Shown here: in pieces, positions 1-64,000 of the stretch
Layout: every line of letters begins with the position of its first letter
Position numbering within the stretch: the first letter of the stretch is position 1
Assembly: GCF_029338255.1 (NCBI RefSeq)
Contig: NZ_CP119787.1
Coordinates: 682,001 to 746,000 of the forward strand
DNA length: 64,000 nucleotides
Origin: Haloarcula halobia
Lineage (GTDB): Archaea > Halobacteriota > Halobacteria > Halobacteriales > Haloarculaceae
Direction of reading: 5' to 3'
Translations under genes and position numbers: made by a program
Notes under the pieces: generated by a model
What the model was told of the DNA's origin: nothing
What the model saw: only the letters and a program-made list of their open reading frames with translations
The model's database searches: none

Positions 1-1
1 C

Positions 2-397
2 CGCGGCAAGGAGATCGAGACGCTCAAAGAGCAACTCGCCGAGGCCCGCGCCTCGGGCGGCGCCGACGCCGAGGAGGTCGAGGTCGGCGACGCCACCGCG
101 GTCGTCCAGCGCATCGACGCCGACATGGACGAACTGCGCGCCCAGGCCAACGCCGTCACCGAACAGGGGAAGATTGCGGTGCTCGGCTCGGGGCTGGACG
201 GCGCGCAGTTCGTCGTCTCGGTGCCCGACGGCGTCGACGTCGACGCTGGCGAGGTCGTCGGCGAGCTCGCCCGTCGGGTCGGCGGTGGCGGCGGTGGCCC
301 GCCGGATTTCGCACAGGGCGGTGGCCCCGACGCAGACGCGCTCGACGGCGCGCTCGCGGACGCTCCCGAGATTCTACGCTCGGTCGCGAACGCATAG
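2..397 (+). CDS. alaS: Alanyl-tRNA synthetase, C-terminal end (5' truncated by window)
   Basis: The reading frame is open from base 2 and ends at TAG 395-397, so only about 131 C-terminal residues are present. They form the DHHA1-type tail of alanyl-tRNA synthetase: a coiled-coil-like stretch ([13 protein letters not shown]), then the compact domain, then the glycine-rich end with [14 protein letters not shown], which is diagnostic of AlaS. The enzyme charges tRNA-Ala in the cytoplasm; the tail helps position tRNA and the editing domain. The catalytic and editing domains lie outside the window. It converges with the VOC gene, and a possible hairpin (GTGGAC 425-430 with GTCCAC 443-448) lies between them. 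Confidence 0.9.
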
Positions 398-496
398 GGC
401 GACGCGACCCGCTGTCGGTCGATCGTGGACTGGTCCCCGCGGGTCCACAATCCGAATGCCTGGACCCGGTCCGAAGAGAGTCGGTGATAGCGGCGC

Positions 497-1324
497 TCAG
501 GGCGATCCGAGGACGCCCACCCTCGCCCGGAACACGTCGGCGTCGAACCAGGCGACGCGGCGGTCACCCCACGCCTCGGCGTCGGTCAGGGCGAACCGCT
601 CGGCGGCCGCGTCGAAGTCCACCGCAGAGAGGAGGAACGCGAGCGGCTGCTGTGCTGTCTCGGCGAGCCGACTGGCGAGCGCCGACCCCGGAGCGGGCTC
701 GACGAACGAGACTGGCTGGCCCGGGACGGACGCCACGTCGGCCGCGAGCGGTGTCGCCACGTCGACCGGCGTCGGGAAGTCGTGGAGTCGACGGAACCAC
801 TCGACCGGCTCCGTGACGGACTCGACTCCGACGAGTATCTCCGCGATGCCGGTGAGTGGCCCGTCGCTGACGGCCGCGTCGGGGACTCGGAAGTCACGGG
901 GCGTCCGGTCCGTGATTGCGAACGGGAGCACGCCACGGAGTCGCGGGGGACCGTAACTCCCGTTGACCCACTCGACGCGCGTCCCGTCGGGCCGCTCGCG
1001 GCGTCCCGGGTGGGGGCCGTCGACCGGCGCCCCCGTGGCGATGGCACGGGTCAGAAGCGTTCGGACGTCCGCCCGGATACACCAGTTCTCCGGGCCGCGC
1101 CAGTGGTCGACCAGCCCCGCCCAGCGGTCCGGTTCGGTGCCGGGCTCGGTCGGTGTCATCAGCTCCAGGTAGGAGCCGTCGGCGAACGCGACCAGGGAGT
1201 TTTGCGTCTCGCCGCCGTCGTGGACGCCCCCGAACGCGGGGGCCAGACCGACGGCCTCGCAGGCGGCCAGGACTTCGTCGTGGTCCGGCCAGGCGAACAG
1301 GGCGTGGTCGACGGTGAGCGTCAT
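497..1324 (-). CDS. Glyoxalase-like (VOC superfamily) domain protein
   Basis: The protein has 275 residues from the ATG at 1324; a GTG five codons upstream (1339) is a weaker alternative because MTLTVDHALFAW is the usual family beginning. The N-terminal half (VDHALFAWPDHDEV, SYLELMTP, WCIRADV) and the C-terminal half (LTGIAEILVGVESV, VSFVEP) look like two beta-alpha-beta-beta-beta modules of the vicinal-oxygen-chelate fold, of the glyoxalase-like type that occurs as one long chain. Metal ligands cannot be assigned with confidence. No pathway neighbour points to a substrate. It is probably soluble and cytoplasmic. Confidence 0.75.
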   Translation of the reverse strand: MTLTVDHALFAWPDHDEVLAACEAVGLAPAFGGVHDGGETQNSLVAFADGSYLELMTPTEPGTEPDRWAGLVDHWRGPENWCIRADVRTLLTRAIATGAPVDGPHPGRRERPDGTRVEWVNGSYGPPRLRGVLPFAITDRTPRDFRVPDAAVSDGPLTGIAEILVGVESVTEPVEWFRRLHDFPTPVDVATPLAADVASVPGQPVSFVEPAPGSALASRLAETAQQPLAFLLSAVDFDAAAERFALTDAEAWGDRRVAWFDADVFRARVGVLGSP

Positions 1325-1496
1325 GCGACGCAGGTTCACACCGCAGTAGAAAATACTCTCCTGTGCTGTCCCTGCCGTTCAGTGCTCGGCTCGAGGATGT
1401 GTCTCAGATAGTGACTCGCTCGACCAGCACCGCGACCGAACACTCTCACGGGCCACGCGTCACCGGTCTGGCTCGCGACAGCACGGCCCCGCCCGC

Positions 1497-3359
1497 TCAG
1501 TCGACGTTGCAGACCTTCCGCGCGGCCCGCATCGCCTCGTTGGTCTCACAGACGAGCGTCAGGTGGTCTCCCTCCGCGAGGACGAAGTCGTCGTCGGGCA
1601 CCCGGTCGCTCCCGTCCCGGCTCACCATCGCGACCAGACAGCCATCGGGGAGGTCGTCGGTCACCACCGAGAGCGGACGGTCGGCGAGCGCGTCGTTCGC
1701 GAGTTCGACCTCGAGGACGTCGCCGGTCCGGGCGGCGTCGGCCAGCCAGTGGGCCAGCGCCGGTCGCTCGATGGCGTCGTCCATGGCGTCGGCGACGGCA
1801 AAGCCCGCCGAGATGGTCTCCACGCCGATGTCCTCGAACGCTTCGACGTTGTCCGGCTGGTTCGCCCGGGCGACGACGGTGCCGACGTCGAAGCGGGTGG
1901 TCGCCAGTTGCGAGACGAGCAGGTTCACGTCGTCGTCGGCCGTCGCGGCGACGAACACGCTCGCCCGGTCGATGCCGGCCCGCTCCAGCACCGCCGCCTC
2001 GGTGCCGTCGCCGTGGACGACCCGGTGCCCGTCTTCGCGGATGCGTTCGACCGTCCCGGCGTCGCTGTCGACCAGGACGACCTCCTCGCCGCGGGCCTCG
2101 AACCGGTCGGCGAGTTCGGTTCCGACGCGGCCGGCGCCGACGATGAGCGTCTGCATGGGGAGGATGTCGAGCGCCTGTGCAATGTGTCTTGCCAGGCCGC
2201 CCTGGAAGACGACTGTCGCGAAGATGACGAGGAAGACGGTCCCGACCAGCGTCGTCGCGGCCGTCGGGTTCGTCGGGCGGAGTTCGATGGCGAAGAGCGT
2301 CGCCACGCTGGCCGGGATGATACCCCGGGGGCCGAGCATCCCGACGAACATCCGCTCGCGGACCGACAGCGCCCCGCCGAGCGTCGAGAGGAACACGCCA
2401 AACGGCCGGAGGAGCGCGACGACGACCACGACGACGACGAGGCCGCCCAGCCCGAGCGCACGGAGGTCGTCGAGCGAGAGCAGCGCCGCAAGCACGACGA
2501 AGACGAAAGAGAGGACGAACAGCGTCACCCCGCCCTTGAACTCCGCGACGACGTCCTCGTGGGGGATGTCGGCGTTGCCGAGGACGATGCCAGCGACGGC
2601 GGCGGCGGCGATGCCCGCCTCGGAGAGCAGGCTGCTCGCGAGCGCGTAGGCGATGAGGGCGCCGAGGAGGACGAGGAGCCGCGCGTTCTGGGGAGCGCTG
2701 TCTTCCGGGAGGGAAACGCGACGGAGGAACAGCGCGATGCCGCCCCCGACGGCGACGCCGACGAGGAGACCGAGCGCCAGCCGGGCGACGAACGCCTCGA
2801 CGACCACCAGCGGCGAGGAGGACTCGGCGACGACGAACTCGAAGGTCGCGACCGCGAGAATCGCGGCGTGGACATCGTTGACGATCCCCTCTGTCTCGAG
2901 GGCGGCGGCGACCCGCTCGCGCACCGGGACGACGTTCATGATGGGCGTGATGACCGTCGGGCCCGTCGCGATGAGCAGCGACCCCACGAGGACGGCGACC
3001 GGCCACGTCGTCCCGAACACGAACTGGACGGCGACGGCGGTCCCGGAAAGCGAGACGAGCGCGCCGACGGTGACCAGCCCCAGCGCCTCGCTCGAGGCCT
3101 CACGTACCCGCTCCGCGGTGAGGTGGAACGCCCCCTCGAAGACGATGATGCCGACGCTGAGGCCGACGATGGCCTGCAACCCGGCCTCACCGAACACCGA
3201 CGGCCTGACCAGGCCCAGCGCCTGGGGGCCGACGAGGACCCCCCCGAGGAGCAGGAAGGCGACGCTCGGAACCTGGAGGCGGTCGGCGAGCAACTGGGCG
3301 CCGACGCCGATGGCCGCGACGATGGCCACCGCGCCGATGAGGGATGCTGCGCCAGACAC
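1497..3359 (-). CDS. Cation/proton antiporter (CPA type) with C-terminal RCK (TrkA-N/TrkA-C) domains
   Basis: This is an integral membrane exchanger of Na+ or K+ for protons. The first ~385 residues carry about 12 hydrophobic segments, including ATGPTVITPIM and the EGIVNDV motif typical of CPA transporters. A Rossmann nucleotide-binding motif follows (VGAGRVGTELA, then VVLVDSD), and a TrkA-C-like tail ends the chain, suggesting gating by NAD(H) or a nucleotide. I chose the GTG at 3359 (620 aa) because the frame upstream is hydrophilic, has no better start before the first helix, and would overlap the divergent gene at 3442. The exact start is uncertain. Ion specificity is not visible. Confidence 0.85.
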   Translation of the reverse strand: MSGAASLIGAVAIVAAIGVGAQLLADRLQVPSVAFLLLGGVLVGPQALGLVRPSVFGEAGLQAIVGLSVGIIVFEGAFHLTAERVREASSEALGLVTVGALVSLSGTAVAVQFVFGTTWPVAVLVGSLLIATGPTVITPIMNVVPVRERVAAALETEGIVNDVHAAILAVATFEFVVAESSSPLVVVEAFVARLALGLLVGVAVGGGIALFLRRVSLPEDSAPQNARLLVLLGALIAYALASSLLSEAGIAAAAVAGIVLGNADIPHEDVVAEFKGGVTLFVLSFVFVVLAALLSLDDLRALGLGGLVVVVVVVALLRPFGVFLSTLGGALSVRERMFVGMLGPRGIIPASVATLFAIELRPTNPTAATTLVGTVFLVIFATVVFQGGLARHIAQALDILPMQTLIVGAGRVGTELADRFEARGEEVVLVDSDAGTVERIREDGHRVVHGDGTEAAVLERAGIDRASVFVAATADDDVNLLVSQLATTRFDVGTVVARANQPDNVEAFEDIGVETISAGFAVADAMDDAIERPALAHWLADAARTGDVLEVELANDALADRPLSVVTDDLPDGCLVAMVSRDGSDRVPDDDFVLAEGDHLTLVCETNEAMRAARKVCNVD

Positions 3360-3441
3360 GAACCTGGCGACGCTTCGCTGGCCAGGCCTATAGGCGTAGC
3401 CATCGAAAGAGAAAGGCCCCTGTCGCGAGTAGGGGACGGCG

Positions 3442-4212
3442 ATGCCGACTGCGACCAACCGGGGCGTGACGCTGCACTACGAGGCCGAGGGCGACGGCCC
3501 CTGCGTCGCCTTCGTGGGCGACGTTGGCTACGGCGCCTGGCTGTGGGGCTGGCACTACGACGCGCTGCTGGGCTTCGAGACGCTCGTCTGGGACCTGCGC
3601 GGGACCGGCGCGTCGGACGTCCCGCCGGGGCCCTACAGCGTCCGGACGCTCGCGGCCGACCTCGAGGCCGTCCTCGCCGACCACGGCGTCGGCTCGGTCC
3701 ACCTGGTGGGCGCCGGCCTGGGGGGGATGGTGGCGCTCCAGTACGCCCACCGCTACACCCGCGCCCGGACGCTGACGCTGTACTGTACGGCCGCCAGCGG
3801 CGACGCAATCGACGCCGACGCGCTCGCCGACCTCGCGCTCGAGACCGGCCCCGAGGCCTCGCTCGAGGGGGCGTTCTCGGAGACGTTCCGGACCGCCGAC
3901 CGCGACCTGCTCGACCGAATCACCGCGTGGCGACGCGAGGACGACGCGACCGGGGACGCCTTCGCGGCCCAGGCCGCCGCGACGACCGACTTCGAGGCGC
4001 CGCCGCTGTACGAGGTCACCCTCCCGACCGAGGTGTACTACGGCGTCGACGACCCGGTGATTCCGGCGAGTGCTGCCGAGGCACTCGGCGCGGACCTGCC
4101 CCGCGGGACGAGCGAGGCCGTCGAGGGCCGGCACTGTTGTTACGTCGAACACGCGCCCGTCGTCACGGACCGGCTCGTCTCCTTCCTGGACGAGCACACG
4201 GACCGGGAATGA
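3442..4212 (+). CDS. Alpha/beta-hydrolase fold protein with the nucleophile serine replaced
   Basis: This 256-residue protein has the alpha/beta-hydrolase order: an early strand and loop (VAFVGDVGYGAW), VWDLRGTGASD, a nucleophile elbow, a cap, GVDDPVIP with the candidate acid, and VEGRHCCYVEHAP with the candidate histidine. The elbow reads LVGAGLGGMVALQYA where active enzymes read LVGHSLGGMVALQYA. Residue 92, the serine position, is glycine (GGC at 3715-3717) and residue 91 is alanine instead of histidine. The rest of the fold and two triad members remain. It may therefore be a non-hydrolytic binding protein. It is divergent from the antiporter gene. Confidence 0.8.
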   Translation: MPTATNRGVTLHYEAEGDGPCVAFVGDVGYGAWLWGWHYDALLGFETLVWDLRGTGASDVPPGPYSVRTLAADLEAVLADHGVGSVHLVGAGLGGMVALQYAHRYTRARTLTLYCTAASGDAIDADALADLALETGPEASLEGAFSETFRTADRDLLDRITAWRREDDATGDAFAAQAAATTDFEAPPLYEVTLPTEVYYGVDDPVIPASAAEALGADLPRGTSEAVEGRHCCYVEHAPVVTDRLVSFLDEHTDRE

Positions 4213-4351
4213 CGGGCCGACAACCGCGTGTCGGCCGTCCCGTCCGCGGGGACAGGCGAGACTTTCCGGACGCCGCTGACCGCTACTTCGGACACGCCGT
4301 TCGATGCTGTTCGTGTCCTCGGGACCGGCAGGAACTGCCAGGGATATGCAG

Positions 4352-4358
4352 GTTTTTG
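4352..4358 (+). promoter_or_regulatory. T-run core promoter of the amidotransferase gene
   Basis: GTTTTTG ends 26 nt before the ATG at 4384. This is the spacing expected of a haloarchaeal TATA-like box in front of a leaderless gene, and it supports that start over the longer open frame that begins at 4228. Confidence 0.5.
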
Positions 4359-4383
4359 GTCGTCCGGCGATAGGAGTGAGACG

Positions 4384-5124
4384 ATGACCCTTCGCATCGC
4401 CCTGCTGAACGCAGCCCACGACGGCGCGGCCAACCGCCGGAACTTCCGGCGCGAGCTGGCGGCGGACCTCGTGGAATACGACGTCACCGAGCGCGAACTG
4501 CCCGACACCTTCGCGTTCGACGCGTGTCTGGTGACGGGCTCGCGTGCGTCGGTCTACTGGGACGAGCCGTGGATCGCTGCCCTCGAGTCGTGGGTCAGCG
4601 ACGCCGTCGACCGCGGGCTGCCGTTCCTGGGCGTGTGTTTCGGGCACCAGCTGCTCGCCCACGCGCTGGGCGGGCGCGTCGAGCCGATGGACGACTACGA
4701 GATCGGGTACCGGACCGTCGAACACGACGGCGACAACGCGCTGCTCGCGGGCGTCGACGACGAGTTCACCGTCTTCACCACCCACTCCGACACGGTCGCC
4801 GAACTGCCGCCGGGGGCGACCACGTTCGCCGAGAACGACTACGGCGTCCACGGCTTCCGCAAGGACAACGTCTTCGCGGTCCAGTTCCACCCCGAGTACG
4901 ACCCCGAGACGGCCCGTACCATCGCCGCGAGCAAGGACCAGCTGGCCGACGAACGCATCGAGCACGTCCTCGCGGACATCACCCCGGAGAACTATCGGGC
5001 GGCCTGTGAGGCAAAGCGGCTCTTCGAGAACTTCACCGACTACGTCCGCGCCACCCAGCGCGGCGTCGGTGACGAACTCGCCGGTGGAACCGCCGAGGGC
5101 GCCGTCGCGAGCGACGACGACTGA
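4384..5124 (+). CDS. Class I glutamine amidotransferase domain protein
   Basis: The 246-residue protein is a stand-alone GATase1 domain that would release ammonia from glutamine. Cys85 sits in the nucleophile elbow GVCFGHQLLAHALGG, and the catalytic pair is His169/Glu171 in VQFHPEYD; THSD and GVHGF motifs of GMP-synthase-like amidotransferases are also present. The C-terminal ~70 residues (from DQLADERIEHVL) are an extra charged helical tail. No synthase partner is adjacent, so the acceptor of the ammonia is unknown; a role in hydrolysis of gamma-glutamyl compounds is also possible. The start is fixed by the T-run promoter and by MTLRIALLN, the first strand of the domain. Confidence 0.85.
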   Translation: MTLRIALLNAAHDGAANRRNFRRELAADLVEYDVTERELPDTFAFDACLVTGSRASVYWDEPWIAALESWVSDAVDRGLPFLGVCFGHQLLAHALGGRVEPMDDYEIGYRTVEHDGDNALLAGVDDEFTVFTTHSDTVAELPPGATTFAENDYGVHGFRKDNVFAVQFHPEYDPETARTIAASKDQLADERIEHVLADITPENYRAACEAKRLFENFTDYVRATQRGVGDELAGGTAEGAVASDDD

Positions 5125-5308
5125 CGCCTCGCTCGTCGTCCCGAGCCCACACGCGCAGGTCGTGCTCTACGGTCGGGACCCGGCCGTGAGCAGGCTGCTG
5201 GCCCCTTCGTGTGAACCCGGTGGCATCGAGGCGGCGAGGCCGACGCCGCCGGAGACCACGGTGGCGGTCGCACGCAGTCTTTTGCCGGCCCCCCGCGAAC
5301 CGGCGACC

Positions 5309-5860
5309 ATGCGACGGTCCTCTCTCCTCGTCGCCACGCTCTGTCTGACCGCCGGGTGTCTCGGCTTCGGCGGCCAGCCCGCACCCGGACCCACTCAGCA
5401 GGTCGAGGTGTCGATAACCAACGCCCACGACCGGACCTACGAGGTCCGCGTCTCCGTCGTCCCCGACGGCGCGGGCGACGTCGTGTTCACGTTCGCAAAC
5501 GGGACGAACGTCACGCGGTCACCGGACGCGCTGACCGGGCGCTCGCCCGCCCGGTTCGGCAACGTGACCGACGTCCGGTTCGTCGACGCCACCGAGCGCC
5601 AGGGGTTCGAGGTGGCGCCCGACAGCGGCCTCGGGACGACGATCGAGGGGACGGCGCCCGGGTCGGCGGTGTGGCTGCTGGTCTGGACGAGCGACGACCC
5701 ACCCACGCTGCGGTCCTGGGCCCAGGTCGGCTGCCGCCCGGAGACGGCGGTGGTGACCGTCGACGTCGGCATCGGGCCACAGGGGAGCGTGGACGTCGGC
5801 ACGGTCTGTGTGTCCTCGCAGGAATCCGGTTCGGTCGCGCCACGCTCACAGACGACATGA
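5309..5860 (+). CDS. Predicted secreted lipoprotein, unknown function
   Basis: This 183-residue protein begins with a short signal peptide and the lipobox LTAGC, so Cys17 should carry the lipid and the rest should face outside. The mature part has a beta-rich look (VEVSITNAHDRTYEVRVSVVP) and several N-X-S/T sites such as NGT and NVT, consistent with an exported glycoprotein. The hydrophobic core is a plain Sec-type signal without an RR motif. CTTTTG at 5279-5284 lies 25 nt before the ATG. I recognise no enzymatic motif. Confidence 0.75.
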   Translation: MRRSSLLVATLCLTAGCLGFGGQPAPGPTQQVEVSITNAHDRTYEVRVSVVPDGAGDVVFTFANGTNVTRSPDALTGRSPARFGNVTDVRFVDATERQGFEVAPDSGLGTTIEGTAPGSAVWLLVWTSDDPPTLRSWAQVGCRPETAVVTVDVGIGPQGSVDVGTVCVSSQESGSVAPRSQTT

Positions 5861-5869
5861 TCCGTCGTC

Positions 5870-6031
5870 TCAGTCGTCGTCCTGGTTCTTGAGCCACTCG
5901 TCGAGCAGGTCGCGGACGGCGGCCTGTCGGTTGTCGCGGTGGTCTGCGAACGCCTTCTCGTCCAGGGCTTCGAGCACTGCCTCGTCGAGTTCGATGTCGA
6001 CCGTCTCGAGGTCGAGGAACGTCTCGTCCAT
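5870..6031 (-). CDS. Small ribbon-helix-helix domain protein
   Basis: A 53-residue protein runs from the ATG at 6031 to the TGA at 5870. The pattern of a short strand (VDIELDEAV), helix (LEALDEKAFADH), a turn with N-R, and a second helix (QAAVRDLLDEWL) is the ribbon-helix-helix fold of CopG/MetJ-type DNA-binding proteins. It lies ten bases from the end of the lipoprotein gene on the opposite strand. It could be a small transcription factor; no toxin-like partner is adjacent. Confidence 0.7.
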   Translation of the reverse strand: MDETFLDLETVDIELDEAVLEALDEKAFADHRDNRQAAVRDLLDEWLKNQDDD

Positions 6032-6168
6032 CGGCTATCCACTCACAGCCCAGCGGTCATATATCCTCGTCAGACGACCGTCGGCCGTCCGCGTGACGGC
6101 GTCGTCGCGGACCCTGCGGCCGGCCCGGTGGCCGAAAGTAACTCGTCCGCGCCGGCCGATACGTGGGC

Positions 6169-6471
6169 ATGGAGCGTGCTCACCTCGAGTTCGACCGGTA
6201 CTTCGAGGTCGTCATGGAGACCGCGGAGGCACAGGCCGCCGAGATGACCGTCGACCCCGGCCGGACCGTCGGCGGGCCCGACAACTACCACGCCGAGAGC
6301 GACCAGTGGCTCTATGCCGTCCGCGGGACCGGACTGGTCACCGTCGACGGCGACACGGAGCGCGTCTCGGCGGGCGACCTGGTGCGCATCGAGGCCGGGG
6401 AGCGCCACGGCATCGAGAACGACGGCGACGAGCCCCTCGAGACGGTGAACTTCTACACGCCGCCACGGTAG
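6169..6471 (+). CDS. Cupin domain protein
   Basis: A single small cupin barrel of 100 residues. The first motif region is around NYHAESDQWLYAVRGTGLVTVDG and the second around AGDLVRIEAGERHGIENDGDEPL. The H, E and H residues that usually bind metal are partly visible (H in NYHAESDQ, H in GERHGI). An in-frame GTG two codons upstream is possible, but ATG 6169 fits better. Single cupins of this type are small-molecule isomerases, dioxygenases or binding proteins; the substrate is unknown. Confidence 0.8.
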   Translation: MERAHLEFDRYFEVVMETAEAQAAEMTVDPGRTVGGPDNYHAESDQWLYAVRGTGLVTVDGDTERVSAGDLVRIEAGERHGIENDGDEPLETVNFYTPPR

Positions 6472-6510
6472 TTCCACAGTCCACACCTTCTCGTGGCCCG
6501 CGCTATCTGG

Positions 6511-6698
6511 CGGCCCGCGCTATTTCCGCGGCCCGTGATGCCGCACGGCCCGCGCTATTTCCGCGGCCCGTGATGCCGCACGGCCCGCGCTATTTCCGCG
6601 GCCCGTGATGCCGCACGGCCCGCGCTATTTCCGCGGCCCGTGATGCCGCACGGCCCGCGCTATTTCCGCGGCCCGTGATGCCGCACGGCCCGCGCTAT
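6511..6698. repeat. 35-bp tandem repeat array, each unit self-complementary
   Basis: Five exact copies of a 35-base unit start at 6511, 6546, 6581, 6616 and 6651. A 13-base partial copy runs 6686-6698, and a degenerate relic (GGCCCGCGCTAT) lies at about 6495-6506. Within each unit GGCC-C-GCG can pair with CGC-GGCC around the loop CTATTTC, giving a 7-bp stem with one bulged C. A second stem, CCGTG/CACGG, spans ATGCCG. The array fills the space between two convergent genes, and the last partial copy supplies the stop codon of the gene on the minus strand. Confidence 0.95.
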
Positions 6699-7771
6699 GC
6701 CACGCCGGCCTGTTCGTCCATCGGGTCCCGGATGTCGCCGACGACGGCCTCCAGCGCGTCGGTGACCGTGAGCAGGCCCAGCACCTGCCCGTCTTCCATG
6801 ACGAGCGCCAGTTCCTGGCTCTCGGCCTGGAACCGGTCGATGGCGTCGCTGACGCTCGTGTCCGCGGTCATCGTCATCGGCGGGGCCGCAACCGACTCGA
6901 GGTCGACGCCGCCCAGCAGCGTCCCGCCCGCGTCCTCCCCGCCCTGTTCGCGGACGAGCTCGGGGACGTAGACGATGCCCAGGAACTCCTCGACGGAGTC
7001 CCCAAAGAGCGGGTAGCGGGTGTGGGGGGTCTCGGCGACCCGCCGGGCGTTGGTCGCCTCGTCGGTGGTCGTCGACAGCGCGACGACGTCCTCGATGGGG
7101 ACCATCACGTCACGCACCTGCTGGTCGCCGACGGCCAGCGCCGCCAGGACCTCCTCGCGGCGCTCCTCGGAGAGGTTCCCCTCCTCGAGGACCGACCCCA
7201 GCTTCCGGCGCAGGTCGCCCCGCGTCTCGATGACCTCCTCTTCGGTCTCGAGCCACGCGCCGGACATCTCGACGCCGAACAGCGACAGGGTCCACTTCGC
7301 GACGCTGTCGCCGACGGTGATGAGCGGCGAGATGAGCTTCGCGAAGTAGTACAGCGGCGTCGCGCCGTGGCGACAGACGAACTTCGCGCGCTCGACGCCG
7401 AGGTAGGTCGGGGTCTGCTCGCCGTGGGTCAGGTGGACCAGGTTGATGATGATGAACGCGATGGCCGCGCCGAGGCCGATGCCGGCGAGACGCGACCCGG
7501 CGAAGTAGGGCTCGAAGAGTGCCGCGAGCGCGGGTTCGGCGACGATACCGACGGCGATGGAGGAGGCGGTGATGCCGACCTGGCATCTCGTGAGGTATAT
7601 CTCTAAGTCGTCGGTCATCTCCCAGGCACGGCGCAGGCCCGGTTCGTCGAACTCCGCTTCGGGGTACTGTCGGGCGCGGGTGAGCGCGAACTCGATGGCG
7701 ACGAAGAAGCCGTTCGCGAGGATGAGTCCGACGCCTGCGACCAGTCTGGCGGCGAGTTCGGCTGGTTGCAT
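6695..7771 (-). CDS. CNNM (DUF21) membrane protein with CBS pair
   Basis: This 358-residue protein belongs to the CNNM/CorC-like family linked to Mg2+ or Co2+ transport. The N-terminal DUF21 part has about four membrane segments (LVAGVGLILANGFFVAIEFALTRAR; VGITASSIAVGIVAEPAL; GLGAAIAFIIINLVHLTHGE with the family signature; LYYFAKLISPLI). A CBS pair follows, first seen as VRDVMVPIEDVVALS. The chain ends shortly after the second CBS, so the CorC_HlyC tail is missing, as in many archaeal members. The stop codon TAG lies within the last partial copy of the 35-bp repeat. A T-run (CTTTTTCC on the minus strand, 7798-7805) lies 27 nt before the ATG at 7771. Confidence 0.85.
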   Translation of the reverse strand: MQPAELAARLVAGVGLILANGFFVAIEFALTRARQYPEAEFDEPGLRRAWEMTDDLEIYLTRCQVGITASSIAVGIVAEPALAALFEPYFAGSRLAGIGLGAAIAFIIINLVHLTHGEQTPTYLGVERAKFVCRHGATPLYYFAKLISPLITVGDSVAKWTLSLFGVEMSGAWLETEEEVIETRGDLRRKLGSVLEEGNLSEERREEVLAALAVGDQQVRDVMVPIEDVVALSTTTDEATNARRVAETPHTRYPLFGDSVEEFLGIVYVPELVREQGGEDAGGTLLGGVDLESVAAPPMTMTADTSVSDAIDRFQAESQELALVMEDGQVLGLLTVTDALEAVVGDIRDPMDEQAGVA

Positions 7772-7809
7772 CGGCGCGACGTTCGCCCCCGGGAACGGAA
7801 AAAGTGGCG

Positions 7810-8748
7810 TTACGTGCGCAGGTCGAAGCTGACCCCGGTCTCGGTCTCGGAGACGGTCCAGAGTCGCCGGGCCGTCTCGCGGTCGTAGGACGCGTCGTTC
7901 GAACGCTGGAACTCGGGGTGCCCGCGCATGTTCAGGAACCCACCGGGGCCGACGTACTCGCCGCCGGTCACGCGGTCTGCCGTCGCCGCGAACAGCATCG
8001 GGAGCGCTCCCTTCGCCGCGGACTGGCCGAACACCGCGTTGGCGACTTTCATCGCGGCCAGCCTGACCGTCGACCCAATCTCGCGAGGGCCGCGGTACTG
8101 GAGGTTCGTGGCCGCGTAGCCCGGGTGACACGCGACGGCGGTCACGTCGTCGACGTCCGCCGCCGCGAGCCGGCGGTCGAGCTCGTAGGTAAAGAGGAGG
8201 TTCGCCAGCTTGCTCTGGCCGTAGGCGCTCCACTTCCCGTAAGACCGGTCCCGGTGGAGGTCCTCGAAGTCCATCGCCCCCGCCTCGTGGGCGCCGCTGG
8301 ACTGCGTGACGACGCGCGCCTCGCCCGCACCGGCCCGGAGTGCCGGCCAGAGATGCCCGGTCAGCGCGAAGTGACCGAGGTGGTTCACGCCCAGCTGCAT
8401 CTCGAAGCCGTCGTCGGTCTCCCGGCGGGGGATGGCCATCACGCCGGCGTTGTTACAGAGGACGTCGACGCCGTCGAAGTCCTCGCGGACGCCGTCGGCG
8501 AAGGCCTCGACGCTCGCGAGGTCGGCGAGGTCGCACCGTCGCACCTCGAGGTCGGCGTCGGGCACCCGCTCGCGTATCTCCGTGGCCGCCCGCTCGCCGC
8601 GCTCGACGCTGCGACAGGCCATCAGGACCGTCGCACCCTTCCGGGCGAACGCCGCGGTCCCCTCGAACCCGATTCCGCTGTTCGCGCCGGTCACCACGAC
8701 CGTCGAATCGTCCAGTCTCGGCATCTCGTCGGTCGTCCAGCCGGTCAT
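7810..8748 (-). CDS. Short-chain dehydrogenase/reductase
   Basis: A 312-residue classical SDR. The NAD(P) site is VVVTGANSGIGFEGTAAF, ACRSVERG at the end of strand 2 favours NADP(H), NNAGVMA follows, and the active site has SSGAH with YGQSKLANLLF (YxxxK). The C-terminal layout, with HPGYAATNL and then a long region, resembles the retinol-dehydrogenase-like/WW-oxidoreductase-like group that is common in haloarchaea. The real substrate is unknown. The start was chosen at the ATG at 8748 (MTGWTTDEMPRL). Confidence 0.85.
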   Translation of the reverse strand: MTGWTTDEMPRLDDSTVVVTGANSGIGFEGTAAFARKGATVLMACRSVERGERAATEIRERVPDADLEVRRCDLADLASVEAFADGVREDFDGVDVLCNNAGVMAIPRRETDDGFEMQLGVNHLGHFALTGHLWPALRAGAGEARVVTQSSGAHEAGAMDFEDLHRDRSYGKWSAYGQSKLANLLFTYELDRRLAAADVDDVTAVACHPGYAATNLQYRGPREIGSTVRLAAMKVANAVFGQSAAKGALPMLFAATADRVTGGEYVGPGGFLNMRGHPEFQRSNDASYDRETARRLWTVSETETGVSFDLRT

Positions 8749-8829
8749 TGGCACCGCTAGCGCGCGAGGCCACTCAAGCGCTCCGCCAAACCAGTAGTGC
8801 ATTTGTCCCTCGCGCCCCAAGCGACACCG

Positions 8830-9078
8830 ATGAGCGACGTCTCGGTCACTGTCTACACGCGCGAGGACTGCCACCTCTGTGAGGACGCCATCGACACCAT
8901 CCACCGGGTCGCCGCTGACGAGGGGGTCGGGCTCGACCTCGACCTGATCGACGTCGACACCGACCCCGACCTCCAGGAGGCATACGGCGAGCGGGTGCCC
9001 TACGTCCTCGTCGACGGCCGGCCCGCGTTCAAGTACCACGTCGACGAGGCGCGCCTGCGCGAAAAGCTGTCCGGCTAG
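8830..9078 (+). CDS. Glutaredoxin-like thiol-disulfide protein
   Basis: A compact thioredoxin-fold protein of 82 residues with the redox motif Cys14-His-Leu-Cys17 (REDCHLCEDA) right after the first strand and the cis-proline in ERVPYVLVDG. Its short length and C-x-x-C place it with the DUF836/glutaredoxin-like family. It should act in cytosolic disulfide exchange. Its stop codon overlaps the stop codon of thiE on the other strand (CTAG 9075-9078). Confidence 0.85.
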   Translation: MSDVSVTVYTREDCHLCEDAIDTIHRVAADEGVGLDLDLIDVDTDPDLQEAYGERVPYVLVDGRPAFKYHVDEARLREKLSG

Positions 9079-9719
9079 CCCTCCCGGTGGCCCCGCTCGA
9101 CGGCCTCCCGGAGGGCCCGCGTCGCTTCAGTCGGGTCCTCGGCCGCGGTGATGGCGCTGATGACGGCGACGCCGTCGGCCCCCGCCGCGGCGACCGCGGC
9201 CGCGTTCGCGGGCGTGATGCCGCCGATGCCAACCAGCGGTAGGTCGACGGCGTCGGCGATGGCCGCCACCCGCGCCGGGCCGACGCCGTGTTCGTCGTCG
9301 TCCAGGTCCGCCTTCGACCCGGTCCGATACACCGCGCCGACGCCCAGGTAGTCCGCGCCCGCGGCCTCGGCCGCCTCTGCGTCTGAGACCGTCGAGACGG
9401 ACCGGCCGACGACCGCGTCCGGGCCCAGCAGCTCGCGAGCGACCGGCACCGGCAGGTCCGCGTCGCCGAGGTGGACGCCGTCGGCGTCGACCGCCTGCGC
9501 GATGTCGACCCGGTCGTTGACGACGAAGGTGACGCCGGCCTCGCGGGTCACCTCGCGCAGGTCCCGGCCCAGCTCGTAGCGTTCGCGCGCCGGTCGTCCC
9601 TTCTCGCGCAACTGGACGACGCCGACGCCGGCCTCGACGGCGGCCTCGACGACCGCCCGCGTCGGGCGTCCGGCTGACAGCGACTCCTGTGTGACCAGAT
9701 AGACGTCCCAGTCGACCAT
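9075..9719 (-). CDS. thiE: Thiamine-phosphate synthase
   Basis: A 214-residue TIM-barrel enzyme that joins HMP-diphosphate and thiazole phosphate to make thiamine phosphate. Recognised features in order are VQLREKG, the VNDRVDIA substrate site, GVHLGDADLPV, VGRSVSTVSDA, ADYLGVGAVYRTGSK and the GIGGITPANA phosphate loop. The start at ATG 9719 gives MVDWDVYLVTQ; earlier in-frame starts only add low-complexity residues. Another thiamine gene, tenA, is in the window but 23 kb away, so thiE is not in a thiamine operon here. Confidence 0.93.
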   Translation of the reverse strand: MVDWDVYLVTQESLSAGRPTRAVVEAAVEAGVGVVQLREKGRPARERYELGRDLREVTREAGVTFVVNDRVDIAQAVDADGVHLGDADLPVPVARELLGPDAVVGRSVSTVSDAEAAEAAGADYLGVGAVYRTGSKADLDDDEHGVGPARVAAIADAVDLPLVGIGGITPANAAAVAAAGADGVAVISAITAAEDPTEATRALREAVERGHREG

Positions 9720-9901
9720 ACCGGGCGTGGGGCCGCTCGCGCCCTCACTCTTTTGCCCGAGCGGGCGCACGCCTCGCGCGCCCGCTCGTCGTCGCTGTCG
9801 GTGACGGCGTCCGTCGAGGGCGTGGTCTCGCGGGCCGTCGCCTCCAGTCTGGCCGGGACGTCGGCCGAACCTATTACTGGCCGCCGGACGTTTAGAGCGG
9901 T

Positions 9902-11038
9902 GTGCGAAACTACCACCTCACGACGGTCTGGGGCATCCCCATCCGGGTGAACATCTCGCTGCTCGTCTTCCTGCCGGTGCTCGCGTGGATCATCGGAAGC
10001 GGGGCCCAGATCTCGGTGTACGCGGGACTCGTCGGGACGTTGACTGGCGTCGACCTGGACGTGGCCCGCCTGATGGCCGGCCGGACCCCCTGGCTCATCG
10101 GGAGCGCGGCCGCAGTCGGCCTCTTTGCCAGCGTCGCCGTCCACGAGCTGGGCCACTCGTGGATGGCGATGCGGTACGACCTCGAGGTCGAGTCCATCAC
10201 GCTGTGGATTCTCGGGGGTCTCGCGAGCCTGAAGACGATGCCCCGCGAGTGGAACCGCGAGTTCTGGATCGCCGTCGCCGGCCCGGTGACGAGCATCCTC
10301 GTCGGGTTCGTCTGTTACGGCGCGGTGCTCGTCCTCCCCGCCAGCGCGCAGGTGACGACGTTCGTCGTGGGCTGGCTGGCGGTCACGAACCTCTTTCTCG
10401 CGGTGTTCAACATGCTGCCCGCGTTCCCGATGGACGGTGGGCGGGTCCTCCGGGCACTGCTCGCTCGCACCCGTCCCTACGCCGCGGCGACGCGCCTGGC
10501 CGCCCGCATCGGCACCGGCTTTGCCGTGCTCTTTGCCGTCGTCGGCGTCCTCTCGTTCTCGCCGATGTTGCTCCTGCTCGCGCTGTTCGTCTACGGCGCG
10601 GCCACCGGCGAGTCACGGACCGTGGCGCTCTCGGACCTGCTCGAGGGGCTCTCCGTCAGCGACGTCGCCCGGCCCGCGTCCGCGACCGTCGAGGCCGACG
10701 CCACCGTCGAGGAGCTGGTCGACCGGATGTTCGCCCACCGCTCGACCGAGTTCACCGTCGTCCGGGACGGCGAGGCGGTCGGCGTCGTCACCATCGACGA
10801 CTTCCGGACGCTCTCGAGGGCCGAACGCGAGGCCGACACCGTCGCCGACCTGATGGAGACGGACCTCCCGCGCTTCGCCGCCGACATGAGCGCGTTCGAC
10901 GCGCTGGTCGCGCTCGACGGCTCGGCGGCGAGCGCGGCGCTCGTCGACAGTATCGAGGGGACCCGCGTCGTCTCCCGGGCCGACTTCGCCTCCGCGATGG
11001 AGATGCGTCGCCTGGTTGGGGCGCCGTCGCCGTTCTAG
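9902..11038 (+). CDS. Site-2 protease (M50) membrane metalloprotease with CBS domains
   Basis: A 378-residue intramembrane zinc protease. About six membrane segments surround HELGH (His81, Glu82, His85) and the second motif NMLPAFPMDGG (Asn170 to Asp178), which supplies the third zinc ligand. A CBS pair follows from about residue 255 (VSDVARPASATVEADATVEELVDRM). Such Rip/SpoIVFB-like enzymes cut membrane-bound regulators or signal-peptide remnants, and CBS domains can sense nucleotides. The start codon is GTG at 9902; no ATG precedes the conserved first helix. It ends in a CTAG shared with the convergent gene. Confidence 0.9.
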   Translation: MRNYHLTTVWGIPIRVNISLLVFLPVLAWIIGSGAQISVYAGLVGTLTGVDLDVARLMAGRTPWLIGSAAAVGLFASVAVHELGHSWMAMRYDLEVESITLWILGGLASLKTMPREWNREFWIAVAGPVTSILVGFVCYGAVLVLPASAQVTTFVVGWLAVTNLFLAVFNMLPAFPMDGGRVLRALLARTRPYAAATRLAARIGTGFAVLFAVVGVLSFSPMLLLLALFVYGAATGESRTVALSDLLEGLSVSDVARPASATVEADATVEELVDRMFAHRSTEFTVVRDGEAVGVVTIDDFRTLSRAEREADTVADLMETDLPRFAADMSAFDALVALDGSAASAALVDSIEGTRVVSRADFASAMEMRRLVGAPSPF

Positions 11039-12378
11039 CCGCGGTCCCACACGACGGCTCCGGCGACGACGCCGAGCAGCGACAGCACGGACAGCGCCAG
11101 GTGGAGCTCGCCGAACCAGAACGGCGTCCACGGGGCGACGGCCCGGAGGCCGACCAGCGCGAGCGAGAGGCCGGGGACGCCCCCGACGGCCGGGTCGAGC
11201 GTGCTCGTGAGGTTGTCGATGTCGGCGGCGTCGGTCCCGTACAGCACGCCGCCGACGCGCTCGCCCTCGGGCAGGCGCTCGGCCTCGTATGGAATCGGCG
11301 AGTCGGTCGGCGTCCCCGTGCTCCAGACGACTGCGCCGCCCGGGGTCACCTCGAAGATGCGCTTGTTCAGCGTGTCCGTGACGAGCGTGTTCCCGTTGTC
11401 CAGCCGATCGGCGTCGCGGGGCCAGTAGAGGTCGATGCCGCCCGCGCGGGTCAGGACCCAGGCGGGCTCCCAGCGGCCGTCGTCGGTCCGGTGGAGCTCG
11501 ACCACGCGGTGGTTGTCCGAGTCGGCCACGAGGACCGCCCCGTCGCCGAGCCACTGGGGGTTGTGCTGGTGGTCGAGAATCTCGGGGTTCCCACACCGGA
11601 TGTCGCCGTCGCCGTCGAAGTCGGCCAGTTGCTCGCCGCGGTCCTGACAGGCGCCGTCGTTCCCGCCCCGGTCCGCGTTGACGACCTCGACGACGCCCGC
11701 GTCGCGCTCGACGAGTAGTATCTGGTTGGCGTTGCGGACCGAGACGAGGTAGTGGGTCCCGTTGACGGCGTCGACGTCGTTGATGTGCAACCAGTCACGG
11801 CGGGTCGGGTCCGGCGGTGCGTCGTAGAACGACGAGGCGTTCCACTGCCAGGTTATCTCGGGGTCGCCGGACTCGACGCCCCGGACGGTGAAGACCCGCT
11901 CGTGTTCCATGTCCGAGAGCAGGTACTCCCCGGAGTCCAGTTGCTCGACGTCGTGGATCTCGCTGTTCTCCCCGGTCCGGACCGGGATGGCGTACTCGCC
12001 GACGACGGCCGGCCCGCCCGCGGCGTCGGGGTCGATGATGCGGAAGCCGGTCTTGGTACAGGGCGGCCAGTAGGGCTCGCAGTCGGACTCGTAGCCCCAT
12101 TGCATGAACCCCGCGAGGACGGTGCCGTCGGGGAGCATCGTCACGTCGAAGTAGCTGTCGGCGCCGTCCTCGCGCCAGGCGATCGTCCCGTCCTCGACGA
12201 GGTAGACGCTCCCCTTCTCGTGCCACCCGAAACCGCCGCCCTGTGACCCGACGAGGGTGGTCTCGCCACCGGCGCCGACGCCACGGTCCGGCGCCGTCGC
12301 GGCCCCGACGCCCAGCGTCAGTCCGAGGAGGAGGAGGCTGCCGGCGACCAGGACGACACCGCGGGCGTGGCGCTCCAT
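11035..12378 (-). CDS. Arylsulfotransferase-like (ASST) beta-propeller membrane protein
   Basis: A 447-residue protein with an N-terminal membrane segment (VVLVAGSLLLLGLTLGVGAA), a large outside domain built of repeated blades (DVTMLPDGTVLAG, HDVEQLDSGEYLLSDM, HNPQWLGDGAVLVADSDNHRV, DADRLDNGNTLVTDTLNKRI), and one or two membrane helices at the C-terminus (LSLALVGLRAV, LALSVLSLLGVVAGAVV). Blades like these are typical of the arylsulfotransferase/NHL-like family annotated in haloarchaea. The catalytic histidine of true ASST enzymes cannot be fixed by eye, so the enzyme activity is unproven. An acidic calcium-like loop, DFDGDGDI, interrupts one blade. Confidence 0.75.
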   Translation of the reverse strand: MERHARGVVLVAGSLLLLGLTLGVGAATAPDRGVGAGGETTLVGSQGGGFGWHEKGSVYLVEDGTIAWREDGADSYFDVTMLPDGTVLAGFMQWGYESDCEPYWPPCTKTGFRIIDPDAAGGPAVVGEYAIPVRTGENSEIHDVEQLDSGEYLLSDMEHERVFTVRGVESGDPEITWQWNASSFYDAPPDPTRRDWLHINDVDAVNGTHYLVSVRNANQILLVERDAGVVEVVNADRGGNDGACQDRGEQLADFDGDGDIRCGNPEILDHQHNPQWLGDGAVLVADSDNHRVVELHRTDDGRWEPAWVLTRAGGIDLYWPRDADRLDNGNTLVTDTLNKRIFEVTPGGAVVWSTGTPTDSPIPYEAERLPEGERVGGVLYGTDAADIDNLTSTLDPAVGGVPGLSLALVGLRAVAPWTPFWFGELHLALSVLSLLGVVAGAVVWDRG

Positions 12379-12463
12379 CGGACTGCTCTCGGCGGACTGC
12401 GGAAAAAAGCGTTCCGACGTCGGGGCGATAGTTACAAACCGCGGGCCGCCGCAGTCCCCGACG

Positions 12464-13318
12464 ATGCAGTCGGGACTCGCCGACGCGTTCACCTCGGTCG
12501 CTGGCTCTGACCCGCTGGTCCTGGGACTCTTCGGCGGCCTGTTCATCGCCGCGCTGAACCTCCTGGGTGCCTCGCTGGTGCTCGTCTGGCGGGACCCCTC
12601 AGAGCGCGCGCTCGACGGAGCGCTCGGGTTCGCCGCGGGCGTGATGCTCGCCGCGGCGTTCACGAGCCTCATCCTGCCCGGCATCGAGGTATACTCCGAC
12701 GGGAACCCGGTACCGACGCTCCTCGGCGTGGCCCTGGGGGCGCTCTTTCTCGACCAGGCCGACCGGTTTCTCCCCCACGCCCACTACCTGCTGTCGGGAC
12801 GCAAGCGCTCCGACGCGGCGAACCCCTCGGAGACGCTCGCCGTCGCCGACGAGCGACTGGCCGGCGTCGTCCTGTTCATCCTCGCCATCACCCTCCACAA
12901 CATGCCGGAGGGGCTGGCCGTCGGCGTCGCGTTCGGGGCGGCCGCCGGGGACCCAGCGCAACTGGGCGGCGCGCTCTCCTTGATGCTCGCTATCGGCATC
13001 CAGAACGTCCCCGAGGGACTCGCCGTCTCGGTGGCCGCCATCAACGCCGGCCTGGACCGGCGGCTCTACGCCGTCGTCGCGGGGCTCCGGGCCGGCGTCG
13101 TCGAGATCCCGCTCGCCGTCCTCGGAGCTGTCGCCGTCACGCTCGTCGCCCCGCTGTTGCCCTACGCCATGGGATTTGCGGCGGGGGCGATGCTCTTTGT
13201 CATCTCCGACGAGATCATCCCCGAGACGCACCGGGGCGGCCACGAACGCGTGGCGACGCTGGGGCTCATGCTCGGCGCTATCGTCATGCTGTATCTGGAC
13301 ATCTCGCTGGCCGGTTAG
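12464..13318 (+). CDS. ZIP family metal transporter
   Basis: A 284-residue transporter with eight membrane segments. The two metal-site helices carry HNMPEGLAVGVAFG and QNVPEGLAVSVA, the hallmark of the ZupT/GufA-type ZIP proteins. HxPEG is intact in the first, and Gln replaces His in the second. A short cytosolic loop (HAHYLLSGRKRSD) lies between segments 3 and 4. It should import Zn2+, Fe2+ or other divalent metals. It diverges from the ASST-like gene and converges with the CPCC gene, sharing TTAG (13315-13318). Confidence 0.88.
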   Translation: MQSGLADAFTSVAGSDPLVLGLFGGLFIAALNLLGASLVLVWRDPSERALDGALGFAAGVMLAAAFTSLILPGIEVYSDGNPVPTLLGVALGALFLDQADRFLPHAHYLLSGRKRSDAANPSETLAVADERLAGVVLFILAITLHNMPEGLAVGVAFGAAAGDPAQLGGALSLMLAIGIQNVPEGLAVSVAAINAGLDRRLYAVVAGLRAGVVEIPLAVLGAVAVTLVAPLLPYAMGFAAGAMLFVISDEIIPETHRGGHERVATLGLMLGAIVMLYLDISLAG

Positions 13319-13614
13319 CCGTCGTAGGGCCAGTTGGGGTCCCGGTCCAGTCCATCGGGGTCGGCACAGCTGTCGGCCTCGTCGGGGGTACACCCGCCGT
13401 ACTGCTCGAAGTTCTCGCGTGCCGTCGCAAGCGAGACGTGGTTGGTGTCGCTCACGTAGTCCTCGTCGCCGAACTGTATCGGGTCGTCCATCCAGTGACA
13501 GACCGGACAGACCTCGTAGGACCCGGGTGCCCCCTCCGGCAGCGTCCGGTACCCACAGCACGGACAGTAGCCCAGTTCCCGCGCCGCCGGATTCCCGGGC
13601 GTGTGGGTGGCCAT
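13315..13614 (-). CDS. Small CPCC-type cysteine-rich protein
   Basis: A 99-residue protein with two CxxC knuckles (GYCPCCGYRTLPEGAPG then YEVCPVCHWMDD), followed by DEDYVSDTNHVSLATARENFEQYGGC. This is the layout of the CPCC cysteine-rich family, thought to bind zinc. The start is the ATG at 13614 (MATHTPGNPAARE); a few codons upstream are also open. Its function is unknown. It is unlikely to be exported because no signal peptide is visible. Confidence 0.8.
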   Translation of the reverse strand: MATHTPGNPAARELGYCPCCGYRTLPEGAPGSYEVCPVCHWMDDPIQFGDEDYVSDTNHVSLATARENFEQYGGCTPDEADSCADPDGLDRDPNWPYDG

Positions 13615-13672
13615 CGACTGTGGTATGCGTGGCCACGCCAATGAATGGTTCGGTCGGTGACGTGTGACGGCG

Positions 13673-13957
13673 TCAGTCGGACTGGGCGGCCTCGACCTTC
13701 CCGGCGTACGTCTCGAGCTCCGCCGCGAGTTCGCGGGCCTGGGCCGCCGAGAGCGTCACCGTGTCGGCGTGGGGTTCGACGTGTTCGATGTCGGTGTTGT
13801 CCAGCTCCACCTGGAGCTCGACGTGGTCTGGGTCCGTCCGTGGGGCGGTGACGTTGAGCACCGCGAGTGCCTCCTCCTCGAAGCCGTGACCCTCGATTAC
13901 GCCGTCGAGCAGGTCGAACGTCGTGTACGCGTTGACCTTCATGATGCGGTCGACCAT
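13673..13957 (-). CDS. Conserved haloarchaeal protein (DUF6360-like)
   Basis: A 94-residue acidic protein with no membrane segment. MKVNAYTTFDLLDGVIEGHGFEEEALAVLNVTAPR and the later DTVTLSAAQARELAAELETYA look like a haloarchaeal family I know as DUF6360; the number is from memory. It has a strand-rich first half and a terminal helix. No function can be assigned. It stands alone between the CPCC gene and the wHTH/DUF7521 pair. Confidence 0.65.
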   Translation of the reverse strand: MVDRIMKVNAYTTFDLLDGVIEGHGFEEEALAVLNVTAPRTDPDHVELQVELDNTDIEHVEPHADTVTLSAAQARELAAELETYAGKVEAAQSD

Positions 13958-14061
13958 GCCCGGTGGTTGGCGGGTCAGGCAGGTAACGGCTGCGTTCCGG
14001 GACGACCGTCGGCCCCGGCCGGCGACCAGGGGCGTTCGTTCCAGTACATCCGGCCAGACCG

Positions 14062-14366
14062 CTATCGACCGGCGGCTACCGACGACCGGCTCGCCACGTA
14101 CAGCGAGTACGTGAGTATCGCGAACCCGACGGCCGTGAGCGCACTCTCGGCGACCAGCGCCGTCCCCGTGTCAACGGCGAGCAGCTGGTCCGCGATACCC
14201 GCCGACAGCGACCCGGCGGTGACCGTCCCGAATCCGACGGCCAGCCACCGCAACGGCCGCGTCGACGTCTTGACCGCCGCGGTGGCGGCGACGTAGGTGA
14301 CCAGGCCGGCCAGCAGGAGCGTTACCGTCTTGAGTACGACGACGAGTGGCGTGATGGCTGTGTCAT
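14062..14366 (-). pseudogene. DUF7521-like small membrane protein with a broken or unusual start
   Basis: The frame ending at TAG 14062 encodes three hydrophobic helices: TPLVVVLKTVTLLLAGLVTYVAA, then WLAVGFGTVTAGSLSAGIADQLL, then ALVAESALTAVGFAILTYSLYVA. This is the small membrane family that haloarchaea place directly after a winged-helix gene. The expected start is the ATG at 14366, overlapping the upstream stop as ATGA. That ATG, however, opens a different frame that stops after 14 codons (MTQPSRHSSSYSRR). The membrane frame has no ATG or GTG of its own; the first possible start is a TTG at 14253, after the first helix. A frameshift just after the ATG, a sequence error or an unorthodox start are the options. 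Confidence 0.65.
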
Positions 14367-14725
14367 AGTTCCTCGCTGATGCGCGACCAGAGTCGCGCCA
14401 GCCGTTCGTCCGGCGACTCGCCGTCCCGGACGACGTCGACCGCGAACGGGTCGTCGCCGTCGACGGCGACGAAGACCCCCGAACAGTCCCGAACGTAGGT
14501 GGTCTCGTGGTGGCCGTCGGACCGGACCGCCGTCCGCTCGTCGACGAGTGCGGCCTCGCTCAGCTGCTGGAGCTTCCGGTACGTGCTCGTCTGTGGCAGG
14601 TCACAGTCCGCCGCGACGGCTTTGGCTGGCCGGGGCTCGTCCAGCGCCGTGAGGATGGCCCGGCAGTCCGGGTCGGCGAGGGCTTCGAACACCGCTTGTC
14701 GGTCTATCGACGCGTCGTCTGACAC
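14363..14725 (-). CDS. Winged helix-turn-helix transcriptional regulator (paired with DUF7521)
   Basis: A 120-residue ArsR-like regulator from GTG 14725. Helices VFEALADPDCRAILTAL and AKAVAADC, then the recognition helix LPQTSTYRKLQQLSEAALVDE, precede a wing and a short C-terminal domain (DGHHETTYVRDCSGVFVAVDGDDPFAV). It overlaps the next gene by ATGA, so the two are a coupled pair. The same pair occurs at 40435-41171, and the two regulators align along their whole length. No effector site is evident. Confidence 0.82.
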   Translation of the reverse strand: MSDDASIDRQAVFEALADPDCRAILTALDEPRPAKAVAADCDLPQTSTYRKLQQLSEAALVDERTAVRSDGHHETTYVRDCSGVFVAVDGDDPFAVDVVRDGESPDERLARLWSRISEEL

Positions 14726-14880
14726 TGCGGGGGACCTCCGTTCGGGGTTGTGGGCGGGGGGCGTCGGTGAACTTCGCCTGCGGTCGGTTTCAAACCACCG
14801 GTCGGGAGCGCTGTCGACAGCCGGCGGCCGGACGACGTAGCACACCTGCCCGCTTTCCAGATTCTGGAAATCACCGGGAC

Positions 14881-14886
14881 CTTTTG
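14881..14886 (+). promoter_or_regulatory. T-run core promoter of the halocyanin gene
   Basis: CTTTTG ends 27 nt upstream of ATG 14913, matching the element seen before many other leaderless genes in the window. Confidence 0.45.
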
Positions 14887-14912
14887 CTATCCAGGCACCG
14901 ACATCTGAGACG

Positions 14913-15791
14913 ATGCGAGCGCCCTCCACCCGCAGACAGTTCGTCGCTTGCACCGCCCTCGCCGGACTCGGCGCCGCCGCCGGTTGTCTCTCGACCGACG
15001 GGACGGCGTCTGCCTCGGACGATGGTCCGGACCAGACCGACTCGGCGACCCCCGACCCGACGACGACACCGCCCTCGGACCTCGAGGCCTGGCTGGCCGA
15101 CGCCACCGGCTACGACGGCGACCGGGCGCGGTACGGCCCCGGGGACCAGTCGACGGTCGCCGTCGGCGAACCCTTCGGCGACGACTACGCCTTCTACCCC
15201 GCCGTCGTGGAAGTCGCCCCGATGACGCGAGTCCGCTGGGAGTGGACCGGCCACGGCGGCCAGCACAACGTCGTCGCGCTCGACGGGACCTTCGACAGCG
15301 GCCGGACGAACGCCCAGTCGGGCACCAGCTACGACTACATCTTCGACGAGACCGGCGTCTACCCCTACGTCTCCGAACCCCGCCGGGACGAGGGGATGCG
15401 AGGGGCAGTGGTCGTCCGCGAACCGCCGACGACGGGCTACCCGGCGGTCGACGAGTGGCTGGCGAGCGTCGGGAACTTCGACGGGACCGTCACCGACCGG
15501 ACCGACGCCGAGACGACCACCGTGACCACCGGTGCCGAGGGCAACGGCGGCCACTTCGCGTTCACCCCACCGGTGCTGAAAGTCGAGGTCGGTACCACCG
15601 TCCGCTGGGAGTGGACCGGCCACGGCGGCGGCCACAACGTCGCCTTCGAGGACGCGGACATCGAATCCGACGACATCCTCCCGGAGCCGGGCGTCCACTT
15701 CGAGCACACCTTCGAGTCGTCGGGGTCGTACCTGTACTCCTGTCTCCCCCACAAGGCGCTGGGGATGCGCGGAGCCGTCGTCGTCGAGTAA
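14913..15791 (+). CDS. Two-domain halocyanin-like blue copper lipoprotein, first copper site degenerate
   Basis: A 292-residue exported protein. The signal has the twin-arginine motif TRRQFV and the lipobox AAGC, so it is a Tat lipoprotein facing outside. Two plastocyanin-like domains follow. Domain 2 keeps the type-1 copper ligands: GGHNV for the first His, and YSCLPHKALGMRG for Cys, His and Met. In domain 1 the matching stretch is YPYVSEPRRDEGMRG: the first His and the Met survive (QHNVV, GMRG), but Cys and the second His are gone. It should therefore carry one copper, not two. The role is electron transfer at the membrane; no oxidase genes adjoin it. Confidence 0.88.
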   Translation: MRAPSTRRQFVACTALAGLGAAAGCLSTDGTASASDDGPDQTDSATPDPTTTPPSDLEAWLADATGYDGDRARYGPGDQSTVAVGEPFGDDYAFYPAVVEVAPMTRVRWEWTGHGGQHNVVALDGTFDSGRTNAQSGTSYDYIFDETGVYPYVSEPRRDEGMRGAVVVREPPTTGYPAVDEWLASVGNFDGTVTDRTDAETTTVTTGAEGNGGHFAFTPPVLKVEVGTTVRWEWTGHGGGHNVAFEDADIESDDILPEPGVHFEHTFESSGSYLYSCLPHKALGMRGAVVVE

Positions 15792-16095
15792 CTCGCCGTG
15801 GATGTCGGTCCCGAAAGCCGGCGACCGGCACCCCCTCCACGGCGAGGCCCCGTCGCGGAGCGCACGGCTCACCCCGGGCCCTCGAACGACGACGCGCCGG
15901 TTCGACGCGGGAACTGCTGATACCACAGGAATCCCCCGGCGTTGTGACAAACCAGCCACCGAACAGCCGTAGAATCGATTTACTGGAAGGTATAAATCGG
16001 ATAACGGGGTTCTGTAGACGTTCGTTTACTCTATTGGCTGTTTAGAAAACGAATGCGGAACACTTACCCGTGTGGCCGGCCCAGGTATAGTTGCA
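15792..16095. other. Intergenic region, 304 bp, upstream of the cold-shock gene
   Basis: No gene is visible. The first half is GC-rich. The second half (about 15970-16050) is AT-rich, with TATAAATC at about 16000 and TTTAGAAAAC at 16041-16050. The latter lies roughly 50 nt before the cold-shock ATG and is the best candidate TATA box. Confidence 0.5.
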
Positions 16096-16290
16096 ATGGC
16101 AAACGGTAAGGTTGATTTCTTCAACGACACAGGCGGTTACGGTTTCATTTCGACTGAGGACGCGGACGATGACGTTTTCTTCCACATGGAGGACGTTGGC
16201 GGACCGGACCTCGAAGAAGGACAGGACGTCGATTTCGACATCGAACAGGCCCCCAAGGGCCCGCGCGCGACGAACGTCGTTCGCAACTAA
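16096..16290 (+). CDS. cspA: Cold-shock domain protein
   Basis: A 64-residue OB-fold protein. The RNP1-like motif KVDFFNDTGGYGFIS and the RNP2-like motif DDDVFFHMED are intact and carry the aromatic residues that stack on single-stranded nucleic acid. The remainder (EGQDVDFDIEQAPKGPRATNV) closes the barrel. It probably acts as an RNA chaperone. Its codon use is slightly less GC-rich than its neighbours. The start at 16096 (MANGKVDFF) is the family start. Confidence 0.93.
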   Translation: MANGKVDFFNDTGGYGFISTEDADDDVFFHMEDVGGPDLEEGQDVDFDIEQAPKGPRATNVVRN

Positions 16291-16303
16291 CGCCGAGTTC
16301 CAC

Positions 16304-16321
16304 CGTCGTCGTCCGACGACG
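16304..16321 (+). terminator. Hairpin after the cold-shock gene
   Basis: CGTCGTC (16304-16310) and GACGACG (16315-16321) form a 7-bp stem with loop GTCC, 14 nt after the stop codon. A weak T-rich stretch (ATTCTTT) lies about 14 nt further on. It is a candidate terminator only. Confidence 0.35.
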
Positions 16322-16499
16322 CGGTACGACTCGATTCTTTCGGACGTGAACGCCCCGTAGCGAACGCTGCGTGGCTCTCCCGTTCGTGTGACGTCAGTTC
16401 CCGAGCACTTGCTGGACCCCCATCGCACGTCGCGTCCTGCTGGTTACCGTCGCCACAGAGTCCGCTCTGGACCCGCTGGACCCGACGCGACCCCGGCCG

Positions 16500-17654
16500 T
16501 TACTGCCCGTCGCCGAAGCCGACCTCCTCGGCGTCGGCGGCGGCCCGTTCGATGGCCGACTCGAAGTTGAAGTCCCGGACCACCTCGCCGTCGCGGACGA
16601 GTGGTTCCAGCAGCTCGACGGCGTCGGTCGGCGCGTTCCGGTCGGCCAGGCCGATGTGGTGGCCGCCGTCGGCGGTGCGGTAGACGGCCTTCCGGCCGGT
16701 GAGCTTCCCGCGCTTTGCCGCCGGTTCGCCGTCGACCTCGACGATGTCGAGCGCGAAATCGAGCGGGTCGGCGTTCGAGACGTAGCTCCCGACGCCGAAC
16801 CCGTCGGCGACGTCGCGCAGGGCCCGGAGTTCCCGGGGCCCGAGCCCGCCGGAGACGAAGATGTCGATGTCCTCGTGGCCGTGGGCGTCGAGCGTCCAGC
16901 GCACCTCGCGGGCGATGTGGCGGAAGTCCCCACGGCGAGAACCGGTCGTGTCCAGGCGGACGCCGGTCAGGTCGTCGACGGTCGCTGCGGCCCGGAGCGC
17001 CTCGTCGACCTCGTCGGAGTAGGTGTCGACCAGCGCGACCCGGGGCGTCTCGTCGGGTACGGCCTCGTCGAAGGCCCGCCAGGCGGCCTCCTGCTCGCCG
17101 CGACCGAAGCAGATCACGAGCGCGTGGGGCATCGTCCCGCCGGCGCGCCGGCCGACGGCCTCCTCGGCGGCGACGTTCGAGAAGCCGTCCAGGCCGCCCA
17201 GCAGGGCCGCCCGCTCGACCATCGTGCCCAGGGCGGGGTGGAGGTGCCGGGAGCCGAAGCTCAGCACCGTCGACTCGGGGGCGGCGTGGCGGACCTCCAG
17301 TGCTCGCGTCGCCACCGCCGTCGGGTGCGAGAGGAGACCGAGCAGCGCCGTCTCGAGGCGACAGAACTCCCGGTAGGGCCCCTCGATACGCATGACTGGC
17401 CCGCCGTCGAACAGCTGCCCTTCCGGCAGCGCGTCGACGTCGACCGCTCGCCCCTCGAAGAGCGACGCGGCGTCAGGTAGGCCAGCCAGCAGGTCCCACG
17501 TCCCTGTCGGGAACTGGTCTGCGGTCACCTCCGCGACGACCGTCGGGTTCTTGCCCGCGTGCTCCAGGGCCTCCATCGTCCGGTCGAAGTACGCGTCGGT
17601 CGCCCGCCCCTCGCGAATCGTCTCTGCCGAGACGATGTCGAACTCCTCGCTCAT
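16500..17654 (-). CDS. pncB: Nicotinate phosphoribosyltransferase
   Basis: A 384-residue enzyme of NAD salvage that makes nicotinate mononucleotide from nicotinate and PRPP. Key stretches are ATDAYFDRTMEAL near the N-terminus, LSFGSRHLHPALG and the GGLDGFSNVAAEEAVGRRAGGTMPHA region of the active site, LVDTYSDEVDEA, VRLDTTGSRRGD, and the phosphate loop IFVSGGLGP. A nicotinamidase-like gene lies at 21094, and together they form the two-step route from nicotinamide. CTTTTTG on the minus strand (17683-17677) lies 23 nt before the ATG. Confidence 0.92.
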   Translation of the reverse strand: MSEEFDIVSAETIREGRATDAYFDRTMEALEHAGKNPTVVAEVTADQFPTGTWDLLAGLPDAASLFEGRAVDVDALPEGQLFDGGPVMRIEGPYREFCRLETALLGLLSHPTAVATRALEVRHAAPESTVLSFGSRHLHPALGTMVERAALLGGLDGFSNVAAEEAVGRRAGGTMPHALVICFGRGEQEAAWRAFDEAVPDETPRVALVDTYSDEVDEALRAAATVDDLTGVRLDTTGSRRGDFRHIAREVRWTLDAHGHEDIDIFVSGGLGPRELRALRDVADGFGVGSYVSNADPLDFALDIVEVDGEPAAKRGKLTGRKAVYRTADGGHHIGLADRNAPTDAVELLEPLVRDGEVVRDFNFESAIERAAADAEEVGFGDGQ

Positions 17655-17752
17655 GGGCGGCCTTCGGACGGAGATTCAAAAAGACGCCCGGTCGACGGCG
17701 GAGACGGACGGCCCTGGTGCGCCGTCGTCGCGGGGCCGACGAGCGCGTGCTC

Positions 17753-17832
17753 ATACTGCCGGCTGTAAGTTCGTAACAATTCTCGGCACCCCAGGGTGCC
17801 GAGTATTTGCTAAATGTTACAGCCGGCAGTAT
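17753..17832. repeat. 80-bp nested palindrome with 16-bp perfect terminal inverted repeats
   Basis: The outer arms ATACTGCCGGCTGTAA (17753-17768) and TTACAGCCGGCAGTAT (17817-17832) are exact reverse complements. The centre holds a second perfect palindrome of two 10-base arms, CTCGGCACCC and GGGTGCCGAG, around CA (about 17782-17803). The stretches between are AT-rich. The outer right arm ends on the first base of the zinc-finger gene's stop codon. The size and nested symmetry resemble a miniature inverted-repeat element or a strong bidirectional terminator/cruciform; the element encodes nothing. Confidence 0.95.
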
Positions 17833-18005
17833 CAGTCGCCGGCGACGATGCGGTCCGAGCGCGGTACGTCGGCCGCCTCGACTAGCGCCTCGCAGATTGC
17901 GCTCTTGCGGTGTTCGACCTGGAGGTGGACGTAGACGTCGTTCGTGGACTTTGCTGTCTCCCCGCAGAGGGGGCAGGTCGGCGACGATGTCGTGGTTTCT
18001 GTCAT
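17832..18005 (-). CDS. Small C2H2 zinc-finger protein
   Basis: A 57-residue protein from ATG 18005. It contains a single classical finger, C-x2-C-x12-H-x4-H (CPLCGETAKSTNDVYVHLQVEH), followed by a helical tail. Haloarchaea encode many one-finger proteins of this size; some regulate biofilm and motility genes, but nothing here links this one to a target. Its stop codon touches the nested palindrome at 17753-17832. Confidence 0.8.
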   Translation of the reverse strand: MTETTTSSPTCPLCGETAKSTNDVYVHLQVEHRKSAICEALVEAADVPRSDRIVAGD

Positions 18006-18178
18006 AGCTTCTCTGTAGATGCCGCTGTCGCCCGCCGGCCCGGAGCGGGAACCGTGGTCCCGGACCCGACTGGGTGACCGTGTTTCGACGTCAGAATCTT
18101 GTTGACTCGAATACAAGAAACTGTCTATGAGCCGACCGTAGTGCTATGGACCGGTCCGGACCGCTCGATACCTGCCCC

Positions 18179-19522
18179 TCAGCCGACGGGCCGGTGAATC
18201 GCCTCGAGGTCGGCCGTCGTCGGCCCGTTGACGACGCGGACGGTCTTCCCACGGCGGACCACCCGGAAGGCGTCGGCGAAGGGGTCGCCCTCGGGGACGA
18301 CGTAGACGTCGGCCCGCGGACTGGTGGCCCCGCGCTCCTCGACGAGGATGGCCCGGTAGGCCGCGGCGAACTCGCGGGCGTCTTCCTCGGTGTCCCACCT
18401 CGTCGTCCAGACGTAGCCGAACTCGTCGTCCCCGTTCCGGTACGGGACGACCGTATCGCCGCCCCAGCCGGCCGATATCTCGCTGTCGTAGCTGTACCTG
18501 TCACCGCTGGTCTGGTTGTTGTGGTACATCGTCGCGAAGATGGATGCCTCGCCGACGGTGTCGCCAACCGGTTCGTGGTCGAAACGCTCCCACTCGTCGG
18601 TCGACCGGTCGCGGACCGTCACCTCGACCGGTTTCTCGCCGGGGTACTTCTCGGGGTGGAGCACCTGCTCGCTGCTGTCCGGGAAGTCGTCGTGGAGCGC
18701 GTCGACGGCGTCCCAGCCCCCGCGCTGGCGGACCTGGTGGACGAACGTCGGCCCGGTGACGTAGGGCTGGAAGACGACGGTGAACAGGCCGGCGTTCACG
18801 CTGCCCCCGCCGCCCCCGCCGCTCCGTTCGGGCCGGTCGATACAGTCCCACTCGTCCTCACAGCGCCGCTCGTAGCGGGCCCGGACGTAGTTGGCCTCGC
18901 CCTCGACGACCCCCTGGCGGGCCAGTTGCGTGTCCTGGGTGTCGGCGGACCCGTTCAGGCCGAACTGCTGGTCCTGCAGGGCGTGGACCAGCTCGTGAGA
19001 CAGCGTCGCGCGGTCGATGTGGGGCGTCTCGGTGGGGCTGACGATGACGATGCGGTCCTCGCCCGACGAGTAAAAGCCCTGGACCGTCGTCGAGAAGGTG
19101 TCGTCGATGGCCTCGCTGCTGCCCGCGTCCTCGCCGATGAGGACGAGCGCCTCCCACACCTGGTCGTTCCAGGGGTCCGCTGGTGGGCCGGCGGCGCTCC
19201 CGTTCCCGCGCGAGCGGTTGCGGTACTCCGCCCGCGAGACGACCTCGACTGGGACCGGGTCGGTGAACTCCCGCTCGCGGATCTGCTCGATCCGGGCCAT
19301 CGTCCGCGCGACGACGGCCTCCCGTTCGCTCTCGTTGAGGCCGTCCTCGGTCGTCACCGACACCGGGTCGTCGTACCAGTAGCCGGCCTCCCACCCCAGC
19401 GTGTCGCCGCCGGGCGGGGCGTCGGGGTGGTCCGGCCCACCCAGGACGGGCCCGCCCTCGAACACCGGCGCGCTGCAGCCGGCGATGACCACGACCAGCG
19501 CCACCAGGACGGTCCTACGCAT
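18179..19522 (-). CDS. Hvo_1808-family surface lipoprotein with HExxH motif (copy 1)
   Basis: A 447-residue lipoprotein (VVVIAGC lipobox, Cys16) with a zinc-protease-like site: LSHELVHALQDQQFG (HExxH), followed by VVEGEANYVRARY, where a glutamate sits at the usual gluzincin third-ligand distance. The conserved opening LGWEAGYWYDDPVSVTTEDGLNESEREAVVARTMARIE matches the haloarchaeal Hvo_1808 surface-protein family, a name recalled from memory. Its start overlaps the end of the next copy upstream by 8 bp, so the two are co-transcribed. It is probably exported; the substrate is unknown. A Gly-rich loop (SGGGGGGSVN) follows the metal site. Confidence 0.8.
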   Translation of the reverse strand: MRRTVLVALVVVIAGCSAPVFEGGPVLGGPDHPDAPPGGDTLGWEAGYWYDDPVSVTTEDGLNESEREAVVARTMARIEQIREREFTDPVPVEVVSRAEYRNRSRGNGSAAGPPADPWNDQVWEALVLIGEDAGSSEAIDDTFSTTVQGFYSSGEDRIVIVSPTETPHIDRATLSHELVHALQDQQFGLNGSADTQDTQLARQGVVEGEANYVRARYERRCEDEWDCIDRPERSGGGGGGSVNAGLFTVVFQPYVTGPTFVHQVRQRGGWDAVDALHDDFPDSSEQVLHPEKYPGEKPVEVTVRDRSTDEWERFDHEPVGDTVGEASIFATMYHNNQTSGDRYSYDSEISAGWGGDTVVPYRNGDDEFGYVWTTRWDTEEDAREFAAAYRAILVEERGATSPRADVYVVPEGDPFADAFRVVRRGKTVRVVNGPTTADLEAIHRPVG

Positions 19523-21017
19523 CGTGAACCTCCTCCAGTTCGTCCTCGGTCGGCGCGTTCACGACGGTCACCGTCCGGCCGTCGACGCGAATCGAGACGG
19601 CGTCCGCGAACGGGCTGGCTTCCTCGACGACCCAGACTCCGTCGGCCGTCGCCTCGCCGCCCCAGTGGCCGACGACCCGTTCCCAGGCGGCGGCGAACGT
19701 ACGGGCCTCTGACTCCGTCGTCCAGACCGTCTTCCAGACGTAGGCCGTCTCGGCGCCGCTGGCGTAGACGTGCATGCGACCCCCGCGCCACCCCCGCGTC
19801 GCCGGCAGGTCGTAGTTGTACGGGTCCGTCCTGTCGACCGCCCCGTTCTCGTAGTTCACCACGTCGGCGCGCCGGACGACGGCGCTCTCGTTGTAGTCGT
19901 CGGTCAGCGTGTACGCGAGCGAGGCGGTGATGGCCGAGGGACCGACGACGGCGTAGTCCGGGCGCCCGTCGGGCCGGACCCGCGTCCACTCGCCGCTCGA
20001 GCGGTCGGCCAGGTCGACCGACTCGGCCCGCCACGCCGGATACTTACTCGGGTCGATGACCTCGGCAGCGCTGTCGGGGACGTCGTCGTAGGCGTCGTTC
20101 ACCGCCGCCCACCCGCCGCGCTCGCGGAGCGTCGCGACCAGGCCCGGCCCGTCGCTGTACGGGAAGTACTCCAGGACGTTCAGGCCGAAGTGCCGGGCGC
20201 CACCGCCGCCACGCGCGGGCCGTTCGAGACAGTCCCACGGCCCCCCGCAACGCTCGGCGTAGCGCGCGCCGACCGTCGTGGCGTCGCCCTCGAGGAGGCC
20301 GTTCCGGCCCTGCACGGCGTCGCGGGTCCGCGCGTCGCTCGCGAGGTCGACGTGCTGGTCCTGCAGGGCGTGGACGAGCTCGTGGGCGAGCGTCCGTTCG
20401 CTGAGCCGGGGCGTCTCCGTCTCCGTGACGAGGACGATGGCGCTCGCCGACGGGCTGTAATAGCCCAGCACGCTGGCGCCGAACTGGCGGTCCTGGGCGG
20501 CGATGGCGTCGCGGTCCTCGCCGACGAGGAACAGCGCCTCGAACTTCGCGTTGTCGAACCGGCCGAGCGTCTCGTCGGCGCTCCCGCCCGACCGGTTGCG
20601 GTACGCGGCGCGCGAGACGACCCGCACCGGGACCGACTCCTCGAACTCGAGGTCCCGAATCGTCTCGACGCGCGCCATCGTCCGCGCGACGACGGCGGCA
20701 CGTTCCGTCTCGTTGAGCCCGTCGTCTGTCGTCACCGCCAGCGACTCGTTGGCCCAGTAGCCCGCCTCCCAGCCCAGGCGGTCCGTCTCGGGGTCCGGCC
20801 GGGGGTCGTCGCTTTCCGGCGCCGTCCCATTCTTCGCTTCGGTGGCTGTCGCCGCCGTCTCGGTTTCCACGTCGAGGACGAACGTCTCCGGCGTCGGCGT
20901 CCCCGTCGCGGTCCGCTGGGTCGCCCCGTCGCTGGTCGAGGGCGATCCGGGCGCCTGACACCCGGCGAGTACGAGCGCGAGCGCACAGAGGGCGGCGGCG
21001 AGAGGCAGGCGGCGCAT
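19515..21017 (-). CDS. Hvo_1808-family surface lipoprotein with HExxH motif (copy 2, longer)
   Basis: A 500-residue paralogue of the gene at 18179. The lipobox is LAGC. It has an extra Thr/Ser-rich spacer of about 55 residues, then the same core: LGWEAGYWANESLAVTTDDGLNETERAAVVARTMARVE, LAHELVHALQDQHVD (HExxH) and LLEGDATTVGARYAERCGG. The tail (VWKTVWTTESEARTFAAAWERV ... VTVVNAPTEDELEEVH) also matches copy 1. This is the first gene of the pair, with CTTTTC 26 nt before ATG 21017. The tandem duplication looks old because the two differ at many positions. Confidence 0.8.
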   Translation of the reverse strand: MRRLPLAAALCALALVLAGCQAPGSPSTSDGATQRTATGTPTPETFVLDVETETAATATEAKNGTAPESDDPRPDPETDRLGWEAGYWANESLAVTTDDGLNETERAAVVARTMARVETIRDLEFEESVPVRVVSRAAYRNRSGGSADETLGRFDNAKFEALFLVGEDRDAIAAQDRQFGASVLGYYSPSASAIVLVTETETPRLSERTLAHELVHALQDQHVDLASDARTRDAVQGRNGLLEGDATTVGARYAERCGGPWDCLERPARGGGGARHFGLNVLEYFPYSDGPGLVATLRERGGWAAVNDAYDDVPDSAAEVIDPSKYPAWRAESVDLADRSSGEWTRVRPDGRPDYAVVGPSAITASLAYTLTDDYNESAVVRRADVVNYENGAVDRTDPYNYDLPATRGWRGGRMHVYASGAETAYVWKTVWTTESEARTFAAAWERVVGHWGGEATADGVWVVEEASPFADAVSIRVDGRTVTVVNAPTEDELEEVHDA

Positions 21018-21093
21018 CTACCCTCTCAACGGGCAGCGCGGGGAAAAGTCACACGGGACAACCTTGGTAGGGCTCCCCACCCTACGGTCGCGT

Positions 21094-21666
21094 ATGCGCT
21101 TCGACCCAGACAGCACCGCGCTCATCGTCGTCGACATGCAGAACGGCTTCTGTCACCCCGACGGTAGCCTCTATGCCCCGCCAAGCGAGGACGCCATCGG
21201 GCCCGTCACCGACCTGGTCGAGCGAGCACGGGCGGCCGACGCGTCGGTCGTGTTCACCCGCGACGTCCACCCGCCCGAGCAGTTCGACGACGCCCACTAC
21301 TACGACGAGTTCGAGCGCTGGGGCGAGCACGTCCTCGAGGGCTCTCGGGAGGCCCAGCTCGTCGACGAGCTCGTCCCGCGCGAGGACGAGCTGGTCGTCG
21401 AGAAACACACCTACGACGCCTTCTACCGGACCCAACTGGAGGGGTGGCTCGACACCCACGCTATCGACGACCTGGTCGTCTGCGGGACGCTCGCGAACGT
21501 CTGTGTCCTGCACACGGCCTCCAGCGCCGGCCTCCGCGACTTCCGGCCCGTCCTGGTCGAGGACGCCGTCGGCTTCATCGAACCCGACCACCGCGAGTAC
21601 GCCCTCGAGCACGCCGACTGGCTGTTCGGCGAGGTGACCGAGCGCGAGCGCGTCGCCTTCGCCTGA
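21094..21666 (+). CDS. Nicotinamidase/isochorismatase-family cysteine hydrolase
   Basis: A 190-residue enzyme. The triad residues are visible: Asp in LIVVDMQNGF, Lys in VVEKHTYDAF, and Cys in CGTLANVCVLHTA. Between them the metal-site region TRDVHPPEQFDD has the D-x-H expected for nicotinamidases, so nicotinamide to nicotinate is the likeliest reaction, feeding the pncB product 3.5 kb away. Other isochorismatase-like amidases share most of these motifs. The start is ATG 21094 (MRFDPDSTALIVV). Confidence 0.82.
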   Translation: MRFDPDSTALIVVDMQNGFCHPDGSLYAPPSEDAIGPVTDLVERARAADASVVFTRDVHPPEQFDDAHYYDEFERWGEHVLEGSREAQLVDELVPREDELVVEKHTYDAFYRTQLEGWLDTHAIDDLVVCGTLANVCVLHTASSAGLRDFRPVLVEDAVGFIEPDHREYALEHADWLFGEVTERERVAFA

Positions 21667-21669
21667 CCG

Positions 21670-22518
21670 CTACTCGATACGGACCCGGACGCGCTCCCCG
21701 ACGGCCAGGTCGACGCCCTCGCCGACGAGTTTCACGCCGGCGTCGTCCCGGGAGCAGAACAGCGCCAGCCCGGTCACCGGGTCGCCGTTCGCCAGCACGG
21801 TCACGTCGTCCCAGGCGACCGTCCGTCCCTCGGGGACGCCCACGCGCCGACCAGCCAGGCCGACCGGCCGGTCCCGTCCACGCTCGCCCGAACCGAGCAC
21901 CCCGCCCCGCTCGTAGTGTGGGAGTCCGCCGTCGAGGACGCCGCCCGCCCCCTCGGCGACCCCCACGAACCGCTCGCCCGGCGCCGGATGGACCGGCCGG
22001 TCGAGGCGTGCCCACGTCTCCCCGGCCTCGACGACGGTCCCGGTGCCGTCCCATGCCAGGGGCTCGACGTCGACGCCGACGTCGACGGGCAGCGACCCCG
22101 CCGCCCGGTAGGGATTCGCGTCGTGCTCGCGAAAGCCCAGGTGGACGTGGTTCGGGACCCAGGGGGCGAAGAAGCCGGCCCGCACCAGCTCGCCCAGGTC
22201 ATCGCCGACGGCTACCCTCTCACCTGCCTCGACGCTCGGCGCGACGTGGAGCAGGCGCGCGACGTACCCGCCGGTGTCGACCAGAATCAGGTAGTCGTGC
22301 TCGGCGGCGTAGGGCTGGGGCGGTGCTCTGACCTGTCGCGTCTCGATCACCACGCCGGCGACCGGTGAGGGCGCCCGACTGCCAGCCGGATACAGGTCTA
22401 TCGCACACCCCTCGTCGTGGGCTGCGAACGGCGAGTTGTACAGCGAGAACCGGTAGTAGCGGTACAATACGTCCCCGGGAACCGTGACCATCGGTGGCGA
22501 TTCGGCTCGCACCGGCAT
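21670..22518 (-). CDS. M23/LytM-like metallopeptidase-fold protein
   Basis: A 282-residue protein with the LytM layout: AAHDEGCAIDLYPAG (H-x6-D type ligands), a beta-sandwich (VAGVVIETRQV, DYLILVDTGGYVARLLHVA) and the terminal NHVHLGF H-x-H motif. Archaea have no peptidoglycan, so the substrate is probably a protein or a surface polymer, or the fold only binds. The start could be ATG 22518 or 22491; TATTTGAA on the minus strand at 22545-22538 lies ~23 nt before 22518, so I used that. No signal peptide is visible, which is unusual for the family. Confidence 0.7.
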   Translation of the reverse strand: MPVRAESPPMVTVPGDVLYRYYRFSLYNSPFAAHDEGCAIDLYPAGSRAPSPVAGVVIETRQVRAPPQPYAAEHDYLILVDTGGYVARLLHVAPSVEAGERVAVGDDLGELVRAGFFAPWVPNHVHLGFREHDANPYRAAGSLPVDVGVDVEPLAWDGTGTVVEAGETWARLDRPVHPAPGERFVGVAEGAGGVLDGGLPHYERGGVLGSGERGRDRPVGLAGRRVGVPEGRTVAWDDVTVLANGDPVTGLALFCSRDDAGVKLVGEGVDLAVGERVRVRIE

Positions 22519-22693
22519 GTGGCTGTCGCCCGAGGGTTCAAATACGAGGCCGGGACCAGACCCGCCGTGCGCTGACCGCCGCCGCGGCGGGGGCAGCGGG
22601 TGTGCGACACGTCCCGTCGCGGCCGCCGTGTGTCGCCTGTTCGCACTCTGTGACCGACAGGAGGGTTTTGTCCGCCCGGCCCCAAGCGGTGCC

Positions 22694-23377
22694 ATGCGAC
22701 TCCTCCGGGGCCGGGCCGACGACCACGAGCGCGACTACGGGCGGACGCGCGAGCTGGTCGCCCGCGTCGACGAGGACCGTGAGCCCGCGCTCCGGGTCTG
22801 GACCCCCCACCGCCAGGTCGCCTTCGGCCGCCGGGACCGCCGCGCCGAGGGGTACGACCGCGCCCGGGCGGCCGCCACGGAACGGGGCTACGCCGTCCTC
22901 GAGCGCGAGGTGGGCGGCCGTGCCGTCGCCTACACCGGCACCACCGTCGCGCTCGCGCTCGCGGAACCGACCGCCGACGGCCGGGACAGCATTCTGGCCC
23001 GGTACGACCGCGTGACCGACGCCGTCCGCCGGGCACTCCGGGCCCTCGGCGTCGACGCCCGTGACGGCGAACCGCCCGACGCCTTCTGCCCGGGCACGCA
23101 CTCGCTCCAGGCCGGCGGCAAGCTCGTCGGCCTCGCCCAGCGGGTCCGCCAGTCCGTCGCGCTCACCGCCGGCGTCGTCGTGGTCCGGGACCACGAGGCA
23201 CTCGCCGCCGTGCTCGACCCGGTGTACGCGGCGCTCGACGTTCCCTTCGACCCGAAATCTGTGGGCAGCGTCGCCTCCGCCGGCGGCGACGACGACCCCG
23301 AGACGGTCCGCCGTACACTTGAGGACGCGCTCGTCGGCGGGGCGACGCCACGCACCGAGCGTATCCGAGACACTTAG
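22694..23377 (+). CDS. Lipoate-protein ligase-like (LplA/LipB/BPL fold) protein
   Basis: A 227-residue protein. The GGR-type loop is REVGGRAVAYTGTTVALAL, matching RxxGGxAVxHxxG of lipoate ligases, and FCPGTHSLQAGGKLVGLAQRVRQSVALTAGVVVV supplies the lysine (GGKLVG) used for binding lipoyl-AMP. The short length without a separate C-terminal accessory domain is common in haloarchaea. It should attach lipoate or octanoate to 2-oxoacid dehydrogenase or glycine-cleavage proteins. TTTTG ends at 22670, 24 nt before the ATG. Confidence 0.8.
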   Translation: MRLLRGRADDHERDYGRTRELVARVDEDREPALRVWTPHRQVAFGRRDRRAEGYDRARAAATERGYAVLEREVGGRAVAYTGTTVALALAEPTADGRDSILARYDRVTDAVRRALRALGVDARDGEPPDAFCPGTHSLQAGGKLVGLAQRVRQSVALTAGVVVVRDHEALAAVLDPVYAALDVPFDPKSVGSVASAGGDDDPETVRRTLEDALVGGATPRTERIRDT

Positions 23378-23402
23378 GGGCGCCCCCGGCCGACCTGGAG
23401 GT

Positions 23403-24707
23403 ATGCTCATCCGCAACGCGACGCTCGCCGACGGCCGCCAGCGCGACGTCCTGGTGCGTGGCGAGACCATCGCCGAGGTCGGACGCGACCTCTCGCCCGT
23501 AGACGAGGCGGTCATCGAGGCGACGGGCAAGCGCCTGGTTCCCGGTATGATCGACGTCCACGTCCACTTCCGCCAGCCGGGGTACCCCCACAAGGAGACC
23601 TGGACATCGGGTTCGCGGGCCGCCGCGGCCGGCGGCGTGACAACCGTCGTCGACCAGCCCAACACCGACCCGCCGACGGTCGACGGCGAGGCTTTCGATC
23701 GGAAGGCCGAGTTCGCCGCCGACTCGCTGGTCGACTGGGGGATAAACGGCGGCGTCACCGCCGACTGGGCGCCCGAGGACCTCCTCGAGCGACGACTCTT
23801 TGCCCTCGGCGAGGTGTTCCTGGCGGACTCGACCGGCGACATGGGGATCGAGGCCGACCTCTTCGAGGACGCGCTCGCGGCCGCCACCGAGCGCGACGTC
23901 ACGGTGACAGTCCACGCGGAGGACGCCGACTACTTCAACCAGGACGCGACGGCCCGCGACGACGCCGACGCCTGGAGCGCCTACCGGACCGCCGAGGCCG
24001 AGGCCGAGGCGGTCGAGCGGGCCTGCCGGGTCGCGACCGACCACGACGCGACCATCCACATCGCCCACACGTCGACGCCGGAGGGCATCGACATCGCCGC
24101 CGACGCCGGAATGACCACCGAGGTGACGCCCCACCACCTCCTGCTGTCCCGGCGCGACCTCTCGGAGCTTGGGACCTTCGGCCGGATGAACCCGCCGTTG
24201 CGCCGTGAGAAGCGCCGGCAGGAGGTGTACGACCGGGTCGCCGACGGCACCGTCGACATGATCGCGACGGACCACGCACCCCACACCCGCGCGGAGAAAG
24301 ACGCCAGCATCTGGGACGCCCCGTCGGGGGTCCCCGGCGTCGAGACGGCGCTCCCGCTCCTGCTGGCCGAGGCGGCCGACCCCGACACGCCACTCACCTA
24401 CGAGCGGGTTCGGGACCTCACGGCCGCGAACCCGGCCGCGGTGTTCGACGTCCCCCAGAAGGGCACCGTCGAACCCGGGAACGACGCCGACCTCGTGCTC
24501 GTCGACACCACCGAGACGACCGAGGTTCGCGCGGCCGAACGCCACACGGACTGCGGGTGGACGCCCTTCGAGGGCTTCGAGGCGGCGTTCCCCGAGTGGA
24601 CGATGGTCCGCGGGACGGTCGTCTACGAGCGCGACCCCGAGGGAGACGTCTTCTACGACCACCGGGGCGAGAACGTCCGGGACGCCGACGCGGAACTGCT
24701 GGAGTAG
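23403..24707 (+). CDS. pyrC: Dihydroorotase
   Basis: A 434-residue amidohydrolase of pyrimidine synthesis that closes carbamoyl-aspartate to dihydroorotate. The metal site reads IDVHVHFRQPGYPHKETW, HAED and IHIAHTST, with the catalytic Asp in ATDHAPHTRAEKD; GRMNPPLR is the substrate arginine/asparagine loop. A Shine-Dalgarno-like GGAGGT abuts the ATG (23397-23402), too close for normal use. It lies 26 nt after the lipoate-ligase-like gene and may be read through from it. The position expected for the carboxylated lysine is not occupied by a clear Lys. Confidence 0.93.
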   Translation: MLIRNATLADGRQRDVLVRGETIAEVGRDLSPVDEAVIEATGKRLVPGMIDVHVHFRQPGYPHKETWTSGSRAAAAGGVTTVVDQPNTDPPTVDGEAFDRKAEFAADSLVDWGINGGVTADWAPEDLLERRLFALGEVFLADSTGDMGIEADLFEDALAAATERDVTVTVHAEDADYFNQDATARDDADAWSAYRTAEAEAEAVERACRVATDHDATIHIAHTSTPEGIDIAADAGMTTEVTPHHLLLSRRDLSELGTFGRMNPPLRREKRRQEVYDRVADGTVDMIATDHAPHTRAEKDASIWDAPSGVPGVETALPLLLAEAADPDTPLTYERVRDLTAANPAAVFDVPQKGTVEPGNDADLVLVDTTETTEVRAAERHTDCGWTPFEGFEAAFPEWTMVRGTVVYERDPEGDVFYDHRGENVRDADAELLE

Positions 24708-24725
24708 GTCCTCGGCGCGACCTCA

Positions 24726-25115
24726 CTACGCCCGTCGCCGTCGCGCCCGCTCGAGACGGGCGGCCGGAATCGGCCGGACGACGCTGAAGTAGGTCCGATA
24801 ACAGAGAATCCCGACGCCGAGTCCGGCCATCGACGCCAGCAGCACCGACTCCATCGGGTCCGGGCCGAAGACGTAGCCACCGGCCAGTATCGCCGTTCCC
24901 ACCACGACGACGAGCGCGACGCCCCGGCCGAATTTGGATCCCGGGAGTCGATCGGTGACTCCCTGTTCTTCGGCGTAGACGACCACGACGGTGACGACCG
25001 CGAACAGGGCCGCGAGCGGCCACGATACGCCGTCGTCGACGTGCAGCCACACCTGCGCGAGGCCGAGACAGGCGACGAACCCGTCGGTGAGGAGGACTTT
25101 CGTGCGGGGGTCCAT
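24726..25115 (-). CDS. Small four-helix membrane protein, unknown
   Basis: A 129-residue protein (ATG 25115, MDPRTKVLLTDGF) with about four hydrophobic segments: VACLGLAQVWL, PLAALFAVVTVVVVYA, VALVVVVGTAILAGGYVF and VLLASMAGLGVGILCYRTYF. A basic C-terminal tail (RPIPAARLERARRRR) should remain inside. I recognise no family. It converges with pyrC, 18 bp apart. Confidence 0.6.
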   Translation of the reverse strand: MDPRTKVLLTDGFVACLGLAQVWLHVDDGVSWPLAALFAVVTVVVVYAEEQGVTDRLPGSKFGRGVALVVVVGTAILAGGYVFGPDPMESVLLASMAGLGVGILCYRTYFSVVRPIPAARLERARRRRA

Positions 25116-25166
25116 CGGTCCGACTTCGGACGACCGACGCATAACGGTGACGAGGCTATCGATGGC

Positions 25167-25838
25167 TCACTTCTCGTCGACGCCGAACTCGTGGCCGCAC
25201 TCGGGACACGACACCTCGTCGTGGCGCAGTGCCGCGGAGTGTTCGCGGACCTCGCGCATCACGGTCGAGATGCGGTCCTCGGCGTCCATCTCGTCCTCGA
25301 CGGCGAGGTCCACGCCCTCGACCTCCAGCAGGAACTTCGCCACCTCGGTGGCCTCGTACATCACGTCGTCCAGTTCCTCGGCGGTGAAGAAGTCACACAT
25401 CGCGCCGTACAGGAAGGTGGCACCGGCCTTCCGGACCTTCTCCTCGAAGGCGGCCCGGGCCTGGTTGACCGCCTGCGGCGTGTACGTGTCGGTCATGAAC
25501 GGGACCAGTTCGGGGAGGTTCTCGCCGATCTTGGTCATCTCGACGCCGGTCTCGGTCCGGAAGTCCGCACACAGGCGGGCGATGGCCCACTCCCGGGCGG
25601 TGATGTAGGTCCGCTCGCGGAGGAACTCGTTGGCCCGGTCGTAGGTCCCGCCCTCGATCTTCTTGAACCGGTCGTACTTCCGGACGTCCGGCGGCAGGTC
25701 CGGGTCGGCTGCGGCCGCCTCGCCGGCGTCGGTCGCACCGTCGTCGCCCCCCTCGGGGTCGTGGGGCTGGACCACCCGGGTGGGCTCCTCGCTCGTCGCG
25801 TCTCTCTCCGACTCGTCGGTCGGTGCGCCCTCGGTCAT
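25167..25838 (-). CDS. Conserved haloarchaeal protein with C-terminal zinc knuckle (DUF5806-like)
   Basis: A 223-residue protein with an acidic disordered N-terminal third, then a well conserved helical core (KYDRFKKIEGGTYDRANEFLRERTYITAREWAIARLC, LPELVPFMTDTYTPQAVNQARAAFEEKV, FLYGAMCDFFTAEELDDVMYEATEVAKFLL). It ends with SCPECGHEFGV, one CxxC knuckle that may pair with another chain to bind zinc. The core matches a haloarchaeal family I recall as DUF5806. CGTTTTAC on the minus strand lies 26 nt before ATG 25838. Its function is unknown. Confidence 0.72.
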   Translation of the reverse strand: MTEGAPTDESERDATSEEPTRVVQPHDPEGGDDGATDAGEAAAADPDLPPDVRKYDRFKKIEGGTYDRANEFLRERTYITAREWAIARLCADFRTETGVEMTKIGENLPELVPFMTDTYTPQAVNQARAAFEEKVRKAGATFLYGAMCDFFTAEELDDVMYEATEVAKFLLEVEGVDLAVEDEMDAEDRISTVMREVREHSAALRHDEVSCPECGHEFGVDEK

Positions 25839-25908
25839 AGCCGTCTCTGTGTGCCCGTGGCTGTAAAACGTGTCGCCGGCGGCGTGTGTCCCCGTGCCGG
25901 GTCAGGTG

Positions 25909-25916
25909 GCTTTTTG
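25909..25916 (+). promoter_or_regulatory. T-run core promoter of the first usp gene
   Basis: GCTTTTTG ends 25 nt before ATG 25941. The full stretch GGTGGCTTTTTGAGC is nearly repeated, in both orientations, in front of the two other usp genes nearby. Confidence 0.6.
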
Positions 25917-25940
25917 AGCGGCCGTGGCCATACGCCTGAT

Positions 25941-26312
25941 ATGAAGATAGTGCTCGGTGTGGGCGGGAGCGAGCTGTCTTACCACGCCCTGGACGAGACG
26001 ATCGAGCGGGCCGACGAGGCCGGTGACGACCTGACGATAGCGATATTCGACAGCGAGGAGGTGGAGACGACACTCGAGGAGATACAGGAGCGCGTCGAGG
26101 AGCGCCTGGCGGCGTCCGGCTTCGACGCCGACGTCCGCCACATAGAGAGCGACCAGCCGGGTGGTGCACTGGTGGAACTGGCCGAGAGCGAGGGCTTCGA
26201 CCGAATCGTGCTCGGCGGGGGGAAGCGCTCGCCGCTCGGCAAGATCCAGCTGGGCTCTATCGTGGAGTTCGTCCTCCTGAACGCACAGACGCCGGTGACG
26301 TTGATTCGATGA
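25941..26312 (+). CDS. Universal stress protein A family (short form)
   Basis: A 123-residue UspA-fold protein: KIVLGVGGSELSYHALDETIERA, a central variable part, HIESDQPGGALVELAESEGFDRIVLGGGKRSPLGKIQLGSIVEFVLLNAQTPVTLIR. The G-x2-G-x9-G-S ATP loop is present in modified form (GGGKRSPLGKIQLGS). It overlaps the following acetyltransferase gene by ATGA (26309-26312), so the two are translated together. That suggests a stress- or nucleotide-sensing unit linked to protein acetylation, but the pairing is the only evidence. Confidence 0.85.
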   Translation: MKIVLGVGGSELSYHALDETIERADEAGDDLTIAIFDSEEVETTLEEIQERVEERLAASGFDADVRHIESDQPGGALVELAESEGFDRIVLGGGKRSPLGKIQLGSIVEFVLLNAQTPVTLIR

Positions 26313-26830
26313 CGCTCGACTACCCGGAGGAGCCGGCGGGCGAGTTCCCGCCCCCTCCACGGACGCTGACGGATCGCGAGGGCCGCGAGCTAACCTACGC
26401 GGTGGCGGACGAGGACGATCGCGAGACGCTGGTGGCGATGTACCTGGAGTTCGACCCGGCCGACAGGGCGCAGGGGATTCCCCCGGTCAAGGAGGACGCC
26501 ATCCGCGACTGGCTCGACTCGATACTCGCGTCCGACTGTCTCAACGTCGTCGCCCGACACGACGGCGACGCCGTCGGCCACACGACGCTGGTCCCCGACC
26601 GCCACGGACAGAACGAACTGGCCATCTTCGTCCACCAGGACTACCAGGGGGCCGGCATCGGCACCGAACTGGTCAAGACGCTCCTGGGGCTGGGCCAGGA
26701 ACACGGCATCGAGGAGGTGTGGCTCACCGTCGAGCGCTGGAACGACCCCGCCATCGCGCTGTACCGGAAAGTCGGGTTCGAGACCAACAACTCCGAGCGC
26801 TTCGAGCTCGAGATGACGATACGGATCTAG
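26309..26830 (+). CDS. GNAT-family N-acetyltransferase
   Basis: A 173-residue enzyme. The acetyl-CoA loop reads VHQDYQGAGIGTELVKTLL (Q/R-x2-G-x-G/A), preceded by NELAIFV and followed by EEVWLTVERWNDPAIALYRKVGFE, the C-terminal GNAT signature. The N-terminal part (LVAMYLEFDPADRAQGIPP) resembles the acetyltransferases that act on acyl-CoA synthetases in Usp-containing operons, which fits its coupling to the usp gene. The target is unknown. Its TAG overlaps the TAG of the convergent usp gene (CTAG 26827-26830). Confidence 0.85.
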   Translation: MTLDYPEEPAGEFPPPPRTLTDREGRELTYAVADEDDRETLVAMYLEFDPADRAQGIPPVKEDAIRDWLDSILASDCLNVVARHDGDAVGHTTLVPDRHGQNELAIFVHQDYQGAGIGTELVKTLLGLGQEHGIEEVWLTVERWNDPAIALYRKVGFETNNSERFELEMTIRI

Positions 26831-27258
26831 ACCGACAGGACGGGCTGGCTGGCGTACTCGAGGACGTACTGGGCGGCCCGGCCGATGGCCTCCTCGCCGC
26901 CCCGCTCGCGCGGGACGACGACGAAGTCGGCCTCGATGTCCTCCGCGACGTCGAGCACGACGCTGCCGGGCGTCTGCAACAGGCGCCCCTCCGAGAACGC
27001 CGTGGCAGTCGACGTCGTCAGCGCGCCGTCGGCGTGGTCGAAGGTCTCGCGGACGTGGTGCGTGAACGACCGGTGGTCCTCGGCGATCTCCGCGGGGTCA
27101 ACCCGGCCGGCGTCGATGTCCCGGCGCAGGCGTTCGTCGAGGACGAACAGCACGTGCAGGTCGGCCCCGTAGCGCTCTGCGACCGCGATGGCGTACTCGG
27201 TGGCCCGCTCTGACTGCTGGCTACCGTCGACCGGGACGAGCACGAGGTCGATGTCCAT
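26827..27258 (-). CDS. Universal stress protein A family
   Basis: A 143-residue UspA-fold protein: LVLVPVDGSQQSERATEYAIAVAERYGADLHVLFVLDE at the N-terminus and IEADFVVVPRERGGEEAIGRAAQYVLEYASQPVLSV at the C-terminus. The glycine-rich ATP loop is weak (RERGGEEAIGRAA), so nucleotide binding is doubtful. It is divergent from the usp gene at 27351 with a short shared promoter space; the element GGCTTTTTGAGC on the minus strand (27292-27281) ends 26 nt from the ATG. Confidence 0.85.
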   Translation of the reverse strand: MDIDLVLVPVDGSQQSERATEYAIAVAERYGADLHVLFVLDERLRRDIDAGRVDPAEIAEDHRSFTHHVRETFDHADGALTTSTATAFSEGRLLQTPGSVVLDVAEDIEADFVVVPRERGGEEAIGRAAQYVLEYASQPVLSV

Positions 27259-27280
27259 CACCAACGTCTCGGACCGGCCT

Positions 27281-27327
27281 GCTCAAAAAGCCACCGAGGT
27301 GCGGGCCCGGAACGGGCGGCTTTTTGG
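27281..27327. promoter_or_regulatory. Divergent twin core promoters of two usp genes
   Basis: GGCTTTTTGAGC reads leftward at 27292-27281 and GGCTTTTTGGTG rightward at 27318-27329. The G after the T-run lies 26 and 25 nt from the start codons at 27258 and 27351. The arrangement is an imperfect inverted repeat and could also be bound as a single site by one regulator. Confidence 0.6.
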
Positions 27328-27350
27328 TGGTCCCGGCGCTAGGCCGGCGT

Positions 27351-27815
27351 ATGTTCGATACGGTGGTCATCGCGACCGACGGCTCGGGGAGCGCCCGGCG
27401 GGCCGTCGAGGCCGCGCTCGACCTCGCCGCGCGGTTCGACGCGACCGTCCACGCGCTCTATGTCGTCGACGAGCACGAGGTCGAAACCACGCCCGAGGAG
27501 GTTCGCGAGGCCCTCGAGCGCGCGCTGGCGACGACCGGCGGGCGCGCCCTCTCGTTTGTTCTCGAAGCGGCCGAAGACGAGAGCGACGAGGAGCTCGTCA
27601 CGGCCGTCCGTCAGGGGGACCCGGCGACCGAGATCGTCGCCTACGCCGAGGAGCACGACGCGGACGTCGTGGCCACCGGGACACGGGGCCGCCACGGCGA
27701 GCACGCGTTCCTGCTGGGGAGCGTCGCCGAGCAGATCGTCCGCCGGGCGCCGATGCCCGTCCTCACCGTCCGCCAGCTCGATGGCGAACCAAACGCCGAG
27801 CGCCAGGGGACGTAG
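27351..27815 (+). CDS. Universal stress protein A family, canonical ATP-loop form
   Basis: A 154-residue UspA protein. It has VVIATDGSGSARRAVEAALDLAARFDATVHALYVVDE and the complete ATP-binding pattern ATGTRGRHGEHAFLLGSVAEQIVRRAPMPVLTVR (G-x2-G-x9-G-S/T). Of the three usp genes here it is the only one with a textbook loop. The DHH phosphoesterase gene starts 41 nt after its stop, and a separate promoter is not obvious, so they may be co-transcribed. Confidence 0.9.
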   Translation: MFDTVVIATDGSGSARRAVEAALDLAARFDATVHALYVVDEHEVETTPEEVREALERALATTGGRALSFVLEAAEDESDEELVTAVRQGDPATEIVAYAEEHDADVVATGTRGRHGEHAFLLGSVAEQIVRRAPMPVLTVRQLDGEPNAERQGT

Positions 27816-27856
27816 GAACCCGACGGATTCTTGCCGGTGCCGGTGCTTGCAGGCGC

Positions 27857-28948
27857 ATGGACGATTATCTCATCGACGACGAGCGCCTCTCGCTGGGCCG
27901 CAAGTCGGTCCTCCCCGGCGAGGGCTTTTTCTTCCCCGACTCCTTCGAGGAGGAGCAGGCAGAGGCCGAGGCCCGCGAGACGCTCGAGGGTGCCGGCGTG
28001 GTGGTCATCGCGGACCCCGACGCCGACGGCCTGGCCTGTACCGCACTGATTCGCGAGGCACACGGCGAGGGGGCCCTGCTGCCCGCCGGCCCGCACGACC
28101 TGCAGGAGGCGCTGGCCTGGACGGCCGAGTACGCCGAGTCCGACGCGACCGTCTTCGTCTGTGACCTCTGTCCCGACAGCGAGTCCGACCTGGGCGCGCT
28201 CGAGGACCTCGTCGAGGCCGTCGCGCGCGTGGTCTGGTTCGACCACCACCAGTGGACCGACGACCTGGGCGCGCTCGTCGACCGCGCCGGCGTCGAGCGG
28301 ACCGTCGGGGACAGCGAGGCGGTCTGCACGGCGGACGTGGCGCTGGCGGAACTCGACCACGAGTTCGACGAGCGGTACGCCGACCTCGCTGCCGTGACCC
28401 GGGACCACGACCTCTGGATCCGCGAGGACCCGCGCAGCGACGACCTGGCGGACTACTCCTACTGGGCGGAACCCGAGGAGTACATCGAGACCGTCACCGA
28501 ACACGGCCCCGACCTCTCGCCCGAGGTCCAGGAGTTCCTCGCCGAGAAGCGCGTCGAGAAGGAGGCGCTCATCGAGAAGGCCGTCGACCGTGCGGAGCTG
28601 CGCGAGGTCGGCGAGTGGACCGTGGGTGTCACCTACGGCCGCTGTTCACAGAACGAGGTCGCCGAGGCCCTGCGCGAGCAGGGGGCCGACGCCGCCGTCA
28701 TCGTCAAGCCCGCCGGCTCGGCCTCCATCCGGGGCACCGAGAACTTCGAGCGCGCTCACGAGGTGGCACAGCAGGTCAACGGCGGCGGTCACCCGAAAGC
28801 CGCGGGCTGTAAACCGGACATCTACGACGACATGCTGGACTACGCCCACCACTGGACGACGCAGGGCGCGGTGGCGAAACAGGCCATCGTGGACGCGTTC
28901 GAGCGGTTGCCCGACGAGGACGACGAGGGCGTCGACACCGAGCGGTAG
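27857..28948 (+). CDS. DHH-family phosphoesterase
   Basis: A 363-residue enzyme. The DHH domain has IADPDADGLACTALI (motif I), VFVCDLCPDS and WFDHHQW (DHH motif). The C-terminal DHHA1 domain carries QVNGGGHPKAAGCKP, the GGGHxxAAG nucleic-acid/nucleotide site. Haloarchaeal members are related to NrnA, GdpP and archaeal RecJ-like nucleases, so the substrate could be nanoRNA, cyclic dinucleotides or ssDNA. The last 30 codons are repeated 90 bp downstream (29036-29127). Confidence 0.85.
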   Translation: MDDYLIDDERLSLGRKSVLPGEGFFFPDSFEEEQAEAEARETLEGAGVVVIADPDADGLACTALIREAHGEGALLPAGPHDLQEALAWTAEYAESDATVFVCDLCPDSESDLGALEDLVEAVARVVWFDHHQWTDDLGALVDRAGVERTVGDSEAVCTADVALAELDHEFDERYADLAAVTRDHDLWIREDPRSDDLADYSYWAEPEEYIETVTEHGPDLSPEVQEFLAEKRVEKEALIEKAVDRAELREVGEWTVGVTYGRCSQNEVAEALREQGADAAVIVKPAGSASIRGTENFERAHEVAQQVNGGGHPKAAGCKPDIYDDMLDYAHHWTTQGAVAKQAIVDAFERLPDEDDEGVDTER

Positions 28949-29035
28949 TGCGATCGCGAGCGCCGTTTTCGCCCACGGTTTTGCGGTGAGTAGTGCGTGC
29001 GGGTTGCGCACCCGAACCGCGAAAAGGTGGACTCG
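28949..29035. other. Spacer with nested inverted repeats between the DHH gene and its 3' copy
   Basis: TTTTCGC (about 28967-28973) pairs with GCGAAAA (29019-29025). Inside these is a tight hairpin, CGGGT-TGCGC-ACCCG (about 29000-29014). The spacer thus folds into a long stem and may serve as a terminator or mark a recombination junction. Confidence 0.5.
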
Positions 29036-29127
29036 GACGACGCAGGGTGCCGTGGCGAAACAGGCCATCGTGGACGCGTTAAAGCGAATGCCCGACGAGG
29101 ACGACGAGGGCGTCGACACCGAGCGGT
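29036..29127 (+). pseudogene. Fragment repeating the 3' end of the DHH phosphoesterase gene
   Basis: These 92 bases match 28855-28946, the end of the DHH gene, with two silent changes in GGC-GCG and a cluster where TTCGAGCGGTTG is replaced by TTAAAGCGAATG. The encoded end changes from DAFERLPDEDDEG to DALKRMPDEDDEG. The remaining bases are the same, and the copy lacks the stop codon. The clustered conservative replacements suggest the copy derives from a related but distinct allele rather than from a recent tandem slip. It has no start and is not expected to be translated. Confidence 0.85.
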
Positions 29128-29149
29128 TACGAACACGCCCGCAGCCCGG

Positions 29150-29581
29150 TCACGCCCCGACGACCCACTTGTCGGAGTACCGCTCGCCGCACGAACAGAC
29201 CGCGTAGGCGTGGACGACGTCGCCCTCGGCGTAGAGCCCGCCGACCTCCTCGTTTTGCGCCTCGGCGAAGGCGAAGACGAACCGCGTGGTGTGGTCCGCG
29301 TCCGGTTCCTCGTCGACGACGGGGCAGCTCGCGTCCGTCAGGTCGTCGTGGACGACCCCGTCGGTCTGCATCGCCTGCTGGGCCAGCCGCATCGGGTCGA
29401 TGCCCGTCGCCGACTGGAACGCACTCCGGCCGTCGTCGCCCGGGAGGACGAGCACGAGGCCGTCTTCGACCGATTCGGCGTGCCCCGCGAGCGCACCGGG
29501 GTTCGAGACGGCGTCCTCGTGTAGAAAAAAGAGGACGTCGTCCGGGCGGTCGCCGGCGAGGAACTCGCTGTGTTTGCTCAT
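29150..29581 (-). CDS. Conserved haloarchaeal protein (DUF5807-like)
   Basis: A 143-residue acidic soluble protein (MSKHSEFLAGDRPDDVLFFLHEDAVSNP, LVLVLPGDDGRSAFQSATGIDPMRLAQQAMQ, FVFAFAEAQNEEVGGLYAEGDVVHAYAVCSCGERYSDKWVVG). The sequence matches a haloarchaeal family I recall as DUF5807. The late CSCGERY resembles half of a zinc knuckle. CTTTTGA on the minus strand lies 25 nt before ATG 29581. No function is known to me. Confidence 0.7.
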   Translation of the reverse strand: MSKHSEFLAGDRPDDVLFFLHEDAVSNPGALAGHAESVEDGLVLVLPGDDGRSAFQSATGIDPMRLAQQAMQTDGVVHDDLTDASCPVVDEEPDADHTTRFVFAFAEAQNEEVGGLYAEGDVVHAYAVCSCGERYSDKWVVGA

Positions 29582-29669
29582 GCTCGCTCCGAGTCGCCCC
29601 CGACTCAAAAGTGACGTGCTCCGGCGTCCGGCACCCACCGTTTTGACCCTGCCGCCCGACGTGTCATCT

Positions 29670-30092
29670 ATGCCAGACTTCCGTCAGTACGTCACCGACG
29701 TCGTCCACGAGTCGACCCAGACCGACAGCCCGGGCTTCGACCTCACCGTGGCCGCCGTCTACGAGATAACGGACCCCGGCCGCATCGACTTCGGCGGCGG
29801 CGAGCTCGAGGCGGCGACGACGGCACTCCACGAGACCCACACGCGGGACCCGGACGACGACTACGAGTGGTGGACGCTCCGCGAGGGACAGTACCTCATC
29901 GAGTACAACGAGGCGCTGACCGGCGCGGCGACGGTCACGCTCCAGCCCCGGACCGAACTCCTCGAGCGAGGCGGCTCGCACCCGACGTTGCACGTCGAGA
30001 CGCTGCCGCGGGTCCCGCTGTCGGTCGGCGGCGCGGGGCTGAAACTCAAGGAGAACGCGCGGGTCAGCACCATCGTCGACGCCGAGGCGTGA
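29670..30092 (+). CDS. dUTPase/dCTP deaminase superfamily protein
   Basis: A 140-residue protein with the fold signature LREGQYLIEYNEAL (substrate arm), LQPRTELLERGGSHPTLHVETLPRVPLSVGGAGLKLKENARVSTI. The order of PR and the late GGAGL loop is like the haloarchaeal dCTP-deaminase/dUTPase-related family, though several catalytic residues of true dUTPases are not clear. The job is probably nucleotide-pool cleansing or sensing. TTTTG ends 25 nt before ATG 29670. Confidence 0.65.
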   Translation: MPDFRQYVTDVVHESTQTDSPGFDLTVAAVYEITDPGRIDFGGGELEAATTALHETHTRDPDDDYEWWTLREGQYLIEYNEALTGAATVTLQPRTELLERGGSHPTLHVETLPRVPLSVGGAGLKLKENARVSTIVDAEA

Positions 30093-30175
30093 CGGGTCTC
30101 GGGGCGTGACAACGCCCGTCGTGCCCGCGAGGACGGTTCGATGCGCTTTTGCCTCGCCGTCGAATGGACACAGGT

Positions 30176-30568
30176 ATGGCAGAATTCACGGTCGCCGTCT
30201 CCGACCCGGAGAGCGGCCACACCTACCAGATCGACGTGGACGGACAGGACGCGAACCGGTTCATCGGCCGCGAGATCGGCGAGGAGGTCGACGGCGGCGC
30301 CGTCGGCCTCTCCGGCTACACGCTCGAGATCACGGGCGGTTCGGACACGGCCGGTCGTCCGATGCGGCCCGACGTCCGCGGGACCGCCACGAAGGCCATC
30401 ATGTCCGACGGCGGCGTCGGCTTCGAGCCGACGGCCGACGGCGAGCGCAAGCGCATCACCATCCGCGGGCGCGAGGTCGGCGACGACACCCGCCAGATCA
30501 ACGCCAAGGTCGTCGCGCGCGGCAGCGGTGACGTCGACGAGCTGCTCGGCGACGCCGACGACGAGTAA
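30176..30568 (+). CDS. rps6e: 30S ribosomal protein S6e
   Basis: A 130-residue archaeal/eukaryotic ribosomal protein. It is identified by [68 protein letters not shown] and [22 protein letters not shown]. It binds the small subunit rRNA. GCTTTTG ends 25 nt before ATG 30176, showing a leaderless start. The next gene begins 5 nt after its stop, so the two form an operon. Confidence 0.95.
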
Positions 30569-30573
30569 CGACC

Positions 30574-31002
30574 GTGGCAGATCGCGTTCCGAGCGACCAC
30601 GACGCCGTCGAGACACATCGCGTCCCCATCGCACGCGTCGGCCGGACCGACAGCCCCCAGGTCGTCCTGCCCGACGCGGTGGACCTCGAGGACGGGTCGG
30701 TCGTTCGGGTCGCGCTCGACGGCACCAACTACCACGCGGCGGTCGAGCGCGACATCGACGGCGACCGGGTCCTCTCCCACGTCGCGGCCAACGCTCGCCT
30801 CGCCCGCGAACGGGAGGGTAAGAACCGCCTGGCCGAGTGGGTCCGGGACGCCGACGTCTCGATCGGGGGCAGCGCCCACTTCGACGTGGTTACCCCTGGC
30901 CACGAGTACGGCCTCCGGACGCCCGGGACGCGGGTCGTCTACACGGCGACCGAGCGACCGAACCGGTCGCTGTCGGACATCGCCGAGTCGCTGGACGGGT
31001 AG
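30574..31002 (+). CDS. Conserved haloarchaeal protein linked to rps6e (DUF7112-like)
   Basis: A 142-residue soluble protein starting at GTG 30574, five nt after rps6e. It has a beta-barrel-like first half (RVGRTDSPQVVLPDAVDLEDGSVVRVALDGTNYHAAVERD) and a conserved end (HFDVVTPGHEYGLRTPGTRVVYTATERPNRSLSDIAESL). I recall it as a haloarchaeal DUF7112-type family; the number is uncertain. Coupling to a ribosomal protein hints at a translation-related task, which is inference. Confidence 0.68.
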   Translation: MADRVPSDHDAVETHRVPIARVGRTDSPQVVLPDAVDLEDGSVVRVALDGTNYHAAVERDIDGDRVLSHVAANARLAREREGKNRLAEWVRDADVSIGGSAHFDVVTPGHEYGLRTPGTRVVYTATERPNRSLSDIAESLDG

Positions 31003-31096
31003 CCGACCGATTCTCACGGATATCTTCGATTCTCTCTCCTGATACTGGCACGAAACGCTCATTATCGGGGCCGGCGAACCGTCCACCAACCTGGCC

Positions 31097-31975
31097 ATGT
31101 CCGAATCAGTCATCGCGGATTTCGTGGCCAAATTCAACTCGGAGGTCGCCGGCCGGTCGGACCCGATCAAGGGCCGGGTCGTGCTCTCCCAGAAGCGCCT
31201 GGTCCTCATCGCGGACCAGGACGACAAGCTGACGATTCCGCTTTCGTCTATCTTCGACGTGGCCATCGGCCAGGTGCCCGACGACCTGGGCGGTTTCTTC
31301 AACTCGACGGTGACCGTCGCCTTCGAGAAAGGGGGGCGGCGCCTGGTGGCGGCCGTCGAGGCCGACAACGAGAAGATAGAGAAGTTCGGCACGGTGTTGT
31401 TCAAGGCCATCGTCAACGGGACCGAGACGACGGTCAACCGGCACGCCCGGGTCGGCGGCCGCGTCACCGACGAGTCGTTCGTGACGGCCCGCCTCTTCCT
31501 GACCCCCGACGCCGTCGAGTTCCGCCGCCCGGACTCGACGTTCTCGATTCAACTGGGGACCGTCTCGAACTTCGACCGGACCGAACGCGACGTCGCCGGG
31601 GCGACGCGACCGGTCCTCGAGGTCCGACACATGCAGGACGGCCAGGCGGTGACGACGCTGGCGGCGCTGCCCTCGCCCCGGAAGATGTCCATCCTGGGGC
31701 GGTACCTCCGCCGGACCTACTCCGAACTGATGGAGGAACTCGACGACGTCGACCTCACGAAAGACAAGAAGGAGCTGCTGGTCGCGCTGTACTCCACGGG
31801 CGACATGGAGGGGATGCCCCTCGCGAGCATCCTCGGCGTCGACGCCTCGCAGGTGTCGATGCTCATGCAGGACCTGGAGGCAGACAACCTCGTCCAGACG
31901 GCCGAAGACGGCCCCTCGCTGACACCGAAGGGGAAGATCGTCGCCAGTCGCCACCTAGAGGACGTCAACGTCTGA
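31097..31975 (+). CDS. cheF: CheF-family taxis protein (copy A)
   Basis: A 292-residue archaea-specific taxis protein (DUF439 type) that in Halobacterium links phosphorylated CheY to the archaellum. Features are an N-terminal PH-like barrel (GRVVLSQKRLVLIADQDDKLTIPLSSIFDVAIGQVP), a repeated second barrel (VTARLFLTPDAVEFRRPDSTFSIQLGTVSNFDRTERD), and a C-terminal winged-helix-like part (ELLVALYSTGDMEGMPLASILGVDASQVSMLMQDLEADNLV). It stands alone, facing the che operon; a second copy lies at 32719. The two may act as a pair, as CheF1/CheF2 do. Confidence 0.9.
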   Translation: MSESVIADFVAKFNSEVAGRSDPIKGRVVLSQKRLVLIADQDDKLTIPLSSIFDVAIGQVPDDLGGFFNSTVTVAFEKGGRRLVAAVEADNEKIEKFGTVLFKAIVNGTETTVNRHARVGGRVTDESFVTARLFLTPDAVEFRRPDSTFSIQLGTVSNFDRTERDVAGATRPVLEVRHMQDGQAVTTLAALPSPRKMSILGRYLRRTYSELMEELDDVDLTKDKKELLVALYSTGDMEGMPLASILGVDASQVSMLMQDLEADNLVQTAEDGPSLTPKGKIVASRHLEDVNV

Positions 31976-32042
31976 GGCGACCCGGGCGAACAACCCGTGA
32001 ATATCAGCAAGGTATATCCGGCCGAGCGACGACGCTCCCGGT

Positions 32043-32708
32043 ATGACCTTCGTCGACGACCTGGCGGCCGTGGCCGAACCGATATGGGCGGCCACGCTCG
32101 ACCACCCGATGGTCGCACAGCTGGGCGAGGGCACCCTCGACGAGGCCCCGTTTCGCTACTGGGTCCGCCAGGACTACGTCTACCTGGCCGAGTACAGTCG
32201 CGTCTTCGCGCTGGGGGCGGCCAACGCGCCCGACCTGGCCCGGATGGGCCGGTTCGCCGAACTCCTCGACGCGACGCTCAACACCGAGATGGACCTCCAC
32301 CGGGAGTACGCCGCGGACTTCGGTATCTCGGCGGCCGACCTCGAGGCGACCGACCCCTCGCCGACCACGCGAGCGTACACGGACTTCCTCGTCCGCGTCG
32401 CGGCCACCGGGACGTTCGGCGACCTCGTCGCCGCACTCCTGCCGTGCATGTGGGGGTTCCACGAGACGGCCGTCCGACTCCGCGCCGACGGCCTGCCCGA
32501 CGAGGAGCGGTACGCCGAGTGGATTCGCACCTACTCGGACGAGGACTTCGGTGCCCTCGCCGAGTGGTGCAAGGACCTCATGGCCGACGTCGCCGCCGAG
32601 TCGACGGCCGCCGACCGCGAGCGCTACCGCGACCTGTTTCGTACCTCCGCCCGCTACGAGTATCGCTTCTGGGACGCCGCCTGGCGGCAAGAGGCGTGGG
32701 ACGTCTGA
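32043..32708 (+). CDS. tenA: TenA-family thiaminase II / aminopyrimidine aminohydrolase
   Basis: A 221-residue helical protein that salvages thiamine pyrimidine. LDHPMVAQLGEGTLDEAPFRYWVRQDYVYLAEYSRVFALG is the family opening. The nucleophile cysteine is in AALLPCMWGFHETA, and the conserved end reads SARYEYRFWDAAWRQEAW. It sits between two cheF genes without any functional link; thiE is 23 kb away. GGTATATCC (about 32009-32017) upstream is a possible TATA box. Whether it hydrolyses thiamine or aminopyrimidine is not decidable from sequence alone. Confidence 0.9.
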   Translation: MTFVDDLAAVAEPIWAATLDHPMVAQLGEGTLDEAPFRYWVRQDYVYLAEYSRVFALGAANAPDLARMGRFAELLDATLNTEMDLHREYAADFGISAADLEATDPSPTTRAYTDFLVRVAATGTFGDLVAALLPCMWGFHETAVRLRADGLPDEERYAEWIRTYSDEDFGALAEWCKDLMADVAAESTAADRERYRDLFRTSARYEYRFWDAAWRQEAWDV

Positions 32709-32718
32709 GCGGCCGTCG

Positions 32719-33582
32719 TCACTGGTCGGCGATGGCCTCGCCGGCGATGGACCGCCCGCGGGCCTCCAGTTGCACCTCGCGGCGCGTCCGGACGGGTTCG
32801 AGGATGTCCGACTCGATGAGCCGATCGTAGACGGCCTCGACGTCGTCGACGTCCATGTCCACGAAGTCGGGGATCTTGAACGGCGAGATGCCCGAGTACA
32901 GCGCCATCAGCACCTGGGTCTCCTCGGGGGAGAGGTCCACGTCGTCGGTGTTGTTGCGCTGTTCGCCCTGTCGGACGAGCCCCTCGAGCAAGGAGACGTG
33001 CCGGGGGTTCCCGGTGAGGTGTGTCTCGACGCTCGTGCCCTCGACGGTGTGTTCCACCTCCAGCACCGGCCGCTCGCTGCCGCGTATCTCCTTGGTCTTT
33101 TCCTCGACGGTGCCGACGTCGTCCAGCTCCAGCTGGACGAACGTGCCGCTCTGGATGGCCAGGTCCACGCAGTCCTCGTCCATCTTGAGGCGTGCTTTCT
33201 CCCAGTTCGTCTCCTGGACGACGCCCCCTTTGACCGCGGGGTGGTCGACGAGAACGACCACCTGGTCCAGCAGCGAGCTGTAGAGGTGTTCCTCGAAGGC
33301 CGTGTCGTCCTGTGCCGAGACGAGGAACACGTCCCGCCCGGCCTGGAGTTTGATGTAGCCGTCGACCTGTGCGAGCGGCTGGTTCATCTGACTGGCCGAG
33401 ACGCTGGTCAGCGACGACAGGGCGACGGTCCGCTTGCCCTCGTTGGTCGCGAGCACGAGTCGTTTGTTCGAAAGCAGGATGCGGCCCGGCGTCCACTCGA
33501 TGTCGTTTCGCTTCCGGCCGTCCGAGATGACCTGGACGAACTTGCCCCGGGTATCGACCAGCTTCCGTTCTTCCTCGCCCAT
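32719..33582 (-). CDS. cheF: CheF-family taxis protein (copy B)
   Basis: A 287-residue paralogue of the protein at 31097, sharing the same three parts: GRILLSNKRLVLATNEGKRTVALSSLTSVSASQM, ARLKMDEDCVDLAIQSGTFVQLELDDVGTVEEKTKE, and the C-terminal TQVLMALYSGISPFKIPDFVDMDVDDVEAVYDRLIESDILEP. It is the last gene downstream of cheB-cheA-cheR-HEAT on the minus strand (90 nt gap) and faces tenA. It should dock CheY to the archaellum motor together with copy A and the HEAT protein. Confidence 0.9.
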   Translation of the reverse strand: MGEEERKLVDTRGKFVQVISDGRKRNDIEWTPGRILLSNKRLVLATNEGKRTVALSSLTSVSASQMNQPLAQVDGYIKLQAGRDVFLVSAQDDTAFEEHLYSSLLDQVVVLVDHPAVKGGVVQETNWEKARLKMDEDCVDLAIQSGTFVQLELDDVGTVEEKTKEIRGSERPVLEVEHTVEGTSVETHLTGNPRHVSLLEGLVRQGEQRNNTDDVDLSPEETQVLMALYSGISPFKIPDFVDMDVDDVEAVYDRLIESDILEPVRTRREVQLEARGRSIAGEAIADQ

Positions 33583-33672
33583 CGTGTTACCCCGTGGTGC
33601 CTTCGGCTACGGCCCTGTGGGACTTAACGAGTCTGGCCTCGGGCACCTCGCGGGGCCGCGACGGCACCGCCG

Positions 33673-34905
33673 TCATCCCCGGCCCCCGAGCTTCGAGAGC
33701 GCCGAGAAGGCCTTCTTGCGGACCATCTCGTGGTCCGTCTCGTCGACGAGACGGTCGAGCTCCTTGCGCGAGCGTTCGCCGCCCACCTTCCCGAGGGTGA
33801 ATATCGCCTGCCCGCGGACGGCCGGGTCGACGGCGTCGTCGGTGACGATGTCGAGCAGTCGGCGCTCGACCATGTTGTCCTCGCCGCCCAGCTCGGCCAG
33901 GCTGGTGGCGGCGAACTGCTGGAGCATCTGGTCGTCCTCGTGCAGGGCCTCGACCAGCGCGTCGATGACTCGGCCGCGTTCGGCGTCGGTGGTGACCCGG
34001 CCCAGGAGCCAGGCCGTGTTTCGCTGCTGTGCCGCCTGAGTGCTCTCCTCTAGGATTTCGACGAGCGGGACGACGACGCTCCGGTCGTCCGTGCTCGACA
34101 GTTTCTCGACGACCGTCTCGCGGATGGTGTGGCTCTGCTCGGTCGGGACGTTCGCGAGCAGTTCGATGAGCGAGTAGACGCCGGCACGCCGGACCGCCGG
34201 CGAGTCGTCGGACATCGACTCGACGAGGTAGTCGACGGGCCTGTCGTTGCCGAAGTTGCCGAACGCGCCGACGGCGATGCGCCGGACCCGCTCGTTGTCG
34301 TCCTCGTACATCGGCAAGAGCGCCTGGAGCGCCTGTCGGTTCCCGATGTTCCCGAGTGCCTCGGCGGCCTCGCGGCGAACGGCGGCCTTCGGGTCGGTCA
34401 GCAGTGACTCCAGTGGGTTCGTCGCCCGTGAATCGCCGATCTTCCCGGCCGACCGGGCCGCGCGAGCGCGCACCCGCGGGTCCTGGTCCTGGAACCGCTC
34501 GGCCAGCTTCGGCACGGCGTCGGCCTGCCCCAGGCTGCCGAGGCCGTTGGCGGCGGCCATGCGCAACTCCGGCACCTCCGAGCCGAGCGCCTTCGTGAAC
34601 GCCTTGGCTTTCACCCAGTCGGCGGCGTCGTCGCCGATGTCGATGCCGGCCATGCTGCCGATGAGCTGCTCGATGGCGTCCCCGCCCAGCTCCTCGAGGG
34701 AGTCGATGGCCGCGGCGGTGACCGCGTCGCTGTCGCCCTGGGCGGCCCGGACCAGCGCGTTGACGACGTCGCGGCGGTCGTCGTGGTTCGGGAAGTTCCC
34801 GAGCAGTTCCGCGGCCCGCTTCTTGACGCGCTCGTTATCGCTCTCCCGCAGGACCCTGATGAGCTCCTGGACCTCGCCGTTCCGTTCGAGTTCGTAGAGG
34901 CTCAT
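33673..34905 (-). CDS. HEAT/PBS-lyase-repeat protein of the archaeal chemotaxis cluster
   Basis: A 410-residue alpha-solenoid of about ten HEAT/PBS repeats (e.g. RVKKRAAELLGNF, ELRMAAANGLGSLGQ, RVRARAARSAGKIGD, AVRREAAEALGNIGN, RVRRIAVGAFGNFGN, AVRGQAIFTLGKVGG). It starts 4 nt after cheR. In Halobacterium a HEAT-repeat protein encoded beside cheF binds the CheF proteins and CheY; this gene occupies the same context, so it is probably a scaffold between CheY and the archaellum. No enzymatic site is expected. Confidence 0.85.
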   Translation of the reverse strand: MSLYELERNGEVQELIRVLRESDNERVKKRAAELLGNFPNHDDRRDVVNALVRAAQGDSDAVTAAAIDSLEELGGDAIEQLIGSMAGIDIGDDAADWVKAKAFTKALGSEVPELRMAAANGLGSLGQADAVPKLAERFQDQDPRVRARAARSAGKIGDSRATNPLESLLTDPKAAVRREAAEALGNIGNRQALQALLPMYEDDNERVRRIAVGAFGNFGNDRPVDYLVESMSDDSPAVRRAGVYSLIELLANVPTEQSHTIRETVVEKLSSTDDRSVVVPLVEILEESTQAAQQRNTAWLLGRVTTDAERGRVIDALVEALHEDDQMLQQFAATSLAELGGEDNMVERRLLDIVTDDAVDPAVRGQAIFTLGKVGGERSRKELDRLVDETDHEMVRKKAFSALSKLGGRG

Positions 34906-34909
34906 CGGC

Positions 34910-35719
34910 TCACACCCGGCGGTAGATGCGGTGCTGTTTGTCGACCGGTTCGAAGGCGTCCCGGCAGGCCGCGGGGAGGGTCTCGGTCATCCCGATCATC
35001 AGGTACCCGCCCTCGCGCAGCGAGTTCCGGATCGTCTCGAAGATGGGAACCTTGTACTCGGAGTCGATGTAGATGAGCAGGTTCCGACAGAACACCAGGT
35101 CGAAGTCCCGCTTGGGGTCGCCCCTGATGAGGTCGTGTTGCTCGAAGGTGACCATGTCTGTCACCCGCTCGCGCACGCGGAAGGTGGTGCCGTTTTGCTC
35201 GATGTACTCGGAGTAATCGTCGAGCGGCGCCAGCTCCTCTGCGATGTCGGTCGTCTGGGACGTCTGGTAGGTCGCCTCGCGTGCCTCCTCGAGGATGTCG
35301 GCGTTGATGTCGGTCCCCACGATGTCGATGCGACGGGCGTCGACCTCGGGGTCGTCGAGGGCGAGCATCGCGGCCGAGTACGGCTCACGGCCGTCCGCGC
35401 TCGGGGCCGACCAGAGCCGCACCGAGCGGTTGTTCTCGGTCAGATCCCGCAGGACCGGGCGCAGCGACTCCCAGGCCTCGGGGTTGCGGAAGAACCCGGT
35501 GACGTTGATCGACAGCGAGTCCAGCAGGTTCTCGCGTTCCTCGGGATCGCGCTCGAGCAACCGCTTGTACCGGCGGTACGAGTCGGTGTCCGTCCGCCGC
35601 ATCCGGGCGTTGATGCGCCGGTCGAGGTACGAGTCGTTGTAGAACCCGGACTCGAACTCCATCTCGGATCCGATGAACTCGAGCAGCTGCTGGAACTGGC
35701 GCTCGCTCCCCTCGCTCAT
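34910..35719 (-). CDS. cheR: Chemotaxis protein methyltransferase CheR
   Basis: A 269-residue SAM-dependent glutamyl methyltransferase for taxis receptors. An N-terminal helical domain (YLDRRINARMRRTDTDSYRRYKRLL) precedes SINVTGFFRNPEAWESL, the SAM site RLWSAPSADGREPYSAAML, and the end of the fold DLVFCRNLLIYI and GGYLMIGMTETLP. There is no pentapeptide-binding extension. The ATG overlaps the cheA stop by 4 nt (ATGA), so translation is coupled. Confidence 0.94.
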   Translation of the reverse strand: MSEGSERQFQQLLEFIGSEMEFESGFYNDSYLDRRINARMRRTDTDSYRRYKRLLERDPEERENLLDSLSINVTGFFRNPEAWESLRPVLRDLTENNRSVRLWSAPSADGREPYSAAMLALDDPEVDARRIDIVGTDINADILEEAREATYQTSQTTDIAEELAPLDDYSEYIEQNGTTFRVRERVTDMVTFEQHDLIRGDPKRDFDLVFCRNLLIYIDSEYKVPIFETIRNSLREGGYLMIGMTETLPAACRDAFEPVDKQHRIYRRV

Positions 35720-37710
35720 AGCGTCACCACGTCGAGAATGTGGACGATGTTCCCGTCGCCCAGCACGGCGGTCCCCGAGAGGCCCGCGGTCCCCGAGAGG
35801 ATGCCCTCCAGGGGCTTGACCACCACCTCCTCCTGTGAGTTGACCGCGTCACAGTGCAGGGCGACCTGGCGCTCGGACTCGCGGATGCGGACGAGCATGC
35901 CGTCGCCGTTGGCGTGTGCCCCGTCGACGTCGAAGGTGTCGGCCAGGTGGATGACCGGGTAGATGTCGTCGTTGTGCTTGATGACCTCCTTCCCGTTGAC
36001 CTGCTTGACGGCGCCGGTCCCGGTTATCTCGTCGACGTTCTTGATGGGGATGCCGTACTCCTCGTCGCCCACCTCGACGAACAGCACCTTGACGATGGCC
36101 ATCGTCACCGGGAGGCGAAGCGCCACGGTGGTCCCCTCACCGGGCGCCGAGTCGACGTCGACCGACCCGTCCAGCTGGGTGACGGTGTCGTGGACGACGT
36201 CCATCCCGACCCCGCGGCCGCTGGTGTCGGTCACCTCGTCGGCCGTCGAGAAGCCCGGATGGAAGATGAGGTCGTATATCGAGGAGTCGTCCATCGCCTC
36301 CAGCTCCTCGGGCGAGCGGACGCCCTTCTCGATGGCCTTGTTCTTGATGCCATCGACGTCGAGGCCGGCCCCGTCGTCCTCGACCTCGATGATGACGTGG
36401 TCGCGCTCGCGGGAGGCACGCAGCGTGATGTGGCCCGTCGGGTCCTTCCCAGCGGCCTCGCGTTCGGCGGGGCTCTCGATACCGTGGTCCACCGAGTTCC
36501 GCAGGATGTGCATCAGCGGGTCCGATATCTCGGTGAGGATGGTCCGGTCGAGCTCGATGTCCTCGCCCTCGATCTCGAAGTCGACGTCTTTCTCCAGTTC
36601 GCGGGCGAGGTCGCGGACCAGGCGCGGGAACTTCCCGACCACCTTCTTCAGCGGGATGAGCCGCATGTCCATCACCGTGTTCTGGAGGTTCGCCGTGATC
36701 TTGTCCAGCTCGTTGAGCGTCTCGCCGGCGGAGTCGACGTCGTCCTGTTCGACGGCCCGGCGGAGCTTGATGCGGCTGGTGACCAGTTGCTCGACCAGGC
36801 CGTGGAGGTCGTCGAGCTGGTCGACGTCGACGCGGACCGACTTGATCTCGTCGACGCTGTGCTCGTCTTCCTTGGCGGCGCCTGACGCGCCGGCACCCGT
36901 CCCCCCGGCGCTCGACTCGTCGTCGCCCGTGTCGCCCGGCGCGTCGTCCCCGCCCGCGCCGGCGAGCGCGTCGGTCACGTCCGTCGCCTCGAAGGCCTCG
37001 ATCTTCCCGATGGAACCGAGTTCGGCGTCGACCGTCGCAGCGTCGGTGGCGTCGAGGTAGAGGACGAACGTCTCGTCGAACTCCCCGTCCTCGATGTCCG
37101 CCCGGTCCGGTTCGAACGCGAGGACGTCGAAGGCTTCCTCGGTGGCTTCCATCGCCAGCATCGCGTCGACGCCGGGCATGTCCGACGCGCCGACGTCGAC
37201 GGTCACGTGGACGACCCGTCCGTCGGCGTCGTCGGCGTCGATGTCCGCGTCGACCGACACGGCGTCGGCGCTCCCGTCGTCGGTCGCCGTCTCGGTCCCG
37301 CCGTCGTCGCCGGCCGACCCCGCCGCGCTGGCTCCCTCCTCGAGGACCGCACGCAGCTGCTCGACCATCTGGTCGGTGTCTGTCTGTGACTCGCCATCGG
37401 CCTCGATCTCGTTGACGATGACCTCGATCTGGTCGACGCCGGCAAAGACCAGGTCCATCACGTCCGCGGTCACCTCCATCTCTCCCTGGCGCATCGCGTC
37501 GAGGAGGTCCTCGACGGCGTGGGCCAGGTTCGCGGCGTCGTCGAAGCCCATCGCGCCGAAGTTCCCCTTCAGCGTGTGTGCCGTCCGGAAGATGGAGTCC
37601 ATCGCCTCCCGGTCCGACGGGTCGGACTCCAAATCGAGCAGCGAGTTGTTCAGTTCCGTTATCGCCTCTTCGCTCTCGCGGATGAACGCGTCGAGATACT
37701 GGTCGTCCAT
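35716..37710 (-). CDS. cheA: Chemotaxis histidine kinase CheA
   Basis: A 664-residue kinase. The phosphotransfer domain holds the histidine in FRTAHTLKGNFGAMGF. An acidic region with a possible CheY-binding unit (VHVTVDVGASDMPGVDAMLAMEATEEAFDVLAF) follows, then dimerisation helices (DLHGLVEQLVTSRIKLRR), the ATPase domain with HILRNSVDHGIE (N box), EVEDDGAGLD (G1) and TSGRGVGMDVV (G2), and a CheW-like domain at the end. It receives receptor signals via CheW and phosphorylates CheY and CheB. It overlaps cheB by one base (TAATG). Confidence 0.95.
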   Translation of the reverse strand: MDDQYLDAFIRESEEAITELNNSLLDLESDPSDREAMDSIFRTAHTLKGNFGAMGFDDAANLAHAVEDLLDAMRQGEMEVTADVMDLVFAGVDQIEVIVNEIEADGESQTDTDQMVEQLRAVLEEGASAAGSAGDDGGTETATDDGSADAVSVDADIDADDADGRVVHVTVDVGASDMPGVDAMLAMEATEEAFDVLAFEPDRADIEDGEFDETFVLYLDATDAATVDAELGSIGKIEAFEATDVTDALAGAGGDDAPGDTGDDESSAGGTGAGASGAAKEDEHSVDEIKSVRVDVDQLDDLHGLVEQLVTSRIKLRRAVEQDDVDSAGETLNELDKITANLQNTVMDMRLIPLKKVVGKFPRLVRDLARELEKDVDFEIEGEDIELDRTILTEISDPLMHILRNSVDHGIESPAEREAAGKDPTGHITLRASRERDHVIIEVEDDGAGLDVDGIKNKAIEKGVRSPEELEAMDDSSIYDLIFHPGFSTADEVTDTSGRGVGMDVVHDTVTQLDGSVDVDSAPGEGTTVALRLPVTMAIVKVLFVEVGDEEYGIPIKNVDEITGTGAVKQVNGKEVIKHNDDIYPVIHLADTFDVDGAHANGDGMLVRIRESERQVALHCDAVNSQEEVVVKPLEGILSGTAGLSGTAVLGDGNIVHILDVVTL

Positions 37711-38834
37711 TATCTGGTCACCTCAGTCGTAATCGTATCGAGAATGCCGCCTGCGATCTCCTCTATCGGGAGCACGTCGTCCACACAGCCTGTCTCGACG
37801 GCGCGTTTCGGCATCCCGTAGACGGCCGACGTCGCCTCGTCCTGTGCAATCGTGTGGCCGCCGGCCTCCTTGACCGCGCGGATGCCGTCGGCCCCGTCGT
37901 CGCCCATCCCGGTGAGGATGGCCCCGACGAGCGGGTCGTCGATGGTGGCCGCTGCCGTCTCCATGGTCACGTCGACGGCCGGCCGGACGCTGTTGACCGG
38001 CGGGTCCTGGTTCAGCTTCACCCGGAGCCGGCCGTTCCGGTAGTTCTTGACCGCCATGTGGTAGTCCCCGGCGGCGACCATGGCTTCGCCGCCGGCGAGC
38101 CGGGCCCCGTCGCGGGCCTCCCGGACGTCGTAGTCGCTGCGGGCGTCGATGCGCTCGGCGAAGCGGCCGGTGAACCCCTCCGGCATGTGCTGGACGATGA
38201 GGACCCGGAGGTCGGCGTCCCGCGGCAGCGACGCCATCACCGTCTCGACCATCTTCGGGCCGCCGGTCGAGGAACCGACCAGCAGCGTCGGGTTCTCGAC
38301 GAACGCCCGTTCGCCGGACCGGGGCTTGCTCCGGCTTGCCCCGCTGCTCGTGGTGGTCTTCGACCCCGTGCCGGTCGAGGCAGTGGCGGTCGCCCCGCCG
38401 GTCCGGCCGGCGGACGCCTGCCCGGCGACGTCCGCCTCGGCGACGGAGGTGACGATGTCGACCAGCTGGTCTTTCAGCCGGGACATCTCCATCGACACCT
38501 CACCGCCGGGCTTGGTGAAGAAGTCGACGGCGCCCTTATCGAGCGCCTCGAAGGTGACGTCGGCGTTCTCGTCGGTGTGTGCCGACAGCATCAACACCGG
38601 CACCGGGTGGTCGGCCATGATCCGCTCTGTGGCCTCGATGCCGTCCATCTCGGGCATCTCGACGTCCATCGTCACGACGTCGGGGTCGTGCTCGCCGACC
38701 GCGTCGACGGCTTCGACCCCGTTGCGGGCCTGTGCCACGACGTCGATCCCCCCCTCGTCGAGGATGTCGGAGATGACACTCCGCATGAAGTGTGAGTCGT
38801 CGGCGACGACTGCCCGTGGGGCACTACCGACCAT
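37710..38834 (-). CDS. cheB: Chemotaxis response regulator methylesterase CheB
   Basis: A 374-residue two-domain enzyme. The receiver carries VVADDSHFMR, the phospho-acceptor in VVTMDVEMPEMDG, and KGAVDFFTKPG. The C-terminal methylesterase/deamidase holds the serine in LLVGSSTGGPKMVE, the histidine in IVQHMPEGFT and the Asp in LTGMGDDGADG. They are joined by a Ser/Thr/Gly-rich linker of ~45 residues. I chose ATG 38834 (MVGSAPRAVVADD); the frame is open upstream but low complexity. It leads the leftward che operon. Confidence 0.95.
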   Translation of the reverse strand: MVGSAPRAVVADDSHFMRSVISDILDEGGIDVVAQARNGVEAVDAVGEHDPDVVTMDVEMPEMDGIEATERIMADHPVPVLMLSAHTDENADVTFEALDKGAVDFFTKPGGEVSMEMSRLKDQLVDIVTSVAEADVAGQASAGRTGGATATASTGTGSKTTTSSGASRSKPRSGERAFVENPTLLVGSSTGGPKMVETVMASLPRDADLRVLIVQHMPEGFTGRFAERIDARSDYDVREARDGARLAGGEAMVAAGDYHMAVKNYRNGRLRVKLNQDPPVNSVRPAVDVTMETAAATIDDPLVGAILTGMGDDGADGIRAVKEAGGHTIAQDEATSAVYGMPKRAVETGCVDDVLPIEEIAGGILDTITTEVTR

Positions 38835-39013
38835 CGTCACCGACGCTCCCGTCCGATAAACTCGCTCGACGCACGGGACCCTCGCATACCTACTCTGAAG
38901 TCGAGTCCGGCCCCGAAATAAAGACTCCGCCCGCGTAATCAAAGACGATAATCCAGCAGGCAGTTTTATACGGGGCTGTTTCCCTACGTTCTGGTACGTA
39001 CCCGGGAGCACCT
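38835..39013. promoter_or_regulatory. Divergent promoter region between cheB operon and cheW
   Basis: This is the only AT-rich patch inside the che region. TTTATTTC on the minus strand (about 38922-38915) is a TATA candidate for the cheB operon, with a leader of about 60 nt. TTTTATAC (38963-38970) serves cheW, again with a short leader. Both motifs are stronger TATA boxes than the T-run type seen elsewhere in the window. Confidence 0.5.
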
Positions 39014-39448
39014 ATGTCAGCACAGTCAGGCACGACCGGCCAGGTCCTCGAGTTCAAACTCGGGACCGAGACCTACAGCGTGAGTATCGACTACGTGACC
39101 GAGATCGTCGACGTCGGGGAGCTGACGAAGGTCCCCAACGCGCCGTCGTACGTCGAGGGCGTGATGGACCTGCGCGGTCGGACGACGTCTATCGTCGACC
39201 CGAAGGCGGTCTTCGGCCTCGACGACGACGGCGAGGGCCGTCGAATCATCGTCTTCGATCCGGACATCGTCCAGGAGCAAAGCGCCGTCGGCTGGCTGGT
39301 CGACGAGGTGTTCCAGGTCGTCCAGGTCGACCCGGAACAGGTCGACCGGTCGCCGGGCGACGACGCCGGGTCCATCCGCGGGGTGGTCAAGCGTGACGAC
39401 GACTTCGTCATCTGGGTGGATCCGGCCGTCGTCCACGCTCGTGACTGA
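39014..39448 (+). CDS. cheW: Chemotaxis coupling protein CheW
   Basis: A 144-residue protein with the SH3-like CheW fold (VLEFKLGTETYSVSIDYVTEIVDVGELTKVPNAPSYVEGVMDLRGRTTSIVDPKAVFGLD). It couples membrane receptors to CheA. The NAPSYVEGVMDLRGR stretch is the receptor/CheA interface. It is divergent from cheB. The C-terminus (DFVIWVDPAVVHARD) is normal for haloarchaeal CheW. Confidence 0.94.
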   Translation: MSAQSGTTGQVLEFKLGTETYSVSIDYVTEIVDVGELTKVPNAPSYVEGVMDLRGRTTSIVDPKAVFGLDDDGEGRRIIVFDPDIVQEQSAVGWLVDEVFQVVQVDPEQVDRSPGDDAGSIRGVVKRDDDFVIWVDPAVVHARD

Positions 39449-39553
39449 GACGCCACGCGTCGGCCGATTCGTCGCTTGGGCTCCGAACCGGGTCGATACG
39501 ATTTTTGTCACCACTGACGAACACGCACACTACTGCACCATTCGAACGAACCA

Positions 39554-40279
39554 ATGATTCAACTCACACAGACGGGCATCGACGGACTCGACGACATCCT
39601 GAACGGCGGTATCGTGACCAACTCGACGACGCTTGTAAGCGGGAACCCCGGGGCCGGGAAGTCGATCCTCTGTCTCCAGTACATCTACAACGGGGTCGAC
39701 CAGTTCGGCGAGAGCGGCATCTACCTCACGTTCGAGGAGAACGCGTCCGACCTCCGGGAGGCGGCCGAGTCGCTCGGCTTCGACAAGTGGCCGGAGTACG
39801 TCGCCGACGGGAAGATCAAGGTGTACGACAAGCAGGAACTCCTGCGCGAGAACGACTTCTCCTCGTCGATCGATCTCCTCCTGGACGACCTTGAGGACGA
39901 CCAGTACGACCGGCTCGTCCTCGACTCGCTTGCCATGTTCGAGCTCTTTTTCGACGACGAGATGGAAAAACGCACGTACCTCCTGAAGTTCACCGATATC
40001 CTCCGGGAGAACGGGTTGACATCGCTGATCACCAACGAACAGGGATCGACGTTCCCCGACACCGACATCGGCCTCGCGAACTACCTGACCGACGGGAACA
40101 TCTATCTCATCCAGACCCCGACCGACTCCGGCGTGAACCGGTACGTCTGGGTCGCGAAGATGCGCAAGCAGAACATCGAGACCGACATCTTCCCGATGGA
40201 GATCGACTGGGGTGGCATCCAGATCCACCCCAGCGCCAGCGCCTTCTCGATGATGGGCGAAGGCGACCCCCCAATATAG
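39554..40279 (+). CDS. KaiC-like RecA-superfamily ATPase
   Basis: A 241-residue single-domain KaiC-type ATPase. The opening TGIDGLDDILNGGIVTNSTTLVSG leads to the Walker A loop GNPGAGKS (30-37). The paired glutamates in LTFEENASDL and the Walker B strand DRLVLDSLAMFEL are present. It is related to ArlH but lacks the ArlH partners next to it. Placed between cheW and the archaellin with a wHTH gene downstream, it may regulate archaellum expression or assembly; that is inference. A T-run (GATTTTTG) about 45 nt upstream is the likely promoter. Confidence 0.85.
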   Translation: MIQLTQTGIDGLDDILNGGIVTNSTTLVSGNPGAGKSILCLQYIYNGVDQFGESGIYLTFEENASDLREAAESLGFDKWPEYVADGKIKVYDKQELLRENDFSSSIDLLLDDLEDDQYDRLVLDSLAMFELFFDDEMEKRTYLLKFTDILRENGLTSLITNEQGSTFPDTDIGLANYLTDGNIYLIQTPTDSGVNRYVWVAKMRKQNIETDIFPMEIDWGGIQIHPSASAFSMMGEGDPPI

Positions 40280-40434
40280 GGCCACATTTCCAGATTATTA
40301 TCCAGTGAAATGGCCGTCTTGTTGCCTCTAGAGTGTGATTTGCGCTGAATCGGCGTTTCGACGAATCACGGTGTTTTCAGCCGGCTATCATCGTCGATAG
40401 TTTTATTATCGGAAAAATTCATGTTTTGATAACG
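40280..40434. promoter_or_regulatory. AT-rich promoter region before the wHTH gene
   Basis: The 155-bp gap has TTTTATTATC at about 40400-40409 and an A/T-rich stretch (GGAAAAATTCATGTTTTGATAACG) just before ATG 40435. The TATA-like motif lies ~30 nt upstream, giving a nearly leaderless transcript. Confidence 0.5.
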
Positions 40435-40770
40435 ATGTCTTCAGCGGATATTCTCCAGACTCTGGGGAACAAATACAGCGCCGAGATACTCGACGCGACC
40501 GACGAGCCGGTGTCGGCTCAGGAGCTGAGCGACGAGCTCGGTATCCCGATCGCGACCTGTTACCGTCGCATCGACGAACTGACCGAGCACGACCTGCTCG
40601 AACTCCACGACAACATCCTCTCCGACGACCGCCGCCGGATCAAAGTCTACCGGCGGAACGTCGACCAGGTCTGTGTCGACTTCGAGGAGGAACTGTCGGT
40701 GAACGTCGAGGAACGCTCGGAAGTGACGAACAAGCTCGACGAGGCCTGGCGAACGCTCTCCGACGGCTAA
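40435..40770 (+). CDS. Winged helix-turn-helix regulator preceding the archaellin region
   Basis: A 111-residue ArsR-like regulator: ILQTLGNKYSAEILDATDEPVSAQELSDELGIPIATCYRRIDELTEHDLLELHDNILSDDRRRIKVYRRNVDQVCVDFEEELSV. It aligns end to end with the wHTH at 14363 (TSTYRKLQQLSEAALV matches ATCYRRIDELTEHDLL). The next gene, 119 nt away, is a small three-helix membrane protein of the same type that follows the other regulator. Its position upstream of the archaellin makes it the best local candidate for an archaellum-expression regulator, functionally akin to EarA in methanogens. Confidence 0.85.
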   Translation: MSSADILQTLGNKYSAEILDATDEPVSAQELSDELGIPIATCYRRIDELTEHDLLELHDNILSDDRRRIKVYRRNVDQVCVDFEEELSVNVEERSEVTNKLDEAWRTLSDG

Positions 40771-40889
40771 CGTCCTTCTCGAACCCGCTCTCGTCCGTCG
40801 ATTCCCCGGTATCATCGCTGTCGATTCGGTTATCACGATAGATATTTTCGTGCGTGGATTTAAGACCGGTCTTCCTGTATCGCAGTGTA

Positions 40890-41171
40890 ATGCCGGTAAT
40901 CGAACTTCTCTACGCCATCACGACGCTGGTGTTCGTCGTCGCTGGCCTCACCATGGTCGGGATGGCGATGCGAGCGTACGTCCAGACATCACGGGATGCG
41001 ATGCTCCACCTCTCGCTTGGCTTCTCGCTCGCCGTCGCGGGCGCAGCGGCCACCATGATCAGCGCGTTCATCAACGACTTCGAGGGCGTCAAGTCGCTGC
41101 TCCTCGTCAACAGCGGACTCACGACCTTCGGCTACCTGTTCGTGATGTACAGCCTCATCACGTACGAGTGA
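40890..41171 (+). CDS. Small three-helix membrane protein (DUF7521-like)
   Basis: A 93-residue protein with hydrophobic segments IELLYAITTLVFVVAGLTMVGMAM, MLHLSLGFSLAVAGAAATMISAF and LLLVNSGLTTFGYLFVMYSLIT. The end (GLTTFGYLFVMYSL) corresponds to ALTAVGFAILTYSL in the other copy at 14062, so both belong to one family that accompanies wHTH regulators. It may anchor or sense for the regulator; no residue suggests an enzyme. This copy has a normal ATG start. Confidence 0.8.
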   Translation: MPVIELLYAITTLVFVVAGLTMVGMAMRAYVQTSRDAMLHLSLGFSLAVAGAAATMISAFINDFEGVKSLLLVNSGLTTFGYLFVMYSLITYE

Positions 41172-41435
41172 ACGCGCGTGCGGGGTGGAGAGACAGCCGG
41201 CTACCGCGCTCTGCAAATCGTTTTCACGCGTGATTTCGAGTCAAGCGACGATTTCACCGCTGAATCGAGCGCGTACATCTCCACTCGAAACGAACCTGGT
41301 TTCCGGCCCTCTACTCTGAAATTCTGACTGTTTCAAGCGCTGAAAACTCCGTTATCAGTACAGATATTTCGGGGGGAGGTCTTATTACCGACGACCCAAA
41401 CGTTTCTGGTAGGGTCAGACAGACCCGGAATATCC
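41172..41435. promoter_or_regulatory. Archaellin upstream region, 264 bp
   Basis: No gene is seen. It is AT-richer than the surroundings. CAGATATTTC (41361-41370) and CTTATTAC (41381-41388) are TATA-like; the latter would place transcription start near 41410 and leave a 25-nt leader before ATG 41436. A purine-rich GGGGGGAGG (41371-41379) sits between the two candidates and may be a BRE or a regulator site. Confidence 0.45.
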
Positions 41436-42056
41436 ATGTTCACGGAACACAACGACGACGACCGCGGGCAGGTCGGGATCGGCACGCTCATCGTGTTCAT
41501 CGCGATGGTGCTTGTCGCCGCAATCGCCGCGGGCGTCCTGATCAACACCGCCGGCTTCCTGCAGAGCAGTGCCGAGGAGACCGGGCAACAGAGCAGTGAC
41601 CAAGTGACGAACCGCGTCGAGGTTGTCAATGCGGTTGGTACGAATATTGACAACGGTGCGAACACGGTCGACCGCGCCGAGATTACCGTAAAGAAGGCAC
41701 CCGGTGCGGGGAATATCGACCTCGGGGCGACTATCGTTCAGTACGTTGACTCGTCTGGCTCCTACGATCTCACCCAGGGTGGTACCACTACGTCCGATGC
41801 CAGCCAAAGTGCATTCGCCGTCACGAGTATTCAGGATGAAGACGGGAGCAATCCTGTGCTGAACGACGCTTCCGACCGCGTCAAAATCGTTCTTGACCTT
41901 GGCGAAATCAAATCCCAAAGCACGAACAACGCCGGGAACGGCCTCAGCGAAGGCGAAACCGCGACGGTCCAGATCAACACCCAGTCCGGTGGTACGACTG
42001 AGGTCCGCCTGGTCGTCCCGGAGACCCTGTCTGGCAGTTCCGCCGTCACGCTGTAA
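41436..42056 (+). CDS. arlA: Archaellin (archaellum filament protein)
   Basis: A 206-residue filament subunit. The class III signal peptide [11 protein letters not shown] is cut after the glycine by PibD/ArlK; the mature helix [32 protein letters not shown] packs the filament core, and the outer domain is beta-rich and Ser/Thr/Asn-rich. No N-X-S/T sequon occurs anywhere in the chain, unusual for haloarchaeal archaellins, which are normally N-glycosylated. Codon choice is looser than in nearby genes. It is the only archaellin in the window. Confidence 0.95.
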
Positions 42057-42134
42057 CTCGGCGCTTTCTTTTTCGGTTTCTCTCGAACCGCGACCAGCGA
42101 CGGAATTATACCACTCCTTCACACACTAGAGCGT

Positions 42135-42701
42135 ATGGCACAGGGGTCAGACGAGGGCAACCCGGAGGACGGCAAGATTCTCTCCCCTGAAGAGCTCGAC
42201 ATCGCCGACGACGAGCACGTGACCCAGCTGGACGAGAGCCGGTACGTCGTCTCCTCCGACGTCCGGACAGAGGACTCGCCGGGCACGCAAGCGACGCCGT
42301 CGCCGGACCCCGAACCCGACCCGGAACCGGAGCCAGACCCCACGCCGGAATTCACTGACGCGAACGTCCACGAGTGGCTCGCCGAACAGATGGACGAGTC
42401 GAACGCGCGCTACGGCTTCGACGTGACGGCGAAGTTCGACGGCGGCGTCGACCAGCAGAAGCTCGTCTCGAACGACATCGTCACGGTCTTCGAGAGCCTG
42501 CTGCTCTGGTACGCCCGGCAACTCGACGGGTCGACGCCCGTCGAGGAGGTGCTGGGGATCCTCCTCACGCAGTCGAACGTCCCGGTCCGGTACCCCTCTT
42601 CGACCATCCGGGACCTCGTCGAGTCGACGAACCTCGGCCCGGACGACACCATCGCGGACCTCATGGCGGCCGTCGACGACGAGGACGGCCTCGAACTCTG
42701 A
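42135..42701 (+). CDS. Acidic haloarchaeal protein of the archaellum region (DUF7500-like)
   Basis: A 188-residue soluble acidic protein. The N-terminus has DGKILSPEELDIADDEHVTQLDESRYVVSS, a short motif I associate with a haloarchaeal family (DUF7500, from memory). A Pro/Asp/Glu spacer (PDPEPDPEPEPDPTPE) follows, nearly identical to one in ArlCE (PEPEPEPEPDPTPA). The C-terminus is helical (NVHEWLAEQMDESNARYGFDV, VFESLLLWYARQLDG). The function is unknown. The shared spacer suggests it works in the same compartment as ArlCE, which is inference. Confidence 0.65.
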   Translation: MAQGSDEGNPEDGKILSPEELDIADDEHVTQLDESRYVVSSDVRTEDSPGTQATPSPDPEPDPEPEPDPTPEFTDANVHEWLAEQMDESNARYGFDVTAKFDGGVDQQKLVSNDIVTVFESLLLWYARQLDGSTPVEEVLGILLTQSNVPVRYPSSTIRDLVESTNLGPDDTIADLMAAVDDEDGLEL

Positions 42702-42743
42702 GCGCCGGGAGATTTAAATCCCGCCGTCGTCGTTGCTGGGGTA

Positions 42744-43220
42744 ATGGCCGGAGGGCACCCGCATCTGTTGCTCGCTGTGGTCATCGCGGTGTCACTTGTC
42801 GCCACCGGTCCGCTGGTCGGTGTCGACGCGACGGGGCCGCCGGCAACCGAGTTCGGCGACGGGACGGCGTCTGTCGCCGAGGTGACCGTCGACACCGGCG
42901 ACCTCGCCGTCACGCCCGGCCGGTTCGGGACCGGCGTCGACTACCTCCGCGTTCCCGCGGCCGCCGTCGACGTCGACTCGGTCTCGGGCCGCCCCCGACT
43001 CATCTACGTCGTCTCGGTTCCGGCACTCGACCTGTCGCTCACCGAGCAGGCGGTGCTCACGTCGGCGGCGACAACTCGACTGGACCCGGACGACCGCGCC
43101 TTCGAGCGTGGTAGTCTCGCCAACGAATCCTACGACGCGACGCTGACCGTCCGCGTCCAGAGTTTCACCGCGTCGACCACCGTCTACCGGGAGAACGTCA
43201 CCGTCGAGGTGCGGACCTGA
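42744..43220 (+). CDS. Predicted exported protein of the archaellum region
   Basis: A 158-residue protein with an N-terminal signal (HLLLAVVIAVSLVATGPLVG), then a beta-rich domain (ASVAEVTVDTGDLAVTPGRFGTGVDYLRVPAAAVDVDSV, LIYVVSVPALDLSLTEQAVLT). One N-X-S sequon (NES) and one N-X-T (NVT) are seen. Its stop overlaps the ATG of the following membrane protein by one base (TGATG), so the pair is co-translated. I recognise no family. Confidence 0.65.
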   Translation: MAGGHPHLLLAVVIAVSLVATGPLVGVDATGPPATEFGDGTASVAEVTVDTGDLAVTPGRFGTGVDYLRVPAAAVDVDSVSGRPRLIYVVSVPALDLSLTEQAVLTSAATTRLDPDDRAFERGSLANESYDATLTVRVQSFTASTTVYRENVTVEVRT

Positions 43221-45226
43221 TGTCGGCGCCGCCGTCGCTTTCCACTGCCGTGCTCGACCCCACGGCGCTCCGTGCCCGGGTGCGTGCCGGCGGCCGCTGG
43301 CTGTTCGGCGACCGGTACGGACTGGTCCTCTGGCTGGCGCTCCTGCTTACGCTCGGTGCGACCTGGCGCATCGGCGTGTTCCTCACCGACACGTACGCGA
43401 CGGCGAACACGCTCGTCGCCCTCTCGCAGGGGAGTCTCGCCGTGACCGAGATCCGCTACTCGCTGACGCTCGGGTCACAGCCGGGCCTGCACAGGGTCGG
43501 TGGGTTGCTCTACGGGCGGAACTACGGTCAGCTGGCGGTCGCAGTCCCGTTCGTCTGGCTGCTCGAAGGAGCCTCGGTGCTCGTGGATGCCCGGTTGCTC
43601 CTCGTCGGACTGTGGTCCGGGCTCGGCCTGCTGCTGGTCGACCAGGTGAGTCGATTGCCCCAGTTCGACCGTGACCGCACCCTGCCCGTCGGCAGCCTCG
43701 CCGTCGCCGTCCTCTTCGTCGGGAGCCTCCTCACGGCGACCGAGCTGCCGCGGGACCAACTGGTGCTCGCCGCCTACCAGCTCTCGACGCTCGTCGCCGC
43801 GGCGACGACCGGACTGGTCTGCTACCGACTCTTCACGCTGTTGCACGGACGCCGAGTCGGTCTGGCGGGCGGCGTGGCGCTCGGGTTAGCGACGCCCGTC
43901 GGGTTCTGGGCGACGCTCCCGAAGCGGCACACGTTCGTCGCGATGCTGGCGCTCGCGACAGTCTACGCGTTCTCGGTGAGCCGCCACCGGACCGACGGAC
44001 GGGCGGCACTCAGGGCACGCGCCGGGGCCTACGCGCTCGCCGGCTTCGTGACGTGGACCCACGCGTTCGAGGCATTCTTTCTCGTGGCGACGCTGGGCGT
44101 CGTCGACGTGCTGACCGCGCGGTCGAACAGTCCGCGTCGGTTGCTCGTTATCGGACTCGCGCTGCTCGCCGCCTCGACGCCGATGCTGGCGACGAACTAC
44201 GCGATCTCGGGGAACCCGGCCGAACCGCCCCGGCTGTTGCCCAACGTCGGCGGCGGGGACGTCGAGTTCGTCCCCGAAAACTCCCCGGGGGCCGACGCCG
44301 CTGCTGATGGCGGGAGCGATGCCGCCGGTGAAGACAGCGGTGGGCCCGCGAGCGACGGTGAGACGGAAGGAGGACCACCCTTGCTGGCGCCGGTCCTCGG
44401 TGCCACAGCCGCGGCCCTCTCGAAGTTCGATATGATATCGCAGTTTACGGTGGGTGCCGTCGTCGAGGGTGCCCGCGTCCTCGACGACCCCGACCGGCTG
44501 ACCTCGATATTCGTCCGGAGCGGGAACATTCCGGGGGTAGGCTACCAGGTCAACGACTTCGAGACCATCGAGCTCGCGCTCCTCGAGGCGATGCCGTTGC
44601 TCGGCGCACTCCTCGCGCTCCCCGTCCTCCTCTTCGGTCGGGCACGCCGGCTGGTGACCGACACGCGGGCGGCCACGGAATTGCATCCCGGGAGCGTCTC
44701 CCCGCGACGGCTCTCGCCGACTCGCCAGACCGACCTGCTGGTCGCTGCGCTGGCCGTCGTCATGACCGTCATCTACCTCTCCCGGCTCCCGCTCCACAGC
44801 ATGCTCACCGTGCGGTACCTCCACCCGGTCGTGCCGCTGGCGGCCTACGGCGTCGTCCGGGTTCCGGCGGTCCGAGACGCGGCGACCCGTGCCCCGCGTT
44901 GGCTGGCAGGGGCGTACCTCTGGTGTGTCGCGCTCGGCCTGCTGGTCGTCCTCGGCGGGATTCTCACGCTCGACCTGGCGGTCGGCGAGGCGGTCCAGTA
45001 CCACGCGCTGGCCAACCTCGTGACCGCAACGCTCGGGGGTGGCGCCGTCGTCGGTCGGACCGTGGTTCCGGACCGCGTCTCGGCCCGGGTGACGGCCGTC
45101 GGCCTGGGACTGCCCGCCGGATTCACGACCGCGTACGTCCTGCTCGCGGCGCTCGTGTACTTCCGCTACGGGACGTACGCCTTCGACCTCGTCCGGGTGC
45201 TCGCTGGCTCGCTCCCGTCGCTCTGA
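43220..45226 (+). CDS. Large polytopic membrane protein, possibly GT-C-type glycosyltransferase-like
   Basis: A 668-residue protein with about a dozen membrane segments. The first outside loop, after helix 1, contains FLTDTYATANTLVALSQGSLAVTEIRYS and GLLYGRNYGQ, which recalls the acidic first loop of GT-C glycosyltransferases (D in LTDTY). A long hydrophilic loop rich in Asp/Gly/Glu (about residues 350-395) splits the chain. The C-terminal half carries SMLTVRYLHPVVPLAAYGV. If it is a glycosyltransferase it might act on surface glycoproteins, but the motif is weak. It is co-translated with the exported protein upstream. Confidence 0.6.
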   Translation: MSAPPSLSTAVLDPTALRARVRAGGRWLFGDRYGLVLWLALLLTLGATWRIGVFLTDTYATANTLVALSQGSLAVTEIRYSLTLGSQPGLHRVGGLLYGRNYGQLAVAVPFVWLLEGASVLVDARLLLVGLWSGLGLLLVDQVSRLPQFDRDRTLPVGSLAVAVLFVGSLLTATELPRDQLVLAAYQLSTLVAAATTGLVCYRLFTLLHGRRVGLAGGVALGLATPVGFWATLPKRHTFVAMLALATVYAFSVSRHRTDGRAALRARAGAYALAGFVTWTHAFEAFFLVATLGVVDVLTARSNSPRRLLVIGLALLAASTPMLATNYAISGNPAEPPRLLPNVGGGDVEFVPENSPGADAAADGGSDAAGEDSGGPASDGETEGGPPLLAPVLGATAAALSKFDMISQFTVGAVVEGARVLDDPDRLTSIFVRSGNIPGVGYQVNDFETIELALLEAMPLLGALLALPVLLFGRARRLVTDTRAATELHPGSVSPRRLSPTRQTDLLVAALAVVMTVIYLSRLPLHSMLTVRYLHPVVPLAAYGVVRVPAVRDAATRAPRWLAGAYLWCVALGLLVVLGGILTLDLAVGEAVQYHALANLVTATLGGGAVVGRTVVPDRVSARVTAVGLGLPAGFTTAYVLLAALVYFRYGTYAFDLVRVLAGSLPSL

Positions 45227-45331
45227 GGCGTCGCTCACCGCGGCGATCCCGCTGCCGTCAGCGGTATCACGCACGATAATTTACGGGTCAGTTTTATCTA
45301 TCTAATCCGGGTACCTTCGGACCGATAGGTC

Positions 45332-45691
45332 ATGCCCGACGTACTGATAGCCGACGACTCCGAGTTTATGCGTAACCTGCTCCGAGAGATTCTCGAGGAG
45401 GACCACACTATCGTGGGGGAAGTGGAAAACGGCGTGGAAGCCGTCGAGGTGTACAAAGAGGAGACGCCGGACCTGGTGATGATGGACATCGTGATGCCCA
45501 TCCGGGACGGCATCGAGGCGACCGACGAGATCAAGTCGACGAACCCCGACGCCAACGTCATCATGTGCACCAGCGTCGGCCAGGAGGAGAAGATGAAAGA
45601 GGCGGTGAAGGCAGGGGCAGACGGCTACATCACCAAACCGTTTCAGAAACCGAGTGTCATCGAGGCTATCGAAGACGTCGTCCCCTCATAG
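45332..45691 (+). CDS. cheY: Chemotaxis response regulator CheY
   Basis: A 119-residue single receiver domain: LIADDSEFMRNLLREIL (acidic pair), the phospho-acceptor Asp in LVMMDIVMPIRDG, the switch Thr in IMCTSVGQ, and the Lys in YITKPFQKP. There is no output domain. Phospho-CheY should act through the CheF proteins on the archaellum. cheC follows with no gap (stop 45689-45691, ATG 45692). TTTTATC at about 45291-45297 is a TATA candidate. Confidence 0.95.
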   Translation: MPDVLIADDSEFMRNLLREILEEDHTIVGEVENGVEAVEVYKEETPDLVMMDIVMPIRDGIEATDEIKSTNPDANVIMCTSVGQEEKMKEAVKAGADGYITKPFQKPSVIEAIEDVVPS

Positions 45692-46909
45692 ATGAACGTC
45701 GACATCCAGTCGCTGGGCACCTTCAACCAGCTGGCTCACGAAGGTGCACAGCAGGCGACGCAGTCGATGGCCCAGATGACGGGTATCGACGCCACCGTCG
45801 ACGTGACCAAGATAACGCTCGTCGACCGCGAGGACGTCGGCGAGGCGCTGGTCGGCCAGGACTTCGTCGGTGTCCAGTTCGACTTCGAGGGAGTGCTCGA
45901 GGGCGACACGGTGCTGGTCTTCGACACCGACTCCGCGGACACGATGGTCGAGGCGCTGATTCCGGGCGGGAGCGACGACGAGGCGATGGCCCGCAGCGGG
46001 GTCGAGGAGGTCGGCAACATCATGATGAGCGGCTTCATCGACGGGTGGGCCGACTATCTGGAGGCCGCCATCGAACACTCGCCGCCGACCTACATCGAGA
46101 AAAGCGGCAGGGACGTGCTCCCCGAGACCCGGCACCCGGACGACCACGAGCAGGTGTTCGTGTTCAAGTCCGAGATCGAGTGGGTCGGCGAGTCGGTCAA
46201 CTTCTATATCTACATGCTCCCGGAGTACGAGGCCTTCGCGGAGGTGATGACCGAACACGCCGACACCGAGGGCGACGCCATCCCCATCGACAAGCTGCAC
46301 ACGTTCAACGAGATGACGACGAGCGGCACGAAGAAGGCCGCCGACAACGTCGAGATGATGACGGGCATCCCCACCGAGGCCGAGGTGAGCCAGATCAGCT
46401 TCGTGCCCATCACCGACGTGCCAAAGCAGATCGGCACCGACACCTACGTGGGGACCGTCGTCGAGTTCACCGGCGTGCCCAGTGGCTACCTGCTGGTGCT
46501 GTTCGACGAGGTGTCGGCCGTCAACGTCGCCGAGGCGATGATGCCCATCGAGATGGACGGCGACGAACTGACCGCCCAGCACGAGTCGGCCATCGAGGAG
46601 CTCGGGAACATCATGACCAGCGGCTTCGTCGACGGGTGGGCGAACGTCCTGCAGACCTCGGTCGACCACTCCCCGCCGCGCCTGGTCCACGACATGGGCC
46701 GGGCCATCATGGACCCGCTGGCGGCACAGGTCGGCCAGCACCAGGAACACGCCTTCATCATCGACTCGAAGATGAAGACAGACGACATCGAGTTCGAGGC
46801 CGAGATCCACGCGCTGCCAAACGAGCAGGAGCTGCGGCGGGCGCTGGAGGACCTGGACGTCGAGCGGGCCGACGAGACTGACGCGGACGTCGAGCAAATA
46901 TTCGAATAA
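45692..46909 (+). CDS. cheC: CheC-type chemotaxis phosphatase with two CheC domains
   Basis: A 405-residue protein that is an internal duplication. Each half has the CheC active-site helix, EEVGNIMMSGFIDGWADYLE in the first and EELGNIMTSGFVDGWANVLQ in the second, with the E-x2-N pair kept in both. It is expected to dephosphorylate CheY and to bind CheD, encoded next. Both halves look functional by motif. It joins cheY directly and overlaps cheD by one base (TAATG). Confidence 0.93.
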   Translation: MNVDIQSLGTFNQLAHEGAQQATQSMAQMTGIDATVDVTKITLVDREDVGEALVGQDFVGVQFDFEGVLEGDTVLVFDTDSADTMVEALIPGGSDDEAMARSGVEEVGNIMMSGFIDGWADYLEAAIEHSPPTYIEKSGRDVLPETRHPDDHEQVFVFKSEIEWVGESVNFYIYMLPEYEAFAEVMTEHADTEGDAIPIDKLHTFNEMTTSGTKKAADNVEMMTGIPTEAEVSQISFVPITDVPKQIGTDTYVGTVVEFTGVPSGYLLVLFDEVSAVNVAEAMMPIEMDGDELTAQHESAIEELGNIMTSGFVDGWANVLQTSVDHSPPRLVHDMGRAIMDPLAAQVGQHQEHAFIIDSKMKTDDIEFEAEIHALPNEQELRRALEDLDVERADETDADVEQIFE

Positions 46910-47433
46910 TGAAGGTCTACGACGGGACACAGTCGACCGACGACGACCAGGGGACCGAACCCGAACGCATCAAGGTCGGCATCGCCGAGTACAAGACGAC
47001 CATCGACGACGCCGTCCTGACGACCAGCGGCCTGGGGTCGTGTATCGGCGTCGGCATCTACGACGACGTGTCGGGTGCCGCGGGACTCGTCCACGTCATG
47101 CTGCCGACGGCGGAGGACATCGACGACGGCAACCGGGCGAAGTTCGCCGACACCGGTGTCGAGGCGCTGGTCGAGGCCCTCGAGGACGCCGGCGCCAGCA
47201 GGGGGTCGATGCGCGCGAAGATGGCGGGCGGGAGCGACATGCTCGACTTCTCGGAGAGTGGCTCCTCTATCGGCTCTCGCAACGCCAAACAGGTCAGGGC
47301 GACCCTCGAGGAGTTCGACGTCCCGCTCGTGGGCGAGGACGTGGGTGGCGACCACGGCCGCTCGCTCAAACTCGACGCGGGGACCGGCGACCTGGTGGTC
47401 AAAAGCGCCAACACCGAATCGACCACGCTGTGA
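46909..47433 (+). CDS. cheD: Chemoreceptor glutamine deamidase CheD
   Basis: A 174-residue enzyme with the Cys/His catalytic site in LTTSGLGSCIGVGIYDDVSGAAGLVHVMLPT and the NAKQVRATLEEFDVPLVGEDVGGDHGRSL tail that contacts CheC. It deamidates receptors and stimulates CheC. The first ~20 residues are an acidic extension. It is the last gene of cheY-cheC-cheD. Confidence 0.94.
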   Translation: MKVYDGTQSTDDDQGTEPERIKVGIAEYKTTIDDAVLTTSGLGSCIGVGIYDDVSGAAGLVHVMLPTAEDIDDGNRAKFADTGVEALVEALEDAGASRGSMRAKMAGGSDMLDFSESGSSIGSRNAKQVRATLEEFDVPLVGEDVGGDHGRSLKLDAGTGDLVVKSANTESTTL

Positions 47434-47682
47434 CGGTAGGCCATCGCACGTCGAGTGGCCCCGTGCCGGCGGCGCGTCAGACAGACGGCAGTCGGAAGTC
47501 TGCCGGCCACGCGGGCGTCAGACGCAAATTACTGCGCTAATTCTCTGGAATAATTTCTGGGCGGGGAGATCCTATCCAAGACGATAAAATTAAGAAAATC
47601 CCCATCGAAAATTACGGTTTGTTATCAACTGTGATACGCTAGAGGGAACATTCAAGGGTGTTTGCCGACATGGTTACAGACG
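47434..47682. promoter_or_regulatory. Promoter region of the archaellum motor operon
   Basis: This is a 249-bp gap without a gene. It is clearly AT-richer from 47525 on, with GATAAAATTAAGAAAATCC (47582-47600) as the best TATA region and GGTTTGTTATC (47618-47628) as an alternative. A second start site after ~60 nt of leader is possible. No palindromic operator is obvious. Confidence 0.5.
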
Positions 47683-49377
47683 ATGAGTAGTCTCGCTCTC
47701 GTGTCGACGCTCGCGACCCTTCCCGCGGAGGTGGTTGCACTCGCACCCGCGCTCTTCGTGTTGCTCTCGGGTGGGCTCGTCGGGATGAGCATCAAGAACA
47801 TGTTCGATTCGATCATGTCCGGCGACGAGAGCGAGGAGGACGCGGACGACGACAGCGGTGGGATGGCAGACGGTGGCGGCCTGATGGCCGAAGAGGGCGG
47901 CGGGGACGACCTCGGCGGCCTCGGCGGCCTCGATGACGACGACGGTATGGGCGGGTTCGGCGACGACGAGTTCGGCGACATGGAGGACGCCACCGGCCCG
48001 GACACCGACGAACTGGAACACCGCTTAGACGAACTGGAAAACGAGGTCGGCTCGCTCTCCTCGACGGTCAACACGGTGCGGACGGAAAACGAGAGCATCT
48101 CCGAGTCCGTCGAGGAGGTCGAAGAGAACGTCAGGAAACTGCTCGACATCTACGAGATGGTCACCCGTGGCGTCAACCCCTTCGCCGACGACGTCGACGC
48201 CGGCATGGGCGGCGGCATGGGTGGCGGTGATGGCGGTTCCTTCGGCCTGTTCGAGGATGACGGCGAAGACGGGGGCGACGACTTAGACGAGGACGTGGCC
48301 AACGCCGACGCCGAGGGCTTTTTCGACGACGATCTCTCGGAGGACGCCGGCGGCTCGATGTCGATGGACGACGGGAGCGTCGACGACATGTTCCCGGACG
48401 ACGATGACGGCGGCGACGGCGGCGGCGGTGGCGGATTCGAGGATGACGGCGGCTCGTTCGACGAGGACTTCGAGGGCGACTTCGACGACGGACTGGAGGA
48501 CGACGACATGAGCATGGACGATGGCATGAGCATGGACGACGACAGCGGCGACAGCGACGGCGGCAAGTCCTTCGCCGAACTGAAAGACGAATACGAATCG
48601 GGCGAGGCCGACTGGGCCGACGACGACGGCGACCTCGACGAGACGGCCGACGACGGCAACCTGCTCGAGGAGGGTGACGATGACGGCGACCTCGACCAGA
48701 CGGGCGACGACGGCCTGCTCGAGGAGGGTGACGACGGCCTGCTCGAGGAGGGCGACGAGGCGGCGTTCGAGGAGGACACCGGCGGTCTCGAGGACGACGA
48801 CCTCTTCGACGAGGTCATCGAGGACGACGAATCCGACGACGAGGCCGCCACAGCGGCCGACCCGGCGTCGACCACTGACTCCGACCCCGACCCGGCGGCG
48901 TCGGCCGATTCCGAGTCGACGTCGACCACTGCGGCCCAGGACCCGACACCCGAGCCGGAACCGGAGCCAGAACCGGACCCGACGCCGGCGGCCACCGAGA
49001 CGGAGACCACGAGCGACGCGTCGGCCAACGACGGCGAGGGCAAGCCCTACCTGGCGTCGATGCCGGAGGGCTTTGCCGCCGACCTGATAATCGTCGAGTG
49101 GCTGGAGTACCTGGTGGGGCAGACGGGCTACCGCGAGACGGCCCGGGCGCTCGAGTACTACGAGACGATCGGATGGATCGACGAGTCCGTCGCCGACCAG
49201 CTCAGAGACTACCTCCGCGGGTTCGACGACGTCGACGACACCGGCGGCGGACTCACCATCGACCACCACACCGAGAGCCTCCGTTACATCTCGCAACTCG
49301 ACGAGGACAGCGGCCCTGAGGCCGTCGCGCTCTCGAAACTGGTGGGCGGAGGTGGTGCCGATGGGCTTCAGCGTTAG
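47683..49377 (+). CDS. arlCE: Archaellum protein ArlC/ArlE fusion with a long acidic insert
   Basis: A 564-residue protein. It has an N-terminal hydrophobic helix (VVALAPALFVLLSGGLVGMSI), a coiled coil (ELEHRLDELENEVGSLSSTVNTVRTENESISESVEEVEENVRKLLDIYEMVTRGVNPF; the ArlC part), roughly 280 residues of almost pure Asp/Gly/Glu/Met/Ser, a Pro/Glu spacer, and the ArlE domain at the C-terminus (LIVEWLEYLVGQTGYRETARALEYYETIGWIDESVADQL). In euryarchaea ArlC/D/E form a cytosolic ring around the motor that links to CheF. It leads the arl operon; the ATG is 47683. Confidence 0.93.
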   Translation: MSSLALVSTLATLPAEVVALAPALFVLLSGGLVGMSIKNMFDSIMSGDESEEDADDDSGGMADGGGLMAEEGGGDDLGGLGGLDDDDGMGGFGDDEFGDMEDATGPDTDELEHRLDELENEVGSLSSTVNTVRTENESISESVEEVEENVRKLLDIYEMVTRGVNPFADDVDAGMGGGMGGGDGGSFGLFEDDGEDGGDDLDEDVANADAEGFFDDDLSEDAGGSMSMDDGSVDDMFPDDDDGGDGGGGGGFEDDGGSFDEDFEGDFDDGLEDDDMSMDDGMSMDDDSGDSDGGKSFAELKDEYESGEADWADDDGDLDETADDGNLLEEGDDDGDLDQTGDDGLLEEGDDGLLEEGDEAAFEEDTGGLEDDDLFDEVIEDDESDDEAATAADPASTTDSDPDPAASADSESTSTTAAQDPTPEPEPEPEPDPTPAATETETTSDASANDGEGKPYLASMPEGFAADLIIVEWLEYLVGQTGYRETARALEYYETIGWIDESVADQLRDYLRGFDDVDDTGGGLTIDHHTESLRYISQLDEDSGPEAVALSKLVGGGGADGLQR

Positions 49378-49795
49378 CGGCTCGGCGGCCATCATCTTCG
49401 TCGCCGCGTTCATCGGGTTCGGGATGTTCTACTCGGCCTCGGCAAACAGCCTCGAACAGATCTCGGACGCCCGCGACGACCAGCGAGATACGCTCTTGGA
49501 ACAGCAAAACACCGCGATAACCGTGATCGACGTGACCTACGATTCGACGGGCGACTCCCTGACGATCACTGTCGAGAACACGGGCTCGACCGAACTCGCG
49601 GTCAGCGACGTCGACGTCCTCGTGGACAACGAGTACCAGTCGGGCTACCAGACGGCCGTCGACGGCGATACCACGACCGACCTGTGGCTCGCCCAGCAGA
49701 CCCTCGAAATCACCGTGACCCCTCTCTCTCCGAAGCCCGACCGCGTGAAACTCGTCACCGGGCCCGGCATCGAAGCGACCGAGGAGGTGCCCTGA
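49361..49795 (+). CDS. arlF: Archaellum stator protein ArlF
   Basis: A 144-residue protein with one N-terminal membrane helix (SGSAAIIFVAAFIGFGMFYSA), then a single immunoglobulin-like beta domain outside (ITVIDVTYDSTGDSLTITVENTGSTELAVSDVDVLVDN). ArlF binds the S-layer and anchors the motor. The start ATG 49361 overlaps arlCE by 17 nt. Confidence 0.93.
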   Translation: MGFSVSGSAAIIFVAAFIGFGMFYSASANSLEQISDARDDQRDTLLEQQNTAITVIDVTYDSTGDSLTITVENTGSTELAVSDVDVLVDNEYQSGYQTAVDGDTTTDLWLAQQTLEITVTPLSPKPDRVKLVTGPGIEATEEVP

Positions 49796-49796
49796 G

Positions 49797-50252
49797 ATGG
49801 CGAGCGTCTCTGCCTCCCATCTCATCATCTTCATCGCGTCGATGATGATCGCCGCCAGCGTCGCCGGCGTATTCACCGACAGCGTCGGCCAGCTGAGCAA
49901 CGCGCTGTCCGAACAGGGGTTAGACGTCAGCAGCGACGTCCGGACCGACGTCGAGATCATCTCGGACGCCGGGAGCGACGCGATATACGACACCGGCACG
50001 GAGAATATCACCCTCCACGTCAAGAACACCGGCACGGAACGGCTCGCGCCGGTCCCCGACCAGATGGATCTCTTCGTCAACGGGACGTTCATGACCGCCT
50101 ACGCGGTGACGCTGGAACCCGACGGTGGGGCGACCTGGAACCCCGGAGACGTGGTCCGCGTCGAGATATCCGTCCCGGGGCTGTCGACCGGCGACCACCG
50201 CGTCAAGATTATCGTCAACGGCGACGAGGAGGTGTTCGAGTTCAACCGATGA
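49797..50252 (+). CDS. arlG: Archaellum stator protein ArlG
   Basis: A 151-residue protein with an N-terminal membrane helix ([20 protein letters not shown]) and an outside beta-sandwich ([30 protein letters not shown]). Two N-X-T sequons (NIT, NGT) suggest exposure to glycosylation. It works with ArlF as the stator. It starts one base after the arlF stop and overlaps arlH by 4 nt. Confidence 0.92.
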
Positions 50253-51010
50253 GCCTCGCGAGCACGGACCTCTTCTCGCTCGGACTGGAGGGCCACGACC
50301 GATTGAACAAGGAACTGGGCGGGGGCATCCCGCCGGGCAGCATCATCCTCGTCGAGGGCGACTACGGGGCCGGGAAGTCGGCGCTGAGCCAGCGGTTCAC
50401 CTACGGCCTCTGCGAGGAGGGCCACGAGGTGACCTACCTCTCGACGGAGCTGACCGTCGGGAGTTTCCTAGACCAGATGCACTCGCTGTCCTACGACATG
50501 GTCAACCACATCCTGGACGAGCAGGTCCTCTTCTTGCACGCCGATATCGGCGACTCCAACACCTTCTCGGGGGGCGACCAGGAGGAAGAGCGCAAGGAGT
50601 TGCTGCGCCGGTTGATGGAGGCGGAGGTGATGTGGAACAGCGACGTCGTCGTCATCGACACGTTCGACGCCATCCTCCGGAACGACCCCAAGTTCGAGGC
50701 GCTGGTCCGTCAGAACGACGAGCGACAGGCCGCCCTGGAGATCATCTCCTTTTTCAGGGACGTCATCTCCCAGGGCAAGTGCATCATGCTGACGGTGGAC
50801 CCCTCGACGCTGGACGAGGAGGCCATCGGCCCGTTCCGGGCCATCGCGGACGTCTTCATCGAACTGGAGATGATCGAGGTGGGCAACGACGTCCGCCGTC
50901 AGATCAACGTCCTGCGATTCGCCGGGATGGGCGAACAGGTCGGCGACACCATCGGCTTCTCGGTGCGGTCGGGGACTGGTATCGTCATCGAATCGCGGAG
51001 CGTTGCCTAG
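50249..51010 (+). CDS. arlH: Archaellum ATP-binding protein ArlH
   Basis: A 253-residue RecA/KaiC-like protein. The Walker A loop is GDYGAGKS (37-44) and the Walker B strand is [10 protein letters not shown]. It forms a ring with ArlI at the motor base, and nucleotide occupancy of ArlH is thought to regulate assembly. The ATGA overlap with arlG shows coupling. Confidence 0.94.
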
Positions 51011-51024
51011 AGGTGACCTAAGAT

Positions 51025-52698
51025 ATGACAGACCACGGACGTGCGAAACCCTCGGACGAACTGCGACAGATGGCCGCGCGGCGCCCGCACCTGCGGGACC
51101 ACCTCAAGAAGTTCAAGCAGATCACCGGGGAGTTCCCCATGCTCATCGACGAGGCCGACGACGAGTACGAGTCCGACCGGCCCAACGTCCTCTACCCCGT
51201 GGGCGGCCCAATCTTCTGTCACATCTACGGCGACGTCGGCCAGGACATGAAATATTACGCCATCGAACCGGAGCTCGACGAGGAGGAGGGCGCCGTCTTC
51301 GACAAGGTCCGCAATCGGCTCCTCCAGAAGAGCGTCAACAAGCCCGCCCCGGAGAGCGAAGCGGAGTACGACGACCGCATCGAGGAACTCCTGCAGGAGA
51401 CCACGAAGATCCGCGACGAGGACGCCGACAGCGGGGTGCTGACCCGCCTGTCGAATCTGACCAACGTCAGTGCCGTCGAGGTGACCCAGGAGACCTACGA
51501 GAACATCCTCTACCGCCTCAACCGGGACATCGTCGGCCTGGGCCCCCTGGAACCGGTGATGCGGGACCCGGCCAACGAGGACATCCACGTCATCGGCCGC
51601 AGCGAGTGCCACGTCGACCACGGCGTCTACGGGATGCTCGAGACGACCGTCGAGTGGGAGTCCGAGGAGGCCTTCGACCAGTGGCTGCGAAACATGGGCG
51701 AGCGCATCGGCGACCCCGTCTCGGACTCCGATCCCATCGTCGACTCGACGCTGCCCGACGGGTCGCGGCTGAACCTCATCTACTCCGACGACGTGAGCGT
51801 CAAGGGCCCCTCGCTGACCATCCGGCAGGGTGACGAGATCCCCCTCTCGATCTTCCAGATCACGAAGTGGGCGACGCTCTCGCCGGAACTGGCTGCCTAT
51901 CTGTGGCTCTGTCTGGAGAACGAACAGACCGTCTTCGTCGTCGGGGAGACGGCCTCAGGGAAGACGACGACGCTGAACGCCATCACCTCGTTCATCCCCG
52001 ACGACTCGAAGATCTACACCGCGGAGGACACCGCCGAGGTGCTGCCCCCGCACAACACCTGGCAGCAACTGCTCACCCGCGAGGGCGAGGACGAGGGCAC
52101 CAGCATCGACATGTTCGACCTGGTCGCGGCGGCACTGCGCTCCCGACCCGACTACATCATCGTGGGCGAGGTCCGTGGCGAGGAGGGGCGGATGGCCTTC
52201 CAGGCCGCCCAGACCGGCCACCCGGTCATGCTGACCTTCCACGCCAGCGACATCGTCTCGATGATCCAGCGCTTTACCGGCGAACCCATCAACGTCCCCG
52301 AGACGTTCATGGACGTCGCCGACGTGGCGCTGTTCCAGAACCGGGTCAAGCAGGGCGACCAGGTCCTTCGCCGGGTCACCAGCGTCCAGGAGATCGAGGG
52401 CTACTCCAAGGAGATGGACGGGGTCGTCACCCGCCAGGCGTTCAACTGGGACCCCGTCGAGGACGAGATCGTCTTCCAGGGGATGAACAACTCATACGTC
52501 CTCGAGGAGCAGATCGCGACGCTGCTGGGCTACGAGGACACCCGCGACATCTACGACGACCTTCAGTTCCGCGCAAACCTCATCGAACGGGCCATCCAGG
52601 AGGGCATCCTGGGCTATCACGAGGTCAACGACTTCATCTCCGACTTCCAGCGCGACGGCATCGAGGGTATCCCGTTCAACATCTCACGGCCCGAGTGA
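51025..52698 (+). CDS. arlI: Archaellum motor ATPase ArlI
   Basis: A 557-residue secretion-superfamily ATPase that both assembles and rotates the filament. An N-terminal domain (about 1-230) precedes the RecA-like core with Walker [10 protein letters not shown] (about residue 307), the Asp box, Walker [12 protein letters not shown] and the His box around LTFHASD. The rest is normal length for haloarchaeal ArlI. Confidence 0.95.
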
Positions 52699-52700
52699 CG

Positions 52701-54449
52701 ATGGCTCAGGGCGAGGCGGAGAACGGACTGGACCTGACGATAAGCGAGACGGTCGAGGGCCTGGCCGAGTCCTACCGGCAGATGACGATTCCGATAGAGC
52801 GGTATCTCCTTTTCATCCTCGGGCCCTCGGTCGCCTTCTTCCTTCTCTCTACGGTCGCCGCGTTCGCGCTCGACCTCCCGCTTACCATCAAGGCGCCCAT
52901 CCCGCTGCTGGGCTTTCTCGCGATGGTCTCGGCGATCTTCTATCCGAAGATCCTGCTCTCCCAGCGCAAGCGCGAGCTCAACAACCGCTTTCACCTGCTC
53001 ATCACCCACATGACGGTGCTGGCGACGACGAAGATCGACCGCATGGAGGTGTTCCGTACCCTCGCCCAGGAAGACGAGTACGGCGAACTCGCCCTCGAGA
53101 TGCACCGCATCGTCCAGCTGGTCGACACCTGGAACCAGAGCCTCGACGACGCCTGCCGTCGCCGGGCCAAGGAGGTGCCCAGCGACGCCTTCTCCGATTT
53201 CCTGGACCGCCTGGCCTACACGCTCGGGGCCGGCCAGTCCCTGGAGGACTACCTCCTCTCGGAGCAGGACCAGATCATCCAGCACTACTCGACGGTCTAC
53301 GAGAGCTCGCTCGACAGCCTCGAGGTGATGAAAGACCTCTACCTGTCGATGATCCTGTCGATGACGTTCGCCCTGGTGTTCGCGGTGGTCCTGCCGGTGC
53401 TGACCGGGACGAACCCGACGATGACGGTCAGCGCCGTCATCGTGATGTTCATCTTCGTCCAGTCGGGTTTCTTCCTCGCCATCCGCTCGATGGCGCCGTA
53501 CGACCCGGTGTGGTACCACCCCGAGGAGTACCCCTCGCCCGTCGAGGAGCGCCTCGACCGGTCGATGTACGTCGGCGTCGGCCTGTCGGTGCTGCTAGTC
53601 CTCTTCGTCGTCGGGAGCCTGCTGGGCGTGACGCCGGTCACGCTCAACGACGTCCTGTTCATGGTCGAGTCGGTCCCGCTGCCCCTCTACGCTGTCGTCC
53701 CCATCACGCCCATGCTGTACCCGGGCATCGTCTTCCGCCAGGAGGAACAGCGCATCAAGGGCCGGGACAACGAGTTCCCGAGCTTCATCCGCGCGCTCGG
53801 GGCCACCGAGGGAGCCAAGCAGTCGACGACCGGGATGGTCCTGCGGACGCTCCGGAAGAAGGACTTCGGCCCGCTGACCGAGAACATCAACAACCTCTAC
53901 AAGCGCCTGAACATGCGCATCGAACCGTCGGCGGCCTGGCGGTACTTCACGGCCGACTGCCGCTCGTATCTCATCCAGACGTTCTCGGAGATGTACCTCA
54001 TCGGCAGGGAGATGGGCGGCTCGCCAAAGCAGCTGGGCGAGCTCATCGCCGCGAACATGAACGAGGTGATGCAGTTGCGCCAGCAGCGCAAGCAGGCGAC
54101 GACGACCCTCGTCGGCCTCCTCTATGGCATCACCGCGGCATCGACGTTCGCCTTCTTCATCGGCCTGCAGGTCGTCAACATCCTGGCCCAGATGTCGCTT
54201 GACCTGAACGCCGGGAGTCGCCTCGACGTCGACTCGCTCATCAACACCGGCGTCTACAACATCCCGCTCATCGAGTTCCTGCTCATCATCATCATCATGT
54301 TCTCGGCGATGCTGTCCGCCCTGATGGTCCGGACCGTCGACGGCGGGCACAAGGCCAACACCTACATGCACTTCGTCATCCTCTCGTGGATCGGCGCACT
54401 CACCGGGACCTTCACGAAGTGGCTGGTGACGCAGTTCCTGCAGATCTGA
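52701..54449 (+). CDS. arlJ: Archaellum membrane platform ArlJ
   Basis: A 582-residue polytopic protein of the TadC/GspF-like type. It has about nine membrane segments in clusters (LLFILGPSVAFFLLSTVAAFAL; ILSMTFALVFAVVLPVLTG; SVLLVLFVVGSLLGV; the final LIEFLLIIIIMFSAMLSAL) and two cytosolic domains with basic helices that touch ArlI. The start is ATG 52701, just after the arlI stop. It ends the operon. Confidence 0.94.
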   Translation: MAQGEAENGLDLTISETVEGLAESYRQMTIPIERYLLFILGPSVAFFLLSTVAAFALDLPLTIKAPIPLLGFLAMVSAIFYPKILLSQRKRELNNRFHLLITHMTVLATTKIDRMEVFRTLAQEDEYGELALEMHRIVQLVDTWNQSLDDACRRRAKEVPSDAFSDFLDRLAYTLGAGQSLEDYLLSEQDQIIQHYSTVYESSLDSLEVMKDLYLSMILSMTFALVFAVVLPVLTGTNPTMTVSAVIVMFIFVQSGFFLAIRSMAPYDPVWYHPEEYPSPVEERLDRSMYVGVGLSVLLVLFVVGSLLGVTPVTLNDVLFMVESVPLPLYAVVPITPMLYPGIVFRQEEQRIKGRDNEFPSFIRALGATEGAKQSTTGMVLRTLRKKDFGPLTENINNLYKRLNMRIEPSAAWRYFTADCRSYLIQTFSEMYLIGREMGGSPKQLGELIAANMNEVMQLRQQRKQATTTLVGLLYGITAASTFAFFIGLQVVNILAQMSLDLNAGSRLDVDSLINTGVYNIPLIEFLLIIIIMFSAMLSALMVRTVDGGHKANTYMHFVILSWIGALTGTFTKWLVTQFLQI

Positions 54450-54563
54450 CCGGCGAACGGTGGGAATCGGGGACGGCACCGGCGTCGTCGCCCTGACGGC
54501 CGACACTGTCGACCCGCGTTAATGCCTGTTTTACTAACACGTCTGTGGGCCGACGTGTGAGCT

Positions 54564-54797
54564 ATGGCCGCGGACTCATCCGACTGGGACGATCGGTCGA
54601 CCGGTGCGCACGAGGCCCACCTGGCAGAGGCCTACGAACATCTCTCGATCGTACTTGAGGGACTCGACCTGGAACGCGACCGGGAGTTCGCCGACCAGGT
54701 CATCGGGGCGCTCATGGAGACGGAACGGGCCTACACCGCAGCCGTCAAGGCCAGCGACCGGTCCGACCGCACCGTCGCCTCCCTGTCCGAGGACTGA
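54564..54797 (+). CDS. Small acidic protein, unknown
   Basis: A 77-residue protein, mostly helical (HEAHLAEAYEHLSIVLEGLDLERDREFADQVIGALMETERAYTAAVKASDR). It resembles a helical hairpin. It has its own promoter region (TTTTACTAACACG at about 54530) and lies 114 bp after arlJ. No family is recognised, and it is not known to belong to the archaellum. Confidence 0.55.
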   Translation: MAADSSDWDDRSTGAHEAHLAEAYEHLSIVLEGLDLERDREFADQVIGALMETERAYTAAVKASDRSDRTVASLSED

Positions 54798-54861
54798 CCG
54801 GGCCGGCCGAAGCCGACCGGTCGGCTACCGGGTCCTCGGTCGAACGCTGCGTGCTCCCGAC

Positions 54862-55944
54862 TCACTCCCAGACGAACGTGCCGTCCACCTGGACGATCTC
54901 GCCGTCGACCTCGAGTCGCGACCCCTCGCCCATCGTCGTGATGAGGTCCTCGTGGACGGCGCTCTCGATCCCCGTCTCGCCGTCGGGGAGGCAGGCGTCG
55001 TAGGACCGGCCGAGCGCGAGGTGGACGGTGCCGCCCATCTTCTCGTCGAAGAGGATGTTGTCGGTGACGCGGTCGACGCCGCGGTTCATCCCGATACCGA
55101 GTTCGCCAAACTGTCGGGATCCGCCGTCCGTCTCGACGACCTCGGTGACGACGTCCAGTCCCTGCTCGGCGTCCCAGTCGACGACGACGCCGTCCTTCAG
55201 CGTCAGCGAGACGCCGCTGACGCGCTGGCCCTGGATGGTCATCGGCACGTCGAAGGTGACGACGCCGGCGGCGTCGGCCGGCGCGGTGAACACCTCGCCC
55301 GAGGGGAGGTTGTGCGAGTCGTAGGCCACGCTCGCCGCGGAGTTGACGGCGATTCGGTCGGCAATGTCCAGCGTGAGGTCCGTCCCCTCGCCGACGATGC
55401 GGACCGTCTCGCCCGCGTCGAGGATGTCCTTCAACCGGGCCTGTTCCTCGGCGAGTGCCGCCCAGTCCCGGAGCGTCGCGTCGTAGACGAAGTCCCGGTA
55501 GGCCTCGTAGGCCATCCCGGCCTGCTGGGCCATCGCCCGCGTCGGGTGCTGCGTCGAGACCCAGTCCGTCTCGAGTCGTGCCTCGCGGATCTCCGCTCGC
55601 GCCGTGGCGTACGCCTGTCGCGTCTCGCTCGGCACGTCGGCGCTCCCGGCGACGTTGTTCGACCCCGAGAGGACGAGGACGCTGTCGGCCTGTTCGTACA
55701 GTGCGAGTTCGTACGCGGGGTCGGCCTCGAACTCCCCGTCGAACGCTCGCAGGTACGCCCGGGTCACCTCGTCGGAACTGTACGTCGCCACGAGGTTCGC
55801 TCCGCTCCGGCCGAGTTGCTCGGCGACGGCCACCGCGAGGTCGTGTGCCCCCTCGTCGACCTGCACGACGACGTCGTCCCCGGCCTCGATGCGTGCGCTC
55901 CACTCGACCAGGGTCCGCGCGTGTTCGCGGATGCGGTCGTCCAT
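54862..55944 (-). CDS. Aminopeptidase, M29 (thermophilic metalloprotease) family
   Basis: A 360-residue metallo-aminopeptidase. It has the conserved M29 features HNLPSGEVFTAPADAAGVVTFD with the first metal ligand, the glutamate-containing ELGIGMNRGV, and DEKMGGTVHLALGRSYD with the His and Asp ligands. It should remove N-terminal residues from peptides in the cytoplasm. GTTTTG on the minus strand lies 24 nt before ATG 55944. The start is diverged from gnd. Confidence 0.88.
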   Translation of the reverse strand: MDDRIREHARTLVEWSARIEAGDDVVVQVDEGAHDLAVAVAEQLGRSGANLVATYSSDEVTRAYLRAFDGEFEADPAYELALYEQADSVLVLSGSNNVAGSADVPSETRQAYATARAEIREARLETDWVSTQHPTRAMAQQAGMAYEAYRDFVYDATLRDWAALAEEQARLKDILDAGETVRIVGEGTDLTLDIADRIAVNSAASVAYDSHNLPSGEVFTAPADAAGVVTFDVPMTIQGQRVSGVSLTLKDGVVVDWDAEQGLDVVTEVVETDGGSRQFGELGIGMNRGVDRVTDNILFDEKMGGTVHLALGRSYDACLPDGETGIESAVHEDLITTMGEGSRLEVDGEIVQVDGTFVWE

Positions 55945-56031
55945 GCCCGCTGATCGGATGGCGCGGGCAAAACACCACGGGTCGCTCGCGAGAACCGCAA
56001 CCCCTACCTGCCCGGTCGCTGACCTGCGAGT

Positions 56032-56928
56032 ATGGAACTTGGCGTCATCGGACTGGGACGCATGGGCCGCATCGTCGTCGACCGGGTGCTCGAGGCGGGC
56101 CACGACGTGGTCGTCTTCGACATCGACGAGGAAGCCGTCGCGGCGGCCGCCGACGCCGGTGCGACCCCCGCGGACTCTATCCCCGACGTGGCCGACGAGC
56201 TGGGCGACGAGAAGCGCATCTGGCTGATGGTCCCCGCGGGCGACCCGGTCGACGCGGCGCTGGACGAACTCGAGGGGCTCGTGGACGGCGACGACGTCGT
56301 CGTCGACGGCGGGAACTCCCACTTCGAGGACTCGGTCCGACGGGCCGAGTCGACCGACGCGGCCTACCTGGACTGTGGGACCTCCGGCGGTCCCGCCGGC
56401 GCGGACCTGGGCTTCTCGCTGATGGTCGGCGGGCCGCAGTGGGCCTACGACGAACTCACGCCTGTGTTCGACGCCGTCGCGACCGGGCCGGCGGGCCACG
56501 ACCGCATGGGTCCCGCCGGGTCGGGCCACTACGTGAAGATGGTCCACAACGGCGTCGAGTACGCGCTGATGCAGGCCTACGGCGAGGGGTTCGAACTGCT
56601 CGCGAACGGCCGCTACGACCTCGATCTGGCGGCCGTCTCGCGCACCTTGAACAACGGCGCGGTCATCCGGTCGTGGCTGCTGGAACTCTGCGAGGAGGCG
56701 TTCCGCGAGGAGGGCACCGACCTGGGCGACGTCGCCGACCGCGTCGAGGGCGGGTCGACGGGCACCTGGACCGTCCAGGAGGCCCTCGAACAGGAGGTAC
56801 CGATGCCGCTCATCTACCAGGCGCTGGCCGAACGGTTCGGGTCCCGCGCCGACGACGGCCGATTCTCGCGCCGGCTGGCCAACCGACTGCGCTACGGATT
56901 CGGTCGCCACGAGGTCCCGCGGCAGTAG
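56032..56928 (+). CDS. gnd: 6-phosphogluconate dehydrogenase (decarboxylating), short form
   Basis: A 298-residue dehydrogenase of the oxidative pentose-phosphate pathway that yields ribulose 5-phosphate and NAD(P)H. The Rossmann motif GLGRMGRIVVDRVLEAGHDVVVFD has an Asp at the end of strand 2, favouring NAD+. VVVDGGNSHFEDS, GTSGGPAGADLGFSLMVGG and HYVKMVHNGVEYALMQAYGEGF are the catalytic and substrate sites. It is about 170 residues shorter than bacterial Gnd, the form known in haloarchaea and some bacteria (GndA-like). Confidence 0.9.
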   Translation: MELGVIGLGRMGRIVVDRVLEAGHDVVVFDIDEEAVAAAADAGATPADSIPDVADELGDEKRIWLMVPAGDPVDAALDELEGLVDGDDVVVDGGNSHFEDSVRRAESTDAAYLDCGTSGGPAGADLGFSLMVGGPQWAYDELTPVFDAVATGPAGHDRMGPAGSGHYVKMVHNGVEYALMQAYGEGFELLANGRYDLDLAAVSRTLNNGAVIRSWLLELCEEAFREEGTDLGDVADRVEGGSTGTWTVQEALEQEVPMPLIYQALAERFGSRADDGRFSRRLANRLRYGFGRHEVPRQ

Positions 56929-57020
56929 CGAGAGCCCGAGCGAAGCGAGGGGTCTCGACACACGAGCGGTGAACAGCGGGAACCGCGAGTAGCGAGAGCG
57001 CGAGCGCAGCGGCGGGTCTC
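56929..57020. repeat. Short direct repeats with REP-like palindromes after gnd
   Basis: Two imperfect copies of AGTAGCGAGAGC-CGAGCG-AGCG-GGGTCTCGAC lie at about 56926 and 56988. Each contains an interrupted palindrome of the GAGCGAAGCGAG type. The same core recurs at 57872 and, inverted, at about 57954 and 58051. No coding sequence is present. Confidence 0.6.
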
Positions 57021-57094
57021 GACCCGGCAAACCACCAGCCTGCGGCCGCGAGGAATCCAAAGGTTAGTTAACCCAGTACTCCATAGCCGCGCAT

Positions 57095-57679
57095 ATGGTT
57101 GAACTGGTAGGCATCGCCGCCGGGGCCACGCTCACCCTCATCGTAGTGGCGCTCCACTACGCGAAGGGGACCGGGTGGGAGGCACCGGAGGACATCTCCC
57201 AGCAGGTGCTCGAACAGCGGGCCGCGACGGTACCCGAGACGGACTTCCCCGAACCCTACAATCGCTCTATCGGCGGCGGCGCGCCTGCCGGTGCGATTCC
57301 GGCCGGCGAGGCCGAGGGCGAACTCGAGGAGGGCGAGGCGGCCGAGGAGGAGGCCGGCTTCGATCCCGACTCCATCGCCGACGACGAGGTCGAGTACTAC
57401 GAGATCGAGTTCGCGAAGGAGGGCGAGACCATCGAAGTCGCGAACAACGAGACGGTTCTGGACGCCGGCGAGGACGAGGGCTGGGACCTCCCCTACGCCT
57501 GCCGCCAGGGCCAGTGTATCTCCTGTGCCGGCCACATTGAGGACGGTCCGGCCGAGGACTACATCCGCCACAGCCAGAACGAGTCGCTGTTCGAAGACGA
57601 CATGGAGGACGGCTACTGCCTGACCTGCGTCGCCTACCCCGTCGCGGACTTCACCATCGAGACCGGCGAGTCCCCCTGA
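57095..57679 (+). CDS. Membrane-anchored [2Fe-2S] ferredoxin
   Basis: A 194-residue ferredoxin with plant-type cluster ligands: YACRQGQCISCAGH (C-x4-C-x2-C) and GYCLTCVAYP (fourth C). In front of the domain there is an N-terminal membrane helix (LVGIAAGATLTLIVVALHYA) and an acidic linker of about 70 residues (GEAEGELEEGEAAEEEAGFD). This differs from the classic soluble haloarchaeal ferredoxin. It probably passes electrons to a membrane enzyme; the partner is unknown. Confidence 0.88.
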   Translation: MVELVGIAAGATLTLIVVALHYAKGTGWEAPEDISQQVLEQRAATVPETDFPEPYNRSIGGGAPAGAIPAGEAEGELEEGEAAEEEAGFDPDSIADDEVEYYEIEFAKEGETIEVANNETVLDAGEDEGWDLPYACRQGQCISCAGHIEDGPAEDYIRHSQNESLFEDDMEDGYCLTCVAYPVADFTIETGESP

Positions 57680-57728
57680 CTCCCGGGTTCACAACCGTTA
57701 AGAGGCCGACTCGAATATTCTCCCCCGT

Positions 57729-57801
57729 GGGCGGCTAGTTCAGCGGACAGAACGCCTGGTTCCGGACCAGATGGTCGGGGGTTCAAATCCCTCGCCGCCC
57801 G
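57729..57801 (+). tRNA. tRNA-Arg (anticodon CCG)
   Basis: The 73 nt fold as a complete cloverleaf: acceptor GGGCGGC/GCCGCCC, D arm GTTC/GAAC, anticodon stem CCTGG/CCAGA (C-A at the outermost pair), loop TTCCGGA with anticodon CCG, variable TGGTC, and T stem GGGGG/CCCTC with loop TTCAAAT. The discriminator is G, and CCA is not encoded. It reads the CGG codon. The T loop has TTCAAAT where most haloarchaeal tRNAs have TTCGAAT. Its 3' end is repeated twice downstream. Confidence 0.93.
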
Positions 57802-57906
57802 TGAGTTCTGCGCGAACGGCTGTGAGCGCGAACGAACAGACACGAGAGAGATTTGAACCCGGGGAGTCGCAGCGCCCGAGCGAAGCGAGGGCGATCGTCT
57901 CCACTC

Positions 57907-57947
57907 GGTTCGAATCCCTCGCCGCCCGTCCACTTTTTACGTCGTCG
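57907..57947 (+). repeat. Copy 2 of the tRNA-Arg 3' end (att-like)
   Basis: The 41 bases begin with GGTTCGAATCCC, match the T-arm-to-acceptor end of the tRNA for ~22 bases (one change, A to G, in the T loop), and then share 18 more bases with copy 3 at 58069. This is the pattern left by an integrase that uses the tRNA end as attachment site. Confidence 0.85.
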
Positions 57948-58068
57948 AGGTTCCTCGCTCGCGACGCTCGCTGCGGGACCCACTCCTCGTAAAAACGTGG
58001 GGAAAAACTGCTCCGACTCACTTCGTTCGTCGGAGTGAAACGGCTCGCTTCGCTCGCCGCATGCTCGT

Positions 58069-58109
58069 GGTTCGAATCCCTCGCCGCCCGTCCACTTTTT
58101 ACGTCGTCG
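58069..58109 (+). repeat. Copy 3 of the tRNA-Arg 3' end (att-like)
   Basis: Identical to copy 2 over 41 bases, ending in ACGTCGTCG. The 121-bp segment between copies 2 and 3 has hairpins (CTCCGAC 58011-58017 with GTCGGAG 58029-58035) but no gene. The whole block 57802-58109 looks like a stack of integration scars. Confidence 0.85.
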
Positions 58110-58622
58110 GGGGTGTCGCCGCGGGACGGGCGGCAGTATCGACCCGGATACCGGCCAGGTCCAGGAAAACATCAACTTCGTTAGAGTGGTTGCCTATCCA
58201 GTGGCCGGGACGTACGTATGGTCGGCACGAGCGAGCTGCCACGCGTGGCGGCTCGGGGGGTTCGACGCCTCACGGTCGGGGTGGTACCAGTCACGGCCAG
58301 GGGGTCTCGCGTGAGTGTGGCTGTGATTGCTGTGAGAGCGGCACGTCGCGTCGCCCCCGAACACCGGTTCGGTGGTGGTACGTGGGGCTGTGCCCGCTCG
58401 CGAGCCTGCGACCGCGGCAGCGAGACGACGACGTCCAGGCCGTCCGCTCCGACGGGGGGACGGTGACCGACCCGTCGGGTCCCGACGCGGTGCCCGCGGA
58501 CCCGTCTGTGCCCGACGACAGTACGGACGAGGCGACTGCGCGACGCCACGTCGGGGTCGGTCTGACGGGCGGGCTCACCCCGTGTTCTCCCCGAGGACCC
58601 CGCTGAGCGGGGACATCGACGA
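58110..58622. other. 513-bp tract without a convincing gene
   Basis: Several overlapping open frames exist on both strands. The best candidate runs rightward to the TGA at 58606 and ends RRHVGVGLTGGLTPC, with an earlier CGCDCCESG stretch and an acidic proline-rich middle. It lacks a clear start, promoter or known family. Base composition stays high in GC. It may be a degraded gene or element remnant beside the tRNA scars. Confidence 0.4.
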
Positions 58623-58994
58623 TCAGGCCTGGATCTCGACCTCGCGACCGCGGGCGGTCGCGTCCTGCATCACCGGCAGGCGAATCTCGAGGATCCCGTT
58701 GTTGTACTGTGCGGTGCTGTCCTCGTCGTCGACGTGCTTGGGGAAGCGGAACCGCCGGTGGTAGGTCCTGCGCTCACCGCGGCGCTCGTCCTCGTGTTCG
58801 GCGGCGATGTTGAGCACGCCGTCGTCCCACGACACCGATATCTCCTCGGGGTCGAAGCCCGGCATCTCGACGCTCAGGACGAACTCCTCGTCTTCCTCGT
58901 ACAGCTCGTAGTCGTTCCGTCCGGTCTCGAACAGTCGACTCGGGAAGTCTGTGCCCTGCAGCCAGGAACTCGCGGTACCAGTTGGCAGAGCCAT
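58623..58994 (-). CDS. Small heat-shock protein Hsp20 / alpha-crystallin family
   Basis: A 123-residue chaperone. The alpha-crystallin domain spans YELYEEDEEFVLSVEMPGFDPEEISVSWDDGVLNIAAEHEDERRGERRTYHRRFRFPKHVDDEDSTAQYNNGILEIRLPV, with the conserved G-I-L-E-I motif as GILEIRLP. It should hold unfolding proteins. ACTATTTATTCC on the minus strand at ~59046-59035 is a good TATA box with a short leader. Confidence 0.9.
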   Translation of the reverse strand: MALPTGTASSWLQGTDFPSRLFETGRNDYELYEEDEEFVLSVEMPGFDPEEISVSWDDGVLNIAAEHEDERRGERRTYHRRFRFPKHVDDEDSTAQYNNGILEIRLPVMQDATARGREVEIQA

Positions 58995-61409
<2,415 letters not shown>

Positions 61410-61493
61410 GTACCCACGGCGCGGTGCCCGCTGACGTCCGGCGACGGGCCGGGCAGGCGTCACCGTATCCGCTCGTTGTTCGCTACCGCTGGA

Positions 61494-62792
61494 TTACCGC
61501 GACTCGACGTGCACTCGGACCGGGCCGTCCGGCTGTGCCGTCATCTGTGGTGCCACGGCTATCTCATCGGATGCCTCCAGGCGGTACCGCGAGAGCACCG
61601 CGGCGAGCACGGCTTTCATCTCGAGACGGGCGAAGTGGCGCCCGATGCAGATGCGGGCGCCGGAACCGAAGGGGACGAACGCGTCGGCCTTCTCGCGCGG
61701 CGAGGTCCCGGCCCACCGGTCCGGGTCGAACGTCCGCGGGGCGTCGTAGAACCGGCTGTCGCGGTGGACGTTCCACACCGAGAGGAGCACCTGCTCGCCG
61801 GCGGGCAGGTGCCAGTCGCCGACCTCGACCGCTTCGGTCGTGACGCGGGGAATCGCGTGGACCGGCGGGTAGAGCCGCAGCGTCTCGTCGACGACCCGCT
61901 CTACGTACTCGAGGTCCTGCAGGTCCGAAAGCGTCGCCCGTCCGTCGAGGACTGCGTCGACTTCCGCCGCGGCGCGCTCGGCGACCGCCGGATGCAACCC
62001 GAGCTGGTGGAGGGCGTACGTCATCGCCAGCGCGGTGGTCTCGTGGCCGGCAAAGAGCATCCCGACGACCTGGTCGAGCACCGCCGACTCGTCGAAGCCC
62101 GACGTCGGGTCCTCGCGCAGCGACGCGAGCGTCGCGAGCAGGCTGTCCGCGTCGGGGTCGGTCCCGGCGGCCGACAGGAGCGACCGCGCTCGCTCCCGCA
62201 ACGCGGCCGACCCACGGCGGAACCGTCGCCGGGCCGGCGTCGGCACCCAGTCGGGCAGCACCCACGACGTCGGTTCGAACCAGCCGTTCAACGCGTGGGC
62301 GGCCTCGGTCAGCGACGCGAGTTCCGCGCCCGCGATCGAGTGTCCCAGGACCACCTCGAACAGGTTCTCCAGCGCGAGGACGCGCATCTCCTCGTCGAGT
62401 CTGACCGTCGCCGGGGCGTCCCACCCGTCGAGTCGATCGTGGGCGAGCGCGGACATCGTCGACGCGTACTCGCCGATGCGGGTGGGACTGAAAAAGTCCT
62501 CCATGGCGTGGCGCTGGCGCCGCCACTGGTCGCCCTCGACGGCGAGCAGCGCTTCACCGAAGGCGACCGTGAAGTCGTCGAGTTTCGCGAACCGCTCCCG
62601 GTCACGCAGCACCGCCCCGACGTGGTCCGGGTGGGCGACGACGGTGACGTCCTTGCCGAGCAATCGCATACGGAAGACGTCGCCGGTCGATTCGACGGCC
62701 TCCGCCACGAACCCGAACGGGTCTCTCGCGAAACCGACCGTGTGGCCCAGCGCCGGCCACCCAGGCGGCGCGGGCGGGGATTCCTCTGCCAT
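61494..62792 (-). CDS. Cytochrome P450
   Basis: A 432-residue P450 without a membrane anchor. It has the oxygen-binding helix GHETTALAM, the ExxR motif in DETLRLYPP, PRTFDPDRW, and the haem loop FVPFGSGARICIGRHFA with the axial Cys. The start is ATG 62792, with CTTTTG on the minus strand ending 26 nt upstream. The substrate is unknown; a ferredoxin gene lies 4 kb away but not in an operon. Confidence 0.93.
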   Translation of the reverse strand: MAEESPPAPPGWPALGHTVGFARDPFGFVAEAVESTGDVFRMRLLGKDVTVVAHPDHVGAVLRDRERFAKLDDFTVAFGEALLAVEGDQWRRQRHAMEDFFSPTRIGEYASTMSALAHDRLDGWDAPATVRLDEEMRVLALENLFEVVLGHSIAGAELASLTEAAHALNGWFEPTSWVLPDWVPTPARRRFRRGSAALRERARSLLSAAGTDPDADSLLATLASLREDPTSGFDESAVLDQVVGMLFAGHETTALAMTYALHQLGLHPAVAERAAAEVDAVLDGRATLSDLQDLEYVERVVDETLRLYPPVHAIPRVTTEAVEVGDWHLPAGEQVLLSVWNVHRDSRFYDAPRTFDPDRWAGTSPREKADAFVPFGSGARICIGRHFARLEMKAVLAAVLSRYRLEASDEIAVAPQMTAQPDGPVRVHVESR

Positions 62793-62913
62793 GTTCCCAG
62801 CGGTGTCGGCCCCCGGACAAAAGTGTTGAGTTCGTCGCCCGGCCCCGTGTCCCACGGCCATCCCGCCGCCGAACCGAAACCGACAGGTGGGATACCTGCG
62901 GCCACACGACCGT

Positions 62914-63522
62914 ATGCTCACGGAGGTCGCACAGACGTACTCCGACGTGTTCGCCCCCGAGATATTCGTGCTCGTCTGTGGCCTGTTGCTCATCGGCTAC
63001 GAGTGGCGGGCGGTACCCGACCGGTCACTGGCGACCCTCGGGGCGCGAGTCGCCACCCTCGGCGTCGGGTGGGCCGTCGCCTTCCTCGTCTACCAGGGCG
63101 TCCCGCGCCTCGTCGCCCATCCGCCCACGTGGGCACCTGATGCGACGGGCAGCGCCGGCCTCGGCCTCGGTGTCCTCCTCATCTGGGCAGTCTGGCGACG
63201 ACGGCGCTGGGGGACTCTGGTGCCGGGCTTTGCGGCGCTGCTGGTCGGCGTCACCGTCCCCCACCTCCTGGTCACCCCGTTCTGGGACGTCTCGAGCCAC
63301 GTCCTCTACGCGGTGGTCCCGGCAGGCTACCTCGGCCTGGTCGACTGGCGATTCGCCCCGCTTTCTGCCCTCGCCCTCGGGATGGTCGTCGCCCGGCCGC
63401 TCGCCGGGGCTCACACCTTGCTCCAGTCGATCGGCGGCCTCCTCCTCGGTGTGGTCTTCCTCTGGGCCGCCGTCCGGGTCTGGTTCCCCGACCGACTCTC
63501 GATGCCGGCGGCGGCTGCCTGA
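62914..63522 (+). CDS. Seven-helix membrane protein, PAP2-like but degenerate
   Basis: A 202-residue protein with six or seven hydrophobic segments. The segments VTPFWDVSSHVLYAVVPAGYL and ARPLAGAHTLLQSIGGLLLG sit where PAP2 phosphatases carry PSGH and SRxxxGxHxxxD. Histidines remain, but the Ser-Arg and final Asp do not, so activity is doubtful. It is divergent from the P450 gene. It could be a lipid-phosphatase relative with a binding role. Confidence 0.6.
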   Translation: MLTEVAQTYSDVFAPEIFVLVCGLLLIGYEWRAVPDRSLATLGARVATLGVGWAVAFLVYQGVPRLVAHPPTWAPDATGSAGLGLGVLLIWAVWRRRRWGTLVPGFAALLVGVTVPHLLVTPFWDVSSHVLYAVVPAGYLGLVDWRFAPLSALALGMVVARPLAGAHTLLQSIGGLLLGVVFLWAAVRVWFPDRLSMPAAAA

Positions 63523-63734
63523 CCGCTCACACGTCGTTCTGCGGCAGGGGCGTCCGACCAGAACCCTCTTGCTGTAGAAATAGATGTGGAAGTCCGATAT
63601 ATGTAAAAGAACTCTCTAATAGGGTACAAAAATAATAATATGCCAGTACTTTTCCCAATTACGTATCTAAATACACGAGAGTGAAAGCATACCCCTCCAG
63701 AATACGTTGATATAGTGTATATATCGATACGTAT
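63523..63734. other. AT-rich tract of about 170 bp
   Basis: From about 63570 to 63734 the sequence drops to well under half GC, with runs such as CAAAAATAATAATATGCC and ATAGTGTATATATCG, unlike any other part of the window. No reading frame with haloarchaeal codon use is present. It adjoins the broken aldolase gene and looks like foreign DNA or an element remnant. Confidence 0.7.
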
Positions 63735-64000
63735 GGTGGGTGACGAATCCCCGGTACCGGCGACGGTCCAGTCGTCGGACTCGGCGGCCGCGTCCCGTTC
63801 GTCGGCGAGGTGTGAGACGATGTCGGTGATGAGGTCCTCCTGGCCGACGACCAGCACCCCATCTGGGCGTTGCCCGAGCCGGCGCCCAGGCCCAGGTTGC
63901 CGTGGGCGTGGAAGCCGACGTCGATGGAGAGCTCGTCGGCGAGCAGTCCCACCCGGTCGCGGACGTCGCTGGGGAGCATCGCCCCCGCCGAGTCCATGAC
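63735..64000 (-). pseudogene. Remnant of a 4-hydroxy-2-oxovalerate aldolase (DmpG-like)
   Basis: Read leftward from 64000: [46 protein letters not shown], the DSAGA...VGFHAHxNLGLA segment of the HMGL-like aldolase barrel. Directly after, in a different frame, comes [29 protein letters not shown], which resembles the C-terminal VGGQEDMI end of DmpG. The barrel portion normally between these two is missing, so an internal deletion with a frame change has occurred. The end runs into the AT-rich tract without a stop. The 5' part is outside the window. Confidence 0.75.

Follow-up and report, generated by a model that had tools for sequence, protein, structure and literature searches.

The three genes situated between cheW and the archaellin gene in the 64-kb stretch of Haloarcula halobia DNA analysed here (henceforth called the window) very likely represent the Haloarcula-group form of the CsmR/CirA archaellum switch, extended by an additional membrane component, DUF7521. 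All three genes are encoded on the forward strand and comprise cirA (39554-40279, +), coding for a single-domain KaiC-family ATPase of 241 aa (PF06745, E 7.4e-49, 166.6 bits), csmR (40435-40770, +), coding for a winged-helix (wHTH) DNA-binding protein of 111 aa (PF12840 HTH_20, E 7e-13), and a DUF7521 gene (40890-41171, +), coding for a protein of 93 aa with three predicted membrane helices (PF24365, 33.7 bits versus a cut-off of 27). This island is bounded upstream by cheW (39014-39448, +; PF01584) and followed by arlA, the archaellin gene and predicted CsmR target (41436-42056, +; PF01917, E 1.8e-34). An initial annotation of this DNA had placed a KaiC-like ATPase, a wHTH protein and a membrane protein at this position, and the Pfam searches bore out this description.

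The gene order cheB-cheW-cirA-csmR-DUF7521-arlA was found again throughout the Haloarculaceae, and the arrangement of the trio is hence not a matter of chance. Cluster order differs between families, which might suggest that the three genes are chance neighbours or an unrelated cassette inserted into the che-arl cluster, but this reading is scarcely credible given the order shared across the Haloarculaceae, the 75 genomes from several families in which csmR is linked to ArlH, and the conservation of the shared promoter sites described below. A DUF7500 gene (42135-42701, +) follows arlA in the window and is retained within the archaellum cluster of many haloarchaea; in Haloferax, the DUF7500 gene adjoins csmR and appears to be hvo_1208.

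The wHTH and KaiC parts of the switch have already been published (June 2026, PMC13286277) and are therefore not new. In brief, Haloferax volcanii CsmR (hvo_1209) is a wHTH protein encoded upstream of arlA1 and arlA2, which was reported from deletion and RNA-seq to govern archaella and cell shape together with the KaiC-like CirA (hvo_1212). Deletion of csmR led to loss of motility, yet arl transcripts went up, and deletion of cirA resulted in hypermotile, permanently rod-shaped cells; by ChIP-seq, CsmR was found to bind arl promoters at the site TATCA-N4-TGATA adjoining the TATA box (all PMC13286277). CirA is required for the response to quorum-sensing medium (PMC12240190) and holds back motility with rising cell density (PMC13286277, PMC12240190). 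The archaellum control switch proposed in the initial annotation is thus supported for the wHTH and KaiC genes via their Haloferax orthologs, for which deletion and ChIP-seq showed that motility is lost, arl transcript levels change, and arl promoters are bound (PMC13286277), while the function suggested below for the membrane gene is drawn from its genomic context.

As the 80 named loci in the returned set do not include H. volcanii, orthology to this species rests on its congeners (57% identity for CsmR and 66% for CirA) and on gene order. On 12 named Haloferax contigs (L082-L093), csmR was followed by arlA, arlA, and cirA (reverse), and a DUF7500 gene was oriented divergently to csmR, an arrangement that agrees with the published map of hvo_1209 to hvo_1212 plus hvo_1208 (PMC13286277). 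In Haloferax marisrubri, where the locus order is csmR-arlA-arlA-cirA, CsmR is 57% identical to the window protein, and the product of the KaiC gene at the cirA position is 66% identical to the window CirA. The window CsmR, a small wHTH protein of about 13 kDa encoded one gene away from arlA, shares 41-89% identity with archaellum-linked orthologs and 57-59% with those of Haloferax and Halobellus. Judged by sequence and gene order, 40435-40770 is orthologous to Haloferax csmR and 39554-40279 to the Haloferax cirA located beside the archaellins, and the wHTH and KaiC genes of the window are almost certainly CsmR and CirA.

The initial annotation had also called the ATPase a relative of ArlH, which holds true in the sense of a distant relationship, CirA scoring 38.8 bits against the NCBIfam ArlH model with its cut-off of 215. 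The true arlH of the cluster is located at 50249-51010 (ArlH match), and with a score far under the ArlH cut-off and a separate ArlH encoded, CirA was rejected as a second ArlH. A KaiC relative encoded beside an archaellin gene and bearing this weak similarity to ArlH might still be taken to serve the archaellum motor as a structural or assembly ATPase rather than to act as a regulator, but such a motor role is very improbable, since CirA is missing from most archaellated genomes sampled and since its deletion raises motility in Haloferax (PMC13286277). In the CirA-carrying genomes, one match each was obtained at 1e-40 or better. The Walker A motif (GxPGxGKS; GNPGAGKS in the window protein) and the catalytic FEE were nearly invariant in about 90 orthologs; with Walker A and the catalytic glutamates intact across these sequences, ATP-driven modulation by CirA is plausible.

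CsmR was classed among the Lrp/AsnC regulators in PMC13286277, an assignment that was supported neither by our family searches (HTH_20) nor by our fold searches (Phr, ArsR types). In the family searches, 45 of 45 CsmR orthologs fell in HTH_20 and AsnC-type matches were obtained in only 8. For the window CsmR, HTH_20 was the best family, the AsnC HTH scored 16.8 bits (under its cut-off of 27), and the family search did not find the AsnC ligand-binding domain. The AlphaFold2 model of CsmR (pLDDT 83.8) had Phr of Pyrococcus furiosus (PDB 2P4W) as its first-ranked PDB fold with a TM-score of 0.71 on the query, a match noted too in PMC13286277, and this was followed by ArsR-type proteins and the Sulfolobus regulator AbfR2; no Lrp fold was present among the best 50 fold matches.

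Candidate CsmR sites were searched with the published TATCA-N4-TGATA pattern, allowing one mismatch and using the reversed pattern as control; the consensus comes from H. volcanii ChIP-seq, and the sites given here for Haloarcula are sequence matches. Five sites were found in the window versus 0.05 expected, all of them on the forward strand: TATCATCGTCGATA (40386-40399, one mismatch) upstream of csmR with a TATA-like box, TTTTATTA, close after it; TATCACGATAGATA (40831-40844, one mismatch) upstream of the DUF7521 gene; TATCAGTACAGATA (41353-41366, one mismatch) upstream of arlA, again with a TATA-like box, TCTTATTA, close after it; TATCACGCACGATA (45265-45278, one mismatch) upstream of cheY-cheC-cheD; and TATCAACTGTGATA (47623-47636, perfect) upstream of arlCE-arlF-arlG-arlH-arlI. 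The whole genome held 33 sites versus 14 for the reversed pattern, and in the 80 named haloarchaeal loci 259 sites were counted versus 3. Within a set of 100 loci, a site preceded cheY in 68 of 75 cases, cheW in 32 of 37, and DUF7521 in 33 of 47, the reversed pattern being found upstream of none of these three genes; upstream of internal operon genes (e.g., cheC, cheD, arlF), CsmR sites were not found. The gap between csmR and DUF7521 held a site (≤1 mismatch) in 27 of the 32 loci with the same trio order. A second archaellin gene, located about 3 kb before the window (L079:1501-2198; genome C1:678865-679562), has a one-mismatch site 65 bp upstream of its start. These matches point to a common DNA site and regulator for the arl and che genes of several haloarchaeal families, and the placement and conservation of the predicted sites would be hard to explain otherwise. 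A CsmR-like site with two mismatches was additionally observed at 38937, upstream of cheW, and further perfect motif sites lie elsewhere in the genome near a histidine kinase, an orotidine-decarboxylase-family gene, and a DUF7305 gene.

The distribution of the three genes was surveyed in 145 genomes of the order, 106 of which carried ArlH. Linkage to archaella in other genomes, on which the initial annotation had made its proposal depend, was observed: a CsmR homologue was encoded within 40 kb of ArlH in 75 of the 106 ArlH-bearing genomes, spanning several families. Among these 75 loci, DUF7521 was adjacent to csmR in 64, CirA was encoded within 15 kb in 34, both were present in 27, and neither in 4. 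CsmR is therefore the shared core, and CirA and DUF7521 are accessory and differently distributed. Haloferax, Halogeometricum, and Halobellus have CirA and no DUF7521 beside csmR, several other families have DUF7521 without CirA, and the Haloarculaceae as well as one large genus of a further family (f2) have both. Because DUF7521 is absent beside csmR in the three former genera, the switch can work without it.

Several genomes of the survey differed from this picture. One near-complete haloarchaeal genome carries intact csmR and cirA side by side (L053, G061:C1:2042000-2054000), and no archaellin (PF01917) or ArlH match was found in it. It constitutes an exception to the published rule that csmR is always accompanied by archaellins in Halobacteria (PMC13286277), and suggests a role of the two regulators beyond swimming, perhaps in cell shape. 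In another genome (G010), in which ArlH was not detected, csmR is interrupted by a TAG stop (C1:1514402-1514732) and cirA is partial (1507461-1507937), as if the regulators had decayed along with the archaellum. In two families (f4 and f5, including L201, G106:C1:3821000-3831000), a CsmR homologue of about 45-55% identity is unlinked to ArlH and occurs also in genomes without ArlH.

The start of the DUF7521 gene is probably the ATG at 40890 rather than the GTG at 40854, because the homology of most orthologs begins there and several of them carry an in-frame stop just upstream. The AlphaFold2 model of the protein (pLDDT 92.2) consists of three long helices (3-33, 36-61, and 67-90), and, as the PDB fold search returned no significant match (best E 1.0), no function could be derived from structure. 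The genomic neighbourhood of the family is more telling. In this genome, each of the eight DUF7521 genes has one of six CsmR-family wHTH genes upstream of it. Across 15 genomes, 59 of 67 DUF7521 genes had a CsmR-family gene no more than 900 bp away, 57 of the 59 lying on the same strand as the wHTH gene and all 57 downstream of it; seen from the other side, 55 of 92 CsmR-family genes were paired with DUF7521. For 54 pairs, the distance between two wHTH proteins correlated with that between the adjacent DUF7521 proteins (r = 0.69), whereas shuffling partners inside each genome, which controls for species relatedness, gave r values that averaged 0.06 and peaked at 0.36, none of 5000 shuffles reaching 0.69. 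The pair is thus inherited as a unit, as would be expected of interacting partners. The paired loci examined contained no fusion of wHTH and DUF7521, and the proposed contact between CsmR and DUF7521 thus rests on genomic association. A second wHTH-DUF7521 pair of the window (14098-14343, -, and 14378-14698, -) lies far from motility genes and represents a further copy of the module.

On these grounds, it is fairly probable that DUF7521 is a partner of CsmR, and its most likely role would be that of a membrane tether or sensor for CsmR, the two proteins forming a split ArnR-like regulator. The membrane protein had been presented in the initial annotation as the partner of the wHTH protein; pairing and co-divergence agree with this, although DUF7521 is missing beside csmR in the species in which the switch was worked out. 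Alternatively, CsmR and CirA might form the switch by themselves, with DUF7521 as a regulated output, e.g., a small membrane protein belonging to the motility machinery. This would fit the separate promoter of the DUF7521 gene with its predicted CsmR site and the functioning of Haloferax without DUF7521 beside csmR, but it is unlikely, as many loci unrelated to motility likewise have a DUF7521 member adjoining a CsmR-family wHTH gene, the two co-diverging pair by pair, which would be unexpected for a motility part.

Under the preferred reading, in which DUF7521 is a component of the switch, CsmR would act as a probable dimer, its site being a dyad, and would bind TATCA-N4-TGATA just upstream of the BRE/TATA element at csmR, the DUF7521 gene, arlA, the cheY operon, and the arlCE-I operon, so that filament, motor, and chemotaxis genes would switch together. 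CirA, as a catalytically intact KaiC ATPase, would tune the output of CsmR, presumably by acting on the CsmR protein. DUF7521 would most likely hold CsmR at the membrane and release it, or relay a signal to it; both the contact and its direction are deduced from gene association. Because the promoter of the DUF7521 gene itself carries a predicted CsmR site, DUF7521 would belong to the CsmR regulon and close a feedback loop. By analogy, the regulation by CsmR and CirA known from Haloferax should operate in Haloarcula halobia too. On a broader scale, we lean slightly towards the view that split membrane-bound switches pairing a CsmR-family wHTH protein with a DUF7521 partner of its own are widespread in haloarchaea, that a genome has several of them, the archaellum switch included, and that Haloferax lost the membrane half at the csmR locus.

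How haloarchaea turn swimming on and off was open before CirA and then, in 2026, CsmR were described. New here are the binding site's transfer to further haloarchaeal families and the evidence for DUF7521 as a cognate, so far undescribed membrane partner; the name DUF7521 was not found in the literature searched, including the CsmR paper (PMC13286277), nor was any description of wHTH-DUF7521 two-gene regulators. Should the pairing prove functional, a likely mechanism would be at hand for the roughly six two-gene membrane regulators of this genome, and if the switch is indeed split, most haloarchaea would steer swimming via a membrane signal invisible to work on Haloferax.

Among known systems, the closest is CsmR/CirA of Haloferax volcanii, with orthologous wHTH and KaiC genes by the archaellins and the same DNA site at arl and che promoters. 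In contrast to Haloferax, cirA and csmR of Haloarcula are co-directional after cheW, and a DUF7521 gene, for which Haloferax has no counterpart there, lies between csmR and arlA. Phr of Pyrococcus furiosus, a heat-shock regulator, resembles CsmR as the best fold match of its model and is longer (about 198 residues in the structure); Phr is not known to have a DUF7521 partner. With ArlH and cyanobacterial KaiC, CirA has the RecA/KaiC ATPase fold in common and keeps Walker A as well as the paired catalytic glutamates, but it consists of a single KaiC domain and scores far under the ArlH and circadian-KaiC cut-offs. Archaellum transcription is under the control of a winged-helix regulator in Methanococcus and Pyrococcus too, namely EarA, to which CsmR is reported to have no sequence or structural similarity (PMC13286277). 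Finally, ArnR/ArnR1 of Sulfolobus acidocaldarius (described in PMC13286277) are HTH regulators of the archaellum associated with membrane helices. ArnR is one polypeptide, whereas no frame fusing an HTH to membrane helices occurred in the loci examined and the DNA-binding and membrane parts of Haloarcula are encoded by two genes; the likeness drawn here is one of architecture.
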